Positions 1-64,000 of a stretch of DNA of 64,000 nt are shown piece after piece. The stretch is taken from contig JAHHHM010000003.1 in the NCBI GenBank assembly GCA_019359355.1, positions 124,001-188,000 on the forward strand, in the 5' to 3' direction. The notes beneath the pieces are model-generated. The model had not been told where the DNA came from. It worked only from the letters and a program-made list of their open reading frames with translations, and did not search any database. The stretch comes from Microcoleus vaginatus WJT46-NPBG5. Its GTDB lineage: Bacteria; Cyanobacteriota; Cyanobacteriia; Cyanobacteriales; Oscillatoriaceae. The position numbers and the translations under genes were made by a program. Numbering within the stretch: the first letter of the stretch is position 1; every line of letters starts with the position of its first letter.

Positions 1-363
1 GACTTTTTCCAAACAACTACTGCGATCACGGCGCATAAAATTGAGCCGGACAAGTTTGCCGGCACTGACAATCACGCGAGCCGGTTCATAACCACCATCT
101 ACAATAATTGTTAATTCCTGAACTCCTTGATTAGATTCAGCTTGCCGGCTTTTACTTTTACTGAAAACAAACCACCATAACTCCAAACCAATTAATCCTA
201 AACCCCCCAACGTTACACCGGCTTTTGCGGCTAAAGGTTGCTCGATTTGTTGAAATTGAGCTGTTTGTTTGGGGTGCATTTCAGCAGCTTTAACTCCAGA
301 TGCGACCGACAGTAAAAATCCAATGCCGGCAACACTACCCCAACTTATTTTTTGATTGAACAT
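1..363 (-). CDS. membrane-anchored cupredoxin-like protein (3' part outside window)
   Basis: The reading frame starts with ATG at 363 and runs off the left edge, giving the first 121 residues. The N-terminus is a hydrophobic signal-like segment (WGSVAGIGFLLSVASGVKA), followed after about 20 residues by a second hydrophobic stretch (AGVTLGGLGLIGLELWWFVF). A soluble part then begins ELTIIVDGGYEPARVIVSAG, the usual first strands of cupredoxin-domain proteins, and reaches NFMRRDRSSCLEK, where a copper-ligand cysteine is plausible. It starts 18 bp after the copA stop on the same strand, so it is the third gene of a copper operon. A role in periplasmic copper binding beside the exporter is inferred; the ligand-bearing C-terminus is not visible. 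Confidence 0.75.
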   Translation of the reverse strand, partial: MFNQKISWGSVAGIGFLLSVASGVKAAEMHPKQTAQFQQIEQPLAAKAGVTLGGLGLIGLELWWFVFSKSKSRQAESNQGVQELTIIVDGGYEPARVIVSAGKLVRLNFMRRDRSSCLEKV

Positions 364-381
364 TCTCCAAACTCCTGCCGA

Positions 382-2643
382 TTACAAAGTGAATTTTGGT
401 TTAAAATTGCGTAAGCGTAAAGCATTTGTAACTACCGAGACTGAGCTAAATGCCATTGCTGCTCCTGCAATCATGGGATTGAGTAGCCATCCAAAAACTG
501 GGAATAAAACTCCAGCCGCAATGGGAATCCCGGCGACATTGTAAATAAAAGCAAAAAACAAATTTTGGCGAATATTTTGAATCGTGGCGCGGCTAAGTTC
601 AATGGCTGTGACAATGCCTTGCAAATCTCCTGAGATGAGTGTAATATCACTGGCAGCGATTGCTACATCTGTCCCGGTTCCAATCGCAATTCCCACATCC
701 GCTTGCGCTAAAGCCGGCGCATCATTAATCCCATCTCCCACCATCGCCACAACTTTTCCTTCTCTTTGAAGTGCTTGGATTTTAGCTGCTTTTTGATCAG
801 GTCTAACCTGTGCAAATACGCGTTTAATTCCCACTTCACCGGCAATTGCTTCTGCTGTCTGCCAGTTATCTCCGGTTAGCATTACAACTTCTAACCCTAA
901 CCTTTGTAACGCTCTCACAACGCCGGGTGATGAAGGCTTTAGTGCGTCGGCAATTGCCATTAGTCCTTCAATTTGTTGCTCTACCGCAATCCAAATCACT
1001 GTGGTTCCGCTGGCTTCCCAAATTACTTGGTGTTGTTCAAGAGATTTCGTCTCAATTCCTAATTCCTCCATCCATCGCTGAGTGCCAATTTGCACAAGCC
1101 GGCCTGATATAATTCCTTGAACCCCACTGCCGGCAATTGCTTCAAAATTTTCTACATCGGTTAACTGAACTTCTTGAGATTTGGCATATCGAACTACGGC
1201 TTCAGCAATCGGATGTTCTGAGTTTCGTTCTACCGAAGCAGCCAATCGCAATAGTTTTAACTCATTTTGATTGGCCGTTCCATTAACCGTAACAAAATCG
1301 GTTACTGTTGGTTTACCTTGAGTCAGTGTGCCGGTTTTATCTAATACAATTGTTTGGATGGTGTGCGCTAATTCTAAACTTGCAGCATCTTTAATTAAAA
1401 TGCCATTTTCTGCACCTTTGCCGGTTCCTACCATTACAGATGTGGGTGTTGCCAAACCCAAAGCGCAAGGACAAGCAATAATTAACACTCCCACCGTTGC
1501 GATAGTGGCAAGTGTTATATTGCCCATTACATTAAACCAGATAATAAACGTTGCGATAGCAACTGCAATGACTGCCGGCACAAACCATCGCGTTACTTGA
1601 TCCGCTAAGCGTTGAATGGGTGCTTTAGAACCTTGCGCTTGCTGCACTAATTTAACAACTTGAGCCAAAACCGTATCTTTTCCAACGCGTGTAGCACGAA
1701 ACTTAAAGCTGCCGGTTTTGTTAATTGTAGATCCAATGACTTCATCTGAGGGTTGCTTTTTAACCGGCACACTTTCTCCCGTCACCATTGCTTCATCAAT
1801 TGTGGAATAGCCTTCAATAATTTTCCCATCTACCGGAATTTTTTCACCGGGACGGACCAGAACAACATCCCCAATTTTGACTTCTTCAATGGGAACATCA
1901 AATTCTTGATGATCTCGAGTTAAACGCGCTGTTTTTGCTTGTAAGCCAATCAGTTGACGAATCGCCTCAGAAGTTTGACCCCTAGCGCGATTTTCTAGAT
2001 GCCGGCCTAGCAAAATTAACGTAATAATCACGGCTGCCGGTTCATAGTAAACATCAGGCATTAATCCCTGAGATGTAAAGAATTCCGGTAAAATTGTGGC
2101 AAAAACAGAATAAAAGAATGCCGCACTCGTTCCCAAGGCAACCAAAGTATCCATCGTTGCATTGTGACGTTTTAAGGCTTTCCAAGCAGTGACATAAAAC
2201 GATTTTCCACACCAAAATTGCACTGGCAAGGTTAACAACAGTTGTAACCAAGAGTTGTGCAGCCACGCCGGAATTAAGGGTAAATTTAACCCCAGCATTG
2301 CCGGCAGCGAACCTACTACCAGCACAATACTAATGATTCCTCCAACTAAAATTTTGCACTGCAAATCTTGTGATTCTGCCAAATGCGCAGCTTTTTCAGC
2401 ATCATCTTCTCCCGTCACCATTTCCTGTGCTTGAGCCGGCAGCGCACTGTATCCAGCATCATCAACAGCCTGCTGAATTTCCTCTAAGGCGGTTTGAGTT
2501 GAATCATATTGAACCCTTGTCTGTTCCATCGCAAAATTAACCTGACATTCAACCACGCCAGGAACTGACTTAATTGCCTCTTCAATTGCAGAAGCACAAG
2601 AGGCACAGCTCATGCCACGTAATTTGAGTGTGATCGTATCCAT
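382..2643 (-). CDS. copA: copper-translocating P1B-type ATPase (CopA/PacS/CtaA family)
   Basis: This 753-residue protein couples ATP hydrolysis to Cu(I) movement across a membrane. Motifs in order: one N-terminal heavy-metal domain with GMSCASC (10-16), TGES actuator loop (288-291), intramembrane CPC (391-393), phosphorylated Asp in DKTGT (435-439), the P1B His-Pro pair SEHPIA (476-481) and the hinge GDGINDAP (636-643). The last two helices carry YN and MAFSSVSVVTNALRLRNF, the pattern of Cu(I)-specific pumps. The start is ATG at 2643. It lies between a small chaperone and a cupredoxin-like gene, all on the minus strand. Cyanobacteria use related ATPases for efflux (CopA), thylakoid supply (PacS) or plasma-membrane import (CtaA); the sequence alone does not say which, although the chaperone partner is compatible with each. 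Confidence 0.95.
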   Translation of the reverse strand: MDTITLKLRGMSCASCASAIEEAIKSVPGVVECQVNFAMEQTRVQYDSTQTALEEIQQAVDDAGYSALPAQAQEMVTGEDDAEKAAHLAESQDLQCKILVGGIISIVLVVGSLPAMLGLNLPLIPAWLHNSWLQLLLTLPVQFWCGKSFYVTAWKALKRHNATMDTLVALGTSAAFFYSVFATILPEFFTSQGLMPDVYYEPAAVIITLILLGRHLENRARGQTSEAIRQLIGLQAKTARLTRDHQEFDVPIEEVKIGDVVLVRPGEKIPVDGKIIEGYSTIDEAMVTGESVPVKKQPSDEVIGSTINKTGSFKFRATRVGKDTVLAQVVKLVQQAQGSKAPIQRLADQVTRWFVPAVIAVAIATFIIWFNVMGNITLATIATVGVLIIACPCALGLATPTSVMVGTGKGAENGILIKDAASLELAHTIQTIVLDKTGTLTQGKPTVTDFVTVNGTANQNELKLLRLAASVERNSEHPIAEAVVRYAKSQEVQLTDVENFEAIAGSGVQGIISGRLVQIGTQRWMEELGIETKSLEQHQVIWEASGTTVIWIAVEQQIEGLMAIADALKPSSPGVVRALQRLGLEVVMLTGDNWQTAEAIAGEVGIKRVFAQVRPDQKAAKIQALQREGKVVAMVGDGINDAPALAQADVGIAIGTGTDVAIAASDITLISGDLQGIVTAIELSRATIQNIRQNLFFAFIYNVAGIPIAAGVLFPVFGWLLNPMIAGAAMAFSSVSVVTNALRLRNFKPKFTL

Positions 2644-2740
2644 AATTTTGTTAATGGTTAGTTAGTAGAAACAGGACGCCCACTGCCCTTGCAGAAAACA
2701 TCCTACAATTGAAAAAAAGATGACTTTTTTTGTGGTTTCT

Positions 2741-2769
2741 TCCCCGACAGATGAGTGAAAGGTCGGGGA
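2741..2769. repeat. 8-bp inverted repeat between chaperone gene and copA
   Basis: TCCCCGAC (2741-2748) is repeated inverted as GTCGGGGA (2762-2769) around a 13-nt spacer, in the 167-bp gap between the chaperone and copA. No T-run follows on either strand, so it is a poor intrinsic terminator. It may be a processing hairpin in the operon mRNA or an operator; neither can be decided from sequence. Confidence 0.45.
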
Positions 2770-2810
2770 TTCTTGCCAAAGATTGAATCAAGATGTTGCT
2801 CTTGAATTTT

Positions 2811-3005
2811 CTAAGCAACTGGATAGCCGGCAGCAGCAATTACTTTCTTAACTGCCGCCTCAGACTGTTGCGTTTCAATGGTGACTTGCTTCGTTTTGGT
2901 ATCTGCATCAACTTTTGCAGCCGGATCAATTGCTGTAACTGCTTTGGTGATGGTTTTCACACAAGCAGAACAAGCCATTTTGGGGACTTTTAGTTGTAGT
3001 GTCAT
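2811..3005 (-). CDS. heavy-metal-associated domain protein, copper chaperone (Atx1/CopZ type)
   Basis: A 64-residue single-domain protein with the metal-binding loop MACSACVKT (Cys12 and Cys15, CxxC) after the first beta strand and the full beta-alpha-beta-beta-alpha-beta pattern of HMA chaperones. Such proteins carry Cu(I) in the cytosol and hand it to P1B ATPases. ATG at 3005 is preceded by TTGGAG as ribosome binding site. It is upstream of copA on the same strand with a 167-bp gap. In cyanobacteria one Atx1-like chaperone serves both PacS and CtaA, so the symbol is left open. Confidence 0.9.
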   Translation of the reverse strand: MTLQLKVPKMACSACVKTITKAVTAIDPAAKVDADTKTKQVTIETQQSEAAVKKVIAAAGYPVA

Positions 3006-3224
3006 TTGCTTAACTCCAAAAATTCACTGCTGTGTTTCACTAGATTCATTGTGAAGCCTCCAGTGAACTGGAGAGTCAAGGGGTTAAAGAAAAAAATATT
3101 GAATGCCGAGTTTGCCAAGCCGTGCCATTTTCCAAGGTATGCCACCTTCGGGGCGCAAACGTCACCTCTGCCACCGGCACCGGCAGTAAAATAGCCCTAC
3201 AGCGACCTTTCTCCGGCAACCCAG

Positions 3225-4130
3225 ATGGCCCAGAAATCTTCCCAAGCCCCCCACCGGCACCTACTTGATAATGATGCAACGGCAGCCTGGATATTCTTAG
3301 CCCCCGCCCTCATCCTCCTAGGCGTCTTCGTCATTTGGCCCATCGCCTATCTGTTTTACCTCAGCTTCACCACCGGCAGCTTCACCCAAGCCGGCATCCG
3401 CTTGGCTGGGTTACGCAACTACTGGCGTTTGCTTCTCAGTCCCGACTTCTGGCAAGTTCTGTTTAATACCCTCTATTTCACCGTCGCCACCGTTATCCCC
3501 AGCCTCGTTATCCCCCTAGCACTTGCCGTACTGCTAAACCGTTCATTTGCCTTGCGCGGCTTCCTTCGTACCGCTTATTTCATCCCCTCAATTACCTCCC
3601 TCGTTGCAGTTGGCTTAGGGTGGCGGTGGTTATTTCAAAGTGAAGGGCCGGTTAACGCTTTTTTGAATTCTCTGGGCATCGCTCCAGTGCCTTGGTTAAG
3701 CAGTACAATATGGGCAATGCCGGTGTTAATTTTATTAAGTATTTGGAAGCAGCTGGGATTCAACTTGGTGGTGTTTTTAGCAGGGTTGCAAGCGATTCCC
3801 CTCCAACGTTATGAAGCAGCTGAACTTGACGGTGCCGGCCCTTTGCAGCAATTTTGGTATATTACCCTGCCGGGATTGCGGCCTACTCTTGTCTTTGCTA
3901 CCGTCACCACAGCTATTTTCACCCTACGAAGCTTTGAGCAAGTTTACGTGATCACCGGCGGAGGCCCGTTGAACTCCACTAATCTGTTGGTTTACTACAT
4001 CTACGAAGAAGCCTTTACTCTATTTGATTTTGGGTATGCCGCTGCTGCCGCAACCGTATTGCTTGCTGTGACACTGGTGCTAGTCTCTCTGCAACTGCGA
4101 GTTTGGGGCGAGGAAGGGGCTAGGGAGTAG
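3225..4130 (+). CDS. carbohydrate ABC transporter permease (MalF/UgpA-like)
   Basis: This 301-residue inner-membrane protein has six predicted hydrophobic segments and the permease EAA loop, seen here as YEAAELDGAGPLQQFWYITL, which docks on the ATPase subunit. The end SFEQVYVITGGGPLNSTNLLVYYIYE is typical of the MalF/UgpA half of sugar or glycerol-3-phosphate importers. No binding protein, second permease or ATPase lies next to it, so its partners must be encoded elsewhere; orphan sugar permeases of this kind are common in cyanobacteria. The upstream copper genes diverge from it. Substrate unknown. Confidence 0.9.
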   Translation: MAQKSSQAPHRHLLDNDATAAWIFLAPALILLGVFVIWPIAYLFYLSFTTGSFTQAGIRLAGLRNYWRLLLSPDFWQVLFNTLYFTVATVIPSLVIPLALAVLLNRSFALRGFLRTAYFIPSITSLVAVGLGWRWLFQSEGPVNAFLNSLGIAPVPWLSSTIWAMPVLILLSIWKQLGFNLVVFLAGLQAIPLQRYEAAELDGAGPLQQFWYITLPGLRPTLVFATVTTAIFTLRSFEQVYVITGGGPLNSTNLLVYYIYEEAFTLFDFGYAAAAATVLLAVTLVLVSLQLRVWGEEGARE

Positions 4131-4229
4131 GGGAGAGGGAAGAGTAATTAATTGTGGTCGTTTTAGCACAATTAATAGAAGGCAAATTTAGCGGCTTGGG
4201 TTTTAGGTGGTAGGTTGAAAATATTAGAA

Positions 4230-5639
4230 ATGAAGCAACATTTGGGGATCACAAATAAGGCGACGTCGCAGACAAACTTGCAGAATGTAACGAAATTGCT
4301 GATAGCCAGTTTCACCCCATCTGTACCTGAAGAACAAAGACAAAAGTTAAAAAGCAAAAGAAAAGTCTTGCTTGTCCCTTTTTACCTTTTATCTTTAACT
4401 TCCGCTTTGGCTTTCTTTGTTGTTGTTCAACCCAGCCGGTGCGAAGACGCTGTTAACAACGTCCTCCTCGCTACACTTCCCCCAGAAACCGACACGCTGG
4501 TGAACAGCAACACAGGCTTTGCGCTTGACCTCTATAAGTATCTGCGCCAAGAGGTTTCTAGGCAGAACGGGGGGAAGGAAGGAAACGTGTTTTTCTCACC
4601 CTATAGCCTGTCAACCGGGCTGGCCATGACCTATGCCGGTGCGAGGGGCCAGACAGCCGCCGAAATGGGCAAAGCACTGCACTTTAACCTCCCGCCCGAA
4701 CGTCTGCATCCAGCTTTTTCGGCACTCAGGGCGAACATAGAGGCTGACAGCCGGCAGAATTATCAGCTAGACATCGCGAACCGGCTTTGGGGCCAAAAAG
4801 GGTATAACTTTTTAGAAGCATTTCTGGAAATTACCCGTAATTTTTACAACGCAACTTTAGAAAAATTAGACTTCACGGCTGCGCCAGAGGCAGCTCGAAC
4901 TCAGATCAACCAATGGATCGCGCAAAAAACCCACGAAAAGATTAAGGATCTCATTCCTCCTGGCGTTCTCTCCTCAGATACGCGCTTGGTACTCACCAAC
5001 GCTATCTACTTTAAAGCTGCATGGTTTAGCCCATTTGATCCTAGTAAAACCAAAAACGAGCCGTTTACCACCCTAGACGGGCAGCCGGTGCCGGTGCCGA
5101 TGATGCACCAAGCCGGCCAAATGTTTGGCTACGCAGAAATTGAGGGTTTGCAAGTGCTGGAACTTCCCTTTGTGGATGACCGGCTATCTGTGGTAATTCT
5201 TTTACCGCAACAAGTCGATGGGCTGCCTGAGTTGGAGCGGAGATTAACTCCAGAAAACTTGACAAAATGGGTATCATCTCTATCGAGTGAGGTTCCAGTT
5301 TCCGTGTGGCTGCCCAAGTTCCAGTTGCGTTCAGAGTTTGAGCTGAAAGAGGTACTGTCAAAAATGGGGATGCCCCTTGCCTTTTCCCCTAATTCCGACT
5401 TCTCCGGCATGAACGGACAGAAAGACCTGTTTATCTCAAATGTCATCCACAAGACGTTTGCAGACGTGAATGAGGCCGGCACTGAAGCAGATGCAGCGAC
5501 AGCCATAACTGCGGCGACAAGGGGCAGCGGAAATGCTTTTAAAGCCGATCACCCATTTATCTTTCTGATTCGTGATGCAGAGTCTGGCAGCGTTTTATTT
5601 CTTGGTCGCGTGGTTAACCCAACCTTAGTCAATTATTGA
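4230..5639 (+). CDS. serpin-family serine protease inhibitor, probably membrane-anchored or exported
   Basis: The protein (469 residues from ATG 4230; an in-frame TTG at 4215 is the alternative) has a basic N-terminus, a hydrophobic segment at about 46-66 (signal or anchor), then a full serpin fold. Visible serpin signatures are NVFFSPYSLSTGLAMTYAGA near the start, LVLTNAIYFKAAW in the core, the hinge VNEAGTEADAATA before the reactive loop, and the C-terminal signature FKADHPFIFLIRD. Aligning the hinge by the usual 17-residue rule places Arg431-Gly432 at P1-P1', so trypsin-like proteases would be the target; this is inference. The hinge is small-residue rich, as needed for loop insertion, so it should be inhibitory. 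Bacterial serpins are patchily distributed, which suggests past transfer. Confidence 0.93.
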   Translation: MKQHLGITNKATSQTNLQNVTKLLIASFTPSVPEEQRQKLKSKRKVLLVPFYLLSLTSALAFFVVVQPSRCEDAVNNVLLATLPPETDTLVNSNTGFALDLYKYLRQEVSRQNGGKEGNVFFSPYSLSTGLAMTYAGARGQTAAEMGKALHFNLPPERLHPAFSALRANIEADSRQNYQLDIANRLWGQKGYNFLEAFLEITRNFYNATLEKLDFTAAPEAARTQINQWIAQKTHEKIKDLIPPGVLSSDTRLVLTNAIYFKAAWFSPFDPSKTKNEPFTTLDGQPVPVPMMHQAGQMFGYAEIEGLQVLELPFVDDRLSVVILLPQQVDGLPELERRLTPENLTKWVSSLSSEVPVSVWLPKFQLRSEFELKEVLSKMGMPLAFSPNSDFSGMNGQKDLFISNVIHKTFADVNEAGTEADAATAITAATRGSGNAFKADHPFIFLIRDAESGSVLFLGRVVNPTLVNY

Positions 5640-5945
5640 CAGAGAATGCGATGAAAGCGGGGATATTGGAGCTTTTTAGGGATAAACAAAACATTTACCG
5701 GCCAAATTTTTCTACAGTAACCACCGGCAACCTTTGCTCGGCTCAACATTGGAGCCTCAAGACTCGATAGGATAGAACGGGATCGCTCACTCACGCTTGG
5801 TCGCGTAGCAGGGCTGTTTCATTCTCCTAAAACTTGCCGGGGGGTCAAACCGCTGCCGGACTGTTGGACGAACACGTTACAAGAATGAATCAGCCTTGCC
5901 ACCGCGTAGGGGAGTTTTGAACAATATTGCTGGGGAGAACACTGC
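5640..5945. other. intergenic region upstream of ccsA
   Basis: I see no coding frame or convincing terminator hairpin in these 306 bases. The segment just before ccsA (GGGGAGAAC, ending five bases before ATG) provides its ribosome binding site. Promoter elements could not be assigned. Confidence 0.5.
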
Positions 5946-7001
5946 ATGGATTTAGTCGCACTGCAAAACGGGTTGGATAATATCTCGTTTGCCGTTTTAT
6001 TCGCTACGATGCTGATTTATTGGGGAGGGGCAGCGTTTCCGGGAATTCCCTATCTGCCGGCGCTGGGGACTGCTGGGATGGCAAGCGCAAACCTCTGCAT
6101 TGCTGCTTTGCTGGGAGCACGCTGGATAGAAGCGGGTTACTTCCCCTTAAGTAATCTCTATGAGTCCCTGTTTTTCTTGGCATGGGGAATGACCACCATC
6201 CATCTGATTGCTGAAAATATGAGCCGCAGTCGGCTGGTGGGTGTGGTGACAGCGCCGGTGGCGATGGCGATCACCGCGTTTGCTGCTATCACCTTGCCTT
6301 CAGGAATGCAGTCGGCAGAACCGCTAGTGCCGGCACTTAAATCAAACTGGCTGATGATGCACGTCAGCGTCATGATGCTCAGCTATTCCGCGCTGATGGT
6401 GGGTTCACTGCTGGCGATCGCTTTCTTAGTTGTCACCGGCGGACAAAATATTGAGCTGCGAGGCAGTTCCGTTGGCACCGGCGGCTTCCGCAACAATCAA
6501 TATCGCTTGCGAAAAGCCGGTGAGGAAATTGCGCCTCAGCCGGTTGAACAGATGCCGGCTGCCGGTTTTGCAGATGGCAATGGCAACGGTAAAACAGCGG
6601 TTTTGGAGATGGTGCAAACCTTGCCGGTTCAAAATTCAACCTCCAATCTTCCCAATTCCGAACCGCTTTCACCCCAACGCCTCAGCCTTGCAGAAATTCT
6701 CGATAACATCAGCTATCGCATTATCGGCTTAGGATTTCCCCTCCTAACGATTGGAATTATTGCCGGCGCTGTCTGGGCAAATGAAGCCTGGGGTTCCTAC
6801 TGGAGTTGGGACCCCAAAGAAACCTGGGCATTAATTACCTGGCTAGTATTTGCCGCTTATCTCCACGCCCGAATCACCAAAGGCTGGCAAGGACGCAAGC
6901 CAGCAATCTTAGCCGCCACCGGCTTCGTCGTTGTTTGGGTTTGCTATCTCGGAGTCAATTTGTTAGGCAAAGGATTACACTCCTACGGCTGGTTTTTCTA
7001 A
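5946..7001 (+). CDS. ccsA: cytochrome c biogenesis protein CcsA (System II heme handling)
   Basis: A 351-residue thylakoid/plasma membrane protein that, with Ccs1/CcsB, delivers heme to apocytochromes c. The diagnostic tryptophan-rich heme motif is [15 protein letters not shown] at about 282-296, followed by [11 protein letters not shown] with a conserved His, and the protein ends [16 protein letters not shown] as in plant and cyanobacterial CcsA. Early helices carry [16 protein letters not shown] hydrophilic, proline- and glycine-rich loop of about 75 residues (roughly 168-243) separates the two membrane halves. It stands alone and is followed by a terminator. Confidence 0.95.
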
Positions 7002-7051
7002 CAGCTTCGCCACTTAACCAAGCCAGTTAATTTAACAACAAATCGATTAAG

Positions 7052-7080
7052 GGACGCGGCAAAACTGCGTCCTTTCTATT
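7052..7080 (+). terminator. intrinsic terminator of ccsA
   Basis: A 6-bp GC-rich stem (GGACGC at 7052-7057 with GCGTCC at 7067-7072) around a nine-base loop is followed by TTTCTATT. It lies 50 bases past the ccsA stop. Confidence 0.7.
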
Positions 7081-7131
7081 AAATAGTAGAGATTAACTTG
7101 AGCTAATCCCCTCGCATTTTCCCTAAACTTA

Positions 7132-7281
7132 TACCCACACACCGGCAACCAACCCTCAACCCCATCTGTGTGCATCTGTGGTAAAAAAAATCCCCATCGC
7201 CACCCCTACCCAGACACCGGCAACCAACCCTCAAGCCCATCTGCGTTTATCTGCGTGCATCTGCGGTAAAAAAAATCCCCA
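7132..7281. repeat. imperfect direct repeat upstream of tilS
   Basis: Two near-identical units, 7132-7196 and 7207-7281, share the blocks ACCGGCAACCAACCCTCAA, CCCATCTG and GGTAAAAAAAATCCCCA. The second unit carries a ten-base insertion that itself repeats an ATCTGCGT word. The second copy ends just before the tilS start. It looks like a duplicated noncoding segment built of degenerate ATCTGTG/ATCTGCG words. Confidence 0.7.
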
Positions 7282-7290
7282 ACCACCTGA

Positions 7291-8283
7291 ATGACAAACT
7301 GGACACCCCTCCACGCCCAAATCCATCGGCTACTCAGACACCGGCAACTGTTACCCCCCAATCAACGACTACTCATCGCAGTCTCTGGCGGACAAGATTC
7401 CCTTTGCTTAGCCCAATTACTGCTAGACTTACAGCCCAAATGGGGATGGCATTTAGGCATCGCCCACTGCGATCACCGCTGGCGTCCCGACTCCGAAGCC
7501 AACGCAGATCATGTCCAACAACTAGCCGCAACCTGGGAACTGCCATTTCACCGGCAAGTCGCCCAAGAAATCCCGAAAACTGAAGCAGCCGCGCGAAACT
7601 GGCGCTACCAAGTTTTGTGTAGCATTGCGATCCAAAATCAATATCAATATATCCTCACCGGCCACACCGCCAGTGATCGCGCAGAAACCCTTCTCTACAA
7701 CTTAATTCGCGGTGCCGGTGCCGATGGATTGCAAGCTTTAACCTGGAAACGTCCTTTAGATGCTGGTGTGCAATTAGTGCGCCCCCTATTAGAAGTCACT
7801 CGAAACCAAACAGGTCAATTTTGTCAAGAGGCCGGCTTAAAAATTTGGGAAGATTCCACTAACCAAGATTCGCACTACGCCCGCAACCGCATCCGCAATG
7901 AATTGCTGCCTTACTTGCAAACCCACTTCAACCCGCAGGTCGAGCAAGCCCTCGCCCAAACTGCTGAACTATTGCGATCCGATGTTCAGTATTTAGAACA
8001 AGTTGCCGGCGAAGTTTTGCAAGAATGTATTTCACAAAACTATCAAGAAATTAATACAAAAATTGCTATCAATCGCCGCATTTTACGCGCTCAACCCTTA
8101 GCGATCCAACGTCGAGTCATGCGCCGGCTACTGGAACAAATTCTTGCCGGTGCGCCTAGCTTTGAACACATCGAAAAGCTAACAACGTTAATTTCCGCCC
8201 CTAACCGAACTCGCACTGATCCGTTTCCCGGTGGCACATTTGCAGAAGTTGCCGGTGACTTGATCTGTGTCTTTGAAAAATAG
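7291..8283 (+). CDS. tilS: tRNA(Ile)-lysidine synthetase
   Basis: TilS attaches lysine to the wobble cytidine (C34) of the CAU-anticodon tRNA-Ile, changing its specificity from AUG to AUA. The ATP pyrophosphatase P-loop is SGGQDS at residues 32-37, followed by HCDHRWRPDSEANADHV and LTGHTASDRAETLLYNLIRG, all typical of TilS. At 330 residues it has the short cyanobacterial/chloroplast architecture (catalytic plus TilS middle domain) and lacks the long C-terminal extension of the E. coli enzyme. ATG at 7291. It is an essential housekeeping gene, here monocistronic. Confidence 0.95.
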   Translation: MTNWTPLHAQIHRLLRHRQLLPPNQRLLIAVSGGQDSLCLAQLLLDLQPKWGWHLGIAHCDHRWRPDSEANADHVQQLAATWELPFHRQVAQEIPKTEAAARNWRYQVLCSIAIQNQYQYILTGHTASDRAETLLYNLIRGAGADGLQALTWKRPLDAGVQLVRPLLEVTRNQTGQFCQEAGLKIWEDSTNQDSHYARNRIRNELLPYLQTHFNPQVEQALAQTAELLRSDVQYLEQVAGEVLQECISQNYQEINTKIAINRRILRAQPLAIQRRVMRRLLEQILAGAPSFEHIEKLTTLISAPNRTRTDPFPGGTFAEVAGDLICVFEK

Positions 8284-8545
8284 AGATTCAGCAGTTGCCT
8301 CAAGGTGCCGGTGAGGTATCAACGAGTTCAAAGATACAATTCGATATTGTTATTTTCTTTTATTATCCTTATAATAATACAAGAACCTTGAAAACTGGTT
8401 GAATAGGTGAATTTCTTCTAATAACTTTTTTTGAAATATTTTATAGATTTTATAATATCATTCATCCTAAATCTTTAACAGAGGTAAAAAGATAAAATTA
8501 TTTTCTCCTATTTAAAGTTAAAATCATTTTTATATTTTATTTTAT
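8284..8545. other. AT-rich intergenic region
   Basis: Most of this 262-bp stretch is strongly AT-rich, with runs such as TTATTATCCTTATAATAATA, and lacks the CCGGC words common on either side. It precedes the DUF6883/DUF4926 pair and fits recently acquired DNA. No coding frame seen. Confidence 0.5.
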
Positions 8546-8878
8546 ATGAAACTACCTAATCCAGAACAAGCTATCATTGATGAAGATAAACTCTCAGGCT
8601 ACTGCCTCAACTTGAGACATTCAGAGGGTCAACACAAAGCCCGAGTTTTTCAGTCAGTTCTAGGGATAGGCATAGAGGAGGCAGACGAGTTAAGAGCAGC
8701 CTTGCTACAAGCTATCCAAACTACTGATGCCGTTCTCGCTCAACCTAGTCCATACGGACACAAATATAAAGTAGATTTTTTGATGGCAAGACAAGATAAA
8801 AGTGCAATAGTTCGCAGTATTTGGATAGTTCGCAATAATGAAGATTTTCCGCGATTGATTACTTGTTTTGTTCTGTGA
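8546..8878 (+). CDS. DUF6883-like small protein
   Basis: A 110-residue soluble protein beginning MKLPNPEQAIIDEDKLSGYC and containing HSEGQHKARVFQSVLGI and the end IVRSIWIVRNNEDFPRLITC. I recognise this as the family annotated DUF6883, common in cyanobacteria and also found at the ends of some large bacterial toxins (from memory). ATG at 8546, 20 bases before the next gene, so the two are co-transcribed. The AT-rich upstream region suggests horizontal gain. Function unknown; a toxin-like role is only a possibility. Confidence 0.8.
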   Translation: MKLPNPEQAIIDEDKLSGYCLNLRHSEGQHKARVFQSVLGIGIEEADELRAALLQAIQTTDAVLAQPSPYGHKYKVDFLMARQDKSAIVRSIWIVRNNEDFPRLITCFVL

Positions 8879-8897
8879 GCTTAGATAAAAGAGGTAT

Positions 8898-9131
8898 ATG
8901 AATTCACCAATAAAGTTACTAGATGTGGTGGCACTCTTGGAAGATTTACCAGAACTAGGCTTATATCGAGGTCAAGTGGGAACCGTTGTGGAAGTGTACG
9001 AACCAGAAGTTTTTGAAGTCGAGTTTAGTGACTTCAATGGTAAGGCTTATGCTATAGAGACTTTAAGCGCTAATCAGCTAATGATTTTATACCATCAGCA
9101 ATTGGCAGGAGAAATGTTAGTTAAAACCTGA
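8898..9131 (+). CDS. DUF4926-like small protein
   Basis: A 77-residue protein whose core (LLDVVALLEDLPELGLYRGQ, then GTVVEVYEPEVFEVEFSDFNG) matches the small all-beta DUF4926 family. The start is ATG with GAGG seven bases upstream. It follows the DUF6883 gene by 19 bp, a pairing I recall from many cyanobacterial genomes. The size and tight linkage fit a partner or antidote protein; no biochemical role is known to me. Confidence 0.8.
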   Translation: MNSPIKLLDVVALLEDLPELGLYRGQVGTVVEVYEPEVFEVEFSDFNGKAYAIETLSANQLMILYHQQLAGEMLVKT

Positions 9132-9149
9132 AGTAAACGTACATTTCGA

Positions 9150-9258
9150 GGGAGCATCCCATTTTTGTAAATGTGTAGTGCCGGCATCTTGCCGACTACT
9201 CATTTCAGGGATCAAGATGATCTCACTGCTCATATTTTTACAAAAGTGAGAGGCACCC
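9150..9258. mobile_element. 109-bp MITE-like element with 8-bp target site duplication
   Basis: The ends form 22-bp inverted repeats matching at 18 positions (left end GGGAGCATCCCA..., right end on the other strand GGGTGCCTCTCA..., both continuing TTTTGTAAA). The identical octamer CATTTCGA flanks the element at 9142-9149 and 9259-9266, as expected for an 8-bp target duplication. The interior has a hairpin (GTAGT...ACTAC around 9175-9200) and no coding frame. Eight-bp duplications occur with ISL3-type and some other transposases; the parent element is not in this window. Confidence 0.75.
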
Positions 9259-9305
9259 CATTTCGAGAGTCGGCAGAAGCGGAGAAGTAGCCGAACTATC
9301 GGTAA

Positions 9306-9344
9306 CAAAAAGCCTCTGTGATACTAATCTCAGGAGCTTTTTAT
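9306..9344. terminator. bidirectional intrinsic terminator
   Basis: An A-run plus GCCTCTG on the left can pair with CTCAGGAGC plus a T-run on the right, giving a hairpin with U-tracts in both directions. It lies between the plus-strand DUF pair and the end of the minus-strand hmpF gene, where convergent transcripts must stop. Confidence 0.6.
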
Positions 9345-9489
9345 TTGTATGATATTAAATCCTTTTTGGCATCAGTTAAACTCAGACCATCTGGCAAGGT
9401 AAAACAAAAAGTGCCGGCGCAACTTTGACAAATTGCCGGCAACAGAATCGGACTAACGCGATTTTAGAAATTAAATTTTTCATACCCAA

Positions 9490-11244
9490 TCAAGACACCG
9501 CAAACTGAGGAGAAGAATCACTCATCAGACTCATAAACACCTGCCTCATTTGCGCGATCGCTTGCAATTGGTGATCTCCGGTTTCCTGAACTTGATTCAG
9601 AACACCGGCAGCCTCCTCTAAATTCTGACGCAACTCATTGAGCCGGTCTTGAAGCGGCTGCAACATCTCTTGATAAACATTCACCTTACCCCAAAGTTCA
9701 GCCAGCGCCGCCCGTTGCTCTTGCAAATGCTCTTCTAGCTGCTTCAGCTCATGGTGCTTCGCCTCCTGCTCACCGGCTTGCTGATGAATCATCCCCTCCG
9801 CCTGCTGAATGCTCAATCGCATCTGCTCAATTTCCCGTTCCAGCTTTTGCAACTCCTCACCCATCTGTTGCCGCTGTATCTCCACGCTAGCCAAAATTGG
9901 CCCTAGCTCTAGCTTATTATCTGATCCCTGATTGGCTGACTTCCCAAGACGCCGCCACAGTACCGCTTGGTGCTGCGCTAAAATCTCTTCTCTTTCCCTA
10001 AGATTGCGGCGCTGCCCCACCAGCGTTTCATTGAGCATCTGGTAGCGATCCTGCTCGTCTGCCAATTCTTCCTGCAAACTCATCCGCTCATACTCGCTTG
10101 CGGTGTTGAGTTTCGCTTGCACCTCTTCCAGCGCCTGACGCTGCATCCCCAGTTCTTCTTCCTGATCATTAACAAAGCGAAACACCTTTTCTAAATCCTG
10201 CTGAAGCTGCTGGAAAAGCCCCTGCAGTTCCTCCACCGGCATTCTCTCCAGTGCCTCAACATCGACCTTTTCGCTACTAATACTGACCTTATCTGAAGTA
10301 TCTGCTAGCTGGTAAACTTGCTGGTGCAACTCATCTTGAATTTGCAGCTTCAGCGCCAGCGCTTCCCCATATTCCTGCTTCAGTTTCAAGGTATTTTGCT
10401 GCACCTTCAACTCAGCACGAACCATATCCAGAGAGGCATGGGCTTGCTGCCAGTCTTGAGTTCGGGTTTGCCAATCTTGAGCTATCCGATCCACCTCGCC
10501 TTGTAGATGCTCAGCAGATCCGCGTTGCTGCTCTAACTGCTGCCGGTGGTAATCTAAAACCGACTGCTGGGCAGTCGCTCGCTCAAACGCTAAATTTAAC
10601 TGTTGCCGCACCGAGTCAGTTGGTGCGATCGTTCCAGAGAGCCGATCTAACAACTCCTGAAGTGTGCGTGCTTGTTCATCATCAATCGCCTTTCCAGAAG
10701 TCGCCTGTTCCTGTACACGCTGCATCTCACCGCGCAAATGCTGCCAAGAACTTTCCAGTTCCTGCCGATTCCGCTCAAGTTCCTCTTGCAGCCGGCTTGC
10801 TTCCTCCCGCGCCCCACTGATTTCCTGTCGCTGTGCCTCTAAGCGCTCAAATTCACCTTGCATTTGCCCGATTTCTTCTTCACGGGCTTGTAATTCCATT
10901 TCCCGCCGGTTGAGTTCCTGACTTTGGTAAGTCAAAGACTGCTTCCACTGCTCAATTTCTTCTTCCTGCGTCTTGAATTTGTCCTGCAAGCGCGAGAAGT
11001 TTTGCAAAATGCTCACTAACTGACGAGACGCTTCTTGAGGGGGGCGCTGCATCTGTTTGTTGGCATTAAGTTCCACTAGCACCAACGCGCCGGCGTTAAA
11101 TTTACTCACATCGTCAAATGGAATAACGTCCTCACCCGGCACCGCATTCCAACTCTGCTCACCCCGCTGACAAGCCAGCAGTTTGAGTTGCGCCTTACTG
11201 CCCATTAACGCCTTCTGTATTTGTACTTCTGCTAGATACAGCAC
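9490..11244 (-). CDS. hmpF: pilus motility taxis protein HmpF
   Basis: The 584-residue protein begins MLYLAEVQIQKALMGSKAQL and continues LLACQRGEQSWNAVPGEDVI, then VELNANKQMQ, the conserved N-terminal domain of HmpF. From about residue 85 it is almost entirely Gln/Glu-rich coiled coil. In Nostoc punctiforme HmpF localises dynamically to the cell poles and is needed for type IV pilus activity and for directed movement of hormogonia. The start is GTG at 11244 with an upstream GAGGGC. As in Nostoc, it is transcribed away from the hmpABCDE genes across a long shared upstream region, so the assignment rests on both sequence and context. Confidence 0.92.
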   Translation of the reverse strand: MLYLAEVQIQKALMGSKAQLKLLACQRGEQSWNAVPGEDVIPFDDVSKFNAGALVLVELNANKQMQRPPQEASRQLVSILQNFSRLQDKFKTQEEEIEQWKQSLTYQSQELNRREMELQAREEEIGQMQGEFERLEAQRQEISGAREEASRLQEELERNRQELESSWQHLRGEMQRVQEQATSGKAIDDEQARTLQELLDRLSGTIAPTDSVRQQLNLAFERATAQQSVLDYHRQQLEQQRGSAEHLQGEVDRIAQDWQTRTQDWQQAHASLDMVRAELKVQQNTLKLKQEYGEALALKLQIQDELHQQVYQLADTSDKVSISSEKVDVEALERMPVEELQGLFQQLQQDLEKVFRFVNDQEEELGMQRQALEEVQAKLNTASEYERMSLQEELADEQDRYQMLNETLVGQRRNLREREEILAQHQAVLWRRLGKSANQGSDNKLELGPILASVEIQRQQMGEELQKLEREIEQMRLSIQQAEGMIHQQAGEQEAKHHELKQLEEHLQEQRAALAELWGKVNVYQEMLQPLQDRLNELRQNLEEAAGVLNQVQETGDHQLQAIAQMRQVFMSLMSDSSPQFAVS

Positions 11245-12016
11245 GCCGATTGCCCTCTTGAATATAAATGTATGACCGACTTTTGACTAAATTTTCCCCT
11301 GACGATTTAGTTCATCTCATTAAACTCAGTTGACGAGGACAACGCCATCTCACAAGCTAGCATCCCAAGGTGCCAATCCTGAGCTGAGCGCCGTCAACCG
11401 ACTGTTCAACTCGACCGCTGTGATGCAGCTATCCAGAAGGAAGGGGAATTAACATAGCAGACTTGCCTTTGGAATCCAGTCTAGGACACGAGAAACATGA
11501 CTCATGCAGATCAAAATTTTAACTCAGGGAAATGTAAGGAATATTTACACTTGATTCATACAAAAGGGCGAGACAAAGCAAATGATGAGCAGCCGTGGTC
11601 TGTCTTAAATTAGACTAAAAGTTGAAACTTTTAGTCCTCAAACTCTTTAGCCTCGACTGAGGCAGGCGTGCGAGTCTCGCTGAACCTGACTAACTGCGAC
11701 CCCAAGCGCGTTTCAGCTTGTCGGTCGTAACTCCTCTCTGGCCGACATTCTTTATTGTACCAGCCTCGCCGTTACGGTTAGCGGGGTGCCAGGGGTGCTC
11801 TTTCGAGCCAGCAATGTTTTAGCAAACAGCCATCATTGCTAGGCTCAAAGCTTGGAAATCTAGTATAAGCCCAGTTCGTTGCTGATTTCGCCGTCCGCTT
11901 GCTGGCAAGATTTCCCGGATAGGCATTAATGTGGGAATCTAAAAGACAGCCGGCTCGACCGATTATTGACAAATTCCAACGTATTTAAACGGTTTAAAGG
12001 AGAGCCTTTTAAGGGC
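11245..12016. other. long divergent regulatory region between hmpF and hmpA
   Basis: About 770 bp without a convincing gene separate the two divergent hmp transcripts. The region contains a 24-bp palindrome (11613-11636), a second small hairpin GCCTCGACTGAGGC (11650-11663) and several GC-rich stretches. Hormogonium genes are controlled by a cascade of sigma factors in Nostoc, so promoters for both directions are expected here, but I could not place them. Confidence 0.6.
11613..11636. promoter_or_regulatory. 24-bp palindrome in the hmp divergent promoter region
   Basis: GACTAAAAGTT is followed after GA by its exact reverse complement AACTTTTAGTC, an 11-bp stem with a two-base centre. The centre is too tight for a good RNA hairpin, so a dimeric DNA-binding protein site is the more natural reading. 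It lies about 370 bp upstream of hmpF and 380 bp upstream of hmpA. Confidence 0.55.
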
Positions 12017-13312
12017 ATGCAGGGAAATTTGACTGAAATCGATATCCGCAGCATCTTACAACTCATTGAGTTGGGGCAACGAACCGGCGAATTATTTGTA
12101 GAAGCTTACAGTAGTTCACCGGGCGGCATTGCCGTTGCCCAGCGCGATCCCCACAGAAACCGAGATTTTAGGGAGCAATCCTGGTTTGTCTTTTTCTTTA
12201 ACGGTCAAATTATTTATGCCGGCGCGGATAGCTACAGCAATTTATCCCGCCTCCGCGACTATCTACGACGCTACAAGGTAGACACCGCTCTTGATCACCT
12301 CAAAGTTCCCTCCATTGCCTCCATCAACGCACCGGAATATGGCTACCTCTGGGCGCTCTTAGAAAACCGCGTTCTGACTCCTGCCCAAGGGCGCAGCATT
12401 ATTCAAAGCATGGTACATGAAACTTTGTTTGACCTGCTGAGCCTACATCACGGTTCCTTTATATTTGAGATGGGTCCTGCTCTGGCACCGCAACTCACAA
12501 CCTTAGAAATTGGCTCTTTGGTGACAAAGATTATGAAGCGAGTGCAAGAGTGGAAGCAGTTTCACCCCCACATTCAATCGCCCAACCAATGCCCGATCAT
12601 TTCAGATGCCGAAAAGCTTTCTCAAGCGCTGCCAGAACACACCTTTAACACGCTCAATCGGTGGGCAGATGGCCAAACAACCATTCGCCAACTTGCTCGC
12701 TATTTAAATCGAGATGTTTTAACCGTGGCGCGTGCCATCTATCCTTATATACAACAAGGGTTGGTGCAGCTCTCTTATCCCGCCTCAGAAGTAAATGGTG
12801 CCTTTAAGTGGGACTGGCAAGCGAGCCAGCCGGCCAAAGTCCCCCGCATTGTTTGCATTGATGACGAAGTTGCCGTTCGCAAGTCAGTGGAGTACATCCT
12901 GAGCCAGCGCGGTTACGAAGCCACCGGCATCAGCAATCCCCTCAAAGCACTCAGTCTAGTCTTTCAGCTCAAACCTGACTTGATTTTGTGCGATATCACC
13001 ATGCCAGAACTTGATGGCTACGAAATTTCTGCCATGCTCCGCCGCTCCACCGCCTTCCGCCAAACCCCTATCGTCATGCTCACCGGCTTAGACGGATTTA
13101 TCGACCGAGTCAAAGCGCGGATGGTTGGCGCAACAGATTACCTTAGCAAACCCTTTGGGGAAAGTGAGCTATTGACATTAGTCGAAAAATATGTAGGACT
13201 CGGCTATCCAGAGCATCCCGAACCTGAAAGATTACTTCAAGAAGTGCTCAAAGCAGAACTCGACCTTGATGCGCCCGAATCCTTTTCGACTCCCTCAGCA
13301 CCGTTAAGTTAA
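12017..13312 (+). CDS. hmpA: PatA-type response regulator HmpA
   Basis: The protein (431 residues from ATG 12017) has an N-terminal PATAN/DUF4388 domain (MQGNLTEIDIRSILQLIELG) and a middle helical region. A C-terminal receiver domain follows, with acidic pocket IDDE (281-284), phospho-acceptor Asp326 in CDITMPELDG and Lys378 in LSKPF. PatA-like regulators act as outputs of pilus taxis systems in cyanobacteria. AGGAG lies about 14 bases before this ATG; an in-frame TTG at 11966 would add 17 residues but lacks a binding site. It is the first gene of the hmp cluster, diverging from hmpF. Confidence 0.9.
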   Translation: MQGNLTEIDIRSILQLIELGQRTGELFVEAYSSSPGGIAVAQRDPHRNRDFREQSWFVFFFNGQIIYAGADSYSNLSRLRDYLRRYKVDTALDHLKVPSIASINAPEYGYLWALLENRVLTPAQGRSIIQSMVHETLFDLLSLHHGSFIFEMGPALAPQLTTLEIGSLVTKIMKRVQEWKQFHPHIQSPNQCPIISDAEKLSQALPEHTFNTLNRWADGQTTIRQLARYLNRDVLTVARAIYPYIQQGLVQLSYPASEVNGAFKWDWQASQPAKVPRIVCIDDEVAVRKSVEYILSQRGYEATGISNPLKALSLVFQLKPDLILCDITMPELDGYEISAMLRRSTAFRQTPIVMLTGLDGFIDRVKARMVGATDYLSKPFGESELLTLVEKYVGLGYPEHPEPERLLQEVLKAELDLDAPESFSTPSAPLS

Positions 13313-13761
13313 AGCCGGCAGCAATAAAAGCCATTTTATTCTGTAAACTATCCTTAGCCTCAGACAAACGTATCAAAGTTGCCCTAGCATTCCTGTATTG
13401 TCTTAGGGAATCTTTAGACGCGATTGCCTTCAAGAGCATCGCTCCAGTTATCTCTAGCACTTCGAGCTGTTTTACAGTGCCGGACGCGGTCAAAAACCGT
13501 GCTGGGGTGAAACTGAGAGTGAGCAAAACCCTTGGGAACTCGCCCCAGATTACTTCTTTAGAGAAGGTGTAAATATAATATTATAGTATCCATTTCTCCA
13601 GTGGCGATGTCTAAAACTGCCCAACTCAGACGTCTCTAGCACCGATGAGTCGCGGTTTATACCTCTTTTGCCTCCACCAATCAGGCTTCAAACAAGGAGA
13701 ATAAAGGCATAGAGGGGATCTTTCCCGTTAATATTATGAGCCAGCAACCAGGTAGGAAGTT
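13313..13761. other. intergenic region between hmpA and hmpB
   Basis: 449 bp with no credible coding frame. The length suggests that hmpB has a promoter of its own or that the leader is regulatory. AGGTAGGAAG just before 13762 is the hmpB ribosome binding site. Confidence 0.45.
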
Positions 13762-14127
13762 ATGAGTACAGTTCTAGTTGTGGAAGACAGCGTTACGCAA
13801 CGGGAGATGATCTCAAACCTCCTGAAAGGGAGTGGATTGACCGTTAACGTAGCCAGTGATGGCGTAGAAGCCTTAGAGCGAATACAAGATAATTGCCCAG
13901 ATTTAGTCGTACTGGATATTGTCATGCCTCGGATGAATGGCTACGAAGTTTGTCGCCGGCTTAAAGCCGATCCGAAAACCCAAAACGTGCCGGTGGTCAT
14001 GTGCTCTTCAAAAGGAGAAGAATTTGATCGCTATTGGGGAATGAAACAAGGAGCAGATGCCTACATCGCCAAACCCTTCCAACCCACAGAATTGGTAGGA
14101 ACTGTCAAGCAATTGTTAAGAGGCTAG
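13762..14127 (+). CDS. hmpB: CheY-like response regulator HmpB
   Basis: A 121-residue single receiver domain. The acidic pocket is VEDS (Glu8, Asp9), the phospho-acceptor Asp52 in VVLDIVMPRMNG, and the conserved Lys104 in IAKPF. No output domain, so it works as a diffusible phosphate carrier or sink for the HmpE kinase, analogous to PilH/CheY in twitching systems. ATG at 13762. It is followed by the CheW gene after 93 bp. Confidence 0.93.
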   Translation: MSTVLVVEDSVTQREMISNLLKGSGLTVNVASDGVEALERIQDNCPDLVVLDIVMPRMNGYEVCRRLKADPKTQNVPVVMCSSKGEEFDRYWGMKQGADAYIAKPFQPTELVGTVKQLLRG

Positions 14128-14220
14128 CAGTAGGGTTAGAAAACAAAAACGTCTTCCCCTAGCCACTAACCCCTAAAATCACAACAGGATGCAGCCAGCA
14201 ATCAAAAGGTAAAGAGACAA

Positions 14221-14751
14221 ATGGTGGGGAATCCGGATTTTTTACCCGGCATCGGGCCAGATCAAGCGCCAGAATTTCAGGAACTAGACAGTCCTGAAGG
14301 TGAATTGCACCTGCGGTTTTTCGTTCCTGCCGGCACCGAATTTGCCTTGCCGGCTAAAGGCATCCGCGAAGTCATTTCCCCTTCACCCGACCGAATCACT
14401 CCCGTTCCCAATGTATCTTCCTTACTTTTAGGAACACTGAACGTGCGGGGCAGAGTTATCTGGGTAGCCGATCTCGGTCAGTTTTTAGGAGATGCTACAC
14501 CCTTAAATACTGATCGACCTGAACTGCCGGTGATTGCGGTAGAAGACCAAGACACTATACTAGGGTTAGCTGTTGACCGGATCGTGGGAATGGAATGGCT
14601 GGATGTGGCTCAGTTGCAGCGGAGAACAAACGCACCCGATAGTATGGAGCCATTTCTGGATGGTGAGTGGGTGTTGAACGCGGAAGGGGATCAGTTTCTC
14701 CGACTGCTAGATCAGGTCAAAATTCTTCGATCAGCCCGGTGGGCAGCATAA
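14221..14751 (+). CDS. hmpC: CheW-like coupling protein HmpC
   Basis: A 176-residue CheW domain protein that couples the receptor (HmpD) to the kinase (HmpE). Features include GTEFALPAKGIREVISPSPD, the turn LLLGTLNVRGRVIWVADLGQ typical of CheW/PilI, and LGLAVDRIVGM. ATG at 14221 follows GGTAAAGAG. The 57-bp AT-rich gap to hmpD includes a repeated TAAAATC word. Membership is clear from the fold and the gene order. Confidence 0.93.
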   Translation: MVGNPDFLPGIGPDQAPEFQELDSPEGELHLRFFVPAGTEFALPAKGIREVISPSPDRITPVPNVSSLLLGTLNVRGRVIWVADLGQFLGDATPLNTDRPELPVIAVEDQDTILGLAVDRIVGMEWLDVAQLQRRTNAPDSMEPFLDGEWVLNAEGDQFLRLLDQVKILRSARWAA

Positions 14752-14826
14752 AGAATTTTAGATTTTAGATTTGAGCAAAACATAAAATCTAAAATCAAAA
14801 CTCCAAAATTGGGCAGGGGGAGACCA

Positions 14827-17800
14827 ATGGCATCAAGTACGGACTACGCGCAGGATTACGAACGGGCACAAGCAGCCTATATGCAGGGCAATTATGACGA
14901 AGCCGCTGCAATTCTAGAACGATTAAGTCAGGAGCGTCCTGACGACTTCAGTGTGCGTCTGCTACGGGGCAACATCTACTGCTATGTGCTGCATCAGTAT
15001 GAAATTGCTCAGCAAGAATATGAATGGGTTCTGCGTCTGACGTCCGAGCCAGAGTTCGTGGAATTAGCCCAAAATGGTCTGGCTGATGCTCATCAATTTA
15101 GCAACGCTGGCGGTGAAGCCGGCATGGAAGCTCCTCCAGACGAAGACCTCTACGCTAATGGGCAGCAATATTTAGTCGATGACTCTGGCGCATTAGAAGA
15201 GTCTAACGCTCAGGCATGGCAAGATATCGAAGAACTGTCTCAAGATAATAATTTCGACCTAGCCGACTTAGACCTCAATGGTCTCAATGATTTGGCTGAA
15301 GAGCCGGCAATTGCTCACGAAAATGCGAATCCGTTTGGGAACTCAACAGAGGCTGCTTATTCGCCGCAACAGCCACAGTCCCACGATTCAGACTCAGGAA
15401 TTGGCGATCCGTTTGTCATCGATCCTAGTTTGCTGGGTGACTACCAGGAATCAAGCTGGAACGACCAAGATTTAGGGTCCGATCTGCCTGATTTTTTAAG
15501 CCCAGATGAAATGCCGGATCTAGAAGTCAGGGAAGACGCTGACGATCAAGCACTGGCTTCCCCCTTCGGAAACACTGGCAGTGAAGAAGCATTTGGCACC
15601 CCTTTTGGGGAGAGTGCCAGCAATCATGAACTGTTTGCATCCCCCTTTGGCAATACTGACAGTGAAGAAGCATTTGCCGCCCCCTTTGGCAATACTGACA
15701 GTGAAGAAGCATTTGTCACCCCCTTTGGCAATACTGACAGTGAAGAAGCATTTGCCGCCCCCTTTGGCAATACTGACAGTGAAGAAGCATTTGCCACCCC
15801 TTTTGGGGACACAGATGACTTCGACGCAGCCGGCCTGTCCGCGCAGTTGGATGCCTTTGAAGAAGCCTTAGATCCCCTCGATTGGCAGCTTAGCAACAAA
15901 GCCGATGCTCAAACCAACGGCTTTGCGGATGAGAACGAGTATAGCGAAGACGTTACAGAAGCATTCAGTAATCAGAACAAAAACGTCTCAGCAAATCGGT
16001 TCACCGGCAACGATCCAGACGCAGAAGATGCCACCCTACTAATGAGAGGCGAAGCATTAGAGGCAGCAGCCGACGACTACCGATTTGACGACTCAAGCTT
16101 CGATGAGCCAGACACCGGCACCTACGCAAGTAATCATAGTTACCCAAGGAGCCAGCAGAACTTTACCCGATCCGACAGATCCGAAAAGAACGGCTATAAC
16201 TCCCAAGGCAGTTATGAGTTTGACGCCTTTGACGATGATGTGTTTGCTCAAGATGCCGGATTCGGTGTTCAAGATTTCAACAGCCCGCCGGCATCCGCCT
16301 CAGGGGGGCTGAACCAGCACGCCGGCATTGACTACTTAGATGAATTTGATGAGTTTGATGATATCGGCAGCGAGATTCCAGACTTTGACCTGTCGGAAGA
16401 TTCCACCGGGGCCACCAGCCCTTCAGGGGGTTATGGGTTTGGGCCATCTACCAGCAATTCGAGCCGGCTGGGCAGAAACTCAGGCTTTAGCAGCGATTTA
16501 ACCGATGGCTCGCTGATCCGCGACGATGAAATTTTCAGCATTGCCGGCACCAGTGAACCCGTACCTACCTTTGCCCATGCCGATGCCGGCGCTGTCGAGC
16601 CAACCGTCACCCAAGAGCAAGGCTGGCTGGCCCCGTTTGAAAATGCCCCGCTGGCCACTAAACAGATGTGGACGGCCTTAATTACCGGCGCTGTGGCTGC
16701 CATTGCCGCTGCCGCCGTCAGCTACACAACCGCCATCTATCCCATCCCCCAACTAAAAAATGCCGCAATGGCAGCCGGGGCCGGACTTGCCGGCGGTTTG
16801 ACTGCACTTGGATTTGGCCAGCTCACTACCCGCCAAATCAAACGAGCCACCGACGAGCTGCAAGCTCAATTTGAGGCCGTATCTCAAGGCAATCTCAGCG
16901 CCCGTGCCACCGTCTACGCAGAAGATGAATTTGGCCAGATGGCGACCAAATTCAACCACATGGCCCGCGTGATCTTCACCACCACCTCTGAAGCCCAGCG
17001 TAAAGCTGAAGAACAAGAGCAAGCCAAGGAAGACTTACAGCGCCAGGTCATTCGCCTGCTGGACGACGTAGAAGGGGCAGCGCGGGGCGACTTAACCGTA
17101 CAGGCAGAAGTCACCGCAGACGTGTTGGGAGCCGTTGCCGACTCGTTTAACCTGACCATTCAAAACCTGCGGGAAATTGTGCTCCAGGTGAAACTGGCGG
17201 CGCGACAAGTAACAAAAGGATCTGCAGATAGTGAAACGTTCGCTCGCAGTTTGTCCTCAGACGCCTTGCGACAAGCGGAAGAATTAGCAGCAACCCTCAA
17301 CTCTGTGCAAGTGATGACCGACGCCATTCAACGGGTGGCCGAAAGTGCGCGAGAAGCTGAGGAAGTGGCCCGAACCGCTTCAACCACCGCGCTTAAAGGT
17401 GGGGAAGCCGTAGAACAAACGGTGGCGGGGATTCTGGAAATTCGAGAGACAGTAGCAGAGACAACCCGAAAAGTCAAGCGATTGGCAGAATCGTCTCAAG
17501 AAATTTCCAAGATTGTGGCGCTGATTTCTACGATTGCCTCCCGCACGAACTTGCTAGCACTAAACGCCAGTATTGAAGCAGCGCGAGCCGGTGAGGCCGG
17601 CAGAGGGTTCGCCATCGTTGCCGATGAAGTGCGGCAGTTGGCAGATCGTTCGGCAAAAGCGCTCAAGGAAATCGAGCAAATTGTGATGCAGATCCAGAGC
17701 GAAACTGGCTCGGTGATGACTGCAATGGAAGAAGGCACTCAGCAGGTGATTGAAGGCACCCGGCTGGCAGAACAAGCCAAACGGGCGCTGGAAGATATCA

Positions 17801-18033
17801 TCCAAATCTCAAATCGTATCGACGTGCTGGTGCGCTCGATTACTGCCGATACGGTGGAGCAAACAGAAACTTCAAGAGCAGTGGCCCAAGTGATGCAAGA
17901 TGTCGAGCTGACAGCCCAGGAAACTTCGCAAGAAGCCCAGCGGGTGTCCGGAGCGCTGCAAAACCTGGTGGGTGTGGCGCGTGACCTTCTGACGTCTGTG
18001 GAGCGCTTCCGTGTTGATCCCACAGAGCGCTGA
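14827..18033 (+). CDS. hmpD: methyl-accepting chemotaxis protein HmpD (PilJ-like)
   Basis: 1068 residues from ATG 14827 (with GGGGGAG upstream; an upstream in-frame TTG lacks support). Order: N-terminal TPR-like part (about 5-95, YMQGNYDEAAAILERLSQER), a long acidic low-complexity region (about 100-600) with a 13-residue tandem repeat, two hydrophobic segments (about 614-636 and 643-665), two HAMP-like domains (to about 800), and the MCP signalling helices with hairpin tip EAARAGEAGRGFAIVADEVR near 920. No periplasmic sensor is present, since the two membrane segments are almost adjacent, so it probably senses internal or membrane-linked cues. It is the receptor that drives HmpE. Confidence 0.92.
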   Translation: MASSTDYAQDYERAQAAYMQGNYDEAAAILERLSQERPDDFSVRLLRGNIYCYVLHQYEIAQQEYEWVLRLTSEPEFVELAQNGLADAHQFSNAGGEAGMEAPPDEDLYANGQQYLVDDSGALEESNAQAWQDIEELSQDNNFDLADLDLNGLNDLAEEPAIAHENANPFGNSTEAAYSPQQPQSHDSDSGIGDPFVIDPSLLGDYQESSWNDQDLGSDLPDFLSPDEMPDLEVREDADDQALASPFGNTGSEEAFGTPFGESASNHELFASPFGNTDSEEAFAAPFGNTDSEEAFVTPFGNTDSEEAFAAPFGNTDSEEAFATPFGDTDDFDAAGLSAQLDAFEEALDPLDWQLSNKADAQTNGFADENEYSEDVTEAFSNQNKNVSANRFTGNDPDAEDATLLMRGEALEAAADDYRFDDSSFDEPDTGTYASNHSYPRSQQNFTRSDRSEKNGYNSQGSYEFDAFDDDVFAQDAGFGVQDFNSPPASASGGLNQHAGIDYLDEFDEFDDIGSEIPDFDLSEDSTGATSPSGGYGFGPSTSNSSRLGRNSGFSSDLTDGSLIRDDEIFSIAGTSEPVPTFAHADAGAVEPTVTQEQGWLAPFENAPLATKQMWTALITGAVAAIAAAAVSYTTAIYPIPQLKNAAMAAGAGLAGGLTALGFGQLTTRQIKRATDELQAQFEAVSQGNLSARATVYAEDEFGQMATKFNHMARVIFTTTSEAQRKAEEQEQAKEDLQRQVIRLLDDVEGAARGDLTVQAEVTADVLGAVADSFNLTIQNLREIVLQVKLAARQVTKGSADSETFARSLSSDALRQAEELAATLNSVQVMTDAIQRVAESAREAEEVARTASTTALKGGEAVEQTVAGILEIRETVAETTRKVKRLAESSQEISKIVALISTIASRTNLLALNASIEAARAGEAGRGFAIVADEVRQLADRSAKALKEIEQIVMQIQSETGSVMTAMEEGTQQVIEGTRLAEQAKRALEDIIQISNRIDVLVRSITADTVEQTETSRAVAQVMQDVELTAQETSQEAQRVSGALQNLVGVARDLLTSVERFRVDPTER
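15643..15798 (+). repeat. 39-bp minisatellite, four units, inside hmpD
   Basis: Four consecutive 39-bp units (starting 15643, 15682, 15721, 15760) encode PFGNTDSEEAFAA, PFGNTDSEEAFVT, PFGNTDSEEAFAA and PFGNTDSEEAFAT. Units differ only at the last few bases. Diverged copies lie on both sides (PFGNTGSEEAFGT before, PFGDTDD after). The near identity points to recent expansion in frame. Confidence 0.95.
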
Positions 18034-18444
18034 GGGCATGACACTGGCTATGGGAAACAGGCTTCATCAGCTTTCAGGGGTAGGCTTTTAATCGTTAAGC
18101 CACGGATGAGGAGAAGGGAAGAACCAGTGGAACTATCCGTGTTTCACAGACTGGCTTCGATGCTGCCGGCAGGCCAACCGCAACAACCTACCCTTGTAAG
18201 GGCTTCCAGAGAATAGCACCCGAATTTTCGGGAAAATTCTCTTATTTTCCGATTTTTGACAAAAAACAAGGGTTTGCCGGCTCGAAACACAGGAGGCACA
18301 AGCGCTGGTTCGATATGAAATATTGATAAGTTGGGTACATTTGTATGTAAATTCGTTAGATTTTAGAATTGAAGTGTCAAGTGTGAAGCCGCAAATCTCA
18401 CCCTTAACCCTTCCTCTTTCATCCTTCTGAAGTGGGACACTCCT
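18034..18444. other. intergenic region between hmpD and hmpE
   Basis: 411 bp with no credible gene. Short inverted words are present but no clear terminator follows hmpD, so read-through into hmpE is possible. No promoter was identified. Confidence 0.45.
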
Positions 18445-21400
18445 ATGCTGCCAGAACAACAACAGCGAATCATGCAGTACTTCATTGAGGAGGCTAAAGA
18501 CCACCTCAATACCATTGAACAAGGTTTGTTGAATCTGCAAAGCACGATTGAAGACCCCGAACAGGTGAATGAAGTCTTCAGGGCAGCCCACTCGGTGAAG
18601 GGAGGGGCAGGAATGCTCGGCATTAGCAGCATTGAGGAAACGTCTCACCGCTTAGAAGATTGTTTTAAGCTGCTCAAAGAGTATCCCGTTGAAGTTGACC
18701 AAAAACTGGAAAGTCTGTTTTTGCGGGTATTTGACGCCCTAAAAGAGCTGGTAGACCAGCTTTCAGCAACGCCCTACGGTCTGGAACAAGAAGTGGCTCA
18801 AGCTATTATGTCTGGCGTAGAGCCAGTATTTATAGAGCTGACGGCTCACCTAGGAGGGCTGGTAAGTCACTCGGGTTTAATTGTACCGGGTGCCGCCAAA
18901 AGTGCCCCAGCGGCGGCCAAAGTCGCGGCTAAAGTGCCGGCAGTCGCAGCCAAAGACGCAAAAGCAGCCAAGCAAAAGTCTGGAGAACTTCAAGAAGAAA
19001 GCGCTCTGCAACTGATTTTTCAAAGCGATGTCCCGGCATATCTACGGGAAATGTTGCAGATGTTTAAACAACCCGATGGACAGCAGAGCCGGCAAAAGCT
19101 TCAAGATATCTGTCGCAGTTTAGTGCGAGCCGGCGAGCAATTTGACCTGCGAAACTGGAGTGAATTGCTAGAATGTGCTGCCAAAGCGCTCTCTAACCCC
19201 AATATTACCTACAGCACACTGGCACCGCTCGTCATCAAAGAAATTAAACAGGCACAAGAATTAGTTTTAGCCGGCCTGGGCGCTGAAATTGCAGTGAGTT
19301 CCAAGCTCAAAGCCCTGCAACCGGCCCAAAAAGCACAACCCGCACCGGCAGAACGGGCGGTTGCTGGAGCAGGCAGCCCCAGCCGCAGCAGCAGCCGCGT
19401 CGGTGCAGGCATGAGTGGTGCGAAAAAAGCTGAAGCCGGTAAAGCCAAAAGTCCCAGCACCGCTCACGGAGGGGCAATTGTACCGGGCGAGGAAGGAGAA
19501 GACTTCACTCGTCAAAGCTCAATCGTCAATCGTTACGCCCCAGCCAACGAAGCCCCCGCAGGAAAACGAGCCGGTCACACAGGGCCAGAAGTGGGAATGG
19601 CAGAACTCAACAGCTTAGCCGATCTCTTTGAAGGGGAATCACCAGAATTGGATAGCAATTGGGAACCCGAAGAAGTTAACGAACCCAACCGCGAGAAAAC
19701 AGACAATTCCCTCGTAGAAGCTTCAGCCAATATTTCCTCCGATTTACTGGCAAGCGATTTTTCAGACCTTCTATTTGAAGAAGACAGTAAAGATGAGCCG
19801 GCAGAGGAAGTCAATACCGTGGATGAACTGAACAGTTTATTTGGAGATGCATTCCTGGATGATGACAGCTGGGGAGCGGCAGCAGCCGAAGGGGAAAATT
19901 TGTTCGACAACTCATCAGCGGAACTGGTAGAGGACGGATTAACCTTTGACTTCAGCAACTTCGACGATGTCCCACAAACGGGCGCAGCAAAACACGCACA
20001 CGGTAGCCTGGTAGACGCTACGGGCGATTTTGAAAGTTTAAACTTAGAAGGCAATCACAGCGACTTGAGTGCGTTCAGCGAGACAAACAATCTCGAAGAA
20101 CTCTTTGCCGGTTTAAATGAGAAAGACCCTATGTTTGCCGATTCACCCTCTCAATCTAAAACATCAGGCTCCGCTGAAAGTAACCTAGAAGCGCTCTTTG
20201 AAGACAGCGAGGCGTTAGATTTCTCTCCTCAACCGCCCAGCCTCAGCATTCAACCCGCTGCCTCAGCAAGCCAAACACAAGCAACCCAAGAATGGAATGA
20301 GCTGTGGGATAGCGGCGGGGCAGCCGGCCCTGAAATCGCCGAGCCAAGTCGAGATCAGCCCATGAGTGGCAACAATTTAGAGTTTGACAGTCTGTTTGAG
20401 GAAGAACACGCTGCCAAACCTTCTTCTGCACCAGCCAGTGCCGCAGCAACCCAGGATGATTTAAACGATCTACTAGCCATCACTGAGCCTCAAGACATCA
20501 AAACAACGTCGGCTGTCGAAGAAATTTCCTTAGATCTTTTCCCCGACACAACCACAGACAGCTTCCTTGATTGGGAGCATTTAGATTTAGATGGTCTTCA
20601 GACAAGTCCGCAAGGCTCTAAGCAGACGAGCAGCGAAAATTTAGATGCCTTATTTGGGGACTCTGAGCTAGAGCAATATCCAGAAGGCGAACTTGATTGG
20701 GATGCTGAGACAAATTTAGAGGATTTATTGGGTCTGGAAACAGAAGCAGACACGAGCTGGTTCGATACAGAAACAGTGAGTGAGGAAGTGGCAGCAATGC
20801 CGGCTATGGGACAGACAGCAAATCAGGTGCCTTTCGCCCAACCGGCAGAGGAAACACTGAATTTTGACGGCGATCTGGCAGATTTATTTGAGTTAGCAGA
20901 CGAAGAACCGCAAGAAACGCCAACGACGGCCGGCTCAGATAACAGTCTGGACTTTGGGGAGATGGATCTGTTTGCAGGAGAAACGGACGCCTCCGCCGCA
21001 GAAACCGACTTAGATTCCTCATTTGCTGAACAGTGGGATCTGTTTGAAGGTGCCGATTTAGATTTGGACTTACTTTCAACCGAAGCAGAGGAAACCCCCT
21101 CAATGTCTGGGGATCTGAACGCCTTATTCGGTTCCGAGCCGGCCTTAGAAACCGAACTCCCCGACTTCTCAAGCGATTGGTTAAATTCAGACGCCGCCTC
21201 AGAAGAAGAATCTCTGACGTTTGAGGATTTAACGGTTGCAGCCGCCGCCGATGACTCAGAAAACTTCTTTGAAGGGCTTGAGGACAGCAGCGAAGAGATA
21301 GACAACTTCGACTTTGAGGACAGCCTGCTCGACAGTGCAGAAGTCGAGAACTTTCAACAGTCCTTAAAGCCAGCGGAACCCATTGGACAAGCTGCTTCGC

Positions 21401-23679
21401 TCACCCTAGATCCTGCCGGTGGGTTTGATGATTTAGAAGCGCTGTTAGAGGAAAAACCGACAGCCCTTATGGTCGAAGGAGCGCCATCAGCGGTATTTTC
21501 TGAGCTAGAAAACTTTCTCAACCCTCCTGCCCCCCCAGCACCCACTCCCAAGCCGGTTGCAGCCCGCTCAGCGCCAGAGCCGATGGCTAAGCCAGCCCAG
21601 CAAGAAAGCGAATTTGCAGATTTAGAAGAACTGCTGTCGCTGTCTGAAATGACAATGCCTGGTGGCAGGGCCACCACAAAAGCCTCACCAGGGCCGATCT
21701 CGCCGAAAATGCGTCCCAAGGCATTTGCCGAGCAAACGATGCGGGTGCCGATCAAGCAACTCGATAACCTCAGCAACTTGGTTGGGGAACTCGTGGTCAA
21801 CCGTAACAGCTTAGAACAAGACCAAGAACGGTTGCGCCAGTTCCTCGATAACTTGCTACATCAAGTGCAACAGTTGAGTGATGTGGGTCAGCGGATGCAG
21901 GATCTCTATGAGCGATCCCTGCTGGAAATTTCCTTGCTGAGCAGCCGGCAACACTATCAGTCATCGCGCAATAATCCTGCACGAGATGTTCACCTGAGCG
22001 GTGCAAGCTTTGACGCACTGGAAATGGATCGCTTCACCGGCTTCCACACCCAATCCCAAGAAATTATTGAGCTGATTGTGCGCGTTCGGGAATCAGCGGC
22101 AGACATTGAATTCCTTGTAGATGAGACCGAGCAAGTCACCCGGCAGTTGCGACAGGTGACAACCCAGCTGCAAGAAGGTCTGACTCGCTCCCGAATGGTG
22201 CCCTTCTCGTCTCTAGAACGAGTATTTCCTCTGGCGCGTGCTGTGCGTGACAAAGCCATTGAACACGGCAAGCAGGCAGAAATCCGGCTAGAGGGCCGGG
22301 ACACCATGCTCGACAAGCTGATTTTGGAACACTTGTCTGATCCGCTCAAACACCTGATTAATAATGCCATCGCTCACGGGATCGAGATGCCAGAGGTGCG
22401 GCAAAGGTTAGGCAAGCCGGCAGTAGGCCGGATCACCATTCGCGCCTTCCACCAAGGCAACCAAACCGTGATTTCCTTCTCCGATGATGGTGCGGGGATT
22501 GATACAGAACGGGTGAAAATAAAGGCAGCAGAAAAGGGGCTAATCAAGCAGAGTGACGTGGCAACCATGTCCCGCCTAGATGTGTACGAGCTGCTCTATC
22601 ACCCTGGTTTTAGTACGATGGAGCAGGCGAATATGACTGCCGGTCGGGGCGTGGGGATGGATGTCATCCGCAACGACTTGAGTGAAATCCGAGGCGTAAT
22701 TACAACAGATTCTACGCCAGGAAAAGGAACCACTTTCACGATTCGCTTGCCGCTAACGCTGAGTATTTCTAAGGCGCTGTGCTGTATTAGTGATCGCGCT
22801 CGCATTGCCTTCCCAATGGACGGGGTGGAAGATATGCTGGATGTGCCCAGAGACCGAGTTCAAACGTCTGCTGATGGCCAGACTTGTATCCCCTGGCGCG
22901 ATTCTATGCTGCCGTTCCGACACCTGCGCGAGTTGTTGGCCTATAACCGGCACCTCGGTCGCGGCAGCGTGTATGGTTCTAACGCCGAAGATGATGTGAT
23001 TTCGGTGGTGGTGCTGCGAAGTGCCGGCAACTACTTGGCGCTGCAAGTGGATCAGGTATTGGGCGAACAGGAAATTGTAATTAAGCAGCTAGAAGGGCCG
23101 GTGCCCAAGCCGATTGGCGTTGCCGGTGCGACGGTAATGGGTGATGGCCGGATCGTGGCAATTGCCGACGTTTTAGAGCTAATTGACCTGGCAGCCGGTC
23201 GCTTGAGAAAAGAAAGCGGTGGGGCGCTGTGGGATGAAGCGACTCATACACCGGCAGAACTGCCGCCAGAGAAGACTGAACCAACTGTTCTGATCGTCGA
23301 TGACTCCATCACGGTGCGCGAACTTCTCTCCATGACCTTTAATAAGGCCGGCTACCGGGTAGAACAAGCCCGTGACGGTCAGGAAGCCTGGGAAAAACTG
23401 CGTTCCGGTCTGCCCTGCGATATTGTCTTCTGCGATATTGAAATGCCTCGAATGGACGGCTTGGAACTGCTTTCCCGGATGCAGAAAGACCCGATTCTTA
23501 CCGATCTCCCGATTGCGATGCTCACCTCTCGCGGCGCTGACCGGCACCGGCAAATGGCAGTCCAATTAGGGGCGCGGGGTTACTTTACCAAGCCTTATCT
23601 AGAAGAAGCGCTACTAGAAGCGGCAAACCGGATGCTCAAAGGCGAAGTCCTCGTCATCACGAAGGCTGAAGCCTCATAA
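18445..23679 (+). CDS. hmpE: CheA-type hybrid histidine kinase HmpE (PilL-like)
   Basis: A 1744-residue kinase. An N-terminal Hpt domain has the phospho-accepting His49 (FRAAHSVKGGAGMLG). A second helical domain follows (about 190-280), then about 800 residues of acidic, low-complexity linker full of LFGDSE/LEALFED words. The dimerisation and ATPase core comes next (N-box HLSDPLKHLINNAIAHGIE near 1295, G-box DDGAGIDTERV), then a CheW-like regulatory domain (GNYLALQVDQVLGEQEIVIK). The C-terminal receiver has acceptor Asp1664 (FCDIEMPRMDG). It would autophosphorylate on the HmpD signal and pass phosphate to HmpB and HmpA. Only one Hpt domain is clear, whereas PilL-type kinases often have several. 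Confidence 0.92.
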   Translation: MLPEQQQRIMQYFIEEAKDHLNTIEQGLLNLQSTIEDPEQVNEVFRAAHSVKGGAGMLGISSIEETSHRLEDCFKLLKEYPVEVDQKLESLFLRVFDALKELVDQLSATPYGLEQEVAQAIMSGVEPVFIELTAHLGGLVSHSGLIVPGAAKSAPAAAKVAAKVPAVAAKDAKAAKQKSGELQEESALQLIFQSDVPAYLREMLQMFKQPDGQQSRQKLQDICRSLVRAGEQFDLRNWSELLECAAKALSNPNITYSTLAPLVIKEIKQAQELVLAGLGAEIAVSSKLKALQPAQKAQPAPAERAVAGAGSPSRSSSRVGAGMSGAKKAEAGKAKSPSTAHGGAIVPGEEGEDFTRQSSIVNRYAPANEAPAGKRAGHTGPEVGMAELNSLADLFEGESPELDSNWEPEEVNEPNREKTDNSLVEASANISSDLLASDFSDLLFEEDSKDEPAEEVNTVDELNSLFGDAFLDDDSWGAAAAEGENLFDNSSAELVEDGLTFDFSNFDDVPQTGAAKHAHGSLVDATGDFESLNLEGNHSDLSAFSETNNLEELFAGLNEKDPMFADSPSQSKTSGSAESNLEALFEDSEALDFSPQPPSLSIQPAASASQTQATQEWNELWDSGGAAGPEIAEPSRDQPMSGNNLEFDSLFEEEHAAKPSSAPASAAATQDDLNDLLAITEPQDIKTTSAVEEISLDLFPDTTTDSFLDWEHLDLDGLQTSPQGSKQTSSENLDALFGDSELEQYPEGELDWDAETNLEDLLGLETEADTSWFDTETVSEEVAAMPAMGQTANQVPFAQPAEETLNFDGDLADLFELADEEPQETPTTAGSDNSLDFGEMDLFAGETDASAAETDLDSSFAEQWDLFEGADLDLDLLSTEAEETPSMSGDLNALFGSEPALETELPDFSSDWLNSDAASEEESLTFEDLTVAAAADDSENFFEGLEDSSEEIDNFDFEDSLLDSAEVENFQQSLKPAEPIGQAASLTLDPAGGFDDLEALLEEKPTALMVEGAPSAVFSELENFLNPPAPPAPTPKPVAARSAPEPMAKPAQQESEFADLEELLSLSEMTMPGGRATTKASPGPISPKMRPKAFAEQTMRVPIKQLDNLSNLVGELVVNRNSLEQDQERLRQFLDNLLHQVQQLSDVGQRMQDLYERSLLEISLLSSRQHYQSSRNNPARDVHLSGASFDALEMDRFTGFHTQSQEIIELIVRVRESAADIEFLVDETEQVTRQLRQVTTQLQEGLTRSRMVPFSSLERVFPLARAVRDKAIEHGKQAEIRLEGRDTMLDKLILEHLSDPLKHLINNAIAHGIEMPEVRQRLGKPAVGRITIRAFHQGNQTVISFSDDGAGIDTERVKIKAAEKGLIKQSDVATMSRLDVYELLYHPGFSTMEQANMTAGRGVGMDVIRNDLSEIRGVITTDSTPGKGTTFTIRLPLTLSISKALCCISDRARIAFPMDGVEDMLDVPRDRVQTSADGQTCIPWRDSMLPFRHLRELLAYNRHLGRGSVYGSNAEDDVISVVVLRSAGNYLALQVDQVLGEQEIVIKQLEGPVPKPIGVAGATVMGDGRIVAIADVLELIDLAAGRLRKESGGALWDEATHTPAELPPEKTEPTVLIVDDSITVRELLSMTFNKAGYRVEQARDGQEAWEKLRSGLPCDIVFCDIEMPRMDGLELLSRMQKDPILTDLPIAMLTSRGADRHRQMAVQLGARGYFTKPYLEEALLEAANRMLKGEVLVITKAEAS

Positions 23680-23783
23680 ATCGTAAAGGGCTAATTGCTA
23701 ATTTTTCAGTTTTATTAGCAATTAGTCCTTCACTTTAAAATCTTGAAAAAGTCAATAAAACTCCTAGGGGTGGAGATGTGTTT

Positions 23784-26393
23784 TTACTTTAAATTTCTTA
23801 GGGTTTGCACATCCCCCCAAAATTGCATCATATTCCCCTGCAACAGCGCCGCTACAGCCCTCAAACCCCTAATTTCTGGCAAATTGGGGTTAATCTTAAG
23901 CGCCGGCTCCAGCGCCTTCTCAGCAGCTTTAGGATGCAGATCGTACAGATGCAAAAATGCCAGGTAAGCATAACCATAAGGATTTTGCGAGTCTAATCGC
24001 ACAACCTCTTCTAGTGCTGAAATAGCGCCCTTCGCGTCCCGTTGTAATACCCTCGCTAGCGCCACTGCATAGGCGTAGGCGCGTTTTGGCCCTTCCTGAG
24101 CGAGCCGGCGCTCCATTGCTAATTCCGTTTGAACGGTATAATCCTGAATTGGGTCATACTGGTTAATTCGCCCGATCTCCTCAAAAACATGGGTGAGAGC
24201 ATCTGGACCCTGCGGCAGAGAAATTGCTAAGATTCGCAACTGCGTGATTAAATCTAATTCCGGTGCCGGCACTTGTTTCGCTGCTGTCTCAATTTTTAGG
24301 GAAACATCGGGCACTTTTATCGGATAACTTTCTCCAGTCTGCCGGTTTAGATAAGTTGCCTTTAAGGTGTAAATTCCCCTGGCATTGGGAGGCGGCAGCA
24401 TTGCCATTCGTTCAATGACTTGAAATTCTTTTGCTTTGAAGTTTGCCGGTATTCCTTGATGCAAGCTGCCGGTGCCGATCCCATGATCGTGCAACCATTG
24501 TTGTGATTGGGGAATTTGGGTTGCCGGAATTAGAAAATTAGCCGGTTTTTGGGGATTAGTTTGCCAAGTTAGCAAGACTACACCGGCTTGCAATTGATCC
24601 CAAGAACCTGACCATTCATAAGTTACCGGCATCGGCACCCCAGGAGGCGTTTGATCGGGAACGCTGACTCGTTCTAGCTGTATGCGATTTGGGCTTTTGC
24701 CGTTAGAATTACCCGAAATTAGGCGATTAGCAGATTTGGCTGCTTCCTCTGTTCCCTGTATCTCAACAGCCGGCACTTGTCGATGGTAGAGTTTCAATAG
24801 GCTGCCATCAGGTAATGGCCAAGACTTTTTTAATTGGAAATCCCCACTTTGCTCAATTGCTTTCACAATGGCAGCTTGAGCTTCTGTTGGGACTGAACCT
24901 TGATCGCCGGTTTTAGTAATAAACCAGGAGAGGGAACGTACGTCTTGAGAAACTTGCTTTAAATTAACGCCCACTTGACGCGCATAAACTTGGAAGTTGG
25001 CTAGTGCGCCATAGTAGTTGAAATTGTGCTGGTTAATTGCCGGCGTTGAAGGCAAAACGCCTATATTTGAGTTTAAATATGGTTCCGTTTGAATAATTTC
25101 AGCAATGACTTGCTGATGAGGCCATTCAGTGCCTAAATAAGCATAATGTTGAGCACGAGGACTCAAGAATTGGGTGAATTGCCGACTGAGAAAACCTCCC
25201 CCCGGCCACAGATTTAACGACATTAATAAAATAGCGATGCCGGCAGTTCCCCAACGAATATATTTACCCCATCGACGCGGCCAAAGTGTCAAGCCATAAG
25301 CTAACAATAGGGATAAAATCGGCAGATAGGGCAAGACATATCGGGAATCTTTGTTAATATTCAGCGAACATAATAAATAAGCGCCGATCAGGAAGACTGC
25401 TAACCATTTGATTGCCGGTAGAAAGCGAGGGGGAGATGCTGCTTGATTCTTGAAAAGCGGTTGCATCCAATACAGAAGAAACCCAACTGCCGGCACTAAC
25501 AACAATGGCCAAGAAACGATTTGAGGTAAGTCTTTCCAGTAAAATGTCCAAGCATCCAACGTATTAAGCGCCGGATCTCCTTCTGCAATTGCTGAATCTA
25601 GGGTCGCACGTTTACCACCTGTGAGAATGAGCAGCCAATTCGTGCGATACCAAGGGCCACATACCAGCAACGATAGCATTAAAGACCAGGCTAACTGAGC
25701 CACGCCAATCCATTGCCGGCGGCGGATTGCACTGATTGCCCCCCACAACACCGGCACAAATAGGAAAAATAAAGATGTCTGTTTAACCAGCAATGCTAGA
25801 CCGAAACAAATGCCGAATCCACTCACTGTTAACCATTGGGAGAGGTGTGAACTCTTTCCTGTTCCACCTCTCTCCTTTTCCTGTTGAATTTTCCAAATTG
25901 TGAGGCAATAAAATGAAAGCGTAACCGCAGCGGTTAGTGGGTAATCGAGTAAAAAATCTAGCCGAACTAAATATAAACCGGGCAATAATAAACACAATCC
26001 AGCCGCCCAAAGACCAATTTGCCGGTTAAAAAGCCGAGTGCCTAAACCATAAACCGATCCCAACAAAATTGTGCTTAAAAATAGATTAATCAGCGTGGCT
26101 TGATCGGAACCGGCACCAAAAAGATGGAGAAAACCTGCTGTAATGATGTAGGTCAGGGGAGGAACTTTCGAGGAGATCATCCAAAAACTCGACCACCACT
26201 CACCATTCAACCAGTGAGGGTGCTGCAAAGCTTGCCAGTAAGTCAAACCGCCGGTTAAATACTCTGCCTGATCCCAAGCCGGGACTGAGCGATCAAAGGC
26301 AAACCAGACGCGATCACTCACTGCACCTGCTAGCCAAATTAACCCTAGAGCCGGCAAATCCCCAAACTTTCTACCTTCTCCTCTATCAACCAC
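23784..26393 (-). CDS. GT39-family membrane glycosyltransferase with C-terminal TPR part
   Basis: 869 residues. The N-terminal half is a multi-pass (about 10-12 helices) glycosyltransferase of the ArnT/PMT type. The first loop holds the acidic motif VPAWDQAEYLTGG, and NKDSRYVLPYLPILSLLLAYG is typical of this family, which uses lipid-linked sugars. The C-terminal 380 residues are soluble: a beta-rich section, then TPR-like helices (AKGAISALEEVVRLDSQNPY, HPKAAEKALEPALKINPNLP). The frame opens with GTG at 26393; a GGAGAAGG lies inside the first codons, so a slightly later start (such as TTG) is possible. The acceptor is unknown; cell-surface protein or lipid glycosylation is likely. Confidence 0.85.
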   Translation of the reverse strand: MVDRGEGRKFGDLPALGLIWLAGAVSDRVWFAFDRSVPAWDQAEYLTGGLTYWQALQHPHWLNGEWWSSFWMISSKVPPLTYIITAGFLHLFGAGSDQATLINLFLSTILLGSVYGLGTRLFNRQIGLWAAGLCLLLPGLYLVRLDFLLDYPLTAAVTLSFYCLTIWKIQQEKERGGTGKSSHLSQWLTVSGFGICFGLALLVKQTSLFFLFVPVLWGAISAIRRRQWIGVAQLAWSLMLSLLVCGPWYRTNWLLILTGGKRATLDSAIAEGDPALNTLDAWTFYWKDLPQIVSWPLLLVPAVGFLLYWMQPLFKNQAASPPRFLPAIKWLAVFLIGAYLLCSLNINKDSRYVLPYLPILSLLLAYGLTLWPRRWGKYIRWGTAGIAILLMSLNLWPGGGFLSRQFTQFLSPRAQHYAYLGTEWPHQQVIAEIIQTEPYLNSNIGVLPSTPAINQHNFNYYGALANFQVYARQVGVNLKQVSQDVRSLSWFITKTGDQGSVPTEAQAAIVKAIEQSGDFQLKKSWPLPDGSLLKLYHRQVPAVEIQGTEEAAKSANRLISGNSNGKSPNRIQLERVSVPDQTPPGVPMPVTYEWSGSWDQLQAGVVLLTWQTNPQKPANFLIPATQIPQSQQWLHDHGIGTGSLHQGIPANFKAKEFQVIERMAMLPPPNARGIYTLKATYLNRQTGESYPIKVPDVSLKIETAAKQVPAPELDLITQLRILAISLPQGPDALTHVFEEIGRINQYDPIQDYTVQTELAMERRLAQEGPKRAYAYAVALARVLQRDAKGAISALEEVVRLDSQNPYGYAYLAFLHLYDLHPKAAEKALEPALKINPNLPEIRGLRAVAALLQGNMMQFWGDVQTLRNLK

Positions 26394-26583
26394 AAACTCA
26401 AACCTAACTATACTGACATCTCATCCGCGACAGAGCCTATAATCAAAGCTGCCTTAGATCCGCAGCAGTGAACCCCCGCCCAGAATAATTCATTTTCTGG
26501 AACCCTGCATCTTAAATATCCTGCTGCCGGCTAACAATTAGCTTCTAGCCCCTCACCTACTCTTCTTACTTGCGGTTCCATCC

Positions 26584-27033
26584 ATGACTCGTTTTTTTGC
26601 CCTCTCGTCTCGCTTCGTGTTCATTCCGCTCAGCTTGGTCGTTGTTGGCCTAAGTGATCTGGGTGCAAAGGCCCAGAACAAGTTGTATAGCCCAATTACC
26701 TTACCGCCTAATAATCAAGTTTCAGATACCCTATCAGAAAAAGATATCCCGACAGGTCAGGGTGGATTTGCAAGAGACTACATTTTGACGCTGACAGAGG
26801 GAGAACAGCTAGCCGTTGACTTGTCATCCGATAGTTTTGACGCGATGGTTTCCCTGCTAGCCGAAGATGGCTCAACCGTCGCGGAAAATGATGATGGCCC
26901 AGATGGCACCACGAACTCCCTGTTGTTTTCCCGCATTACTAAAGCCGGTACCTATATTATTCGGGTGCGAGCCTTTGGCGAAACCGGCATCGGAGCCTTT
27001 AAGCTGAAAGTAACTCGCTTGCGGCCCATCTGA
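26584..27033 (+). CDS. secreted PPC (pre-peptidase C-terminal)-like domain protein
   Basis: 149 residues with a cleavable signal peptide (hydrophobic VFIPLSLVVVGLSDLGAKAQ, likely cut after AKA). The mature part is a single beta-sandwich: DYILTLTEGEQLAVDLSSDS, then FDAMVSLLAEDGSTVAENDD, then GTYIIRVRAFGETGIGAFKL, the classic PPC layout. Such domains normally trail secreted proteases; here it is free-standing in the periplasm or outside the cell, which is common in cyanobacteria. ATG at 26584, divergent from the GT39 gene. Ligand unknown. Confidence 0.85.
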   Translation: MTRFFALSSRFVFIPLSLVVVGLSDLGAKAQNKLYSPITLPPNNQVSDTLSEKDIPTGQGGFARDYILTLTEGEQLAVDLSSDSFDAMVSLLAEDGSTVAENDDGPDGTTNSLLFSRITKAGTYIIRVRAFGETGIGAFKLKVTRLRPI

Positions 27034-27126
27034 GGGGTTTGGCGACCCTCAAAAACTTTTTTTTCTAAGGTACTTGCCAAAAACTCATTTGATTTGCTAC
27101 TTTAATAAAGCACCAAAAAAACGGTT

Positions 27127-27199
<73 letters not shown>

Positions 27200-28240
27200 T
27201 TCAAAGTTAATTAAGCCTAAAGTAGTATAATCAAGGGCTTTCGATATTCTCAGCTTGTGGAATCTTCTGAGTTGTGAAAAAACGTTGAATCTAATCTATA
27301 GATTAAATTCTATGAATTAAATATTTTCAATAGAAAATAATCTATGAATTTAAAGAATTCTACGCTGAGAAAACCCAAAAAAATACGACTTGGCAATAAA
27401 GATTTCCATAAGCTGCTAAGCCTTGGCTGATAAAGTTAGGCTTGTCCATCCAGGTTGGCAATGAAGTGGCCAACTTGGGCTAATAGAGTGAGGCTATCGA
27501 CACAAGCCGAACACTCAGGTCTTGCTAAGCAGTTATGCATTTAATTTTCTAGCTAGATTAAGGGGAAAGCCGAAGAAAGGGAGAGGATAAAAGACATGGG
27601 AGATTGAGAAGCCTTTCATAAAATAGCAAACTAAATGCGTAGTAGCTTCTATCGTTAAACTGCTATCAATCTCATATACTTTCCGCATAAATTGCTTGAG
27701 GAGACGCTCTCATGCTGTAGATATTCCTTATAGGTAAAGCAGCCAGATAGGGTGCCGGTGCTAGAACTTCTGATTGAGGCAAATTCGACCCAAGATGAAT
27801 GTTAAGGCTTTTTGGAACACCGAATGTGCTGTCGGCAGGGAGGAGAGCATTTGATCCACAAAACACAAATTCTGCGTCATAACACGTATTTATCAATCCC
27901 TTGAAAAAAAATTGTTTCCGGTTTACCCTCATTGAGTCTCGATTTCGAGAAATTTTCCGCCAGACTTCTGTAACCGATGCCTTTAAGGGTGCCGGTGTAT
28001 CAGCGGGCGATGGTGAGGTCAACCTCCGAGGCCGGGTCACTGACGCTTTAAATGGCCGATTTCAAAGCTAATTACAGCCCATAAAGGTTGAGCGCCCCTC
28101 GCTGACCGATTCTCCAAAATTTAGGTTGCCGGTTTGTAAGGGGTTTATAAATCTCTAAAATTAAAATGCCTAGGGATTTGTTAAAGACAGCCTGTAAAAC
28201 AGAACTTGGGGCGAGGAACGTAAGGAGGAAAGCAAAGACC
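27200..28240. other. long noncoding region between tRNA-Phe and exbB
   Basis: About 1040 bp without a convincing gene. It contains an AT-rich part with the palindrome TAATCTATAGATTA (27292-27305), then GC-balanced DNA with several short hairpins around 27410-27530. A frame at about 27900-28071 reads SVTDAFKGAGVSAG and then VNLRGRVTDALNG, which looks protein-like but has no good start and matches nothing I know. Small RNAs or gene remnants are possible. Confidence 0.5.
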
Positions 28241-29113
28241 GTGAATCTAGAATTAGTCAAAGACCTATTTGCAAAGGGCGGCCCAGCCATGTGGCCGTTG
28301 CTGGCTCTGTCTATCCTGTCTGTGGCAACGATCATCGAGCGCCTGTGGTTCTGGGCTAACATTGTGCTCAAAGAAAGGGCGATTGTGAATCGAGTGCTAG
28401 AGGCGGCTCGTTATGATTGGGGCGTTGCTAACGAAATTGCCAGACAAGCACATCGGCAGCCTATTGGGCGATTTCTCTATGCGCCATTACGTTTACTACA
28501 GCCCGATCCAGAAGTGTTTCGCTTGGCACTGGAGGCGGCGGCAGATGATGAATTGGCTTCCATGCGACGGGGAGATAAGGTCTTAGAGGCTGTGATTGCC
28601 TTAGCTCCTCTTTTAGGATTGTTGGGAACCGTTTTAGGTTTGATTAACTCGCTCGGTTCTATTCGCCTAGGCGATCTGGGAACGTCTTCAACGGCAGGAG
28701 TGACATTAGGGATTGGGGAAGCGCTGATCAGTACAGCGGCGGGCCTAGTCGTGGCAATTACCAGTTTGGCCTTCTATCGAGTATTTCAGGCATTTTTGTT
28801 TCAGCAAGTTAAGATTTTCCGCAAAGCTGGAAGTGAGCTAGAGTTGCTTTACCGGCAGTTCTGGCCCCAATCGCACAATCACCGTTATCCGGTTGATAGT
28901 AGTGTGGCTGCACGTCCCCCAGATGTATTGGCTGAAGAAAATTCGACTCGGAATAAAGGAGCGATCAAATATAGCGCCCCACCAGAGGAGCCAACTCCAT
29001 TAGAAGAGGCGAGCCGGTTGAACAAAGCAATTGAACAAACAACCCCGTCACAGGAGCCAACTCCGTTAAAAGACTCTAAGGCGTCTGAATCCCCTGATTT
29101 GGGCAGCGTCTAA
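28241..29113 (+). CDS. exbB: ExbB/TolQ/MotA-family proton channel protein
   Basis: 290 residues from GTG 28241, chosen because AAGGAGG lies about 12 bases upstream and the fold starts [20 protein letters not shown]. An ATG at 28166 would add 25 basic residues without a binding site. Three membrane helices: [20 protein letters not shown], then [20 protein letters not shown], then [20 protein letters not shown], the last two forming the conserved ExbB/TolQ pore. The hydrophilic tail is proline/glutamate rich. With ExbD it converts proton flow into mechanical work on a TonB- or TolA-like protein. No TonB is adjacent. Confidence 0.9.
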
Positions 29114-29209
29114 GCATTAAGCTGCTGGACAATCTGCCGGTATCGCTTCTGAATTACGATCGCTCCCTAGCAAATTTTCCCAACCCCAATTGCACCCATC
29201 ATCTGTGCT

Positions 29210-29809
29210 ATGAAGATTAACTTGGATTCTCCCTCGGAAGAAGCTCGGATTGAAATCGTTCCTTTGATTGATGTCATTTTTTGTATCTTGACATTTTTCA
29301 TCCTTGCTGCATTGCAACTAACCCGTCAGCAAGCGATTACGGTTGATTTACCGAAAGCAAGCACCGGCCAGCCGCAGATCCGTAAAATGTTAATCGTTGG
29401 TCTCGATCCGTTCGGTCAAGCTTACATCGAGCAGCGGCGGGTAAATCCAAATCAGCTTTCTCAAGAGTTACTAGCCTATAGCTCCAACAATCCAGAGGGT
29501 TTGATGGTGCTGTATGCCTCTAAGGACGCGAAATACAACGATGTGGTGCAGGTGTTGGATCAAATGCGAGAAGTGGGCGGCAGTCGCGTTGCCTTAGCCA
29601 CTCTGCCCGGTTCCGAGAGTGAGCCGGTTAATCCGAATCTTTTAACGCCGGTTAATCCGACAATTCCAGGGTTAACTCCAACTCCTAATGTCACTCCATC
29701 GGTTCCTTTAAGTCCCTTGGGCACGCCGACACCTGGGACAACCTTTAATCCAAATCAGTTGCAGTTGCCTGGAGTGCCGGCTGATGGAAATTCTGTTCCC
29801 CAAAATTAG
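29210..29809 (+). CDS. exbD: ExbD/TolR-family biopolymer transport protein
   Basis: 199 residues with a short cytoplasmic start, one membrane helix carrying the proton-binding Asp (VPLIDVIFCILTFFILAALQ) and a periplasmic domain with LMVLYASKDAKYNDVVQVLD, as in ExbD/TolR. The last 50 residues are a Pro/Thr/Asn-rich tail (LTPVNPTIPGLTPTPN) not found in E. coli ExbD and perhaps wall-spanning. It follows the ExbB gene by 96 bp on the same strand and forms the energising complex with it. Confidence 0.92.
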   Translation: MKINLDSPSEEARIEIVPLIDVIFCILTFFILAALQLTRQQAITVDLPKASTGQPQIRKMLIVGLDPFGQAYIEQRRVNPNQLSQELLAYSSNNPEGLMVLYASKDAKYNDVVQVLDQMREVGGSRVALATLPGSESEPVNPNLLTPVNPTIPGLTPTPNVTPSVPLSPLGTPTPGTTFNPNQLQLPGVPADGNSVPQN

Positions 29810-30066
29810 GAATCATGCGGGTGGAGCCAAAAATGCAATAAGTTTTTACTGTTCTAATGATGAATTTTGAGGGAGTAAAAGGCTTATAGACATACAAAAT
29901 TACAATTTACATGAGTTGACTTTCAGGAAGTTGCGAGCCTTCTAGCAAGAAACCTTTATCTATTAAGCATTTAATCAGATTTATTAAATGCTCTTCTTTA
30001 CTTAGTAGGCCGAGCAGAGCAATTAGGGTAAATAATTCCATATAAAGGGATAAGGAGATATTTATA

Positions 30067-31386
30067 ATGGACAAGCAAGCATCGGATGACTTGATGCAGA
30101 AAATTCGTCAACAATTTGACACAGCTCCTTATCCCAGAAAGCCTCTAGAATCATCTCCTAAGAATGAGCCTAACTTTCTTTTTACTCATAATTTAGTCAC
30201 GCCTTACTATTTAAGAAATCAAAAAGTTATAGAAACCGAAGGGAAAGTTATTTTAGATGCCGGTTGCGGAAGTGGCTACAAAGCCTTGGCTTTAGCTGAG
30301 GCCAATCCCGGCGCTAAAATTGTGGGAGTTGACCTATCAGAAGAATCCGTTAAGCTAGCCCGACAGCGATTAGAGTACCACGGATTTGAAAGTACAGAAT
30401 TTTATGCAATTTCCATAGAAGAATTACCAACCTTAAATTTACAATTTGATTATATTAACTGTGACGAAGTTCTTTATCTGCTGCCTGATCCAACTTTAGG
30501 ATTACAGGCGATGAAGTCTGTTTTAAAAGCCAATGGAATTATTCGGGCAAATCTGCACAGTCTTCTACAGCGTGGTTACTATCTTCGCGCTCAGAAAGCT
30601 TTCAAACTAATGGGATTAATGGAGGAAAACCCTAGAGAAGAGGAGATTGAAGCAGCAGTACAAACTATGAACGCTTTAAAAAATGAAGTGCTTCTTAAGG
30701 TTAGAACCTGGTTTGATAAGGCAGACGAACAGTGGATACTGATGAATTATTTGTTTCAAGGTGATAAAGGCTTTACAATACCTGAAATGTTTTCGGCTTT
30801 GAGGATGGCTGATTTAGAATTAATCAGTATGGTGAATTGGCGGCATTGGGAATTGCTGGATCTGTTTAACCCAGATGATTTGCCGGCCTTTTTAGCGATG
30901 AGCTTGCCTGAAGTTCCTGTGGAAGAGCAGCTGCATTTGTTTGAATTGTTACATCCAGTCCACCGTCTGCTTGATTTCTGGTGTGGTCATCCCAACCAGG
31001 CAGAACCCTCTCTATCCGTTGCCGGTTGGCAGCATTCTGACTGGGAAAAAGCTGTTGTGTACCTACATCCTCAGCTCAAAACGGCTGAGATTGAGCAAGG
31101 GGTGCTAGAGTGCATTGCGAACCACACGTCATTCACGATCAGCAGTTATATCCCGTTGCCCACCACAACTCCTATTGTGTTGGAGAGCAGTATAGCGGCT
31201 TGTCTGCTGCCATTGTGGGAGCGAGCGCTGCCGGTGAAGTCCTTGGTAGCACACTGGCTGCAAATAAGGCCGGTCGATCTGGTGACGTTGGAGCCGGTGA
31301 GCCAAGAAACAGCCTTCAAGGAAGTTAAAAAACTTTTGATGAAGCTAGAAACCTTTGTATACGTGCTTCTGGAGTGTTTAGCTTGA
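30067..31386 (+). CDS. class I SAM-dependent methyltransferase with long C-terminal domain
   Basis: 439 residues. The Rossmann methyltransferase fold is clear: motif I VILDAGCGSGYKALALAEA (about 60-78), motif II KIVGVDLSEES, motif IV FDYINCDEVLYLLPDP. Before it is a conserved QQFDTAPYPRKPLESSPKNE lead and a YY pair (TPYYLRNQ). The last ~200 residues are helical with no motif I can name. AAGGAGATATTTATAATG gives an excellent start. It is upstream of a pilin and a GT41 gene on the same strand, and in cyanobacteria methyltransferases with this N-terminus often accompany TPR/GT41 proteins, so a role in modifying a glycan or surface protein is plausible but unproven. Confidence 0.85.
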   Translation: MDKQASDDLMQKIRQQFDTAPYPRKPLESSPKNEPNFLFTHNLVTPYYLRNQKVIETEGKVILDAGCGSGYKALALAEANPGAKIVGVDLSEESVKLARQRLEYHGFESTEFYAISIEELPTLNLQFDYINCDEVLYLLPDPTLGLQAMKSVLKANGIIRANLHSLLQRGYYLRAQKAFKLMGLMEENPREEEIEAAVQTMNALKNEVLLKVRTWFDKADEQWILMNYLFQGDKGFTIPEMFSALRMADLELISMVNWRHWELLDLFNPDDLPAFLAMSLPEVPVEEQLHLFELLHPVHRLLDFWCGHPNQAEPSLSVAGWQHSDWEKAVVYLHPQLKTAEIEQGVLECIANHTSFTISSYIPLPTTTPIVLESSIAACLLPLWERALPVKSLVAHWLQIRPVDLVTLEPVSQETAFKEVKKLLMKLETFVYVLLECLA

Positions 31387-31601
31387 ATATTTCACAACAG
31401 AATAAAAAAAGTTTTAGCACAGTGATATGAAAATGAGAAAAAGTGGGTATTTTAGATAAATTATGCATAGCTCAGCTTGAAACCTCTCATAGGCTCTTAG
31501 AAAAAACTTTGGTGGAGGGTGATATCAAACTGATGAAACGTGGGTAAGTTAAAATCAGCAGATAAGAAACAAGCATCCCACCCCTCAAGGAGAAGCCTCT
31601 C

Positions 31602-32126
31602 ATGAAGACAGAATTTAAAGCCAAGTTCCTGCAACACCTCAACCAAAAGAAACAGGATCAAGGTTTTACACTAATTGAACTGCTGGTCGTCGTTATCATC
31701 ATCGGTATTCTAGCTGCTATCGCATTGCCCTCACTGCTAAGCCAAACTAACAAAGCCAAGCAGGCTGAAGCAAGACAAAACGTCGGCGCTATGAACCGCG
31801 CACAACAAGCGTTTTTCCTAGAAAGAAATAACTTTACCACTGATCCCAATGAACTAGGCGTTGGCATTAAGAGCCAAACTACCAACTTCAGATACACCAT
31901 TTCTGGAACTACGAATACTGTAATTAGTAACAGAGCCGAAGGGATTGGTGCGGTTACACTCAAATCCTATTCCGGTGCAGTCGGTACTCTCCTTAGTGGG
32001 ACAGGTAGTGGAACTGAAGTCCTGACGCAAGCGCTGTTGTGTGAGTCTAATAACCCCACGAACGTTGCTTTAACTTTAGCCAACATTGATGACTGTCCGG
32101 CTAACTGGAAGAACCTGGGCAAGTAA
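31602..32126 (+). CDS. type IV pilin-like protein (PilA family)
   Basis: 174 residues with a class III signal: basic leader ending QDQG, cleavage by PilD expected after Gly21, then FTLIELLVVVIIIGILAAIA with Phe+1 and Glu+5 (Glu26), and Pro in ALPSLL. The mature part (about 153 residues) has the GspG/PilA helix then a Thr/Ser/Gly-rich globular domain with one cysteine pair near the end (CESNN...DDCPANW), the usual D-region disulfide. This matches major pilins of cyanobacteria. AAGGAGAAG before ATG and a strong terminator after the stop indicate a well expressed monocistronic gene. The Ser/Thr content offers glycosylation sites. Confidence 0.93.
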   Translation: MKTEFKAKFLQHLNQKKQDQGFTLIELLVVVIIIGILAAIALPSLLSQTNKAKQAEARQNVGAMNRAQQAFFLERNNFTTDPNELGVGIKSQTTNFRYTISGTTNTVISNRAEGIGAVTLKSYSGAVGTLLSGTGSGTEVLTQALLCESNNPTNVALTLANIDDCPANWKNLGK

Positions 32127-32181
32127 AAATAGCATTTTCCTGGTCTAGGTTTTGGCCAGTGCTAGCAAAAGTTATAGTTAT

Positions 32182-32213
32182 AAAGAGTAGCGTACGCTTG
32201 CGCTACTCTTTTT
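32182..32213 (+). terminator. strong intrinsic terminator of the pilin gene
   Basis: An 11-bp stem (AAAGAGTAGCG with CGCTACTCTTT) and eight-base loop run directly into a T-tract, 56 bases past the pilin stop. The A-rich 5' side makes it usable from both strands, though only plus-strand genes flank it. Confidence 0.88.
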
Positions 32214-32242
32214 GTTGTCCAAGTGAAATCTGAAATATTTTT

Positions 32243-34471
32243 ATGACCTCTAAAAGCTTTCTAAATGAGCGGGTTCCGTGGCAGCAGCAGGCCCAGCAAT
32301 ATCTCGCCCAAGGAAATTATACCCAAGCTGCTAGCCTTTACGAACAAGCAATTGGAGCTGAACCTGATGTGAAGTCTCATTACTGGCATTTAGGGCTGAT
32401 GTTGCTGTTGCAGGGGCAAGAAGCAGAAGCTCACACTACTTGGTTGCTGGGAATGGTGGATGGAGAACCAGAATTGGTTGAGCAGTGGACTGAAGAACTT
32501 GTGAGGGTGCTAGAAGTTGAGATTCAGCAGCGGGAAGCTCGGGAGGAGCAGTCTGTTGCGTGGCTGCTCCGGCAGCATCTGCGAGAAATTTGCCCAGCAA
32601 ATATTAACAACCTTTTGCATCTGATCCGTCTCGCCATTCAGTTTCAAGAGTTTACAGGAGATGAACTCTATGAGTGGGGAGTAATTGAACTCCTACAGGC
32701 AGACTCAGTCCCAGACCTTGACTTCGCACTATTGATGCAAGCCTTGCGAGGGGTTTTAGACAGCGCTCCGCTGAACCCCTCATCATTGGAGTTGGTAGAA
32801 GCAAGTCTCGCTCATGTCCGTGATCCTCTGGCGTTTCTGATAGTATTGTTACCCGCCGCCGTTGTCATCGCTCATTCCTATAGGCGACCGAGACTAGCCG
32901 CGCGTTTAGCTGAACTTTATTTACAGGTGGATGCTAATCACCTAGAAGTTTTGCGCCATTTGGCAGTTTTTTATCAAAATGCTTGTGATTATGATAAAGG
33001 TATTGAAACTGCTAAGTTATGCTATTCTCTCTTAGAAAAACTCCCGGATCGAGTTCACGCTAATTCCATAATTCTTCGGGGCTTAATGAGCGCAGGTGGC
33101 TACTGGGAAGAAGCGACCTCAGTCTTCCACAGGCAAGAATCTTTGCTGTCTGAACTCATAGAAGCCCAGCCAAAAGCACTGGCTGAAATCGAAGTTTTAC
33201 GCTTATTGAATGCGAGTTTTTTTACCCCCTACTTTCAGGATTACCCGCAGAGTTATAGAACCCTTCAAAATCAATTAGCTCAGCTTTGCCAAGCAAACGT
33301 CCAAATTTATGCCCGAGAGCCAGTAAAGCGATACAAGGGAGGGATTTTACAGCGCCAGGAGGTGGGAAGTTTTTCTAAACCCCTCAAAATAGGGTATATA
33401 TCCCACTGTTTTAGGCAACATTCGGTTGGCTGGCTAGCGCGGTGGCTGCTTCAATATCATGATCGGGAACAGTTTCAAATTTATGGCTATTTCTTAACCC
33501 ATAAATGGACGCACGATCCTATAGAGGAATGGTATATTAGCCAGTTCAGCAAAGCTTACCAGTCAGCAGAAGGATTAGACGTTGCTGAACATATTTACCA
33601 AGATCAAATTGATATTTTGATCGATCTCGACAGCATCACTCTCGATACCAGTTGCGAGGTAATGATGCTAAAACCTGCTCCGGTTCAAGTCACTTGGTTG
33701 GGGTGGGATGCGACAGGAATTCCAAACGTTGACTATTTTATTGCTGACCCCTATGTTTTACCAGTCTCTGCTGAAGATTACTATTCAGAAAAAATCTGGC
33801 GCTTGCCGCAAACTTATATAGCTGTAGATGGTTTTGAGGTAGAGGTGCCGACTCTCCGACGGGATCAGCTAGATATTCCAACTGAAGCCGTGGTGTATTT
33901 CAGTGGGCAGAGGGGTTACAAGCGCCATCCCAATACGGCACGACTACAAATGAAGATTATCAAGGAAGTTCCGAATAGCTACTTTTTAGTTAAGGGGACA
34001 GCGGATGAAGAATCGATGAAAAATTTCTTTATCCAATTAGCAGAGGAGGAGGGAGTGGATTGCAAGCGCCTGCGATTTCTATCTGAAGTCGCTTCAGAAG
34101 CTGTTCACCGCGCTAATTTGAGCATCGCAGATGTGGTACTCGATACCTATCCCTACAATGGAGCCACAACTACGCTGGAAACGCTGTGGATGGGAATTCC
34201 TTTAGTCACCCGTGTGGGCGAGCAGTTTGCAGCTCGCAACAGTTACACGATGATGGTAAATGTGGGGGTAATGGAAGGAATAGCGTGGACTGATGAAGAG
34301 TATGTGGAATGGGGCGTTCGCTTAGGAAAAGAGTCGGCTTTGCGGCAACAAATTTCTTGGAAGTTGTTGCGATCTCGTCAAACCTCTCCCCTATGGAATG
34401 CCGAGCAATTTACCCGTGAAATGGAGAAAGGTTACGAACAAATGTGGCAAAGATTTCTTGACACAAAGTAG
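32243..34471 (+). CDS. GT41 (O-GlcNAc transferase/SPINDLY-like) glycosyltransferase with TPR-type N-terminus
   Basis: 742 residues. The N-terminal ~370 are alpha-helical with TPR-like units (LAQGNYTQAASLYEQAIGAE and later pairs). From about 380 the GT41 catalytic domain starts (LKIGYISHCFRQHSVGW), with APVQVTWLGWDATGIPNVDY, the nucleotide-sugar side AVVYFSGQRGYKRHPN and the hallmark DTYPYNGATTTLETLWMGIP near 632. GT41 enzymes add GlcNAc or fucose to Ser/Thr of cytosolic proteins. It sits directly after a Ser/Thr-rich pilin on the same strand. In Nostoc punctiforme a putative OGT is required for hormogonium development and motility, which makes a pilus-linked role reasonable but unproven. Confidence 0.9.
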   Translation: MTSKSFLNERVPWQQQAQQYLAQGNYTQAASLYEQAIGAEPDVKSHYWHLGLMLLLQGQEAEAHTTWLLGMVDGEPELVEQWTEELVRVLEVEIQQREAREEQSVAWLLRQHLREICPANINNLLHLIRLAIQFQEFTGDELYEWGVIELLQADSVPDLDFALLMQALRGVLDSAPLNPSSLELVEASLAHVRDPLAFLIVLLPAAVVIAHSYRRPRLAARLAELYLQVDANHLEVLRHLAVFYQNACDYDKGIETAKLCYSLLEKLPDRVHANSIILRGLMSAGGYWEEATSVFHRQESLLSELIEAQPKALAEIEVLRLLNASFFTPYFQDYPQSYRTLQNQLAQLCQANVQIYAREPVKRYKGGILQRQEVGSFSKPLKIGYISHCFRQHSVGWLARWLLQYHDREQFQIYGYFLTHKWTHDPIEEWYISQFSKAYQSAEGLDVAEHIYQDQIDILIDLDSITLDTSCEVMMLKPAPVQVTWLGWDATGIPNVDYFIADPYVLPVSAEDYYSEKIWRLPQTYIAVDGFEVEVPTLRRDQLDIPTEAVVYFSGQRGYKRHPNTARLQMKIIKEVPNSYFLVKGTADEESMKNFFIQLAEEEGVDCKRLRFLSEVASEAVHRANLSIADVVLDTYPYNGATTTLETLWMGIPLVTRVGEQFAARNSYTMMVNVGVMEGIAWTDEEYVEWGVRLGKESALRQQISWKLLRSRQTSPLWNAEQFTREMEKGYEQMWQRFLDTK

Positions 34472-34555
34472 GTAGGGATAAATATACATTTGTTGATGTC
34501 CAACTATTATTCGCAAAAAGCCTTCTTTTGTCAGCCCCCTTGGAAAATGGCCATG

Positions 34556-37500
34556 TTATAAGTTTGATGATGTATGTGCAGATAAGCGCTCACGCACCGC
34601 AAGACGATAAAATTCTTCAAGTGCTTCTACGCAAGTCAAGTCATCGTACAGATAAGAATGGCGCTCCGCCATCTGCTCAATAATGCTGCTTCTCCACTCT
34701 ACATCTAGACCTAATTTAACAGCAATTTCAATATATTCAGCTTCATTTTTCGCAATTGTATCTGTTACGCCCAACATTTTCAAAATTCCGTAGGTATGGC
34801 GACCGCGCATAAATTCACCCGGACAGGTAACAACTGGCAAGTTGCAAGCGATTGCCTCTAATGTTGTGTTACCGCCCGACCAACTGAGAGTGTCTAAGAA
34901 AACATCTGAAACTAAGTTGAGTGCCCAATAATCAACTTGATTTAGGCGAGGCAAAATTACACAATACTCTTCACTATTTAAGTTAAATTCCGCAAAAGCC
35001 CGTTGGAGACGTTGCCGAAATTTTTCAGTAATATGAACGCTATTGTGACAGAGAAAAGCAAACTGAGCGTGGGGAACTTTTTGAGCAATTGCCCCAAAAA
35101 CCCAGTCATACTTCGGTAGATACTTAAAAAGAGATTGACAGGATAAATACACAACGGCTTCTTCTCGAAGCTGAAACTCCGAACGAGCTTTTTGAACTTC
35201 AGGGAGGTCAGGTTTCGCATAGGAAATTCCTATATTTGGCAACCGTATTAATGCTTCTGAATAGTGTTCTTGGGCATTTTCTGGCTCCATCAGATCGCTG
35301 GAGAGAAAATAATCAACTGTAGGTAAGCCTGATGTAATGGGATGCCCCCAGGTTGTACACTGGACTGGGGCGAGGCGAAGAGCGGCAATTTGCATCATTT
35401 GCGGATCCATACCGATATCTAACATCACCAGCACATGCACTTGATCGGTAATAACCTGCTTGCAAACCGCTTCTATATCTTCGGGAATATGACGAAAAGT
35501 ATCACTGTAAAGACGAAATTTTTGAGTAAAATAATCTATCTGTTTATGAGTATAATAGCAATAAACTTCAAAGTTTTGATGGTTGGAGTGTCGTAGCCAG
35601 CCAAGCATCAGTTTACCGACTGTATGTGCTCGCATACAGGGTGATACATAACCAATCCGAATTTTACCATTTTGGCTTAGTGGTGGCATCATTAACGCCT
35701 GTGACCATTGGGTATAGTTTGCTGCCATTATTTGATGAACAAACTGACCGTAGGGAATTTGTATATCTAAATCATTTTTCCCTTGATACTGGAGATAAAA
35801 GTTATTATGGTATCCAATATCTTCTAAGGCTCGTTTTTTGTCTTCAGGAGTTTCTAGAGAGGTTTGGTGAATTAAATCATATAAACCTTTAACAAATCTT
35901 TGTCTGTAAACTTCAATTTGTTCTTCAGTATCATAAAGAATAGGTAGAATAAGCTGGCTTTGAAGTTTCAAAGCTAAACTGTCTGGTATTACCTGTGAAG
36001 CATTGCGAAGAAAAGAGATAGCTTCATCAGGGCGACCTGCTTCTTGCAAAGCCAGACCTGCTAAAAAATAAAGAATGACTTCTTTTGGATAAACTTTGAT
36101 AGCTTCTTGTAAGGTTTCTATCGCTAGTTCATATTGGTTAAGAAATTTGTAACAAGCTGATAAAGCCCTGGAAAACTTAACGGTTACTGTTTGTGTTCTT
36201 TGATACTCTCGAAGATATTTAATTGCTTCTTCATATTCTCCCCGTTCAAAATAAGAATACCCATAGTAAAGAGTAGCCTGGGCCGGATCTTTCTTGGCAT
36301 CAAGCGCTACTCCCAAATTATAAAGAATATCAGGATCACGAGGGTTAAGTTGAAGAGCTATTTCATAAGTTTCTACCGCTTCTGCCACTTGATGACGCTC
36401 CATCAAAACATTACCCAAGTTAAGATAACTGCCGAAATGTTCTGGATTAGCTTTGATACAAGCCCGATAAATTTCTTCTGCCCGCTCAATGTCGTCACTT
36501 TGATAAAAAAGATTGCCCAGGTTGTTGTAAGCTTGAACTCCTTTTGGCTCAAGTTCTATGGTCTTTTGATAGGCTCCTATTGCTTGCCCAATTTCACCTA
36601 CTTTTTCTAGGACGACTCCTAAGTTATAAAATAGATCAGCTCTAGTTGGTTCAATTTTTAAAGCTTTAATTAATACAGTTAGCGCTTTTCTATATTGCTC
36701 TTGGTGATAATAATAAATTGCTAAATTCAACCAATGGATAGCTTTATTACTATCTAGGTGTAATAATTCTTTGTATTTAGTTTCAGTTTTTTCTGTATCT
36801 TTAATGGATTGAAATTCCAAAATTTTAATGCACAAAGCTTCAATCATTCTTTTTTTCTCCTTATCCCCCAAACTTTTAATAGCCGGCAGAACCGATTTAT
36901 TTTGCGATTGATTGAGAGTTGACCAGTCATAATTTCGAGTTTTACTAGTGTCCCAACTAAAAACCTGTAAGCCTTTCCAAGATATATAGCTACCATCATC
37001 TTTTGTGGAAGTCCAATCTAGCAACAGTTCGCATTGCGTATGGCTTGTTAAAAAGTCCCAGTTAGCTTGCCGAGCTGTTTCACAATTACTGTGACTTAAG
37101 ACAATGAGTGCTCGCTCAGCCAGTAAGGGTTTTACTAAGAGTAACGCCATTAAATGAGAGCGATAATCGTGATAACTATCATAAAAATAAACACCGATCC
37201 GATCTTCGGTTTCAAGTTCTCGAAGTTGAAATAAAAATTCTTGAATATCTTGATCGCATAAAAAAACTCGATTTTCTAAATCAAAATTAGACAAACTTTG
37301 AACTAGTTGGTTAAAGCTTTCTCCGAAAGGATCAAAATCAGAAAAATTATCAACTGCATAGGCTACTGCTTCGGGAACCTTCATCAAGGCTGCTATTAAG
37401 TTCGCTCCCTGGAAGCAACCAACTTCACAATAAACTTCGTCCTTTTCCATACACCCCACAGCAAAAGTTACTAATTGCATAACATTAGGTGTTGTTAAAC

Positions 37501-37612
37501 CCCCAATTTCGTTTAGAATTTGCTGAAATTGGTCTGACTTAGGACGAACTGAAGTTTTACCCCAATCTTCGTAAAGTTCGGGTAGCTGTTGAATAAACTT
37601 TTGGTAGTCCAT
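34556..37612 (-). CDS. fusion protein: SAM methyltransferase-like domain, TPRs and GT41 glycosyltransferase
   Basis: 1018 residues in three blocks. Residues ~40-235 are a class I methyltransferase-like domain of the Methyltransf_24 kind (EVGCFQGANLIAALM at 63-77; VYFYDSYHDYRSHLMALLLV further on). Residues ~280-600 are about nine TPRs (ADLFYNLGVVLEKVGEIGQA, VQAYNNLGNLFYQSDDIERA). From about 650 to the end is a GT41 catalytic domain (GKIRIGYVSPCMRAHTVGKL; APVQCTTWGHPITSGLPTVD; DTLSWSGGNTTLEAIACNLP). The start is ATG at 37612 with TTAGGAG upstream. It could both methylate and O-glycosylate the same or bound substrates. Its GT41 part is distinct from the one at 32243-34471. Both lie beside the pilin. 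Confidence 0.9.
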   Translation of the reverse strand: MDYQKFIQQLPELYEDWGKTSVRPKSDQFQQILNEIGGLTTPNVMQLVTFAVGCMEKDEVYCEVGCFQGANLIAALMKVPEAVAYAVDNFSDFDPFGESFNQLVQSLSNFDLENRVFLCDQDIQEFLFQLRELETEDRIGVYFYDSYHDYRSHLMALLLVKPLLAERALIVLSHSNCETARQANWDFLTSHTQCELLLDWTSTKDDGSYISWKGLQVFSWDTSKTRNYDWSTLNQSQNKSVLPAIKSLGDKEKKRMIEALCIKILEFQSIKDTEKTETKYKELLHLDSNKAIHWLNLAIYYYHQEQYRKALTVLIKALKIEPTRADLFYNLGVVLEKVGEIGQAIGAYQKTIELEPKGVQAYNNLGNLFYQSDDIERAEEIYRACIKANPEHFGSYLNLGNVLMERHQVAEAVETYEIALQLNPRDPDILYNLGVALDAKKDPAQATLYYGYSYFERGEYEEAIKYLREYQRTQTVTVKFSRALSACYKFLNQYELAIETLQEAIKVYPKEVILYFLAGLALQEAGRPDEAISFLRNASQVIPDSLALKLQSQLILPILYDTEEQIEVYRQRFVKGLYDLIHQTSLETPEDKKRALEDIGYHNNFYLQYQGKNDLDIQIPYGQFVHQIMAANYTQWSQALMMPPLSQNGKIRIGYVSPCMRAHTVGKLMLGWLRHSNHQNFEVYCYYTHKQIDYFTQKFRLYSDTFRHIPEDIEAVCKQVITDQVHVLVMLDIGMDPQMMQIAALRLAPVQCTTWGHPITSGLPTVDYFLSSDLMEPENAQEHYSEALIRLPNIGISYAKPDLPEVQKARSEFQLREEAVVYLSCQSLFKYLPKYDWVFGAIAQKVPHAQFAFLCHNSVHITEKFRQRLQRAFAEFNLNSEEYCVILPRLNQVDYWALNLVSDVFLDTLSWSGGNTTLEAIACNLPVVTCPGEFMRGRHTYGILKMLGVTDTIAKNEAEYIEIAVKLGLDVEWRSSIIEQMAERHSYLYDDLTCVEALEEFYRLAVRERLSAHTSSNL

Positions 37613-37790
37613 TTTTTCTAACTCCTAAAGCTAAATAATTTTTGGCTTATATATCCATCTAGAGCACATCATGCTTTTAATATAATAACCTTAAATGATT
37701 TAGGAAAGGCAATACCATCAGTTCTTGTAAAAGACGGAAATTTTAAGCTCACAATGTTTAAATGTTGTATAGGAATACTATGTATTCTTG

Positions 37791-39483
37791 CTATGACTGT
37801 TGGTACTCTACAAAATGCTGATTACTTAAACTGTCAATACTATAGGATACAATTTTTTCTGCTTTTACTAGAGATATGGCCTGTTTATTTTCATGTTTTA
37901 AGACGATTCGAGAGTATATCTGGGGCCAAAGAGTTTCCCAATGAATTTCATACATCTGCTCAACCAGGGAAATTTCTGGCCCATCATTTACGTCTAAATC
38001 TTCCTCCATCATCAAATTCATAATAGCAGTAGACAAAAGTAGAAGGGCATCATCGTCAGCAATGTTGCTGGTATCTATTAACAAAGTGATTTTTTGTTTA
38101 CAAGGGTGAGTAACTATAGTCTTAATAACTTGGTTCACTTCTAGGCCAAGGAAATTCTTCGGAGTAGACCAATCAGGAAAAACTATTAAGTTAATATTCT
38201 TTAAATGAGTCGACCGAGAAAGATTCACTTGATCGCTGCTATTTGGTAAGGTTTCTGCGGCCCCTGAAAGCTTAACACGAATTATCTCAAGAAAACGAAG
38301 AGCCGTAGGAGCCGGCCCATAATTCTCAATAGCCCGCGTCCTGCTACAGAAATGCGTTCTAAAATTCCCGGTTCGTTGGCAATGCGCTCTACAACTTGCT
38401 CAAGGTTGTCTAGCTCAACGCCGATGTAGGGCCGCCAGTTCCCTGGCATGACTGGAAGTACCGCATTATACTTTTTAAAATCTACATGAAATGTCACGCA
38501 ACCCGCTGCTAAAGATTCCCAAAATCGCCAGATATCCCACCACTCTACATAAGGTTTTTCTGTCTAAGTACAGGGAACCATGTAACCCCCAAAACCAGCA
38601 CAAGCAATAGAAGTTTTTAAGCGTTGATAGTAATTCGGGTAGTGTCGTTGCTCTGTTTGAACCTAATATAAGTATTGATAGCTATCTAATGGGGGCTGCT
38701 CGAACTTATCAAACGTATCATAAACTGGAAAAATTGAGTTGATGAGTGGGCCAAGCTGATGCAGCGCAATTTCCCTTAAGGGATGCTCAATTTCAACTCG
38801 CATGGAGTCAATTCTTACTAACCCCGGAGGAAATTGTTCTTGAATATTTTTGTTATTACCTATTCAACTCGCATGGAGTCAATTCTTACTAACCCCGGAG
38901 GAAATTGTTCTTGAATATTTTTGTTATTACCTAGTGTGCTGTGGCTATTTCTAAAATTGCTGAGTAGCTTTTGGCTTCTGTGGTTAAAATTTATAAGCTC
39001 TTGAGTTTCTTGAATAAATAATGCGGTTAGAAAGCCCAAACGTCCAAGACCTAAAGTTGGCTAGGTAGACAGACTTGCTGTTATAGTGAGTTCTCAAAAT
39101 AATATCAAAATTTATAAAACTTGGACTCCAAGCTTGCGTAATGAGATCATCAGAATCGTCTAGATAGATGGTAATATACTTTCGTTTGATATGAAACAGA
39201 TTCTCTAGGATATTTTGGTAATGTAAAACCCATGTTTTTCCAAAACAAGAACAGCACAATCGTCAGGCGTTATCCTTGGGTCATGACATAGGAAATATTC
39301 TTCTTGCTCTGGTGATATCCGCCAATAGTTGATATTTGAATAAAAAGGTACTCCTAGTTCTTTAAATCCTTCAGCTATACAGACAGTTAAATGCTGGTAA
39401 CCAGTGCCAGAACAATAAAAAAATACTTTGCCATCAAAAGTTTGTTGTGAATGCAATAAGGCATCTGCACGCTCACTGTTCAT
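37791..39483 (-). pseudogene. disrupted glycosyltransferase-like gene with C-terminal FPDW module
   Basis: The reading can be followed from MNSERADALLHSQQTFDGKV (39483) to the end at 37791 only by changing frame several times. A shift lies near 39240 at an A-run, another near 38985, then a 71-bp tandem duplication (38792-38933), in-frame TAG codons at 38663-38665 and 38564-38566, and a last shift near 38330. The recovered pieces (YITIYLDDSDDLITQAW, IACAGFGGYMVP, YVEWWDIWRFWESLAAGCVT) look like a glycosyltransferase of the CgeB/GT1-like kind. The end holds the same ~125-residue module (INLIVFPDWS...) as the two genes upstream. With at least five lesions it is a true pseudogene, not a single sequencing error; only the module part (38270-37791) is still open. 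Confidence 0.88.
38792..38933. repeat. perfect 71-bp tandem duplication inside the glycosyltransferase pseudogene
   Basis: 38792-38862 and 38863-38933 are identical and directly adjacent. 71 is not a multiple of three, so the second copy throws the gene out of frame. Perfect identity means the event is recent relative to the point mutations around it, or it is an assembly artefact. Confidence 0.93.
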
Positions 39484-39512
39484 AAATAGTGATAGAAAAT
39501 TTTAGCTGTATT

Positions 39513-40988
39513 TTATCGTAAAAAGACTGTTTTTGCTAAGTTGACTACTTTGCAAGAAGGAAGATTCTCAGCTCCTACTTCTGAGATAACTGATATATTT
39601 TCGTTGTTTAAAGTAATTCGAGTTTGAATGCGAGGTAACAAAGCTGACCACTGGAATTTATCAATTTGGCTCAGCAAGGATATTTCAGGTTCCGTCTCAA
39701 CATCTAAATCTTCTTGCATAAAAAGATTCATGGTCACACTTGAGAGAATTACACTCGCGTCCTCGTCAAAAATATTAGAAGTATCTACTAGCAGAGTCAT
39801 CCAATTTTTTTCTGGATGCGTAACAACAGCCTTAAGAATTTCTTTTAATTCCAAGGCTAAAGCCTCTTCTCCAACAGACCAATCTGGAAAAATAATTAAA
39901 TTAATCTCTTTTAAATTTAAAGACAAGAGCGTTGCATCAATCAAAGCTGAACTCACAGTTGTTGCCATTTTTGACCATGAAAACTTTTTAGCTTGCTCAA
40001 TTCCAGCGGCAGTTAATAAAGCTCGAATATCGGTTTTTTGAATCTCACAAAGTGCATTGGTAAGCCCGTTAATATCTTCGTCATTGACATATAAAGTTGC
40101 CTGACCAGCCACTTCAGGAATGGATGAATTAGGACAAGTTATTACTGGGCAACTACAAGCCATTGCCTCTAAAATAGGTAATCCAAACCCTTCATACTTC
40201 GACGGATAAACTAATGCAACCGCACCAGAATAAGCAGCTTTTAGCTCATCATCGCTCAGTTGCAGCATATGAACCACAACACCTGAGGTGCAATTTCTAA
40301 AATCAGGTGGCAACAAACCTCCACTACCCGTGCAAAGAATTTCAAAACCATGCCGGCTGCACAACTGAGCAAACGCTTTGAAAAACAAAACAGAGTTTTT
40401 GTAACCGCTGCCAATACCAACCCCTATAAAGTAGGGTTTCGAGATCCCGTACTGGCTCTTAAACTTTATTACTTCTTCAGGAGTTCCTGGTGCAAAAGTA
40501 TCTTTGACGCCGCAATGAGCTACGATCACTGACTTTAGGGAAGCTTCTGGAAAAAATTTGACTAAGTCACGCGCTGTATTTTCTGAAATGGCTATATACG
40601 CAGATGCCTGACGAATTCCATAATGCTTCTCTCGCCACATAGGTTCATTAAAGTTAGCCCCTAATACTTCTGGGATCATGTCATATGCCATAAATACAGA
40701 AGGCGTTAATAGGGGTGTTGTGTAATAGGTTGAAATAAAAAGGTCAGCCTCTACTTCATCACAAACTTGCTGCACCATTTCGCGGTCAGCATCCGTCGCA
40801 CTATAATCATAAAATGGTATTGTCTCATACTGGATACCAGGAACCTTAGGTGCTGTACCAGCTCTATCGAGAACGACAATACGCTCGGCAAAAGTTGTGC
40901 CAGCCCATTCTTCAAGTAGGCTTTTCCAAACCCGGGCAATTCCAGTACGGTAGAGCTGGAAAAATACCCCATCAATAACGATTTTCAT
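39513..40988 (-). CDS. GT4-family glycosyltransferase with C-terminal FPDW module
   Basis: 491 residues. Residues 1-350 are a retaining GT-B glycosyltransferase of family 4: start MKIVIDGVFFQLYRTGIARV, middle GVGIGSGYKNSVLFFKAFAQ, and the donor-binding motif YEGFGLPILEAMACSCPVI (about 265-283, with the catalytic-pocket Glu). Residues about 360-475 are a separate module (EINLIIFPDWS ... MTLLVDTSN ... MNLFMQEDLDVETEPEISLL ... LLPRIQTRITL) shared with the pseudogene downstream and the methyltransferase upstream. ATG at 40988. The gene probably acts in assembly of a surface glycan; the module's role is unknown. Confidence 0.9.
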   Translation of the reverse strand: MKIVIDGVFFQLYRTGIARVWKSLLEEWAGTTFAERIVVLDRAGTAPKVPGIQYETIPFYDYSATDADREMVQQVCDEVEADLFISTYYTTPLLTPSVFMAYDMIPEVLGANFNEPMWREKHYGIRQASAYIAISENTARDLVKFFPEASLKSVIVAHCGVKDTFAPGTPEEVIKFKSQYGISKPYFIGVGIGSGYKNSVLFFKAFAQLCSRHGFEILCTGSGGLLPPDFRNCTSGVVVHMLQLSDDELKAAYSGAVALVYPSKYEGFGLPILEAMACSCPVITCPNSSIPEVAGQATLYVNDEDINGLTNALCEIQKTDIRALLTAAGIEQAKKFSWSKMATTVSSALIDATLLSLNLKEINLIIFPDWSVGEEALALELKEILKAVVTHPEKNWMTLLVDTSNIFDEDASVILSSVTMNLFMQEDLDVETEPEISLLSQIDKFQWSALLPRIQTRITLNNENISVISEVGAENLPSCKVVNLAKTVFLR

Positions 40989-41079
40989 GCTGATTATACA
41001 GTAATGATCATAGAACCCTATTTAGGAGTAGGGAAGTCAGCTGATTGCCAAACTTTACTAAACAGAGGATAAAGATAGT

Positions 41080-43374
41080 TTATTTTAAATCCCACGCCCC
41101 TGTTCTTAATTGAACAGCCCGCCCATTGATAAATCTATCTATGGGGAGTGCTGGAATGCTACCGACCATCCCTATCATCACTTCTTGGTTCTTTCCATTC
41201 TCCAAGGTAATTCGAGCCAGAACTCTTGGCAAAAGAGCAGCCCATTGGATATCATTCATTTCTGTAATTAGACAAATTTCTGCGCCGCTCATAACATCTA
41301 AATCTTCCTCCATTAAAAGGTTCATCGTGACACTAGATAAAATTAAATTTGCATCAACTTCAGAAATGTATTTCTGCTCTATCAGCAAAGTCATGTTATT
41401 TTTATCGGGATGAATTAAAACGTTTCTAAAAATATTTGATAAATCCGAAAAAAGATCCTCTTCGGGCTTGCTCCAATCAGGAGAGAATATTAAATTAATT
41501 TCCCTTAATTTTCCTAAAACCATCTGGAATTTGTCTTCACCTAATTCCATAGTGAACATGGCTTGAGCGTAAATTGGTGAGCTGTACTGTAGAGGCTGGG
41601 CAGAGGTATCTAAGTTGAGAGTGAAAGCTTCAGGTAGCTTAGTCAGTTCTAGAACTGCGATCGCATTCGCGCAAGGCCAAGGCCAGTTGTATTCGATATC
41701 ACTTAGCTTGTCTTCTTCTTCCTCGACCCACATTTCACGGGGATTTACAGGGGTGATCTCCATAGCAACTTCTCTGAGGAAGCTTTTAGAGATAGCTTGT
41801 GGAGGTATCCCATACTTAATAATTAATAAATCCAAATATTCTCGATTGAACTGGATGTACCATCCTCCATCTATTAATTTACCAAATGGAAAGGTAATTA
41901 AAGCTTTACCTTCAGTTTCCAACAATTCATAAATTTTGCAGATTGCTTTCAGAGGAGCCTCTCGATCACGTATATCAATTTGCTCTCCATATGTCTTGGA
42001 AGAAGGCTCTACTCCCTGCCCTACGTGTTCGACAGTGGAAACTGAAACGATAGTGGTATATTTCTCGTCTGAGGGCAGATCCATCAAGTCTACATTATCC
42101 ACACCTGTCGCTCTTTCAAATTTATCGACGATACGCCTTGCTCTCAGACCGAGATGTTCGCTTAATGAGTTTTCATATAAAGATAGAACATTACCAACTT
42201 CAAGAATTTTATCTTTTTTTGTGACAGTCGCTAAAAAGATAAAAGCGATAGGAATCTCAACAGCTCGCTCACCGACATTGTTAATACCAATGCGGTTGTA
42301 ATATAGAGAGTTTCCTTTAAATAAAAACTTATCTGGCCATTGTATAGTGGGATGGGCAATTTCCTCTTGATTGTGGCTTCTAGAAAAAATCTCATTACTT
42401 TTTTCATCGCTAATATATTCTTTTAACTGTGTAACAATTGGAAGAGAGTCTAATCCTTGATGTACAAGATCCGGAACCTGCGCCAAACACTCTATAATAT
42501 TGTTAGCAAAGTTGTAGCTAGGATTATTTCCATAATTTATAGTTAAGTATTTAAGAAGTTCTAAAGCATAGTCTGGAAATGAAAGGATATCTGCTAAACA
42601 AGCAAGCTTGAAAATTTTTTCAGGAGTTTTTAATGGTGTATTTATATTCGCTTGGATTAGGTCACGAAAATAAAAAGCATCAGTCCAACTTAATGTACCT
42701 GGATGACTCTGAGAAAAAATCGGAGTATCACGACGAATATTTCTATTAAGTTTTCCAAAGTCAAACAAGGTAAAACCTTGACTTCTTAAAGAGATATCTA
42801 CATCACTAAACAGAGGTTGGCCAGTATAAATCTCAGAAAACTCTATTTCAGTTAAAATACCAAGAACCCCATTTTCTACTATTTGACGAGCTCCTTCTAA
42901 AACATGAATTTCTGCACCTTGAACATCAATTTGTAAAAAATCAATTTCGTTAATTTTTTCATTTTGACAAAAAGCATCTAAAGTTGTAATTTCAATTTCT
43001 TGAACATCAACTAATTCTATTAGCTCAGAATTGCTTGCAAACCTCTTAATATACTCTTTACTCGGAGGGTAAAGAGAACTACAACCAGGATATTTAGTAA
43101 TATAAATTACTGTTTTTCCTATTTGATTACCTAATGCTTTAGGAATGTGTTTTTCTTGCCAAGTAACTTTCCTATTTGCCAAGTCTTCATTTGCTAAAGC
43201 ACAAGCTTTTTCATCCGCATCAAAGCCATATATCGTTAAGTTGGGCGCAAAAATATTCCAACCTTGATTTCCATAATCATCCAAGTTTTCTATTTTTCTA
43301 GATCCAACAATGCAGATAGTCATGTGAATTTTATCTAAATGACCACTTTGTTTTAGGCTTGGCAAGAATAACAT
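41080..43374 (-). CDS. FkbM methyltransferase plus second SAM methyltransferase-like domain plus FPDW module
   Basis: 764 residues. The first 235 form an FkbM-type methyltransferase (IYGFDADEKACALANEDLAN; IDFLQIDVQGAEIHVLEGAR; GVLGILTEIEFSEIYTGQPL). A helical stretch follows. Residues ~345-590 look like a second methyltransferase fold (KKDKILEVGNVLSLYENSL; VSVSTVEHVG; ETEGKALITFPFG). The last part (about 622-740) is the module EINLIFSPDWS ... MTLLIEQKY ... MNLLMEEDLDVMSGAEICLI ... LLPRVLARITL. AAGGAAG eight bases before ATG 43374 supports this start; ATG 43323 is an alternative. FkbM enzymes O-methylate sugars, so glycan methylation is the likely role. Confidence 0.87.
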   Translation of the reverse strand: MLFLPSLKQSGHLDKIHMTICIVGSRKIENLDDYGNQGWNIFAPNLTIYGFDADEKACALANEDLANRKVTWQEKHIPKALGNQIGKTVIYITKYPGCSSLYPPSKEYIKRFASNSELIELVDVQEIEITTLDAFCQNEKINEIDFLQIDVQGAEIHVLEGARQIVENGVLGILTEIEFSEIYTGQPLFSDVDISLRSQGFTLFDFGKLNRNIRRDTPIFSQSHPGTLSWTDAFYFRDLIQANINTPLKTPEKIFKLACLADILSFPDYALELLKYLTINYGNNPSYNFANNIIECLAQVPDLVHQGLDSLPIVTQLKEYISDEKSNEIFSRSHNQEEIAHPTIQWPDKFLFKGNSLYYNRIGINNVGERAVEIPIAFIFLATVTKKDKILEVGNVLSLYENSLSEHLGLRARRIVDKFERATGVDNVDLMDLPSDEKYTTIVSVSTVEHVGQGVEPSSKTYGEQIDIRDREAPLKAICKIYELLETEGKALITFPFGKLIDGGWYIQFNREYLDLLIIKYGIPPQAISKSFLREVAMEITPVNPREMWVEEEEDKLSDIEYNWPWPCANAIAVLELTKLPEAFTLNLDTSAQPLQYSSPIYAQAMFTMELGEDKFQMVLGKLREINLIFSPDWSKPEEDLFSDLSNIFRNVLIHPDKNNMTLLIEQKYISEVDANLILSSVTMNLLMEEDLDVMSGAEICLITEMNDIQWAALLPRVLARITLENGKNQEVMIGMVGSIPALPIDRFINGRAVQLRTGAWDLK

Positions 43375-43769
43375 AATAATTACTTCCTTTTTTAGAGAAG
43401 ATTACTTGTGAACTATCTATTTTTTTTGGAGATGATAATCACCCTCTTAAAATATTTTACCCGTTAATCATTTTCTCCGCAACCATGCACTAAGCTAGTG
43501 AGTAATGTTGTCGCTGAGCTTGCTTTTCATGAAAGAGCAATTAGGCTGCTCTATAAAAAAACGTGTGTTTTTAAGCAAACTCAGCCTTTGTTACTATTGG
43601 GTGATACTAAATCCATTTTGGATGGGCGCGAAGTCCATCATGGAATTCTTTCATAATCCCATCTGCTTCCACAATGTGGGATCTGGTAGTTTATAGATTG
43701 GGCTAACCTTCTACCTCTTAAAAAATTTCTGTTTACATTTTCTATACTCGCTGTTAGCTCCATGTAGTT
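43375..43769. other. gene-free region with decayed DNA
   Basis: 395 bp between the methyltransferase start and the rfbG remnant. No intact frame of known type; short protein-like pieces can be read on the minus strand, but none is recognisable. It probably holds eroded remains of the rfbG gene or a former insertion. Confidence 0.5.
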
Positions 43770-44123
43770 TTACCTCGACTTCAGTTTAAATACCCAATTT
43801 CCCCCAAGATTTGTCTCAAAGGTGGCTACAGAATTGCGATTTGCGATGCCTACAATTGTTTGCGAAACTAGGTGAATCACGGTATCAATCTCATACTCAC
43901 CCATCTGTCGTTCCAGCAAAGCTTGATCAAGTACATCACCCCGCAGCACTTTTACTTGATCGATGAGCAGGCTGCGAACTAATTGACTTACTAAGCATAC
44001 GACATCAACACACAAATTGATTAGCCGGCGCACTAGTCATATTCCCACCAAGCCGGTAGCGCCGGTAATAAAGGTAGGACGATCTTGCCAAAAGAAATTG
44101 CTGCCTGTTAATGTCACTCTCAT
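43770..44123 (-). pseudogene. truncated NAD-dependent sugar dehydratase/epimerase (RfbG-like remnant)
   Basis: From ATG 44123 the frame reads NFFWQDRPTFITGATGLVGI, with the FWQ(G/D)R lead and Gly-rich NAD-binding loop of CDP-glucose 4,6-dehydratases. It then meets a TGA near 44040, resumes as [36 protein letters not shown] and [10 protein letters not shown], and ends after about 118 residues of an expected ~360. The C-terminal two thirds, with the YxxxK catalytic motif, are missing. Its start overlaps the rfbF stop (ATGA), the classic rfbF-rfbG arrangement. CDP-glucose dehydratase is favoured over GDP-mannose dehydratase because of that neighbour. Confidence 0.85.
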
Positions 44124-44888
44124 ACCTTCCAAGGCGATTTTCCACTCTGCCAAAGACTTTCTAAGAATCTTACATCCCGCAGTCTATCCATACATTGCCA
44201 AAAGTCATAAGACCTATAAGCGGCTAATTGCCCATCTGCCGCCAAGTATTCCAATACATCTGATTCTAAGCGGGAATTATCTTCTTCGAGGTATTTGAAA
44301 ACTTCCGGTTCTAGTACCAGAAATCCCCCGTTAATGCAGCCTTCACCGGCTTGAAGTTTGTCTGTAAATTTAGCGACTAAATCGCCCTCAAAGATTAAAC
44401 CACCAAATTGGGCAGGTGGACGAACTCCTGTAACCGTTTCCAGTCGCCCATGAGAACGGTGAAACTTTAATAAATCTTGAAGATTAATATTACTAACGCC
44501 ATCCCCGTAAGTCACCATAAAGGTGTCATTGTTTCAGCCATGATTTTAAACGCTTGATCCGACCGCCAGTGATTGCGTGCAGACCTGTATCCATCAAATG
44601 TACCGTCCAATCTTCGCATTCTTTTTCACGCACATCAATAGAGCCATCAGACAAATTGATCGTTATACTGCCGTTGAGCGTGTAATAGTCTAAGAAGTAA
44701 CGTTTAATCACCTCTCCCTTGTAGCCCAAAGCTATAAAAAAATCTTTAAATTCATAATGGGCCTACTGCTTCATAATATGCCAAAGAATAGGCCGGCCAC
44801 CTATCTTTACCATTGGCTTAGGTTTAACTTCCGTCTCCTCGCTTAGGCGAGTGCCTAAACCGCCGGCAAGAATCACAACTCGTATCGG
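44120..44888 (-). pseudogene. rfbF: glucose-1-phosphate cytidylyltransferase, inactivated
   Basis: The protein can be read as [40 protein letters not shown], then a TAG at 44763-44765, then ALGYKGEVIKRYFLDYYTLN and TGGRIKRLKSWLKQ. A TGA at 44526 with a one-base shift follows, then TFMVTYGDGVSNINLQDLLK and GGFLVLEPEVFKYLEED to the TGA at 44120. The pyrophosphorylase signature GGxGTRLxxxT, the RPI(L)W motif and VTYGDG mark it as RfbF, which makes CDP-glucose from CTP and glucose-1-phosphate. No clear start codon remains (GTG at 44876 lies inside the first strand). Its position 15-20 bases after the upstream TPR gene suggests a former operon. Confidence 0.9.
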
Positions 44889-44902
44889 TTCTTGTCCTTT
44901 CT

Positions 44903-45301
44903 TTAAGGCTGGTTTACCGGCTGCTTCACTTGAGCCAATAGCGCTTTATAATCTTGCCGGTCAGGATGCAGCTTGATAAGTTTTTCTAAAGGTACTGTTG
45001 CCCCCTTATTGTCCTTCATTTGCAGTCGAACATTTACCAGTCCTTCCAGTGCTGTTTGGTTCTCTGGTTCCCGCTGCAATACCATTTCATAGCCCCGCGC
45101 TTGCCCAGCGAGTGGCGATTCTGCCGGCGCTGCATCTGTTGTTTGCTCAGTTGGCTTGTCAAACGCACTGCCGAAAAGTTTAGCGGTGCCAAATATCATA
45201 GAACCGGCAAACCCTACGATTCCGACAACAGCAAAAACCTGCTGAATTCGCTGAGTCCGCTTGCGGCGGGACATATCATACTCTTTTTCTAGATAACTCA
45301 T
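44903..45301 (-). CDS. membrane-anchored TPR-like protein
   Basis: 132 residues from ATG 45301 ([20 protein letters not shown]). A basic start is followed by one membrane helix ([20 protein letters not shown], about 21-40), an acidic Pro/Ala-rich linker and a TPR-like tail ([40 protein letters not shown]). Frame continues upstream to 45421, but that part is not protein-like for the family and has no better start. This is a common cyanobacterial protein type of unknown function, probably scaffolding at the membrane. Confidence 0.75.
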
Positions 45302-45614
45302 TGCTGACTGCCTCTGATAAATACTTGCTAACCACCAAGAAGGTTGTAAATCTAAACTAAGGATGCCCCATTCTTGTGGTTGAGCGATCACCTCAAAAAG
45401 GAAATTCCCCTGGCCAATCACTGGCGATGTGACGCTTCGCTCGATCTGCTATTATCTCTTGTTGTAATCAGTTATCTCGATTCTAAACTCTATATTTTAA
45501 ATGTTTTGGAAAACAAGTGTTGCCCTTGTATTTTATAATTAACAATCTTAAATTAATTTTAATAAATAACAACAATCAGAAAAATATGATATCAAAATAA
45601 AAACTTGGTAACTG
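45302..45614. other. divergent promoter region
   Basis: About 310 bp between the divergent TPR and aminotransferase genes. The right half (45430-45610) is very AT-rich with TATTTTAAATG and AATTAATTTTAATAA words, suitable for promoters on both sides. No hairpin or gene recognised. Confidence 0.4.
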
Positions 45615-46448
45615 TTGATTATCCTAGCGGAAAATAAAAAATTGAACCCGCAACTGTTTTGGTACACCGGCAGCCTCATTGAATCAGGCACCTTAGAACT
45701 GGCAATTGACGATCCGGGATTCATTTACGGGGCCACAGTTTTTACCACGCTGCGAGTCTATCATGACTCGCTAGATCATCCCTTGACAAACTGGGCCGGC
45801 CACTGTGAACGCCTGAAATTCAGCCTACAAACTTTTGGATGGCAACAACCAGACTGGCATCGGCTGCGTCAGGGTGCCGAACGGATGAAGGAAAACTGGC
45901 CTGTGTTGAGAATGGTTATTTTCCCAGATGGGCGAGAACTGATTACAGGACGTATTTTACCGGCAGACTTGGCTAACCGGCAACAGAACGGCATCCGCGC
46001 TTGGCTGGCAGACTCCCCCGATTACGCCAGATCCCTACCGGCTCATAAAACCGGCAACTACCTGCCGGCTTGGCTTGCCCTGCAAACTGCCCTAAAACAC
46101 AGTGCCGGTGAAGCAATTTTAGTAGACTCAGCCGGCAACTGGCTAGAAAGCAGCACCGGCAACCTCTGGGGATGGCGAGATCAGCAATGGTGGACACCGC
46201 CAATAGACACAGCAATTCTAGCCGGCCTGATGCGCTTACAAATTGTGAACTGGCTGAAGCAGCATCAAGTGCCGGTGAGAGAAGAACCTTGGTCAACCAA
46301 ATTAGTAAAAGAATTTGAAGCACTCGCCTATACCAACAGCGTTATGGAAATCATTCCCATCCACACCGTTTTAGCCGGCACCACTCAACTTACCTACGAC
46401 CTAAACCACCTTGCCTTCCAGGAAATCCGCTCACTCTGGCATACCTGA
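45615..46448 (+). CDS. class IV aminotransferase (4-amino-4-deoxychorismate lyase/branched-chain aminotransferase-like)
   Basis: About 277 residues of fold-type IV PLP enzyme. The N-terminal part has LAIDDPGFIYGATVFTTLRV; the PLP lysine is in AHKTGNYLPAWLAL, and the cofactor-binding loop is EAILVDSAGNWLESSTGNLW. ALAYTNSVMEIIPI replaces the usual FLTNSLxGIxPV of PabC. In cyanobacteria this gene is usually annotated as PabC-like, making p-aminobenzoate and pyruvate for folate; a D-amino acid or branched-chain role cannot be excluded. The start is uncertain: TTG 45615 and TTG 45642 are both in frame and no ATG is available. Confidence 0.85.
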   Translation: MIILAENKKLNPQLFWYTGSLIESGTLELAIDDPGFIYGATVFTTLRVYHDSLDHPLTNWAGHCERLKFSLQTFGWQQPDWHRLRQGAERMKENWPVLRMVIFPDGRELITGRILPADLANRQQNGIRAWLADSPDYARSLPAHKTGNYLPAWLALQTALKHSAGEAILVDSAGNWLESSTGNLWGWRDQQWWTPPIDTAILAGLMRLQIVNWLKQHQVPVREEPWSTKLVKEFEALAYTNSVMEIIPIHTVLAGTTQLTYDLNHLAFQEIRSLWHT

Positions 46449-46635
46449 ACTGCGTATTTTCTCTGATTCAGCACTTAATATTAATCCTTGCTCCCACACA
46501 ATTCTTCAAAATTAGAAACAAAAGTTATCGTGTTCTGTTCAAAAAATGGACAATTAAGCAAGGCTGACCAATTCCTGGACAAGATGAAACCAGATCGTAA
46601 AAATAAAAACGTACTTTTGAAAGCAGCACAGAGTC

Positions 46636-46899
46636 ATGGCAGATTCTTCAGAGTTTTTCTACCCTCGCAGTCGCTACTATGGCCAAGTCAAGCCAGAGAA
46701 CGTGGTATTCAATGCGAATTTACAGGAATTTGCTCAACGAGTGAGCTACATCAGCAATCTAGAAACGGGTGGGAAACTGCCTCCTGAAGTGGCATACCAG
46801 GAAATAAAAGTGCTTTGGAAGCAGCTCAAGCACACGAAAAAACAGCTAGGAATTGGCAAAAATCCCTTTCAGGATGAAGAAAACAACGCTGCCTCCTAG
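46636..46899 (+). CDS. DUF7219-type small conserved cyanobacterial protein
   Basis: 87 residues, highly charged, beginning MADSSEFFYPRSRYYGQVKP and continuing ENVVFNANLQEFAQRVSYIS, then NLETGGKLPPEVAYQEIKVL. I recognise this as the short cyanobacterial family now called DUF7219, often wrongly labelled isopropylmalate/homocitrate/citramalate synthase. No catalytic motif is visible. It is alone, 187 bp after the aminotransferase. Confidence 0.85.
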   Translation: MADSSEFFYPRSRYYGQVKPENVVFNANLQEFAQRVSYISNLETGGKLPPEVAYQEIKVLWKQLKHTKKQLGIGKNPFQDEENNAAS

Positions 46900-47095
46900 A
46901 TGAGCCAAGCACTCGGCTACAGGAAGCCACAATCAAATCTACCTTGAGGAGGATTTAGCCGAGAAGCCCGGTTCATTACATTAAGCTTATCCGCTCAGGG
47001 AAAGTGTCTCTGGGCCGGGAAACAGCTCACAGCCTATCGCTCAATTTCTTTTCGGCTTTTAACATCAGGGCGCTTCTCAATCGGGAAGAGCTAAT

Positions 47096-47127
47096 AAAAA
47101 AAACGACCAGCTTCATCCAAAAGCTGG
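47096..47127 (-). terminator. intrinsic terminator downstream of rqcH
   Basis: On the minus strand, CCAGCTT and AAGCTGG form a seven-base-pair stem with a seven-base loop, followed by TCG and a run of eight T. It would end the rqcH transcript or a small RNA starting around 47230. Confidence 0.85.
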
Positions 47128-47169
47128 CCCATTAAATTATTGAATTTTGTTGTCGTACTAACAGGAGGC

Positions 47170-47235
47170 TTACCGAGCTGCGCGTTCCCAGGCGTGCGGC
47201 GGGTATTTTTCTGTTAATTCTTTACTTAAGAACAT
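47170..47235 (-). CDS. possible 21-residue small protein or sRNA
   Basis: Between the rqcH stop and the terminator a frame from ATG 47235 encodes MFLSKELTEKYPPHAWERAA plus Arg, then TAA. There is no ribosome binding site; GTTACAATG forms the start and an earlier GTTACAA lies 23 bases upstream. The composition (charged, YPPHAWERA) looks protein-like. The same stretch plus the terminator could equally be a ~130-nt small RNA carrying an anti-Shine-Dalgarno CCTCCTG. I do not recognise it. Confidence 0.3.
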   Translation of the reverse strand: MFLSKELTEKYPPHAWERAAR

Positions 47236-47273
47236 TGTAACAGAAGACACTAAAGTTTTGTAACAAAAGTTTA

Positions 47274-49031
47274 TTACGAAAATTTATCACCGGCCTGGGT
47301 AATATACCGGCTACCTTCTTGGGGACGCCCCCAGAGGATACGCTCGTGCTTGTAAACCACCATACCAGGTTTGGCTCCCTTGGGCTTGTAGACGTGCTTG
47401 GGTTCGGTATAAACCACCGGCACCTGTTCGCTTTGCCGAGCGCGGCTGTAATAGGCGCTTAGATCCGCAGCAAATTGCAAATCCGCCTCCTCGGCGACAG
47501 ATCCGGGCGGTAACCGCAGTAAGACGTGGCTACCGGCAATCTCTTGAGTATGAAACCATACATCGTAATCACCGGCAAGACGAAAGCTCAACTGGTCATT
47601 TTGCCGGTTGTTACGCCCAATCAATAATTCAAAACCGCTGGGACTTTGGTAACGGTAAAAATTCGTTGCCGGTGTTTCACTCTGACTGCGGTGTTCTGGA
47701 TCTTCTAGATATCCCTGGCTAATTAGCTCATCCCGAATTTCTTCCAAAGCTTGAAGATCCGCTGGTTCCCGGTAAGCATCCAGCCCGGAAAGCGTAGATT
47801 CCACTTGTTCGAGATAGTCAATTTCAGCTTGCACCTCAGCTAATAATGGCTCAACAGCCGCACGGGCGCGTTTAAGCTTTTGGTTGCGGCGGTAGAGAGA
47901 CTGAGCATTTTGCACCGCATTTTTTTCCGGTTCCAAGGGAATCGAAGTCGGGTTGCCGGTTTCAAAGTCGGCAAGAATAATTTCCTTCATCCCCGGTTGC
48001 CACGCCTGGAGATTGGCCATCATCAAGTCGGCTTGCTGCCGGTACTTGTCGGCTTCATCGGACTGTTGCAAGCGTTCTGAAAAAGTATTGGCTTTGAGCT
48101 GCAATTTAGCCAGCAAGTTACTGAGTTTTTGACTCAGTTGATGGCGTAGCTGCTTGAATTCTTGCTGATTTAGTTCGCCGGTGTAATAGGCATTGAGCAA
48201 CTCACTTACAGACGCAGGATCGCTCTTTCTCTGACTATCCACCCACCCCAACACCGAGTATCCCTCCCGTGTCCAGCACGGTTGAAACTGCTCTTGTTCC
48301 AAAGCTTGCAGCCATTCTTGCCACCGGCAGAACAATTGCTGCCAGTCAGACTCACTGAGGCTATCGGTAAGTTGAGCTGGATCAAGACCGGCAGCCTCGA
48401 CCATTTCCCGCCCGAAGGCTGAACTCAACCCCCGATAGCTTTTCAGCAACTGACGCCCTAGTTGGCCGGGGATCAGCGTGATTCGTTCCTGCCAACGTTC
48501 TTGGGGTTCATTCTTGTTAGGTGCCGGATCAGTCAGCGCCGGCGGCATTTCGTAAGGCTGGCCTGTTTGGATGGGACGCACACTCGATTGCCGGTCACTG
48601 ACTTGATGAGCCGCAGTGACAATCAAGTTTTCCTGATTGGCTAAAATCACATTGCTGCGTTTGCCCATAATTTCGACATACAGGTGCCAGAGAATCGGAT
48701 CACCAGGCCGGCGGGCAAATTGCAAGTCTAAAACGCGTTCCCAGGGTGCTACCTCAGTAATCGCTACCAACGCTAAACCGCCTAGTTGGTGGCGTAGCTG
48801 CTGGCTGAACGTAAATGTATCAGGAGTGCGAGGAGGCGGATCGCCGGCACATAGGCGGGCAGCTTGGGGATGCCAAGAGATATCCACCCAGCCTCGCCGG
48901 TCAATCGTTCGCAGCGACAGCGCCACCGTGTGCCGGTCACGTTGATAGACCTGTTCTAGACGCGCCGGCAGCCAACCCTTGCGTAATTCAGAACAAGCAG
49001 CAGTTAAAGTCGTAAAGTCAGCCGGTTGCAC
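47274..49031 (-). CDS. rqcH: Rqc2-like ribosome quality control protein RqcH (NFACT family)
   Basis: 585 residues with NFACT-N at the start (MQPADFTTLTAACSELRKGW; DLQFARRPGDPILWHLYVEI; MGKRSNVILANQENLIVTAA), long central coiled coils, and the C-terminal NFACT-R/DUF814 domain (FELLIGRNNRQNDQLSFRLA; DVWFHTQEIAGSHVLLRLPP; KHVYKPKGAKPGMVVYKHER). RqcH binds stalled 50S-nascent chain complexes and recruits tRNA-Ala to add alanine tails for degradation. In older annotations it is called a fibronectin-binding protein. The start (ATG 49031) precedes the conserved N-terminus. Divergent from remA. Confidence 0.93.
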   Translation of the reverse strand: MQPADFTTLTAACSELRKGWLPARLEQVYQRDRHTVALSLRTIDRRGWVDISWHPQAARLCAGDPPPRTPDTFTFSQQLRHQLGGLALVAITEVAPWERVLDLQFARRPGDPILWHLYVEIMGKRSNVILANQENLIVTAAHQVSDRQSSVRPIQTGQPYEMPPALTDPAPNKNEPQERWQERITLIPGQLGRQLLKSYRGLSSAFGREMVEAAGLDPAQLTDSLSESDWQQLFCRWQEWLQALEQEQFQPCWTREGYSVLGWVDSQRKSDPASVSELLNAYYTGELNQQEFKQLRHQLSQKLSNLLAKLQLKANTFSERLQQSDEADKYRQQADLMMANLQAWQPGMKEIILADFETGNPTSIPLEPEKNAVQNAQSLYRRNQKLKRARAAVEPLLAEVQAEIDYLEQVESTLSGLDAYREPADLQALEEIRDELISQGYLEDPEHRSQSETPATNFYRYQSPSGFELLIGRNNRQNDQLSFRLAGDYDVWFHTQEIAGSHVLLRLPPGSVAEEADLQFAADLSAYYSRARQSEQVPVVYTEPKHVYKPKGAKPGMVVYKHERILWGRPQEGSRYITQAGDKFS

Positions 49032-49236
49032 AGCGAAAAGTCTTTCCCGTTAAAACATCGACAGATACTTCCATGCTGGCAGATCCCTGCCGAAAGTTAA
49101 CAAGAAGCTGAAAAAAAGAGAAAAAAATCTAAAAACCCTGATTTTCCTCTGTTTTAGCCTTGTTAGCCAAGATTGTAATCGATACCATTAGAAATAAGGT
49201 TTTTGTAGGCTCATACGGCTAAGCCGTTAGTGCGTC

Positions 49237-49500
49237 ATGGACATTCAACTTATCAATATCGGTTTTGGTAACATCGTGTCTGCCAACCGAGTCGTTGCCA
49301 TTGTCAGTCCTGAGTCTGCCCCGATTAAGCGGATCATTAGTGATGCGCGGGATAGGGGACAGTTGATTGATGCTACTTACGGTCGTCGAACACGAGCTGT
49401 GATCATTACCGATTCCAGCCACGTCATCCTTTCGGCAATTCAGCCGGAAACCGTCGCCCATCGCTTTGTCATCAGTAAAGACGGTCAGAGCGTCAGTTAA
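49237..49500 (+). CDS. remA: RemA/DUF370 family DNA-binding regulator
   Basis: 87 residues ([57 protein letters not shown]). It matches the RemA family; in Bacillus RemA activates biofilm matrix genes and forms an octameric ring that wraps DNA. The Arg residues in ATYGRRTRA fit the DNA-binding surface. As in Bacillus, it is immediately upstream of guanylate kinase. The target in cyanobacteria is unknown to me. Confidence 0.92.
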
Positions 49501-49674
49501 TTTACTTCCACGATTTCTATTCCCGCTTGGATCGCCCGATTGCTCCGTGTTCAACCAGTACACATCCTATTGCATCTCTAGTGGATTTGTAATAATTCTA
49601 TACAGAATTGGATACAGAACCTTTATAATCCCAGAGAAGATGTGGATAAGGATGTTTCAAGGGATAGCGGGTGT

Positions 49675-50232
49675 ATGCAAAGCGGGAAACTGATTGTGCT
49701 GACTGGGCCGAGTGGCGTGGGCAAAGGAACTTTGTTGCGCTCACTGCTAAAGCGTCATCCTGAACTGTACCTGTCGGTATCTGTGACCACTCGCGCCCCC
49801 CGCAAGGGCGAGATTCATGGCAAGCATTATTATTTCATTGACCGGCACCAATTTGAGCAACTGGTCGCAGCGGGGGACTTGCTGGAGTGGGCTGAGTTTG
49901 CCGGTAATTATTACGGAACCTTGCGCCGGCAAGTAGAAACTCACCTGCAAGAAGGTGAGTGGGTGGTGCTAGAAATTGAGCTAGAAGGGGCAAGACAAAT
50001 CAGGCAGACATTTCCTCAAGCCCTGCAACTGTTTATTCTGCCGCCCTCTGTTGATACTCTAGAAACTCGCATTCGCCAGCGGGGACAAGATTCGGAAGAA
50101 GCGATTGCAAGGCGTCTCAATCGCGCAGTTGAAGAAATCGCCGCCGCTGATGAATTTGACATCAAGATTGTCAATGACGAGTTAGAAAAAACCTTAGAGT
50201 GTATCGAGGGGGAACTGTTCGCCCCCGTTTAG
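49675..50232 (+). CDS. gmk: guanylate kinase
   Basis: 185 residues from ATG 49675 (MQSGKLIVLTGPSGVGKGTL), as in other cyanobacteria; the upstream GTG 49642 would add 11 residues with no match. Walker A is GPSGVGKG (11-18); GMP-binding residues lie in SVTTRAPRKGEIHGKHYYFI and LEWAEFAGNYYGT; the lid has IRQRGQDSEEAIARRL. It converts GMP to GDP with ATP and is essential. Conserved remA-gmk linkage. Confidence 0.95.
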   Translation: MQSGKLIVLTGPSGVGKGTLLRSLLKRHPELYLSVSVTTRAPRKGEIHGKHYYFIDRHQFEQLVAAGDLLEWAEFAGNYYGTLRRQVETHLQEGEWVVLEIELEGARQIRQTFPQALQLFILPPSVDTLETRIRQRGQDSEEAIARRLNRAVEEIAAADEFDIKIVNDELEKTLECIEGELFAPV

Positions 50233-50349
50233 GTAATCGGGTGAACACTCAGGGCTTTTTTATTCTCTTTCAGTCCCGCCTGGTGAATTTCCAGAGGGGG
50301 CTGACAGAAGAATTTCAACTATCAGGTAGTTATTTTTGATTTGTTGACC

Positions 50350-53300
50350 TTAACCGATGCCGGCCCTCCCTTCAACCACACCGTAGTTCACGAAATGTTC
50401 AAACCCGCTGCGGTATAAACCCTTAGCCACATCTGCCGCGACATCCGCATTATTTGCCAGATAAAAGGCCTCGTCATATTGATCACTAGGTCGGCGTTTT
50501 TCTGTTTGTCCATAGCGGATAAAGTGTTCGTACCCACTGCGATAAGTTCCCTTACTCACCTCTGCCGCCACATCGGCGTTGTTCTCTAAATAAAACTTTT
50601 CGTCAAATAGCTTCAGACGCGGCGTACGTCCCTCAAATTGACCAAACTTTAAGTAATGGAAAATCCCACTTTTGACTTCCCCTTTCGCCGTTGCCGCCGC
50701 TAAACCTTCATCTTGATTAAGATACTGGTTGGCGTTAAACAAATTGCTGGGGTTACGGTTTTTCTCTAATAGGTTGGGCCGGTTTTCTGAGATGCCGTAC
50801 CGCACAAAATGATTAAAGGCACTACCGCCTCGGCTGACATCTTCTGCCACATCGGGGTTGGTAGCCAAATAATATTGTGTGTTGAATAAGGCACTAGGGT
50901 CACGCTTTTCAAACTGTCCATTGCGGATAAAGTGTTCAAAGCCGTAGCGGTAAACACCGGCTTCTACATCCCGTTTGACATCCGGGTTATTTTCTAGATA
51001 AAACCCTTCATCATAAATTTGCAGCCTCGCGTCGCGTTCTTCGTATTGCCCATAGCGGGCGAAGTGTTCCCAAGCACTGCGATAAACGCCTTTTTGTACG
51101 GCATCTTTCACATCTGGGTTTTGTTCGAGATAGAGTATGGGATCAAATAGAAGACTGGGTTGCCGGTTTTCTAATTGACCGAATTTTTGATAATGCTCAA
51201 GTGCGCCGCCGGCATAGTTACCTTTGGCGACATCGGCAGCGACATCTCGGTTATTGGCTAGATAATATTTTTCGTCAAAGTAGAGGGTGGTGGGTTCTTT
51301 GCCTTGGCTTTCTAGTTCGAGTAGTTCAGCAAAGGTGAATAGGGGATTGCTGGTGTTGTATTTGGCGATAGTATCGTCACTAGCAGCGTAGTAGCGGCCC
51401 CTACTCAAATTGCTGAGAATTATATAAACACTGCCCCCATTGTCTACAGCGATATCATTAATCGGTTGAGAATCCTTGCTTCTAGACAATGTATAACTGT
51501 TGCCAAGGGGATTAATCTTGAAGAGAGAAGAATAAGAGCCTTCAAATGTATCCGTCGAAGAGAAATAGCTTTCAGTGATTCTCGTGTAGACATTGCCTAA
51601 GTTGTCTACCGCTATATCGCCGGGACTACTATTATCTTGGCTATAGCCGAATCTAGAACCGTTATCATACGGAAGAGAACTGCTGGCAAGGTAGGTGGAG
51701 TAACCCAAAGTGCCGCCGGCATTGAGCTTACTCACAAAGGCTGTCAAGGCGGTTGTCTTCTCAATTGGCAAAGCGTTTTTAAGGGGGAAGTTATTAGAAT
51801 CTGTACTTCCTCTTACATAGGCATTGCCCGAACTATCTACAGCAATGCCATAAATTCCGTCAAATTCACTGCCGCCGAGGTACGTAGAGTAAACCAAAGC
51901 TGTGCCATCGATATTAAGCTTACTCACAAAGCCATCACTGGAACCTGCCATCTGACCTTGCAGAGCGTTTTGCGCGGGAAAATTAGCAGAGTTAGTGATT
52001 CCAGTTACAAACACATGACCCGCGCTGTCCACAGCCATGTCTGTGAACAAATCATTGCCACTGCCGCCAAGGTAAGTCGAGTAAATCAAAGCCGTTCCAC
52101 TGGCATTAAGTTTGCTCACAAAGCCATCAGAAAAACCTGCCCTCTGGCTTTGTAGAGGATTCAGTGTGGGGAAGTCGGAGGAAGTTGTAGATCCCATCAC
52201 ATAGATATTCCCGGCACCATCAAGGGCTATGCTCTGAGCCGTATCCTCAGAACTCCTACCCAAATAAGTTGAATAAAGTAAAGCATTGCCAGTAGCATTG
52301 AGTTTGGCAACAAAGGTGTCTGCTTTCAACTCAGAACTGTCAGCAATTGCAGGTTGTAGGGGATTCACCGTGGGGAAGTCGGTGGAACTGGTGTTTCCTA
52401 TGATGTAGGCGTTGCCAACACTGTCAATTGCAATGTCGCCACCATAATCATCACCGTTGCCACCCAAGTAGGTGGAGTAGAGGACTGTTTTGCCAGAGGC
52501 ATCGAGTTTGGTTACGAAGGCATTGTTAGAGGCAGGCGCGGTGGCTTGGTAACCATTGACCGTAGGGAACTGGGTTGAATTTGTAGACCCGGTAATATAT
52601 ACATTACCGGCGCTGTCTACTGCAATAGCATTGCTATAGCTCCCTATGATCATGCGATACCCATCAGAGAATACATCTGGGACTTGTTGGTAGTATACCA
52701 GCACCGGATCAATCACCAGGGTATGTGCCGAATCGTAAGCACCTAAACTAAACCCGACTGTGCCATCTCCCAACAGTTTATAAGCCGACTCAACTTCTTT
52801 GATTTCTCCGTTTATTTCTTGGTAAACATAGGGGGCTGAGTCGATTAATTCTCCGGTTCCTGTCTTGATAATTAGTGCGCCATCTTCGCGCAATTGTAGG
52901 TCTTCTATTCCTTTGTATTGAATTTTTATTTGTCCCGCATCTGCGCCGGCTTCTACGATAAATTCCCCTTTTAGATGCCCTTCTGTTCCTTTATAAAGCC
53001 GATCAATGCCTTCGTATACGTTTCGATACACTACGCCTTCATAAGTGGAAACGTCCATTTGCCATTGATTCGGATCGTCTCCATTGAGGAAATTGGCCAC
53101 TCCTGGTAATTTTTCCAGGGTTTCAATGGTGGGGTTGACATTGCTTCCTATGAGGTTGCTTCGCACTACTGAGGAGATGTTTTCTGTTTCCCCTTCTCCC
53201 TTTCCTTCTGCGGTGAAGATGACCTCATTGGGGGTGAAATAGAAGGTATGACCGGCACCTTTTATCTGGTATTTGACTTCCGCGTCTGCTTGGCCGGCAT

Positions 53301-53688
53301 TTTCTATAAAACTTAACCCTAATTTTCCCCAGTCTTGCTGCTTTTCAATTCCAACATTGGTTAGGGCATCATTTTCAGATTTGGCGGCGCTTGGGGTGTT
53401 TTCTGATACTTGGCTAATTAAATCTGGCGTTGTGCCAGCAGAGGGCAGTCTTCCTTCTTCTTTGCCGTGTAGCAGCCAATGTTCCCAGCCATTTTCATAC
53501 ACTCCACTACTCACGGCTACTGCGACATCAAGATTTTCTCGCAAGTAATAATCACTATCGAACCCGGCTGGGGGAGTGTTGGGATTTGAGCCGGTTGATA
53601 ATATATCTTTGTTTCCCTGAGCTGTGGTGAATAAATTCTCTGACACGGACTCGTTGAATGCTTGCACGCCGAGATTATCCATTGCCAT
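50350..53688 (-). CDS. large SBBP-type beta-propeller protein with DUF7948-like start and FYLxxNxDV repeats
   Basis: 1112 residues. A short repeat (FDSDYYLRENLDVAVAVSSG) lies near the N-terminus, then a DUF7948-like beta region (GLSFIENAGQADAEVKYQIK; LKGEFIVEAGADAGQIKIQY). A run of SBBP propeller blades follows (DSAGNVYITGSTNSTQFPTV; ALIYSTYLGGSGNDLFTDMA) through about residue 760. The end has seven ~43-residue repeats of the pattern FYLxNNxDVAxxVxxGxYRS-GxEHFxxYGxxExR. No signal peptide is visible at the N-terminus, so it may be exported by a non-Sec route such as type I secretion, or be cytosolic. Probably a surface or matrix protein. Confidence 0.87.
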   Translation of the reverse strand: MAMDNLGVQAFNESVSENLFTTAQGNKDILSTGSNPNTPPAGFDSDYYLRENLDVAVAVSSGVYENGWEHWLLHGKEEGRLPSAGTTPDLISQVSENTPSAAKSENDALTNVGIEKQQDWGKLGLSFIENAGQADAEVKYQIKGAGHTFYFTPNEVIFTAEGKGEGETENISSVVRSNLIGSNVNPTIETLEKLPGVANFLNGDDPNQWQMDVSTYEGVVYRNVYEGIDRLYKGTEGHLKGEFIVEAGADAGQIKIQYKGIEDLQLREDGALIIKTGTGELIDSAPYVYQEINGEIKEVESAYKLLGDGTVGFSLGAYDSAHTLVIDPVLVYYQQVPDVFSDGYRMIIGSYSNAIAVDSAGNVYITGSTNSTQFPTVNGYQATAPASNNAFVTKLDASGKTVLYSTYLGGNGDDYGGDIAIDSVGNAYIIGNTSSTDFPTVNPLQPAIADSSELKADTFVAKLNATGNALLYSTYLGRSSEDTAQSIALDGAGNIYVMGSTTSSDFPTLNPLQSQRAGFSDGFVSKLNASGTALIYSTYLGGSGNDLFTDMAVDSAGHVFVTGITNSANFPAQNALQGQMAGSSDGFVSKLNIDGTALVYSTYLGGSEFDGIYGIAVDSSGNAYVRGSTDSNNFPLKNALPIEKTTALTAFVSKLNAGGTLGYSTYLASSSLPYDNGSRFGYSQDNSSPGDIAVDNLGNVYTRITESYFSSTDTFEGSYSSLFKINPLGNSYTLSRSKDSQPINDIAVDNGGSVYIILSNLSRGRYYAASDDTIAKYNTSNPLFTFAELLELESQGKEPTTLYFDEKYYLANNRDVAADVAKGNYAGGALEHYQKFGQLENRQPSLLFDPILYLEQNPDVKDAVQKGVYRSAWEHFARYGQYEERDARLQIYDEGFYLENNPDVKRDVEAGVYRYGFEHFIRNGQFEKRDPSALFNTQYYLATNPDVAEDVSRGGSAFNHFVRYGISENRPNLLEKNRNPSNLFNANQYLNQDEGLAAATAKGEVKSGIFHYLKFGQFEGRTPRLKLFDEKFYLENNADVAAEVSKGTYRSGYEHFIRYGQTEKRRPSDQYDEAFYLANNADVAADVAKGLYRSGFEHFVNYGVVEGRAGIG
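50353..51288 (-). repeat. seven C-terminal ~43-residue repeats of the SBBP protein
   Basis: Seven units (about 129 bp each) encode YL-NNxDV ... GxYRSGxEHFxxYGQxExRxPS. The fourth has a short insertion and the fifth is divergent (YLNQDEGLAAATAKG). An eighth copy sits alone near the N-terminus (about 53425-53560). The unit is known from cyanobacterial calcium-binding or adhesin-like proteins but I cannot name its fold. Confidence 0.85.
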
Positions 53689-53838
53689 CTCTTCCTTTTT
53701 ACCACTGATTTAGCCCAGGGGGCAAGCGATGATTAACTCCCCCTTTATACTCGACTCCCTCGGGTTTGGCTAGCCCCCAGTCGGGCGGTTTTTTACCAAC
53801 TTTTTGAAACAATCATGGCCTAGTAAAGATATATCAAT

Positions 53839-54324
53839 TTACATGAAAATTTGATACACCAAATAAGCAAAAATCGCGCCGCCTATTCCCCCAACAAGAA
53901 AACCTGATGCAAAATTACTCCAGCCTTCCTGTGTAGTGAAAGCTTCTGGAGGATGAGGCGTTGTAATTGTCGAAACCGGCTTATTTTCGTCTAGCACAGT
54001 CGCATACAAAGATAAAGCAAACGTTAAAATTACCACAATGCTTGCGGCTTCCATTAAACCCAAAAAATCACCTGCTTGAGTGCCGCGCAGTGGATTTGTC
54101 CAGGCAAAGGGGCCAAATAAAAAATATCCATGCGCCATGCCAATTTCTAAACCGCGCCGCTGGGGTAACAAACCCTTGCGATAAGCCGGCAAATTATTAA
54201 TAAAAGCCTTCGTTAAAGTGGAAGCATTTACCGGCGTTGCCAGATTTCCCACTTGCGGATCGCCGGCAGGGTAAACTACTTCACGATTCCTCGGATCACT
54301 TGTCGATTGCACAGATTGGCTCAT
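53839..54324 (-). CDS. psaL: photosystem I reaction centre subunit XI
   Basis: 161 residues from ATG 54324 (MSQSVQSTSDPRNREVVYPA). PsaL sits at the centre of the trimeric (or tetrameric) photosystem I and holds the monomers together. Typical features: GDPQVGNLATPVNASTLTKA, FINNLPAYRKGLLPQRRGLE, GMAHGYFLFGPFAWTNPLRG and three membrane helices ending in FLVGGIGGAIFAYLVYQIF. It lies downstream of psaF-psaJ on the same strand with a 294-bp gap containing a repeat; no psaI was found beside it. Confidence 0.96.
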   Translation of the reverse strand: MSQSVQSTSDPRNREVVYPAGDPQVGNLATPVNASTLTKAFINNLPAYRKGLLPQRRGLEIGMAHGYFLFGPFAWTNPLRGTQAGDFLGLMEAASIVVILTFALSLYATVLDENKPVSTITTPHPPEAFTTQEGWSNFASGFLVGGIGGAIFAYLVYQIFM

Positions 54325-54534
54325 ATTTAAATAAAAAAGTCGCAATATTTTTACCCATCAATCAGCTTTGACAAGCATCATCTGTGGGAAAACAGAAACA
54401 AAATAATTATACCTAAATATGTTGATTTTTTATAATGATAAAACTCGCGCTCTGTGCGGTGACTTGACCGACACGACCACGAGTTTCATAAATTTGATTT
54501 GTTGTAGAACCGCTATCAATCGCCACTAACAGAT

Positions 54535-54600
54535 GTATGGGCGGGTTTGGCTGACAACTTAACGTCGAACCCGATATTAAACGACAAAACCCGCCCCTAC
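54535..54600. repeat. inverted repeat between psaJ and psaL
   Basis: GTATGGGCGGGTTT (54535-54548) pairs with AAACCCGCCCCTAC (54587-54600) around a 38-base loop. GGGCGGGTTT-type palindromes recur in filamentous cyanobacterial genomes, so this is probably a dispersed repeat. Lying just after the psaJ stop, it could also stabilise the psaFJ message. Confidence 0.65.
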
Positions 54601-54618
54601 AAACTGATCGCGTCCCTT

Positions 54619-54747
54619 CTACGGGAGAGGATGGAACAGCAGATCAGGGAAGTAGTAGTTAAACACAATCAGGCCGGCAGCCTGAAGCGAGATCCAAATT
54701 GTGGCGAGAACCGGCGCGGAAGACAGATATCTGGGTAAACCTTGCAT
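54619..54747 (-). CDS. psaJ: photosystem I reaction centre subunit IX
   Basis: A 42-residue single-helix protein, [20 protein letters not shown] followed by [20 protein letters not shown] and LP. The pattern (short stromal start, hydrophobic helix, [12 protein letters not shown] end) is diagnostic for PsaJ, which holds pigments at the PsaA/PsaF edge and helps anchor PsaF. GGAGGATCTCCG lies just before ATG 54747. It follows psaF by 42 bp on the same strand, the standard psaF-psaJ operon. Confidence 0.96.
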
Positions 54748-54789
54748 GATCGGAGATCCTCCTTAAAAAGTTAAGCAATTGAGCATGAA

Positions 54790-55293
54790 CTAGCGGGGTG
54801 ATACCGGGATTTCATCATCTTTGGCATACAGTTTCCCACTGAGGGCTTCCCCAATAGCTGCTAGTGGCCAGGTAAAGCCACTCAGCATATATTTAATTGC
54901 CACGGGAACATCAATGATGATTTCTTTTTCTTCAGGGCTATCGGTTTTGCGAACCGCTTGGAGATAAGCGCGGCCTACCCAACCAATCCAGCCGGCAATG
55001 TAGAGAAAGAGAATGCCTGGAATAATAAAGTCTCCAGCATGACTCCAACGGCCATCTGGAATCAAGTGAGGAAGTCCTTCAGGGCCGCACAGCGCTTGAG
55101 AGTAACGCTCAAAACGTTTTTGTCCAGACTGGGGGTCGCTGGTCGTGTTGCGTGCATTTTGCGCCCGTTGCTGAAAAGCAGGGGATTCGCTGCAAGGCAC
55201 TAGCCCCGCCACATTTGGCTCACCAGCAAAGGCACCTGGAGCAACACTGATCCAAAGACCAATCGCCAGAATTAAAGCTAACAATCGTCGCAT
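54790..55293 (-). CDS. psaF: photosystem I reaction centre subunit III (plastocyanin-docking)
   Basis: 167 residues from ATG 55293 (RBS AAAGGAAAC). A Sec signal peptide ([20 protein letters not shown]) is followed by the lumenal domain [15 protein letters not shown] with the two conserved Cys (CSES and [12 protein letters not shown]), then a membrane helix ([20 protein letters not shown]) and a stromal tail. The cyanobacterial form lacks the Lys-rich plant extension for plastocyanin docking. First gene of psaFJ, divergent from tsaD, as in other cyanobacteria. Confidence 0.97.
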
Positions 55294-55461
55294 GGAATTG
55301 TTTCCTTTTGTTACAAAACACAAAGTTTTTTGGACAAACCGCCCCGCGACTTAATACAGGCCAGTTTGCCCTCATTTGGATGCAATTTTACTCTTCTGAG
55401 TGAACTCAGGAAAGTCTAAGCTACTGGTAGTAGCCAATCCATTTCAAAACATTACCAGCCA

Positions 55462-56514
55462 ATGGCAACGGTTTTAGCAATTGAAACAAGTTGTGACGAA
55501 ACAGCAGTGGCGATTGTTAAGAATCGTCAAGTTCACAGCAGTATTATTGCCTCTCAAATTGCCACACACCGGCAGTATGGAGGCGTTGTGCCTGAGGTCG
55601 CATCGCGTCAACACCTAGAAGCAATCAATCAACTGATCGCCCAAGCATTTCAAGAAGCCAACCTCAACTGGCAAGAAATTGATGGGGTCGCAGCCACCTG
55701 TGCTCCAGGCTTGGTGGGGGCGCTGTTGGTGGGGTTAAGTGCCGCTAAAACCCTGGCAATTGTCCACCAGAAGCCTTTTTTAGGCGTTCATCACCTAGAA
55801 GGTCATATTTACGCTTCCTATCTCAGCGAACCTTCTTTAAACCCGCCCTTTCTTTGTCTGCTGGTTTCCGGTGGCCACACAAGCTTGATTCATGTGAAAG
55901 ATTGTGGCAACTATGAAACGCTGGGACAAACCCGTGATGATGCTGCCGGCGAAGCGTTTGATAAAGTGGCGCGGTTGTTGCAATTGGGCTATCCAGGGGG
56001 TCCTGCCATTGACCGGCTAGCCGCACAAGGCAACCCTCAAACGTTTCCGCTACCGGAGGGTAATATTTCTTTACCATCCGGCGGCTATCATCCCTACGAC
56101 TCAAGTTTTAGCGGCTTGAAAACAGCAGTGTTGCGGCTGGTGCAAAAGCTGCAACAGGAGAAACCAGACGAGTTGCCGGTGAGTGATATCGCAGCTAGTT
56201 TTCAGCAATCTGTTGCTAAGAGCTTGACAAAAAGAGCGGTTACCTGTGCGATTAACAACGGATTGAACACGATTGCTGTGGGTGGGGGCGTGGCGGCAAA
56301 CAGTGGACTGCGAAAGCATCTACAAATGGCTGCCGGCGAACACAATTTACGGGTGCTGTTTCCTCCCCTTAAGTTTTGCACCGATAACGCTGCCATGATT
56401 GGCTGTGCCGCATCTGAGCATTTAAATCGGGGTCATACTTCCCCGTTAAGCCTGGGTGTGCAGTCTCGACTGTCGCTTTCAGACGTGATGCAGCTTTATC
56501 AAAGGAGTTGTTAA
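55462..56514 (+). CDS. tsaD: tRNA threonylcarbamoyladenosine biosynthesis protein TsaD
   Basis: 350 residues. With TsaB and TsaE it transfers threonylcarbamoyl to A37 of ANN-decoding tRNAs. The metal site is HHLEGH (His111 and His115) with a later Asp in [13 protein letters not shown]-binding ASKHA motifs include [40 protein letters not shown] and [16 protein letters not shown] at 55462, divergent from psaF across 168 bp. Old name gcp. Confidence 0.97.
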
Positions 56515-56518
56515 ACAT

Positions 56519-56568
56519 AAAAGCCGAAGTTTTCCTTAAAAATCAACAGGGTAAAACTCGGCTTTTTT
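56519..56568 (+). terminator. intrinsic terminator of tsaD
   Basis: AAAAGCCGAAGTTTT pairs with AAAACTCGGCTTTTTT (one bulged base) a few bases after the tsaD stop. A-rich 5' arm and T-rich 3' arm make it bidirectional, and a minus-strand gene ends close by (56609). Confidence 0.85.
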
Positions 56569-56608
56569 CAATTTAGATAAAAAAATTAATTGTACCTTGC
56601 AAAAAAAA

Positions 56609-56980
56609 TTAATTCAGGACTTTGCTCAGGGCAAGTTTCCGACTACGTTCCGAGAGCCGGTTAAGATTCAGTTGATTGTGATTATCAAGGAGATTTTCTT
56701 TTTCCAAAAACTCCAAAATCGTAATACTTAGAAGCATTTCCACCTGAGCCGCCCGATTGCTGAGCCATTCATGAGTTGCGGTATCTTCGGGAAAGCGTTC
56801 AATACATTCGCTGGTGTAACGACGGAATTCTCTAACTTCATGCAATAGACGAACTAAATAGCTAGGGCACTCGCAGGCTATTACATCGGCGGCTTCACAA
56901 AGAGCGAGCAGTTGTTCATCAGAAAACTCTAATGAAAGTTGAAGATTTTGGCTGGAGTCAATCATATTTTCCGGCAACAT
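56609..56980 (-). CDS. hypothetical alpha-helical cyanobacterial protein
   Basis: 123 residues, soluble and mostly helical (LSLEFSDEQLLALCEAADVI; YLVRLLHEVREFRRYTSECI; EMLLSITILEFLEKENLLDN). Two Cys lie close together (ACECPS). ATG at 56980 or 56965 are both possible. I do not recognise a named domain; similar proteins seem limited to cyanobacteria (impression, not tested). It stands alone between tsaD and a hydrolase gene. Confidence 0.7.
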   Translation of the reverse strand: MLPENMIDSSQNLQLSLEFSDEQLLALCEAADVIACECPSYLVRLLHEVREFRRYTSECIERFPEDTATHEWLSNRAAQVEMLLSITILEFLEKENLLDNHNQLNLNRLSERSRKLALSKVLN

Positions 56981-57192
56981 TAGGTTAACCTTAGCCTTGC
57001 TTAATTCAGGGGGTTCTTTAAAGACTGAGTGATAAATCGCCTTATGAAATAAAAGATATTGGACTAAAAAAAATAGAGTGCTGTAAGGGTTACAGCTAAA
57101 ATCTTATAAATTCTTAAATAAACTTATATAATCTTAATAAATTATTAAATTTTGAGGCATCTATCTTAAGACAGATGTCTAAATGCTGGAAT

Positions 57193-58098
57193 TTATTTAG
57201 CGTGGCGGTCCAGTAGGCTGTGGATGGCACCGGCAACTGCATCGGGCTGCTCAAGCATTGCCAGGTGCCCGCAGTCAGGAATTTCAATTACATTGTCACC
57301 ATCGACTTGAAACAGCCGGTGAAAACTGGCCAAATGACGCACATATTTAGGTGCCATAATCGAGTCTCGTGCACCGGCAATGAAATAAACCGGCTGCTCA
57401 ATCTGTGAGACAACTTGCGGTAATTTGTTGACCTCAGCTTCAGTGGTGGAATCGAGTAAGCTTGCTAAAGCCGCCTCTGGGTGAGCGATGACAAAATCAA
57501 TTAACCGCTGCCGACACCAAACACGATCAATCGGACGCACCACCTGCGCCCGCGAAAACAGCAAATCAATGAAAGGCAGATAAGAAAGCCAGCGCGGGCG
57601 GAGTTTCAACATTTGTTGGCCGGCAGAGCGAAATCGTTCAAATTCTTCTTTCAGATAAATGCCACCGCCGGCATTGATGCAAATCGCACCTTTAACGCAC
57701 TCAGGCATCTGAGAAGCCGCCCACAAGCCAATGCTGCCGCCAAGGGAATGACCGATCACCCAAGCGCTAGAAATATTCAAATGTTGCAGCAAAATGGCCA
57801 AATCTTGAGCGTAGGCGGCTGGAGTGTAACGGGAAACTGCGACACTGGCGCTGTCAGAACCGGCCAACTCTAAGGTTTTGCCGTCGCTTGGCTGAGAATT
57901 TTGGCACTGTTGGGAATCACCAAACCCCCGCAGATCGTAAGCAAGGCACTGATAAGCCGGTGCCAACCGTTCAATTAGGGGTTGCCAGTAGCCACGACTG
58001 AGCAGCCAGCCGTGGATGAAGACTAGCACAGGAGTAGATGGAGTGGGAGCGGTTAAATCGTAAGCGTGCCGCACGCCCAGGATGTCAATCATTGCCAT
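57193..58098 (-). CDS. alpha/beta-fold hydrolase
   Basis: 301 residues with the full fold. Oxyanion region VFIHGWLLSRGYW; nucleophile elbow GHSLGGS, with the Ser at about 129; acid likely in YFIAGARDSIMAPK; and the catalytic His in IPDCGHLAMLEQPD. The AYDLRGFGDS turn places it with esterase, epoxide hydrolase or MhpC-like enzymes. Substrate unknown. ATG 58098 or 58092 are equivalent. Confidence 0.9.
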   Translation of the reverse strand: MAMIDILGVRHAYDLTAPTPSTPVLVFIHGWLLSRGYWQPLIERLAPAYQCLAYDLRGFGDSQQCQNSQPSDGKTLELAGSDSASVAVSRYTPAAYAQDLAILLQHLNISSAWVIGHSLGGSIGLWAASQMPECVKGAICINAGGGIYLKEEFERFRSAGQQMLKLRPRWLSYLPFIDLLFSRAQVVRPIDRVWCRQRLIDFVIAHPEAALASLLDSTTEAEVNKLPQVVSQIEQPVYFIAGARDSIMAPKYVRHLASFHRLFQVDGDNVIEIPDCGHLAMLEQPDAVAGAIHSLLDRHAK

Positions 58099-58188
58099 AG
58101 TTTTATCCTATCCCGAAGTTCTGCCGCAAAGACCGGCAATCACAAGACGGGCGTACAAGAGGAGAGGAATCAGCAATAATAGCCGGCC

Positions 58189-58914
58189 TCAAAATCGCCG
58201 GCCTAGCAATCTCTGCCGCACACTTTCAGCAATTTTATGGCCAAGGTAATCAGGAATTAAGCTTTCATTCGGGCCTAAAAGGTAAAGAATGAGCCGAGTG
58301 CGTCCCCGCCAAACCAGCAAGTTGGCATTGACAACCAATAAATCCTCTTGCCAGATGGCGTACATCACCTTGTAAAACAATCCCGGTTGGTTATCCGCCT
58401 CAATTAACAGTGCCGGCAGATGGAAAACAGGGTCAACATAAAATTCAGTCTCTACGTCCTCTAAACCGGCATCCAAGTTGAATTCCACTGCCAGCATCTC
58501 TTCAACTTCAAAATGGCCGGCTAGCGCCTCTCGCACGGCTCTACAGACGTTTTCTGAAGTCTTATCCGTCAGTGCTTTGCCTCCCCGTGACACCACCAGC
58601 TTGATAAAAACCAACATCGGCGGATAAATTTGGCCATACAAACTCAGGCTGTGGATCGTTAGCCCGTAGGCAGCCAAAACGCCAAAAATATCGCTCAGTA
58701 AAAAAGATTGGTTCCGGTAGGCAAAATGCAGCGCACTTTTGTTACCTTCAGGTCTCAGCTCAATCACAGCTTGCTTGGTTTTATAGAGCTGGTAGGCGAG
58801 CTTGAGGTTTTGCAGTTGGATTTCACTGCTGACGAATTGCTCATAGAACTGAGGAAACGCCCGGTTAAAGCGCTTCAGAAGTTCTAGTGTGGATGATTTC
58901 AAACCCGCAGCCAT
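58189..58914 (-). CDS. ACT-domain protein (GlnD C-terminal-like)
   Basis: 241 residues with two ACT-like units: NQSFLLSDIFGVLAAYGLTI with HSLSLYGQIYP, and ADNQPGLFYKVMYAIWQEDL with VVNANLLVWRGRTRLILYLL. These resemble the regulatory end of GlnD uridylyltransferases, but no nucleotidyltransferase domain is attached. ACT domains bind amino acids such as glutamine, so a free-standing nitrogen or amino-acid sensor is plausible. ATG at 58914. Confidence 0.8.
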   Translation of the reverse strand: MAAGLKSSTLELLKRFNRAFPQFYEQFVSSEIQLQNLKLAYQLYKTKQAVIELRPEGNKSALHFAYRNQSFLLSDIFGVLAAYGLTIHSLSLYGQIYPPMLVFIKLVVSRGGKALTDKTSENVCRAVREALAGHFEVEEMLAVEFNLDAGLEDVETEFYVDPVFHLPALLIEADNQPGLFYKVMYAIWQEDLLVVNANLLVWRGRTRLILYLLGPNESLIPDYLGHKIAESVRQRLLGRRF

Positions 58915-59600
58915 AATTGGGAAAAACTCGCTTGCCCGGTCAAATGCACTAGAGAATACAAATCCCAGTGCATCTACTATAGAACTCTCTGTTCTGGTTA
59001 ATCTGTCTCAACTTTGCAGAAAAACAATGATGCACTGGCTTTCTCATCGTATTCTTGAATTGAGGGGTGTGGGAACTTTTGATTGTAAAAGTTGAGGCCG
59101 GCGCATCAAGTGCAGTTTTTCCACCCGCCTATCACGGTGCCCCCTCAAGCTAACGGCGTTAAGGTTGCTACCGCCAGTTGCCGCACCCAGCAATTCTTAG
59201 CGAAAACCTCTGAGGGATTGGGTTCTGGAGGACTCGTGCAATCAACCGCAAACACGTTAAACTTGAAACAGCAAATCCACGACGGTGCGGGCGCTGCAGC
59301 GGGGTTGTCCCAAAACATTTCGTCTCACCCATGTGCAGATTTAAGGTCAATGTCTGGCGCACAGCAATCACAGCGGCGAACCGACTTTAGATGAACGAAG
59401 ATTTGGCCTTGGTCAGACCGAACGCCGGTTCGGATGCAGACTAAGTTCTGGCGTCACTGTCAAAACGCTCGGCTAACGGTTCGTGACACCGCTTTGATGC
59501 TTAAAATCCGCATAAGTGGTACACTTCCTCCCTGAGAAACCTTTTCCTTTTATAGGGATTAGGCGCGTTAACTTACTTGTACTACCATTACCAAGCCTGC
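58915..59600. other. 686-bp region without a recognised gene
   Basis: GC-balanced DNA between the divergent ACT and GNAT genes. Long open frames exist on both strands but their translations lack any domain pattern. I looked for tmRNA, RNase P RNA and 6S RNA landmarks and found none convincing. ACGGTTCGTGACACCG and GAACGCCGGTTCGGA words near 59430-59490 can form hairpins. A structured RNA remains possible. Confidence 0.5.
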
Positions 59601-60173
59601 ATGGGTTTTTGGAAAAACTTGTTTAGCGGTTCTGACGCCTCTTCGGCTCCTAATAAAGGCCCAAGTGAAGAATATCCTTTTGGTGCCGGCGATTCTTTTA
59701 CCCAGACGCTGCGCGATTCTTCTCCGGAGATGCTACGCGAACGTGCCGGTTCTAATGTTCGGATTTATTTCAGTACAGATCGGGACATTGACCTCTACGA
59801 ACTTGAAGAACTCTGCGATGCCGTCGGTTGGTCTCGACGTCCGCTCCGCAAGGTCAAAAAAGCCATTCAGCACAGTTTTCTCGTCGTTTCGATGTGGGAG
59901 CAGCGAGGAACTCAACGCCGTCTTATAGGCTTTGCCCGCGCCACCTCAGACCATGCGTTTAATGCCACCCTCTGGGATGTGGTGGTTCACCCAGATTTCC
60001 AAAGCAAGGGATTGGGTAAGGCACTCATGAAGTACCTGATCAAAAAACTTCGCAGTGAAGATATCAGCAACATTACCCTCTTCGCTGATCCCCATGTTGT
60101 AGATTTTTACCGAAATCTTGGCTTTATGCCCGATCCAGAGGGCATCAAAGGAATGTTTTGGTATCCAGATTAG
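59601..60173 (+). CDS. GNAT acetyltransferase, Ycf52/NSI-like
   Basis: 190 residues from ATG 59601 ([20 protein letters not shown]); an upstream TTG adds eight unlikely residues. The GNAT core has [20 protein letters not shown] and the acetyl-CoA loop [20 protein letters not shown], ending with [20 protein letters not shown]. This is the cyanobacterial counterpart of algal Ycf52 and of the plant chloroplast acetyltransferase NSI, which acetylates photosynthetic proteins and affects state transitions. The cyanobacterial target is unknown. Confidence 0.88.
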
Positions 60174-60240
60174 AGGCTAGAGGAAGTGGGGATGGGATCG
60201 GGTGGCTAGTGCTGTCTCCTCCCTCCCTAACCCCTAGTCC

Positions 60241-60942
60241 CTAGCTTCTAGCTGGAGGGCGCGGGGAGGGAACCTGACGCTGCTGAGGTGCTGGAACTAC
60301 ATGGGGCGCTGCGGATTCTTGCTGCAGTTGCTGCCGGCCATTTTGGATGACTCGCATCATTTCGCCCAGCTGCTGCTCAATGTTTCTCAGGACACGATCA
60401 GCGTAGTCGTCTGCGCCGTGGTGAATTTCTTCGCACTCCGCTATAGCGCGATTCCGCATTTCTTCAATTTCCTGTTGAGCTTGCCGGCGTGCCCGCTCAA
60501 TTTCAGCAAGGGTTTGTTCTTGAGCTAACTCACAATCCTCCTCTACTTGCAGCCGGATTTGCTCAGCTTCTAATTTGGCCTGCCGCACTAGGCCCATTTC
60601 ATCTAGAATCTGAGTCGCTTCTTGCTCTGCAGCAGCAAGGATTTCCTGAGCGTACCGTTCCGCTTGGGCCAGAATTTCCTCTTTGCGACGGATAACGTCT
60701 TCGGCTTCGAGATAAGCCGCAGGAAGATTCAGGCGCACGAGATCGAGCTGATCTAGCACCTGTTCTTCATCAATGAGCGTGCGTCTGGTGAGCGGAATGC
60801 GCGGACTGTCGAGGATCATCTCCTCAAGCCGGTTGAGTTCGCGCTGGATATCTATGCCTCCTGATCCACCCTGGAGTGATTCATCCTGAGGGCTGAGTTC
60901 TGTGCGGTCGGTATTGATCCGGGATGTGTCCTGGCGTAGCAT
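60241..60942 (-). CDS. DivIVA-like coiled-coil protein (Cdv3-like)
   Basis: 233 residues. A conserved start ([40 protein letters not shown]) leads into a long Glu/Gln/Ala-rich coiled coil ([40 protein letters not shown]) and a Pro-rich end. It matches my recollection of cyanobacterial Cdv3, a DivIVA-type cell division factor. ATG at 60942 lies inside coaD, a 91-bp overlap in another frame. Division or polar organisation is the likely role. Confidence 0.75.
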
Positions 60943-61415
60943 CTGGAAATATCTAGGGCGACGTGTTTAGGAACAAGGTGATCGACAGAGCCACCGAACC
61001 TGGCGATCTCTTTCACTACACTACTACTTAAAAAACTGTACTCCTTAGAAGTAGCTAGAAAAACTGTTTCAATTTCATCTGAGAGGGTTTTATTGGTGAG
61101 CGCCATTTGCAGTTCCATCTCGAAGTCTGAGAGGACGCGCAACCCCCGAAGCAAGACTTGGGCTTGTCGCATTTTGGCATATTGCACCGTTAATCCCTCA
61201 AAGCTATCCACTTCAAGGTTGGACAAATGTTCAGTGGAAGCGCGAATCTGGTTGATGCGCTCGTTTGCAGTAAATAGGGGGGTTTTGTTGGGATTGCGTA
61301 CCACCGCCACGATCACAAGCTCAAAGAGCTTACAGCCTCGCTCGATGATGTCGAGGTGACCCAGAGTTATCGGATCGAAGCTACCAGGATAGATTGCGAT
61401 CACGGGCGTTGGCAT
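60852..61415 (-). CDS. coaD: phosphopantetheine adenylyltransferase
   Basis: 187 residues. It joins ATP and 4'-phosphopantetheine to give dephospho-CoA. The nucleotidyltransferase motif is [12 protein letters not shown] (9-20, TxGH), with [20 protein letters not shown] and the [13 protein letters not shown] segment. Usual CoaD ends soon after VPKHVAL; here about 27 extra residues ([20 protein letters not shown] and on) extend over the start of the cdv3-like gene. The tail is likely dispensable. Confidence 0.95.
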
Positions 61416-61824
61416 CTAAGTTTGTAATGCTAATGTTACAGTATTCCGAAACTTTGTCTAGCGCCAACCATAGCTTTGTGGGCTGATGGTTGTTGTGTCA
61501 TCGCACACCATTCGGCTAAAAATGGCTGCGTAATTGCGCTGAGGCCCATGAGGGGTGTGTGTTTCAGTTTAACAGTCAAGCCATTACCCCTACAGGTAAG
61601 CAAGCTGGTCAGTTGTAGATAGTGGGCACCCTGATTGAGCCATACGTTTTTCTAGCCGCTTAAGAGCTAGAAAATGCTCTGACAACATCATACTTGCTAT
61701 TGTTCTATAAACCTAAAAATTCAAAATTTAAACGGTAAAATTGACTGTGTTATAACTGGCTTGCCAACTTTTGCCTGTCCATAAAGGCGGGTTGTCTGGA
61801 AAAAATACTCTAATAACATAGTTT
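61416..61824. other. intergenic region between coaD and the EEP gene
   Basis: 409 bp between divergent genes. The right half is AT-rich, with TATTGTTCTATAAACC and AAATTTAAACGG words fitting a promoter for the downstream gene. CTAGCCGCTTAAGAGCTAG (61652-61670) may form a small hairpin. No coding frame recognised. Confidence 0.4.
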
Positions 61825-62820
61825 ATGCAGTTTCTACAGCACTTTTTTAAAATTGAAGGCTGGCAGGAGCAAGTTAAAAGCGCACTTTTCCGCTGGATAA
61901 TTCTGGGGACAGTTTTTTCTACGCTGTTTTCTCTGACGGGTTATTTGGGAGGCTTCCACAGGTATTTAGAACTCACGAGCCATTTTAAACTGCAATATCT
62001 CGTTGTTGGGTGTATTGCCTTAATTTTTTTCTCTGTGACACGTCGCAAGTGGTTAAGTCTTGTCAGCCTCTTCTGTGTCGTGCTCAACCTGGCTGTTATC
62101 GTTCCTTGGTATATTCCTCCGCCAACAGATGCTGCTGTTCTTGCCGGCACTCCCATGAGGATTTTGCTGGCAAATGTCTTAACTTCTAACCGGCAATACT
62201 CAAAAATTATCTCCATCGTTGAGAAAAACTTACCTGATATTGCAGTTTTCTTAGAAGTGAATGAAGTTTGGGCAAAACAGCTTGAAGCTATTCAGGATAT
62301 TTTGCCTTATTCTTTGGTTTATCCCAGAGAAGATAACTTTGGTATCGCCCTATACAGCAAAACAGCCCTTAACGATCCAGCTTATAAATTTTTTGCGGAT
62401 GAAGATGTAGTGAGTTTACTGGCGGATGTCAGCATTTCCGACCAAATTGTTTCAATCGTTGCCACACATCCACTACCCCCCAGTAATCAAGAATATTTTA
62501 ACGGGCGAAATACGCAGCTCGAAGAAATTAGTAAATATGTGCAGCAGTTAAAAAATCCACATTTAGTTGTTGGTGATTTGAATGCAACGATGTGGTCGCC
62601 CTATTATAAACAGTTTATCCAAAAGTCTGGATTGCATAACACAAGGGCCGGCTTTGGCATTTTACCCACTTGGCCGGCTCAATCGCCTCTGCTCTATATT
62701 CCTTTAGATCATTGTTTAGTTAGTTCACAAATTAAAGTTAGAGAGACTAAAACTCTAGAAAATATTGGTTCAGATCATCTACCTTTGATCTGCGATCTTG
62801 CACTGCCAGTGAAAACTTAA
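61825..62820 (+). CDS. membrane-anchored endonuclease/exonuclease/phosphatase family protein
   Basis: 331 residues. Three hydrophobic helices in the first 100 residues (ILGTVFSTLFSLTGYLGGF; LQYLVVGCIALIFFSV; WLSLVSLFCVVLNLAVIVPW) precede an EEP domain with RILLANVLTSNRQYSKIISI, metal-binding Glu in AVFLEVNE, HPLPPSNQEYFNGRNTQ, the catalytic GDLNATMWSPYY and the end GSDHLPLICDL. This is the architecture of bacterial extracytoplasmic EEP proteins, probable phosphodiesterases; DNase, sphingomyelinase or inositol phosphatase activity cannot be chosen. Confidence 0.88.
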   Translation: MQFLQHFFKIEGWQEQVKSALFRWIILGTVFSTLFSLTGYLGGFHRYLELTSHFKLQYLVVGCIALIFFSVTRRKWLSLVSLFCVVLNLAVIVPWYIPPPTDAAVLAGTPMRILLANVLTSNRQYSKIISIVEKNLPDIAVFLEVNEVWAKQLEAIQDILPYSLVYPREDNFGIALYSKTALNDPAYKFFADEDVVSLLADVSISDQIVSIVATHPLPPSNQEYFNGRNTQLEEISKYVQQLKNPHLVVGDLNATMWSPYYKQFIQKSGLHNTRAGFGILPTWPAQSPLLYIPLDHCLVSSQIKVRETKTLENIGSDHLPLICDLALPVKT

Positions 62821-62905
62821 TTAGTTATTAGTCCTCTCAGGTTTAATTCAATTATATTTTCTAATAGCTGCCCTGATAAAATCGAAAACTACTTACTTTT
62901 TTTCT

Positions 62906-63427
62906 CTATAACCCAGGAGTGCCGTCTATTTCACGGCTCTGTTGGTCAAAAAATTGACCCTCTCTTTTTTTATAGAGAGTAATTTCTACCTCAGCTTCCG
63001 CACTTATTGGCGGACGTTCTTCAGTTGTGTCTGTCTGCTTTGGCATTATAACAGTATGAGTTAAAGCTCCTATTGTGAGTACCCGCGTTGTCTGGCAAAT
63101 CGCATTGTTTGGTTCTATTTCTAAGACTTTATCAAAACATTGCACTGCTTCTTGATAACGCCTTAAGTTACAAAGAGTTGCGCCTTTATTGTACCAAAGG
63201 TCAGCTACATTAGGATTGATTTTGATAGCTTCGTTGTAACAGGCGATCGCTTCCTCATAACGTTGTAATTGTTCTAGAGTAATGCCTTGGTAAACCCAAG
63301 CGGGGATAAAATCTGGTTTTAACTTGACGGCTTTTTGGAAACAATCGAGAGCTTCTGCGTATTTCTCCTCATCTTGGAGTGCCATACCTTTGTCAAACCA
63401 GGTTGTGTATGTGTAGGAATTAGTCAT
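62906..63427 (-). CDS. tetratricopeptide repeat protein
   Basis: 173 residues from ATG 63427 (MTNSYTYTTWFDKGMALQDE). Three canonical TPRs follow: EKYAEALDCFQKAVKLKPDF, ERYEEAIACYNEAIKINPN and RRYQEAVQCFDKVLEIEPNN, then a charged tail. A TTG 36 bases upstream is a poorer start. TPR proteins mediate protein contacts; no partner is suggested by context. Confidence 0.88.
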   Translation of the reverse strand: MTNSYTYTTWFDKGMALQDEEKYAEALDCFQKAVKLKPDFIPAWVYQGITLEQLQRYEEAIACYNEAIKINPNVADLWYNKGATLCNLRRYQEAVQCFDKVLEIEPNNAICQTTRVLTIGALTHTVIMPKQTDTTEERPPISAEAEVEITLYKKREGQFFDQQSREIDGTPGL

Positions 63428-63542
63428 AGTTAATTTAAATTCTGTAGAATAGTGCTGGAGCAAGTTTGTTTAGTTTAGCCATTAGATTAGTTGCCAGACC
63501 CTTAGAAGTTTCAACCCCTGGCTAATAAAGCTATTATTGTAT

Positions 63543-63844
63543 TTATATTTTACCTGTTGCCAAGCACCAAGTTTCGCCATTTGTCAGTTTATCCTGAGAT
63601 TTTACAAAAATTTCTCTACCCATCATTTGCGACTGACTCAGCGCGGCTTCAGATGCTTCAGATGCCTCAGCTAAAGCCATATTTTCAATTCTGTTAGCCC
63701 CTCCATCAAGCGCTTATAGAGATTGAAGGATATAATTTTAGAACTGGGGCGCGATTCCTTGAGCCGTAAAATGGGAGCTACAGCGGCTTGGTAAAAGACT
63801 TCCCCTTGTTGGTTACGAGTTTCTGTCAGGGCGTAACTACGCAT
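63543..63844 (-). pseudogene. Phd/YefM-type antitoxin, frameshifted
   Basis: From ATG 63844 the frame reads MRSYALTETRNQQGEVFYQA, AVAPILRLKESRPSSKIISF, NLYKRLMEGLTEL, the Phd/YefM DNA-binding domain. At about 63685 one base is missing (TTG AAAAT for TTG GAAAAT), giving an early stop at 63671. In the next frame the protein resumes NMALAEASEASEAALSQSQM to the end at 63543, including the usual LTNGET tail. No RelE/ParE-like toxin follows. The upstream part to 63931 is not conserved. An orphan, decaying antitoxin gene. Confidence 0.85.
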
Positions 63845-64000
63845 GGGAACAGTGAATTTTGACTTCTTATATATTATGTCTATTTTAGGTATAATTGTTA
63901 AAAATTTGCAAGTATCGCTTGTCAACCACAATCTGTATTGGAGACATACTTGATTTAATGCAAGTAAAGAGGAGCTATTGCAAAGCTGAGAAGTTGAGAA

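Follow-up and report, generated by a model that had tools for sequence, protein, structure and literature searches.

A predicted GT-B-type lobe on putative glycan-tailoring enzymes of cyanobacterial pilA-ogt loci

Three adjacent genes in the window, the whole 64,000-nucleotide stretch of Microcoleus vaginatus DNA analysed here, encode proteins with a common C-terminal module of ~135 residues (38-50% identity, BLASTP). We consider it possible, with a probability of about 0.4, that the module is a non-catalytic, degenerate C-lobe of the GT-B type which serves as a mobile adaptor, so that tailoring enzymes dock into a single assembly for pilin glycosylation. The occurrence of one module on diverse sugar- and methyl-adding enzymes, mostly near a pilin gene, suggests a common tag for pilus decoration. 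To a preliminary description of these genes the present analysis adds two points: the predicted fold is the one found in GT-B C-lobes, and the genes belong to the pilA-ogt locus for pilin glycosylation. The features of the window are as follows.

30067..31386 (+): SAM methyltransferase upstream of pilA (PF13847, E 6.2e-27)
31602..32126 (+): PilA-type pilin (N_methyl PF07963, E 6.9e-10; Pilin_GH PF16734, E 1.1e-25)
32243..34471 (+): TPR-GT41 protein adjoining pilA, in the ogt position (PF13844, E 3.9e-54; synteny)
34556..37612 (-): methyltransferase-TPR-GT41 island protein without the module (PF13578, E 1.7e-10; TPR families; PF13844, E 3.8e-31)
37791..39483 (-): pseudogene of a GT-B glycosyltransferase with module (intact homologues elsewhere, e.g. 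L009:6708-8387)
37794..38195 (-): module copy 3, inside the pseudogene, frame still open
39513-40988 (-): GT4 enzyme, catalytic part and module copy 1
39516..39926 (-): module copy 1, C-terminal in the GT4 enzyme (residues 355-491)
39927..40988 (-): GT4 catalytic part (PF13692, E 3.2e-18; PF00534, E 4.4e-15)
41080-43374 (-): FkbM and second methyltransferase-like protein, with module copy 2 at its C-terminus
41083..41508 (-): module copy 2
41509..42342 (-): second SAM-methyltransferase-like domain, from sequence pattern only (weak NF040703 match, E 0.026)
42670..43374 (-): FkbM methyltransferase domain (PF05050, E 1.4e-17; TIGR01444, E 2.1e-14)
44903..45274 (-): TPRm, a small TPR protein with one membrane helix, encoded at the island's other end (TPR_19, synteny, covariation)

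The module and its three carriers

The three tails (P1 to P3) align by BLASTP at 48.5% identity over 136 residues for P1-P3 (E 1.7e-39, 129 bits), 50% over 136 for P1-P2 (E 9e-31, 114 bits) and 38% over 137 for P2-P3 (E 7e-29, 101 bits); the maximum from 200 shuffles of the first tail was 31.2 bits. The preliminary description had placed a common module at the C-terminus of these three neighbours, and both the module (E 7e-29 to 2e-39) and the genes with their coordinates are as it gave them. The motifs it quoted are approximate, copy 1 reading MTLLVD and copy 3 ITLLID, MNLMMEEDLDV and WPQIYSRIVL. Of its "double methyltransferase", the FkbM half is secure (E 1.4e-17) and the second rests on a sequence pattern, a Pfam scan of this half giving no match at E<=1. 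The third gene is indeed a pseudogene: the intact homologue (L009:6708-8387) aligns to 39483-37812 in pieces and in more than one frame, and the region contains in-frame stops and an exact 71-nt tandem duplication. The AF2 model of the N-domain in a homologue of this family matches the fold of T4 AGT (Z 15.2), and its assignment to GT-B is of moderate strength because AF2 was run on 13 rows (pLDDT 68). Two further copies outside the window bring the genome's total to five, two of which lie on contigs other than that of pilA.

The best-kept positions of the module include F13, P14, D15, W16 (115/115 copies), E20 (113/115), E109 (105/115) and N110 (96/115). Searches of the window tails against Pfam and NCBIfam gave nothing above cut-off, the single weak Pfam match scoring 14.3 bits (cut-off 27). 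Across the 115 copies scanned, the best E values were 0.0027 in Pfam (4 members) and 2.4e-4 in NCBIfam (10 members, PurH family), and we read these scattered sequence matches as chance. A PHROGs comparison of five copies yielded two weak matches (E 0.0064 and 0.075), each by a single member. A module profile had 0 matches at E<=10 among PDB sequences, the solved Asp1 and Gap1 members included, and no paper describing the module or the island was found in titles and abstract openings. On the Pfam, NCBIfam and PDB-sequence searches we reject that the module is a known domain.

Predicted fold and likeness to known systems

The accessory domain had been proposed to be Rossmann-like, and this agrees with the AF2 model of module copy 1 (pLDDT 90.4), which has a Rossmann-type fold and, more exactly, the one by which GT-B glycosyltransferases bind nucleotides in their C-terminal lobe. 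In a structure search with the model, Asp1 ranked top (Z 10.0), with XcOGT at Z 9.6 and Gap1 at Z 8.3; judged by their titles, the first 28 rows were GT-B-type chains, and the first unlike them was 2rbg (Z 7.3). A viral structure library held no match at E<=1e-3. Sequence homology to GT4 and GT41 lobes was not detected by hhalign (probability 0.2-4.7%, against 80-82% for GT4 versus GT41 C-lobes as the positive control). The C-lobes of GT-B enzymes typically have a phosphate-binding K/R after strand 1 and an EX7E pair of Glu residues; in the module, a K/R occurs in loop 13-20 in only 13/115 copies and the pair (E109 with E117) in 0/115. The module thus has a predicted GT-B C-lobe fold with neither homology nor these motifs detected, and is therefore regarded as a degenerate extra lobe and not as half of a catalytic domain. 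The preliminary description had raised the latter possibility, together with that of an already characterised domain. We reject that the tail is an ordinary half of the catalytic fold, since complete catalytic domains precede it (Pfam GT4 matches stop at or before residue 316, ahead of the tail), the module also occurs N-terminal of GT41, and the profiles are unrelated; no characterised domain matches it either. A single lobe of this kind has no two-lobe donor/acceptor cleft and is apparently non-catalytic.

The C-lobe of GT41 O-GlcNAc transferases (XcOGT 2vsn, human OGT, SPINDLY) can be aligned along the whole module, with an rmsd of 2.7 over 118 residues for XcOGT (Z 9.6) and a profile similarity of 0.2%, i.e. 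none. Unlike GT41, the module has no N-lobe and lacks the catalytic and UDP-binding residues expected of such enzymes, and it appears to be used as a separate tag. The best structural match, Asp1, which we take to be a non-catalytic GT-B protein, belongs with Gap1 to the glycosylation and export systems of streptococcal serine-rich-repeat adhesins; these are stand-alone proteins of ~500 residues, whereas the module is one lobe fused to many enzymes, and there is no sequence match between them. Asp1 is described as forming with Asp2 and Asp3 a complex that GspB export requires (PMC7948813). A precedent for the adaptor is FlmG of Caulobacter, a GT-B O-glycosyltransferase described as finding its filament proteins, the flagellins, by means of a non-catalytic TPR domain that is distinct from its catalytic part (PMC7591256); FlmG is one enzyme with TPR repeats, whereas the module has another fold and is common to many enzymes.

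Fusion partners and the pilA-ogt locus

The module is present in 63/386 sampled genomes of the phylum. A contig scan confirmed 118 relatives, and among the best 80 of these 118 (77 loci) 77/77 loci were cyanobacterial by title, some genera being presumed to belong there. Forty pattern matches on viral contigs yielded 0 confirmed copies, and a plasmid and phage search with one tail as query gave no match. On these viral, plasmid and phage searches we reject a phage or plasmid origin.

As had been claimed, the carriers differ in fold and chemistry, the partners being GT4, GT2, GT41, GT61, FkbM and an unclassified GT-B enzyme. In a tally of 124 copies spanning at least 100 model positions, the module stands behind GT4 in 60, an unclassified GT-B domain in 10, GT41 in 10, FkbM in 5, the MT2 domain in 3 and GT2 in 2; 9 copies are N-terminal of GT41, and 5 have another module directly upstream. 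One copy was also seen behind GT61. Window copy 3 is labelled N-terminal in this tally because its gene is broken. Module tails seem to have moved between adjacent genes: within Okeania/Trichodesmium, those of GT4, FkbM and GT-B proteins cluster (SH-aLRT 88-94, not starred).

A PilA-type pilin lies within 25 kb of the module in at least 48 of the 63 module genomes, and within 9 kb in at least 44. Among the pilins listed, none is near the module in 15/63 genomes (6 on the same contig, 9 not), and among the TPRm listed, none is near in 17/63. By the matches listed, 39 genomes have both nearby, 7 TPRm only, 9 pilA only and 8 neither, and because dissociations occur both ways, sole dependence of the module on pilA or on TPRm is rejected.

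Synteny was compared across the 44 loci where pilA and ogt (GT41) occur together with the small membrane TPR gene, TPRm being hand-chosen as open frames below ~220 aa to the exclusion of longer paralogues. The module lies inside the ogt-TPRm island in 43/44 loci, TPRm is on the island strand in 44/44 and GT41 faces the island in 43/44; together with the linkage to pilA, this upholds the idea that such loci form a class in cyanobacteria. All 53 loci with full flanks (53/53) encode a GT41 domain, and pilA and GT41 share a strand in 43/44 full-flank loci that have both, with open-frame gaps of 24-1085 bp (116 bp in the window, both (+)). GT41 occurs within 10 kb of a pilin in at least 48/61 module genomes versus at least 16/55 others, and was seen in 18/20 module-lacking pilA loci. 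These 20 control loci, hand-picked and including four shorter ones (3.5-17 kb), contained the module in 0/20 at a threshold of E<=10. The cluster of the SAM methyltransferase upstream of pilA was found in 26/78 loci, counting the window. TPRm of the window scores 25.2 bits for TPR_19 (cut-off 25), and the L007 copy 23.1, below cut-off. The predicted topology of TPRm is N-in, which places the TPR across the membrane from the cytoplasm; the N side is the more positive one in 52/53.

Primary work on Ogt includes Khayatan 2017 and Suban 2022. The island locus is the pilA-ogt pilin-glycosylation locus, with a pilin beside a GT41 gene as in PMC12288463, where cyanobacterial ogt is reported to adjoin pilA and to be involved in PilA glycosylation; the account of the locus given there, as far as it was available, makes no mention of a module-bearing island or of TPRm at its far end. 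Pilin modification is described as important for pilus assembly and motility in cyanobacteria, and the genes tied to the pilin glycan as Ogt and a few scattered others (PMC12288463, PMC7076178).

Candidate function of the module

We infer that the island enzymes act on PilA and that docking is the candidate function of their module. In the proposed mechanism, the enzymes to which cyanobacteria fuse the module would come from an island for glycan tailoring, variable in content, that is bounded by ogt and TPRm. Ogt would place the first sugar on PilA, module-bearing glycosyltransferases and methyltransferases would then extend and cap the glycan, and the common module would hold these tailoring enzymes as one assembly. 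With such an adaptor, the GT-B fold would have found a new role, as a single non-catalytic lobe in fusions. The module also flags candidate tailoring enzymes in 63/386 genomes, making for simple tag-based enzyme finding, and points to a conserved partner gene.

Partial Mantel tests, which are permissive, were applied to the 40/78 loci in which a GT4-fused module accompanies pilA, GT41 and TPRm. After correction for gyrB and for the remaining sequences of the locus, the correlation was 0.34 for module-TPRm (p 0.001), -0.11 for module-pilA, 0.11 for GT4-TPRm (p 0.11) and 0.38 for GT41-pilA. The module-TPRm signal persists when Nostocales (0.30, p 0.03) and the remaining 20 loci (0.38, p 0.001) are taken separately. 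When the correction is for gyrB only, each of the nine pairs tested is positive, including module-pilA (0.12, p 0.01) and GT4-TPRm (0.38); TPRm is close to the species marker (r 0.72 with gyrB), and a single conserved marker may leave residual species signal. At the level of sequence, the module covaries with TPRm rather than with the pilin, which is compatible with docking; direct recognition of the pilin protein by the module is unsupported by covariation. TPRm covaries with GT41 too (0.27, p 0.011), and this speaks against an adaptor, as do the absence of the module from 37/94 island ORFs (57/94 carry it), the genomes with no listed pilin or TPRm near the module, and the two copies of this genome on contigs other than that of pilA.

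TPRm, directly or via another protein, is probably the best candidate for the docking target. That a dead glycosyltransferase lobe is a general address tag, attached by cyanobacteria to whichever enzymes they recruit to decorate pilin, and that the membrane TPR protein, directly or via a partner, gathers the enzymes so tagged where pilin is made, is a rather unlikely extension of the adaptor proposal. Direct contact of TPRm with cytosolic enzymes is doubtful because its TPR is predicted to lie outside the cytoplasm. Were the address tag real, the pilus glycan could change fast, catalytic domains being swapped behind a constant tag.

The module might instead read the glycan, its old nucleotide-sugar pocket now being lectin-like and binding the first sugar or sugars on PilA, so that the enzymes find primed pilin. 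Aromatic and acidic residues fit a sugar site, and F13, P14, D15, W16, E20, E109 and N110 lie in the loops that follow strands 1 and 4, where GT-B lobes have their donor site. The ranking of Asp1 as top match, with Gap1 also listed, points the same way, and the lack of covariation between module and pilin sequence would be expected if the core sugar were constant. However, the pocket residues may be buried and structural, residues elsewhere (N9, L61, S62, M66, N67, W93, L106) are equally conserved, and covariation with TPRm is not predicted; we hold this reading rather unlikely. The conserved pocket position and the GT-B C-lobe fold would also suit a lobe that has kept its binding of a nucleotide or sugar-nucleotide and thereby adjusts the activity of the enzyme to which it is fused. 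Such an allosteric role is improbable, given the rarity of K/R in loop 13-20 and the missing EX7E pair, and a common nucleotide is made less likely by carriers that include methyltransferases and differing glycosyltransferase families.

Binding of module to module, giving homo- or hetero-oligomers of island enzymes, would account for the tandem modules (5/124), the several carriers in some loci and the strongly conserved helix 2 (L61, S62, M66, N67, L68). In the many loci with a single island carrier, however, nothing but homomers could arise, and we judge this reading unlikely. The apparent exchange of tails among neighbours could also mean that the module is an evolutionary passenger, which does little by itself and has been carried from gene to neighbouring gene by recombination. 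This is very improbable in view of the covariation with TPRm and of positions invariant across divergent cyanobacteria, and even in the pseudogene the frame of the module is still open.

Carriers and distribution of the module

A new and apparently undescribed accessory domain, folded like a glycosyltransferase lobe, marks enzymes of the known pilA-ogt locus, in which ogt is the GT41 gene beside pilA. The preliminary description held that three neighbouring proteins with unrelated catalytic domains share one tail, and guessed at a docking, targeting or sensor domain. The sharing is borne out, as the C-terminal modules match pairwise with 101-129 bits, whereas the best of 200 shuffles reached 31.2 bits. 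Two further copies elsewhere in the genome bring its total to five: one on contig C41 within a GT2-module-TPR-GT41 protein, and one on contig C27 at the C-terminal end of a GT2-methyltransferase protein. The C41 gene (G000:C41:371-3286, locus L114) adjoins miaA-like and gyrB-like genes, and no pilin was noticed among the ORFs listed for its 12 kb.

The third carrier in the window has decayed into a pseudogene, with stops and frame changes, and contains an exact tandem duplication. It adjoins decayed sugar-nucleotide genes:

37791-39483, reverse strand, GT-B pseudogene with module
38792-38933, the pseudogene's exact tandem duplication (71 nt)
43770-44033, reverse strand, NDP-sugar dehydratase/epimerase fragment
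44120-44518, reverse strand, glucose-1-phosphate cytidylyltransferase fragment (TIGR02623, positions 124-254 of 255)

Intact homologues of ~560 aa occur elsewhere. The label of glycosyltransferase given to the pseudogene is supported because the N-domain of its family was modelled by AF2, with moderate confidence (pLDDT 68), as a GT-B fold (Z 15.2 against T4 alpha-glucosyltransferase). Two homologues (L009:6708-8387 and L023:9580-11181) had no Pfam match at E<=0.01. The predicted GT-B family of ~400 residues, usually with the module attached, is found at L009 (6708-8387), L034, L019, L023, L012, L014, L083, L062, L016 and L029, and is a candidate new glycosyltransferase family, neither of the two scanned members having a Pfam match.

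The module occurs in 63 of 386 sampled genomes of the phylum (39 of 143 genera), each being the window's own or from its order or class. A GTDB-wide scan gave cyanobacterial titles for all 77 loci, taken from the best 80 of 118 relatives, and the module was not found in the viral contigs, plasmids and phages searched. Among 124 copies, the partner directly N-terminal is GT4 (60), an unclassified GT-B domain (10), GT41 (10), FkbM (5), another module (5), MT2, the second methyltransferase-like domain (3), GT2 (2) or another methyltransferase (1). The module precedes GT41 in nine, and precedes something else or stands alone in five. The remaining 14 partners lack assignment; Pfam placed five of the 11 scanned among group-1 glycosyltransferases and one as FkbM-TPR-GT61, with no confident family for five. 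The tail tree, with good support at only 25 of its 121 branches, requires 20 partner changes without unassigned copies and 32 with them (60.8 when shuffled). Tails were probably exchanged between neighbouring genes, because those from different enzymes cluster together in Okeania/Trichodesmium (SH-aLRT 88-94).

Predicted fold and conserved residues

A profile of 115 module copies found no PDB sequence at E<=10, and only scattered weak matches were obtained with Pfam (best E 0.0027, in four members) and NCBIfam (best E 2.4e-4, in 10 members). The AF2 model (pLDDT 90.4, pTM 0.85) has five strands alternating with helices, and its top Foldseek match was Asp1 (E 5e-4). With a structural aligner, Asp1 scored Z 10.0 (rmsd 3.1 over 123 residues) and XcOGT, at residues 369-524, scored 9.6 (rmsd 2.7 over 118 residues), ahead of UDP-GlcNAc 2-epimerase (8.7), Gap1 (8.3), the catalytic domain of a cholesterol glucosyltransferase (8.2) and SPINDLY (7.6). 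The model supports fold kinship with GT-B lobes, by a margin over chance folds that is not wide because the first match of another kind, 2rbg, reaches Z 7.3. Against GT4 or GT41 lobes the module had an hhalign probability of at most 4.7%, while the positive control of GT4 against GT41 C-lobes gave 80-82%. Common descent has no support from these profiles. Non-catalytic GT-B proteins are known in protein glycosylation, and the module is counted as a new form of these.

Judged by its residues, the module is missing the catalytic features of glycosyltransferases, namely K/R after strand 1 (13 of 115 copies) and an EX7E pair (0 of 115). Conservation is nevertheless among the highest at positions that follow strands 1 and 4: W16 (115/115), E20 (113), P14 (112), D15 (109) and E109 (105). 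These would fit a predicted pocket with changed use; core and helix-2 positions, N9, S62, M66 and N67 among them, are also highly conserved.

Conserved order of the pilA locus

The window runs from a SAM methyltransferase through a PilA-type pilin to GT41, followed on the opposite strand by a methyltransferase-TPR-GT41 protein, the three module carriers and TPRm, a small one-helix membrane TPR protein (44903-45274, reverse strand). This order of pilA, GT41, module island and TPRm is conserved. In all 44 loci with pilA, GT41 and TPRm (the window among them), TPRm is encoded on the island strand. The GT41 nearest pilA faces TPRm in 43 of these loci, and 43 have one or more modules between GT41 and TPRm. 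Of the 94 ORFs of >=200 aa on the island strand, 57 carry the module. A GT41 domain, by itself or as a fusion with the module, is encoded in all 53 loci that have full flanks, and 44 of these have pilA too. A PilA-type pilin lies within 25 kb of a module in at least 48 of the 63 genomes and within 9 kb in at least 44, whereas a random site in a 6-Mb genome would, by rough estimate, be that near in ~1% of cases.

In a control set of 20 hand-picked pilA loci from genomes lacking the module, neither TPRm nor, with a threshold as loose as E<=10, any module turned up; GT41 was present in 18 and FkbM-type genes in eight. Four module-lacking pilA-GT41 loci (L118, L120, L121 and L124) have instead FkbM-type proteins of ~530-580 aa, perhaps another form of island. 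Linkage dissociates in both directions: among the matches listed for the 63 genomes, the module is near TPRm without pilA in seven, near pilA without TPRm in nine and near neither in eight.

Covariation and the role of the module

Distances of pilA, GT41, TPRm, GT4 domain, module and gyrB were compared over 40 loci, each pair being corrected for the other four. GT41 covaried with pilA (r 0.38, p 0.001), as an enzyme should with its substrate, the module with TPRm (r 0.34, p 0.001), the GT4 domain with pilA (r 0.21, p 0.001) and TPRm with GT41 (r 0.27, p 0.011); module-pilA (r -0.11, p 0.96) and GT4-TPRm (r 0.11, p 0.11) did not. Module-TPRm held both in Nostocales (r 0.30, p 0.03) and in the 20 loci outside that order (r 0.38, p 0.001), where GT4-pilA failed (r 0.04, p 0.36). 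Even though one protein contains both GT4 and module, module-TPRm was higher than GT4-TPRm in 99% of 200 overlapping jackknives. With gyrB alone removed, all nine tested pairs were positive, including module-pilA (0.12, p 0.01) and GT4-TPRm (0.38, p 0.0005); the correlation of TPRm with gyrB is itself 0.72. These values suggest that changes in the pilin are followed by the catalytic part, and those in TPRm by the module; this is a lead rather than proof because partial Mantel tests are permissive and gyrB was the single species marker.

The module is most likely an adaptor keeping tailoring enzymes together, and its chief rival is a glycan-reading role; evidence for linkage is strong and for mechanism modest. 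TPRm has one hydrophobic segment, more positive on its N-terminal side in 52 of 53, and this charge predicts that its TPR lies outside the cytoplasm, which counts against direct docking of the module on TPRm. For the adaptor, the link to TPRm may be indirect.

Longer TPRm paralogues (open frames of ~290-340 aa) occur in many searched genomes, and short forms also in at least 12 genomes without the module. In several genomes the gyrB match breaks in two, at residue 439 or 507, within a single long open frame, a pattern that may reflect inteins in gyrB.
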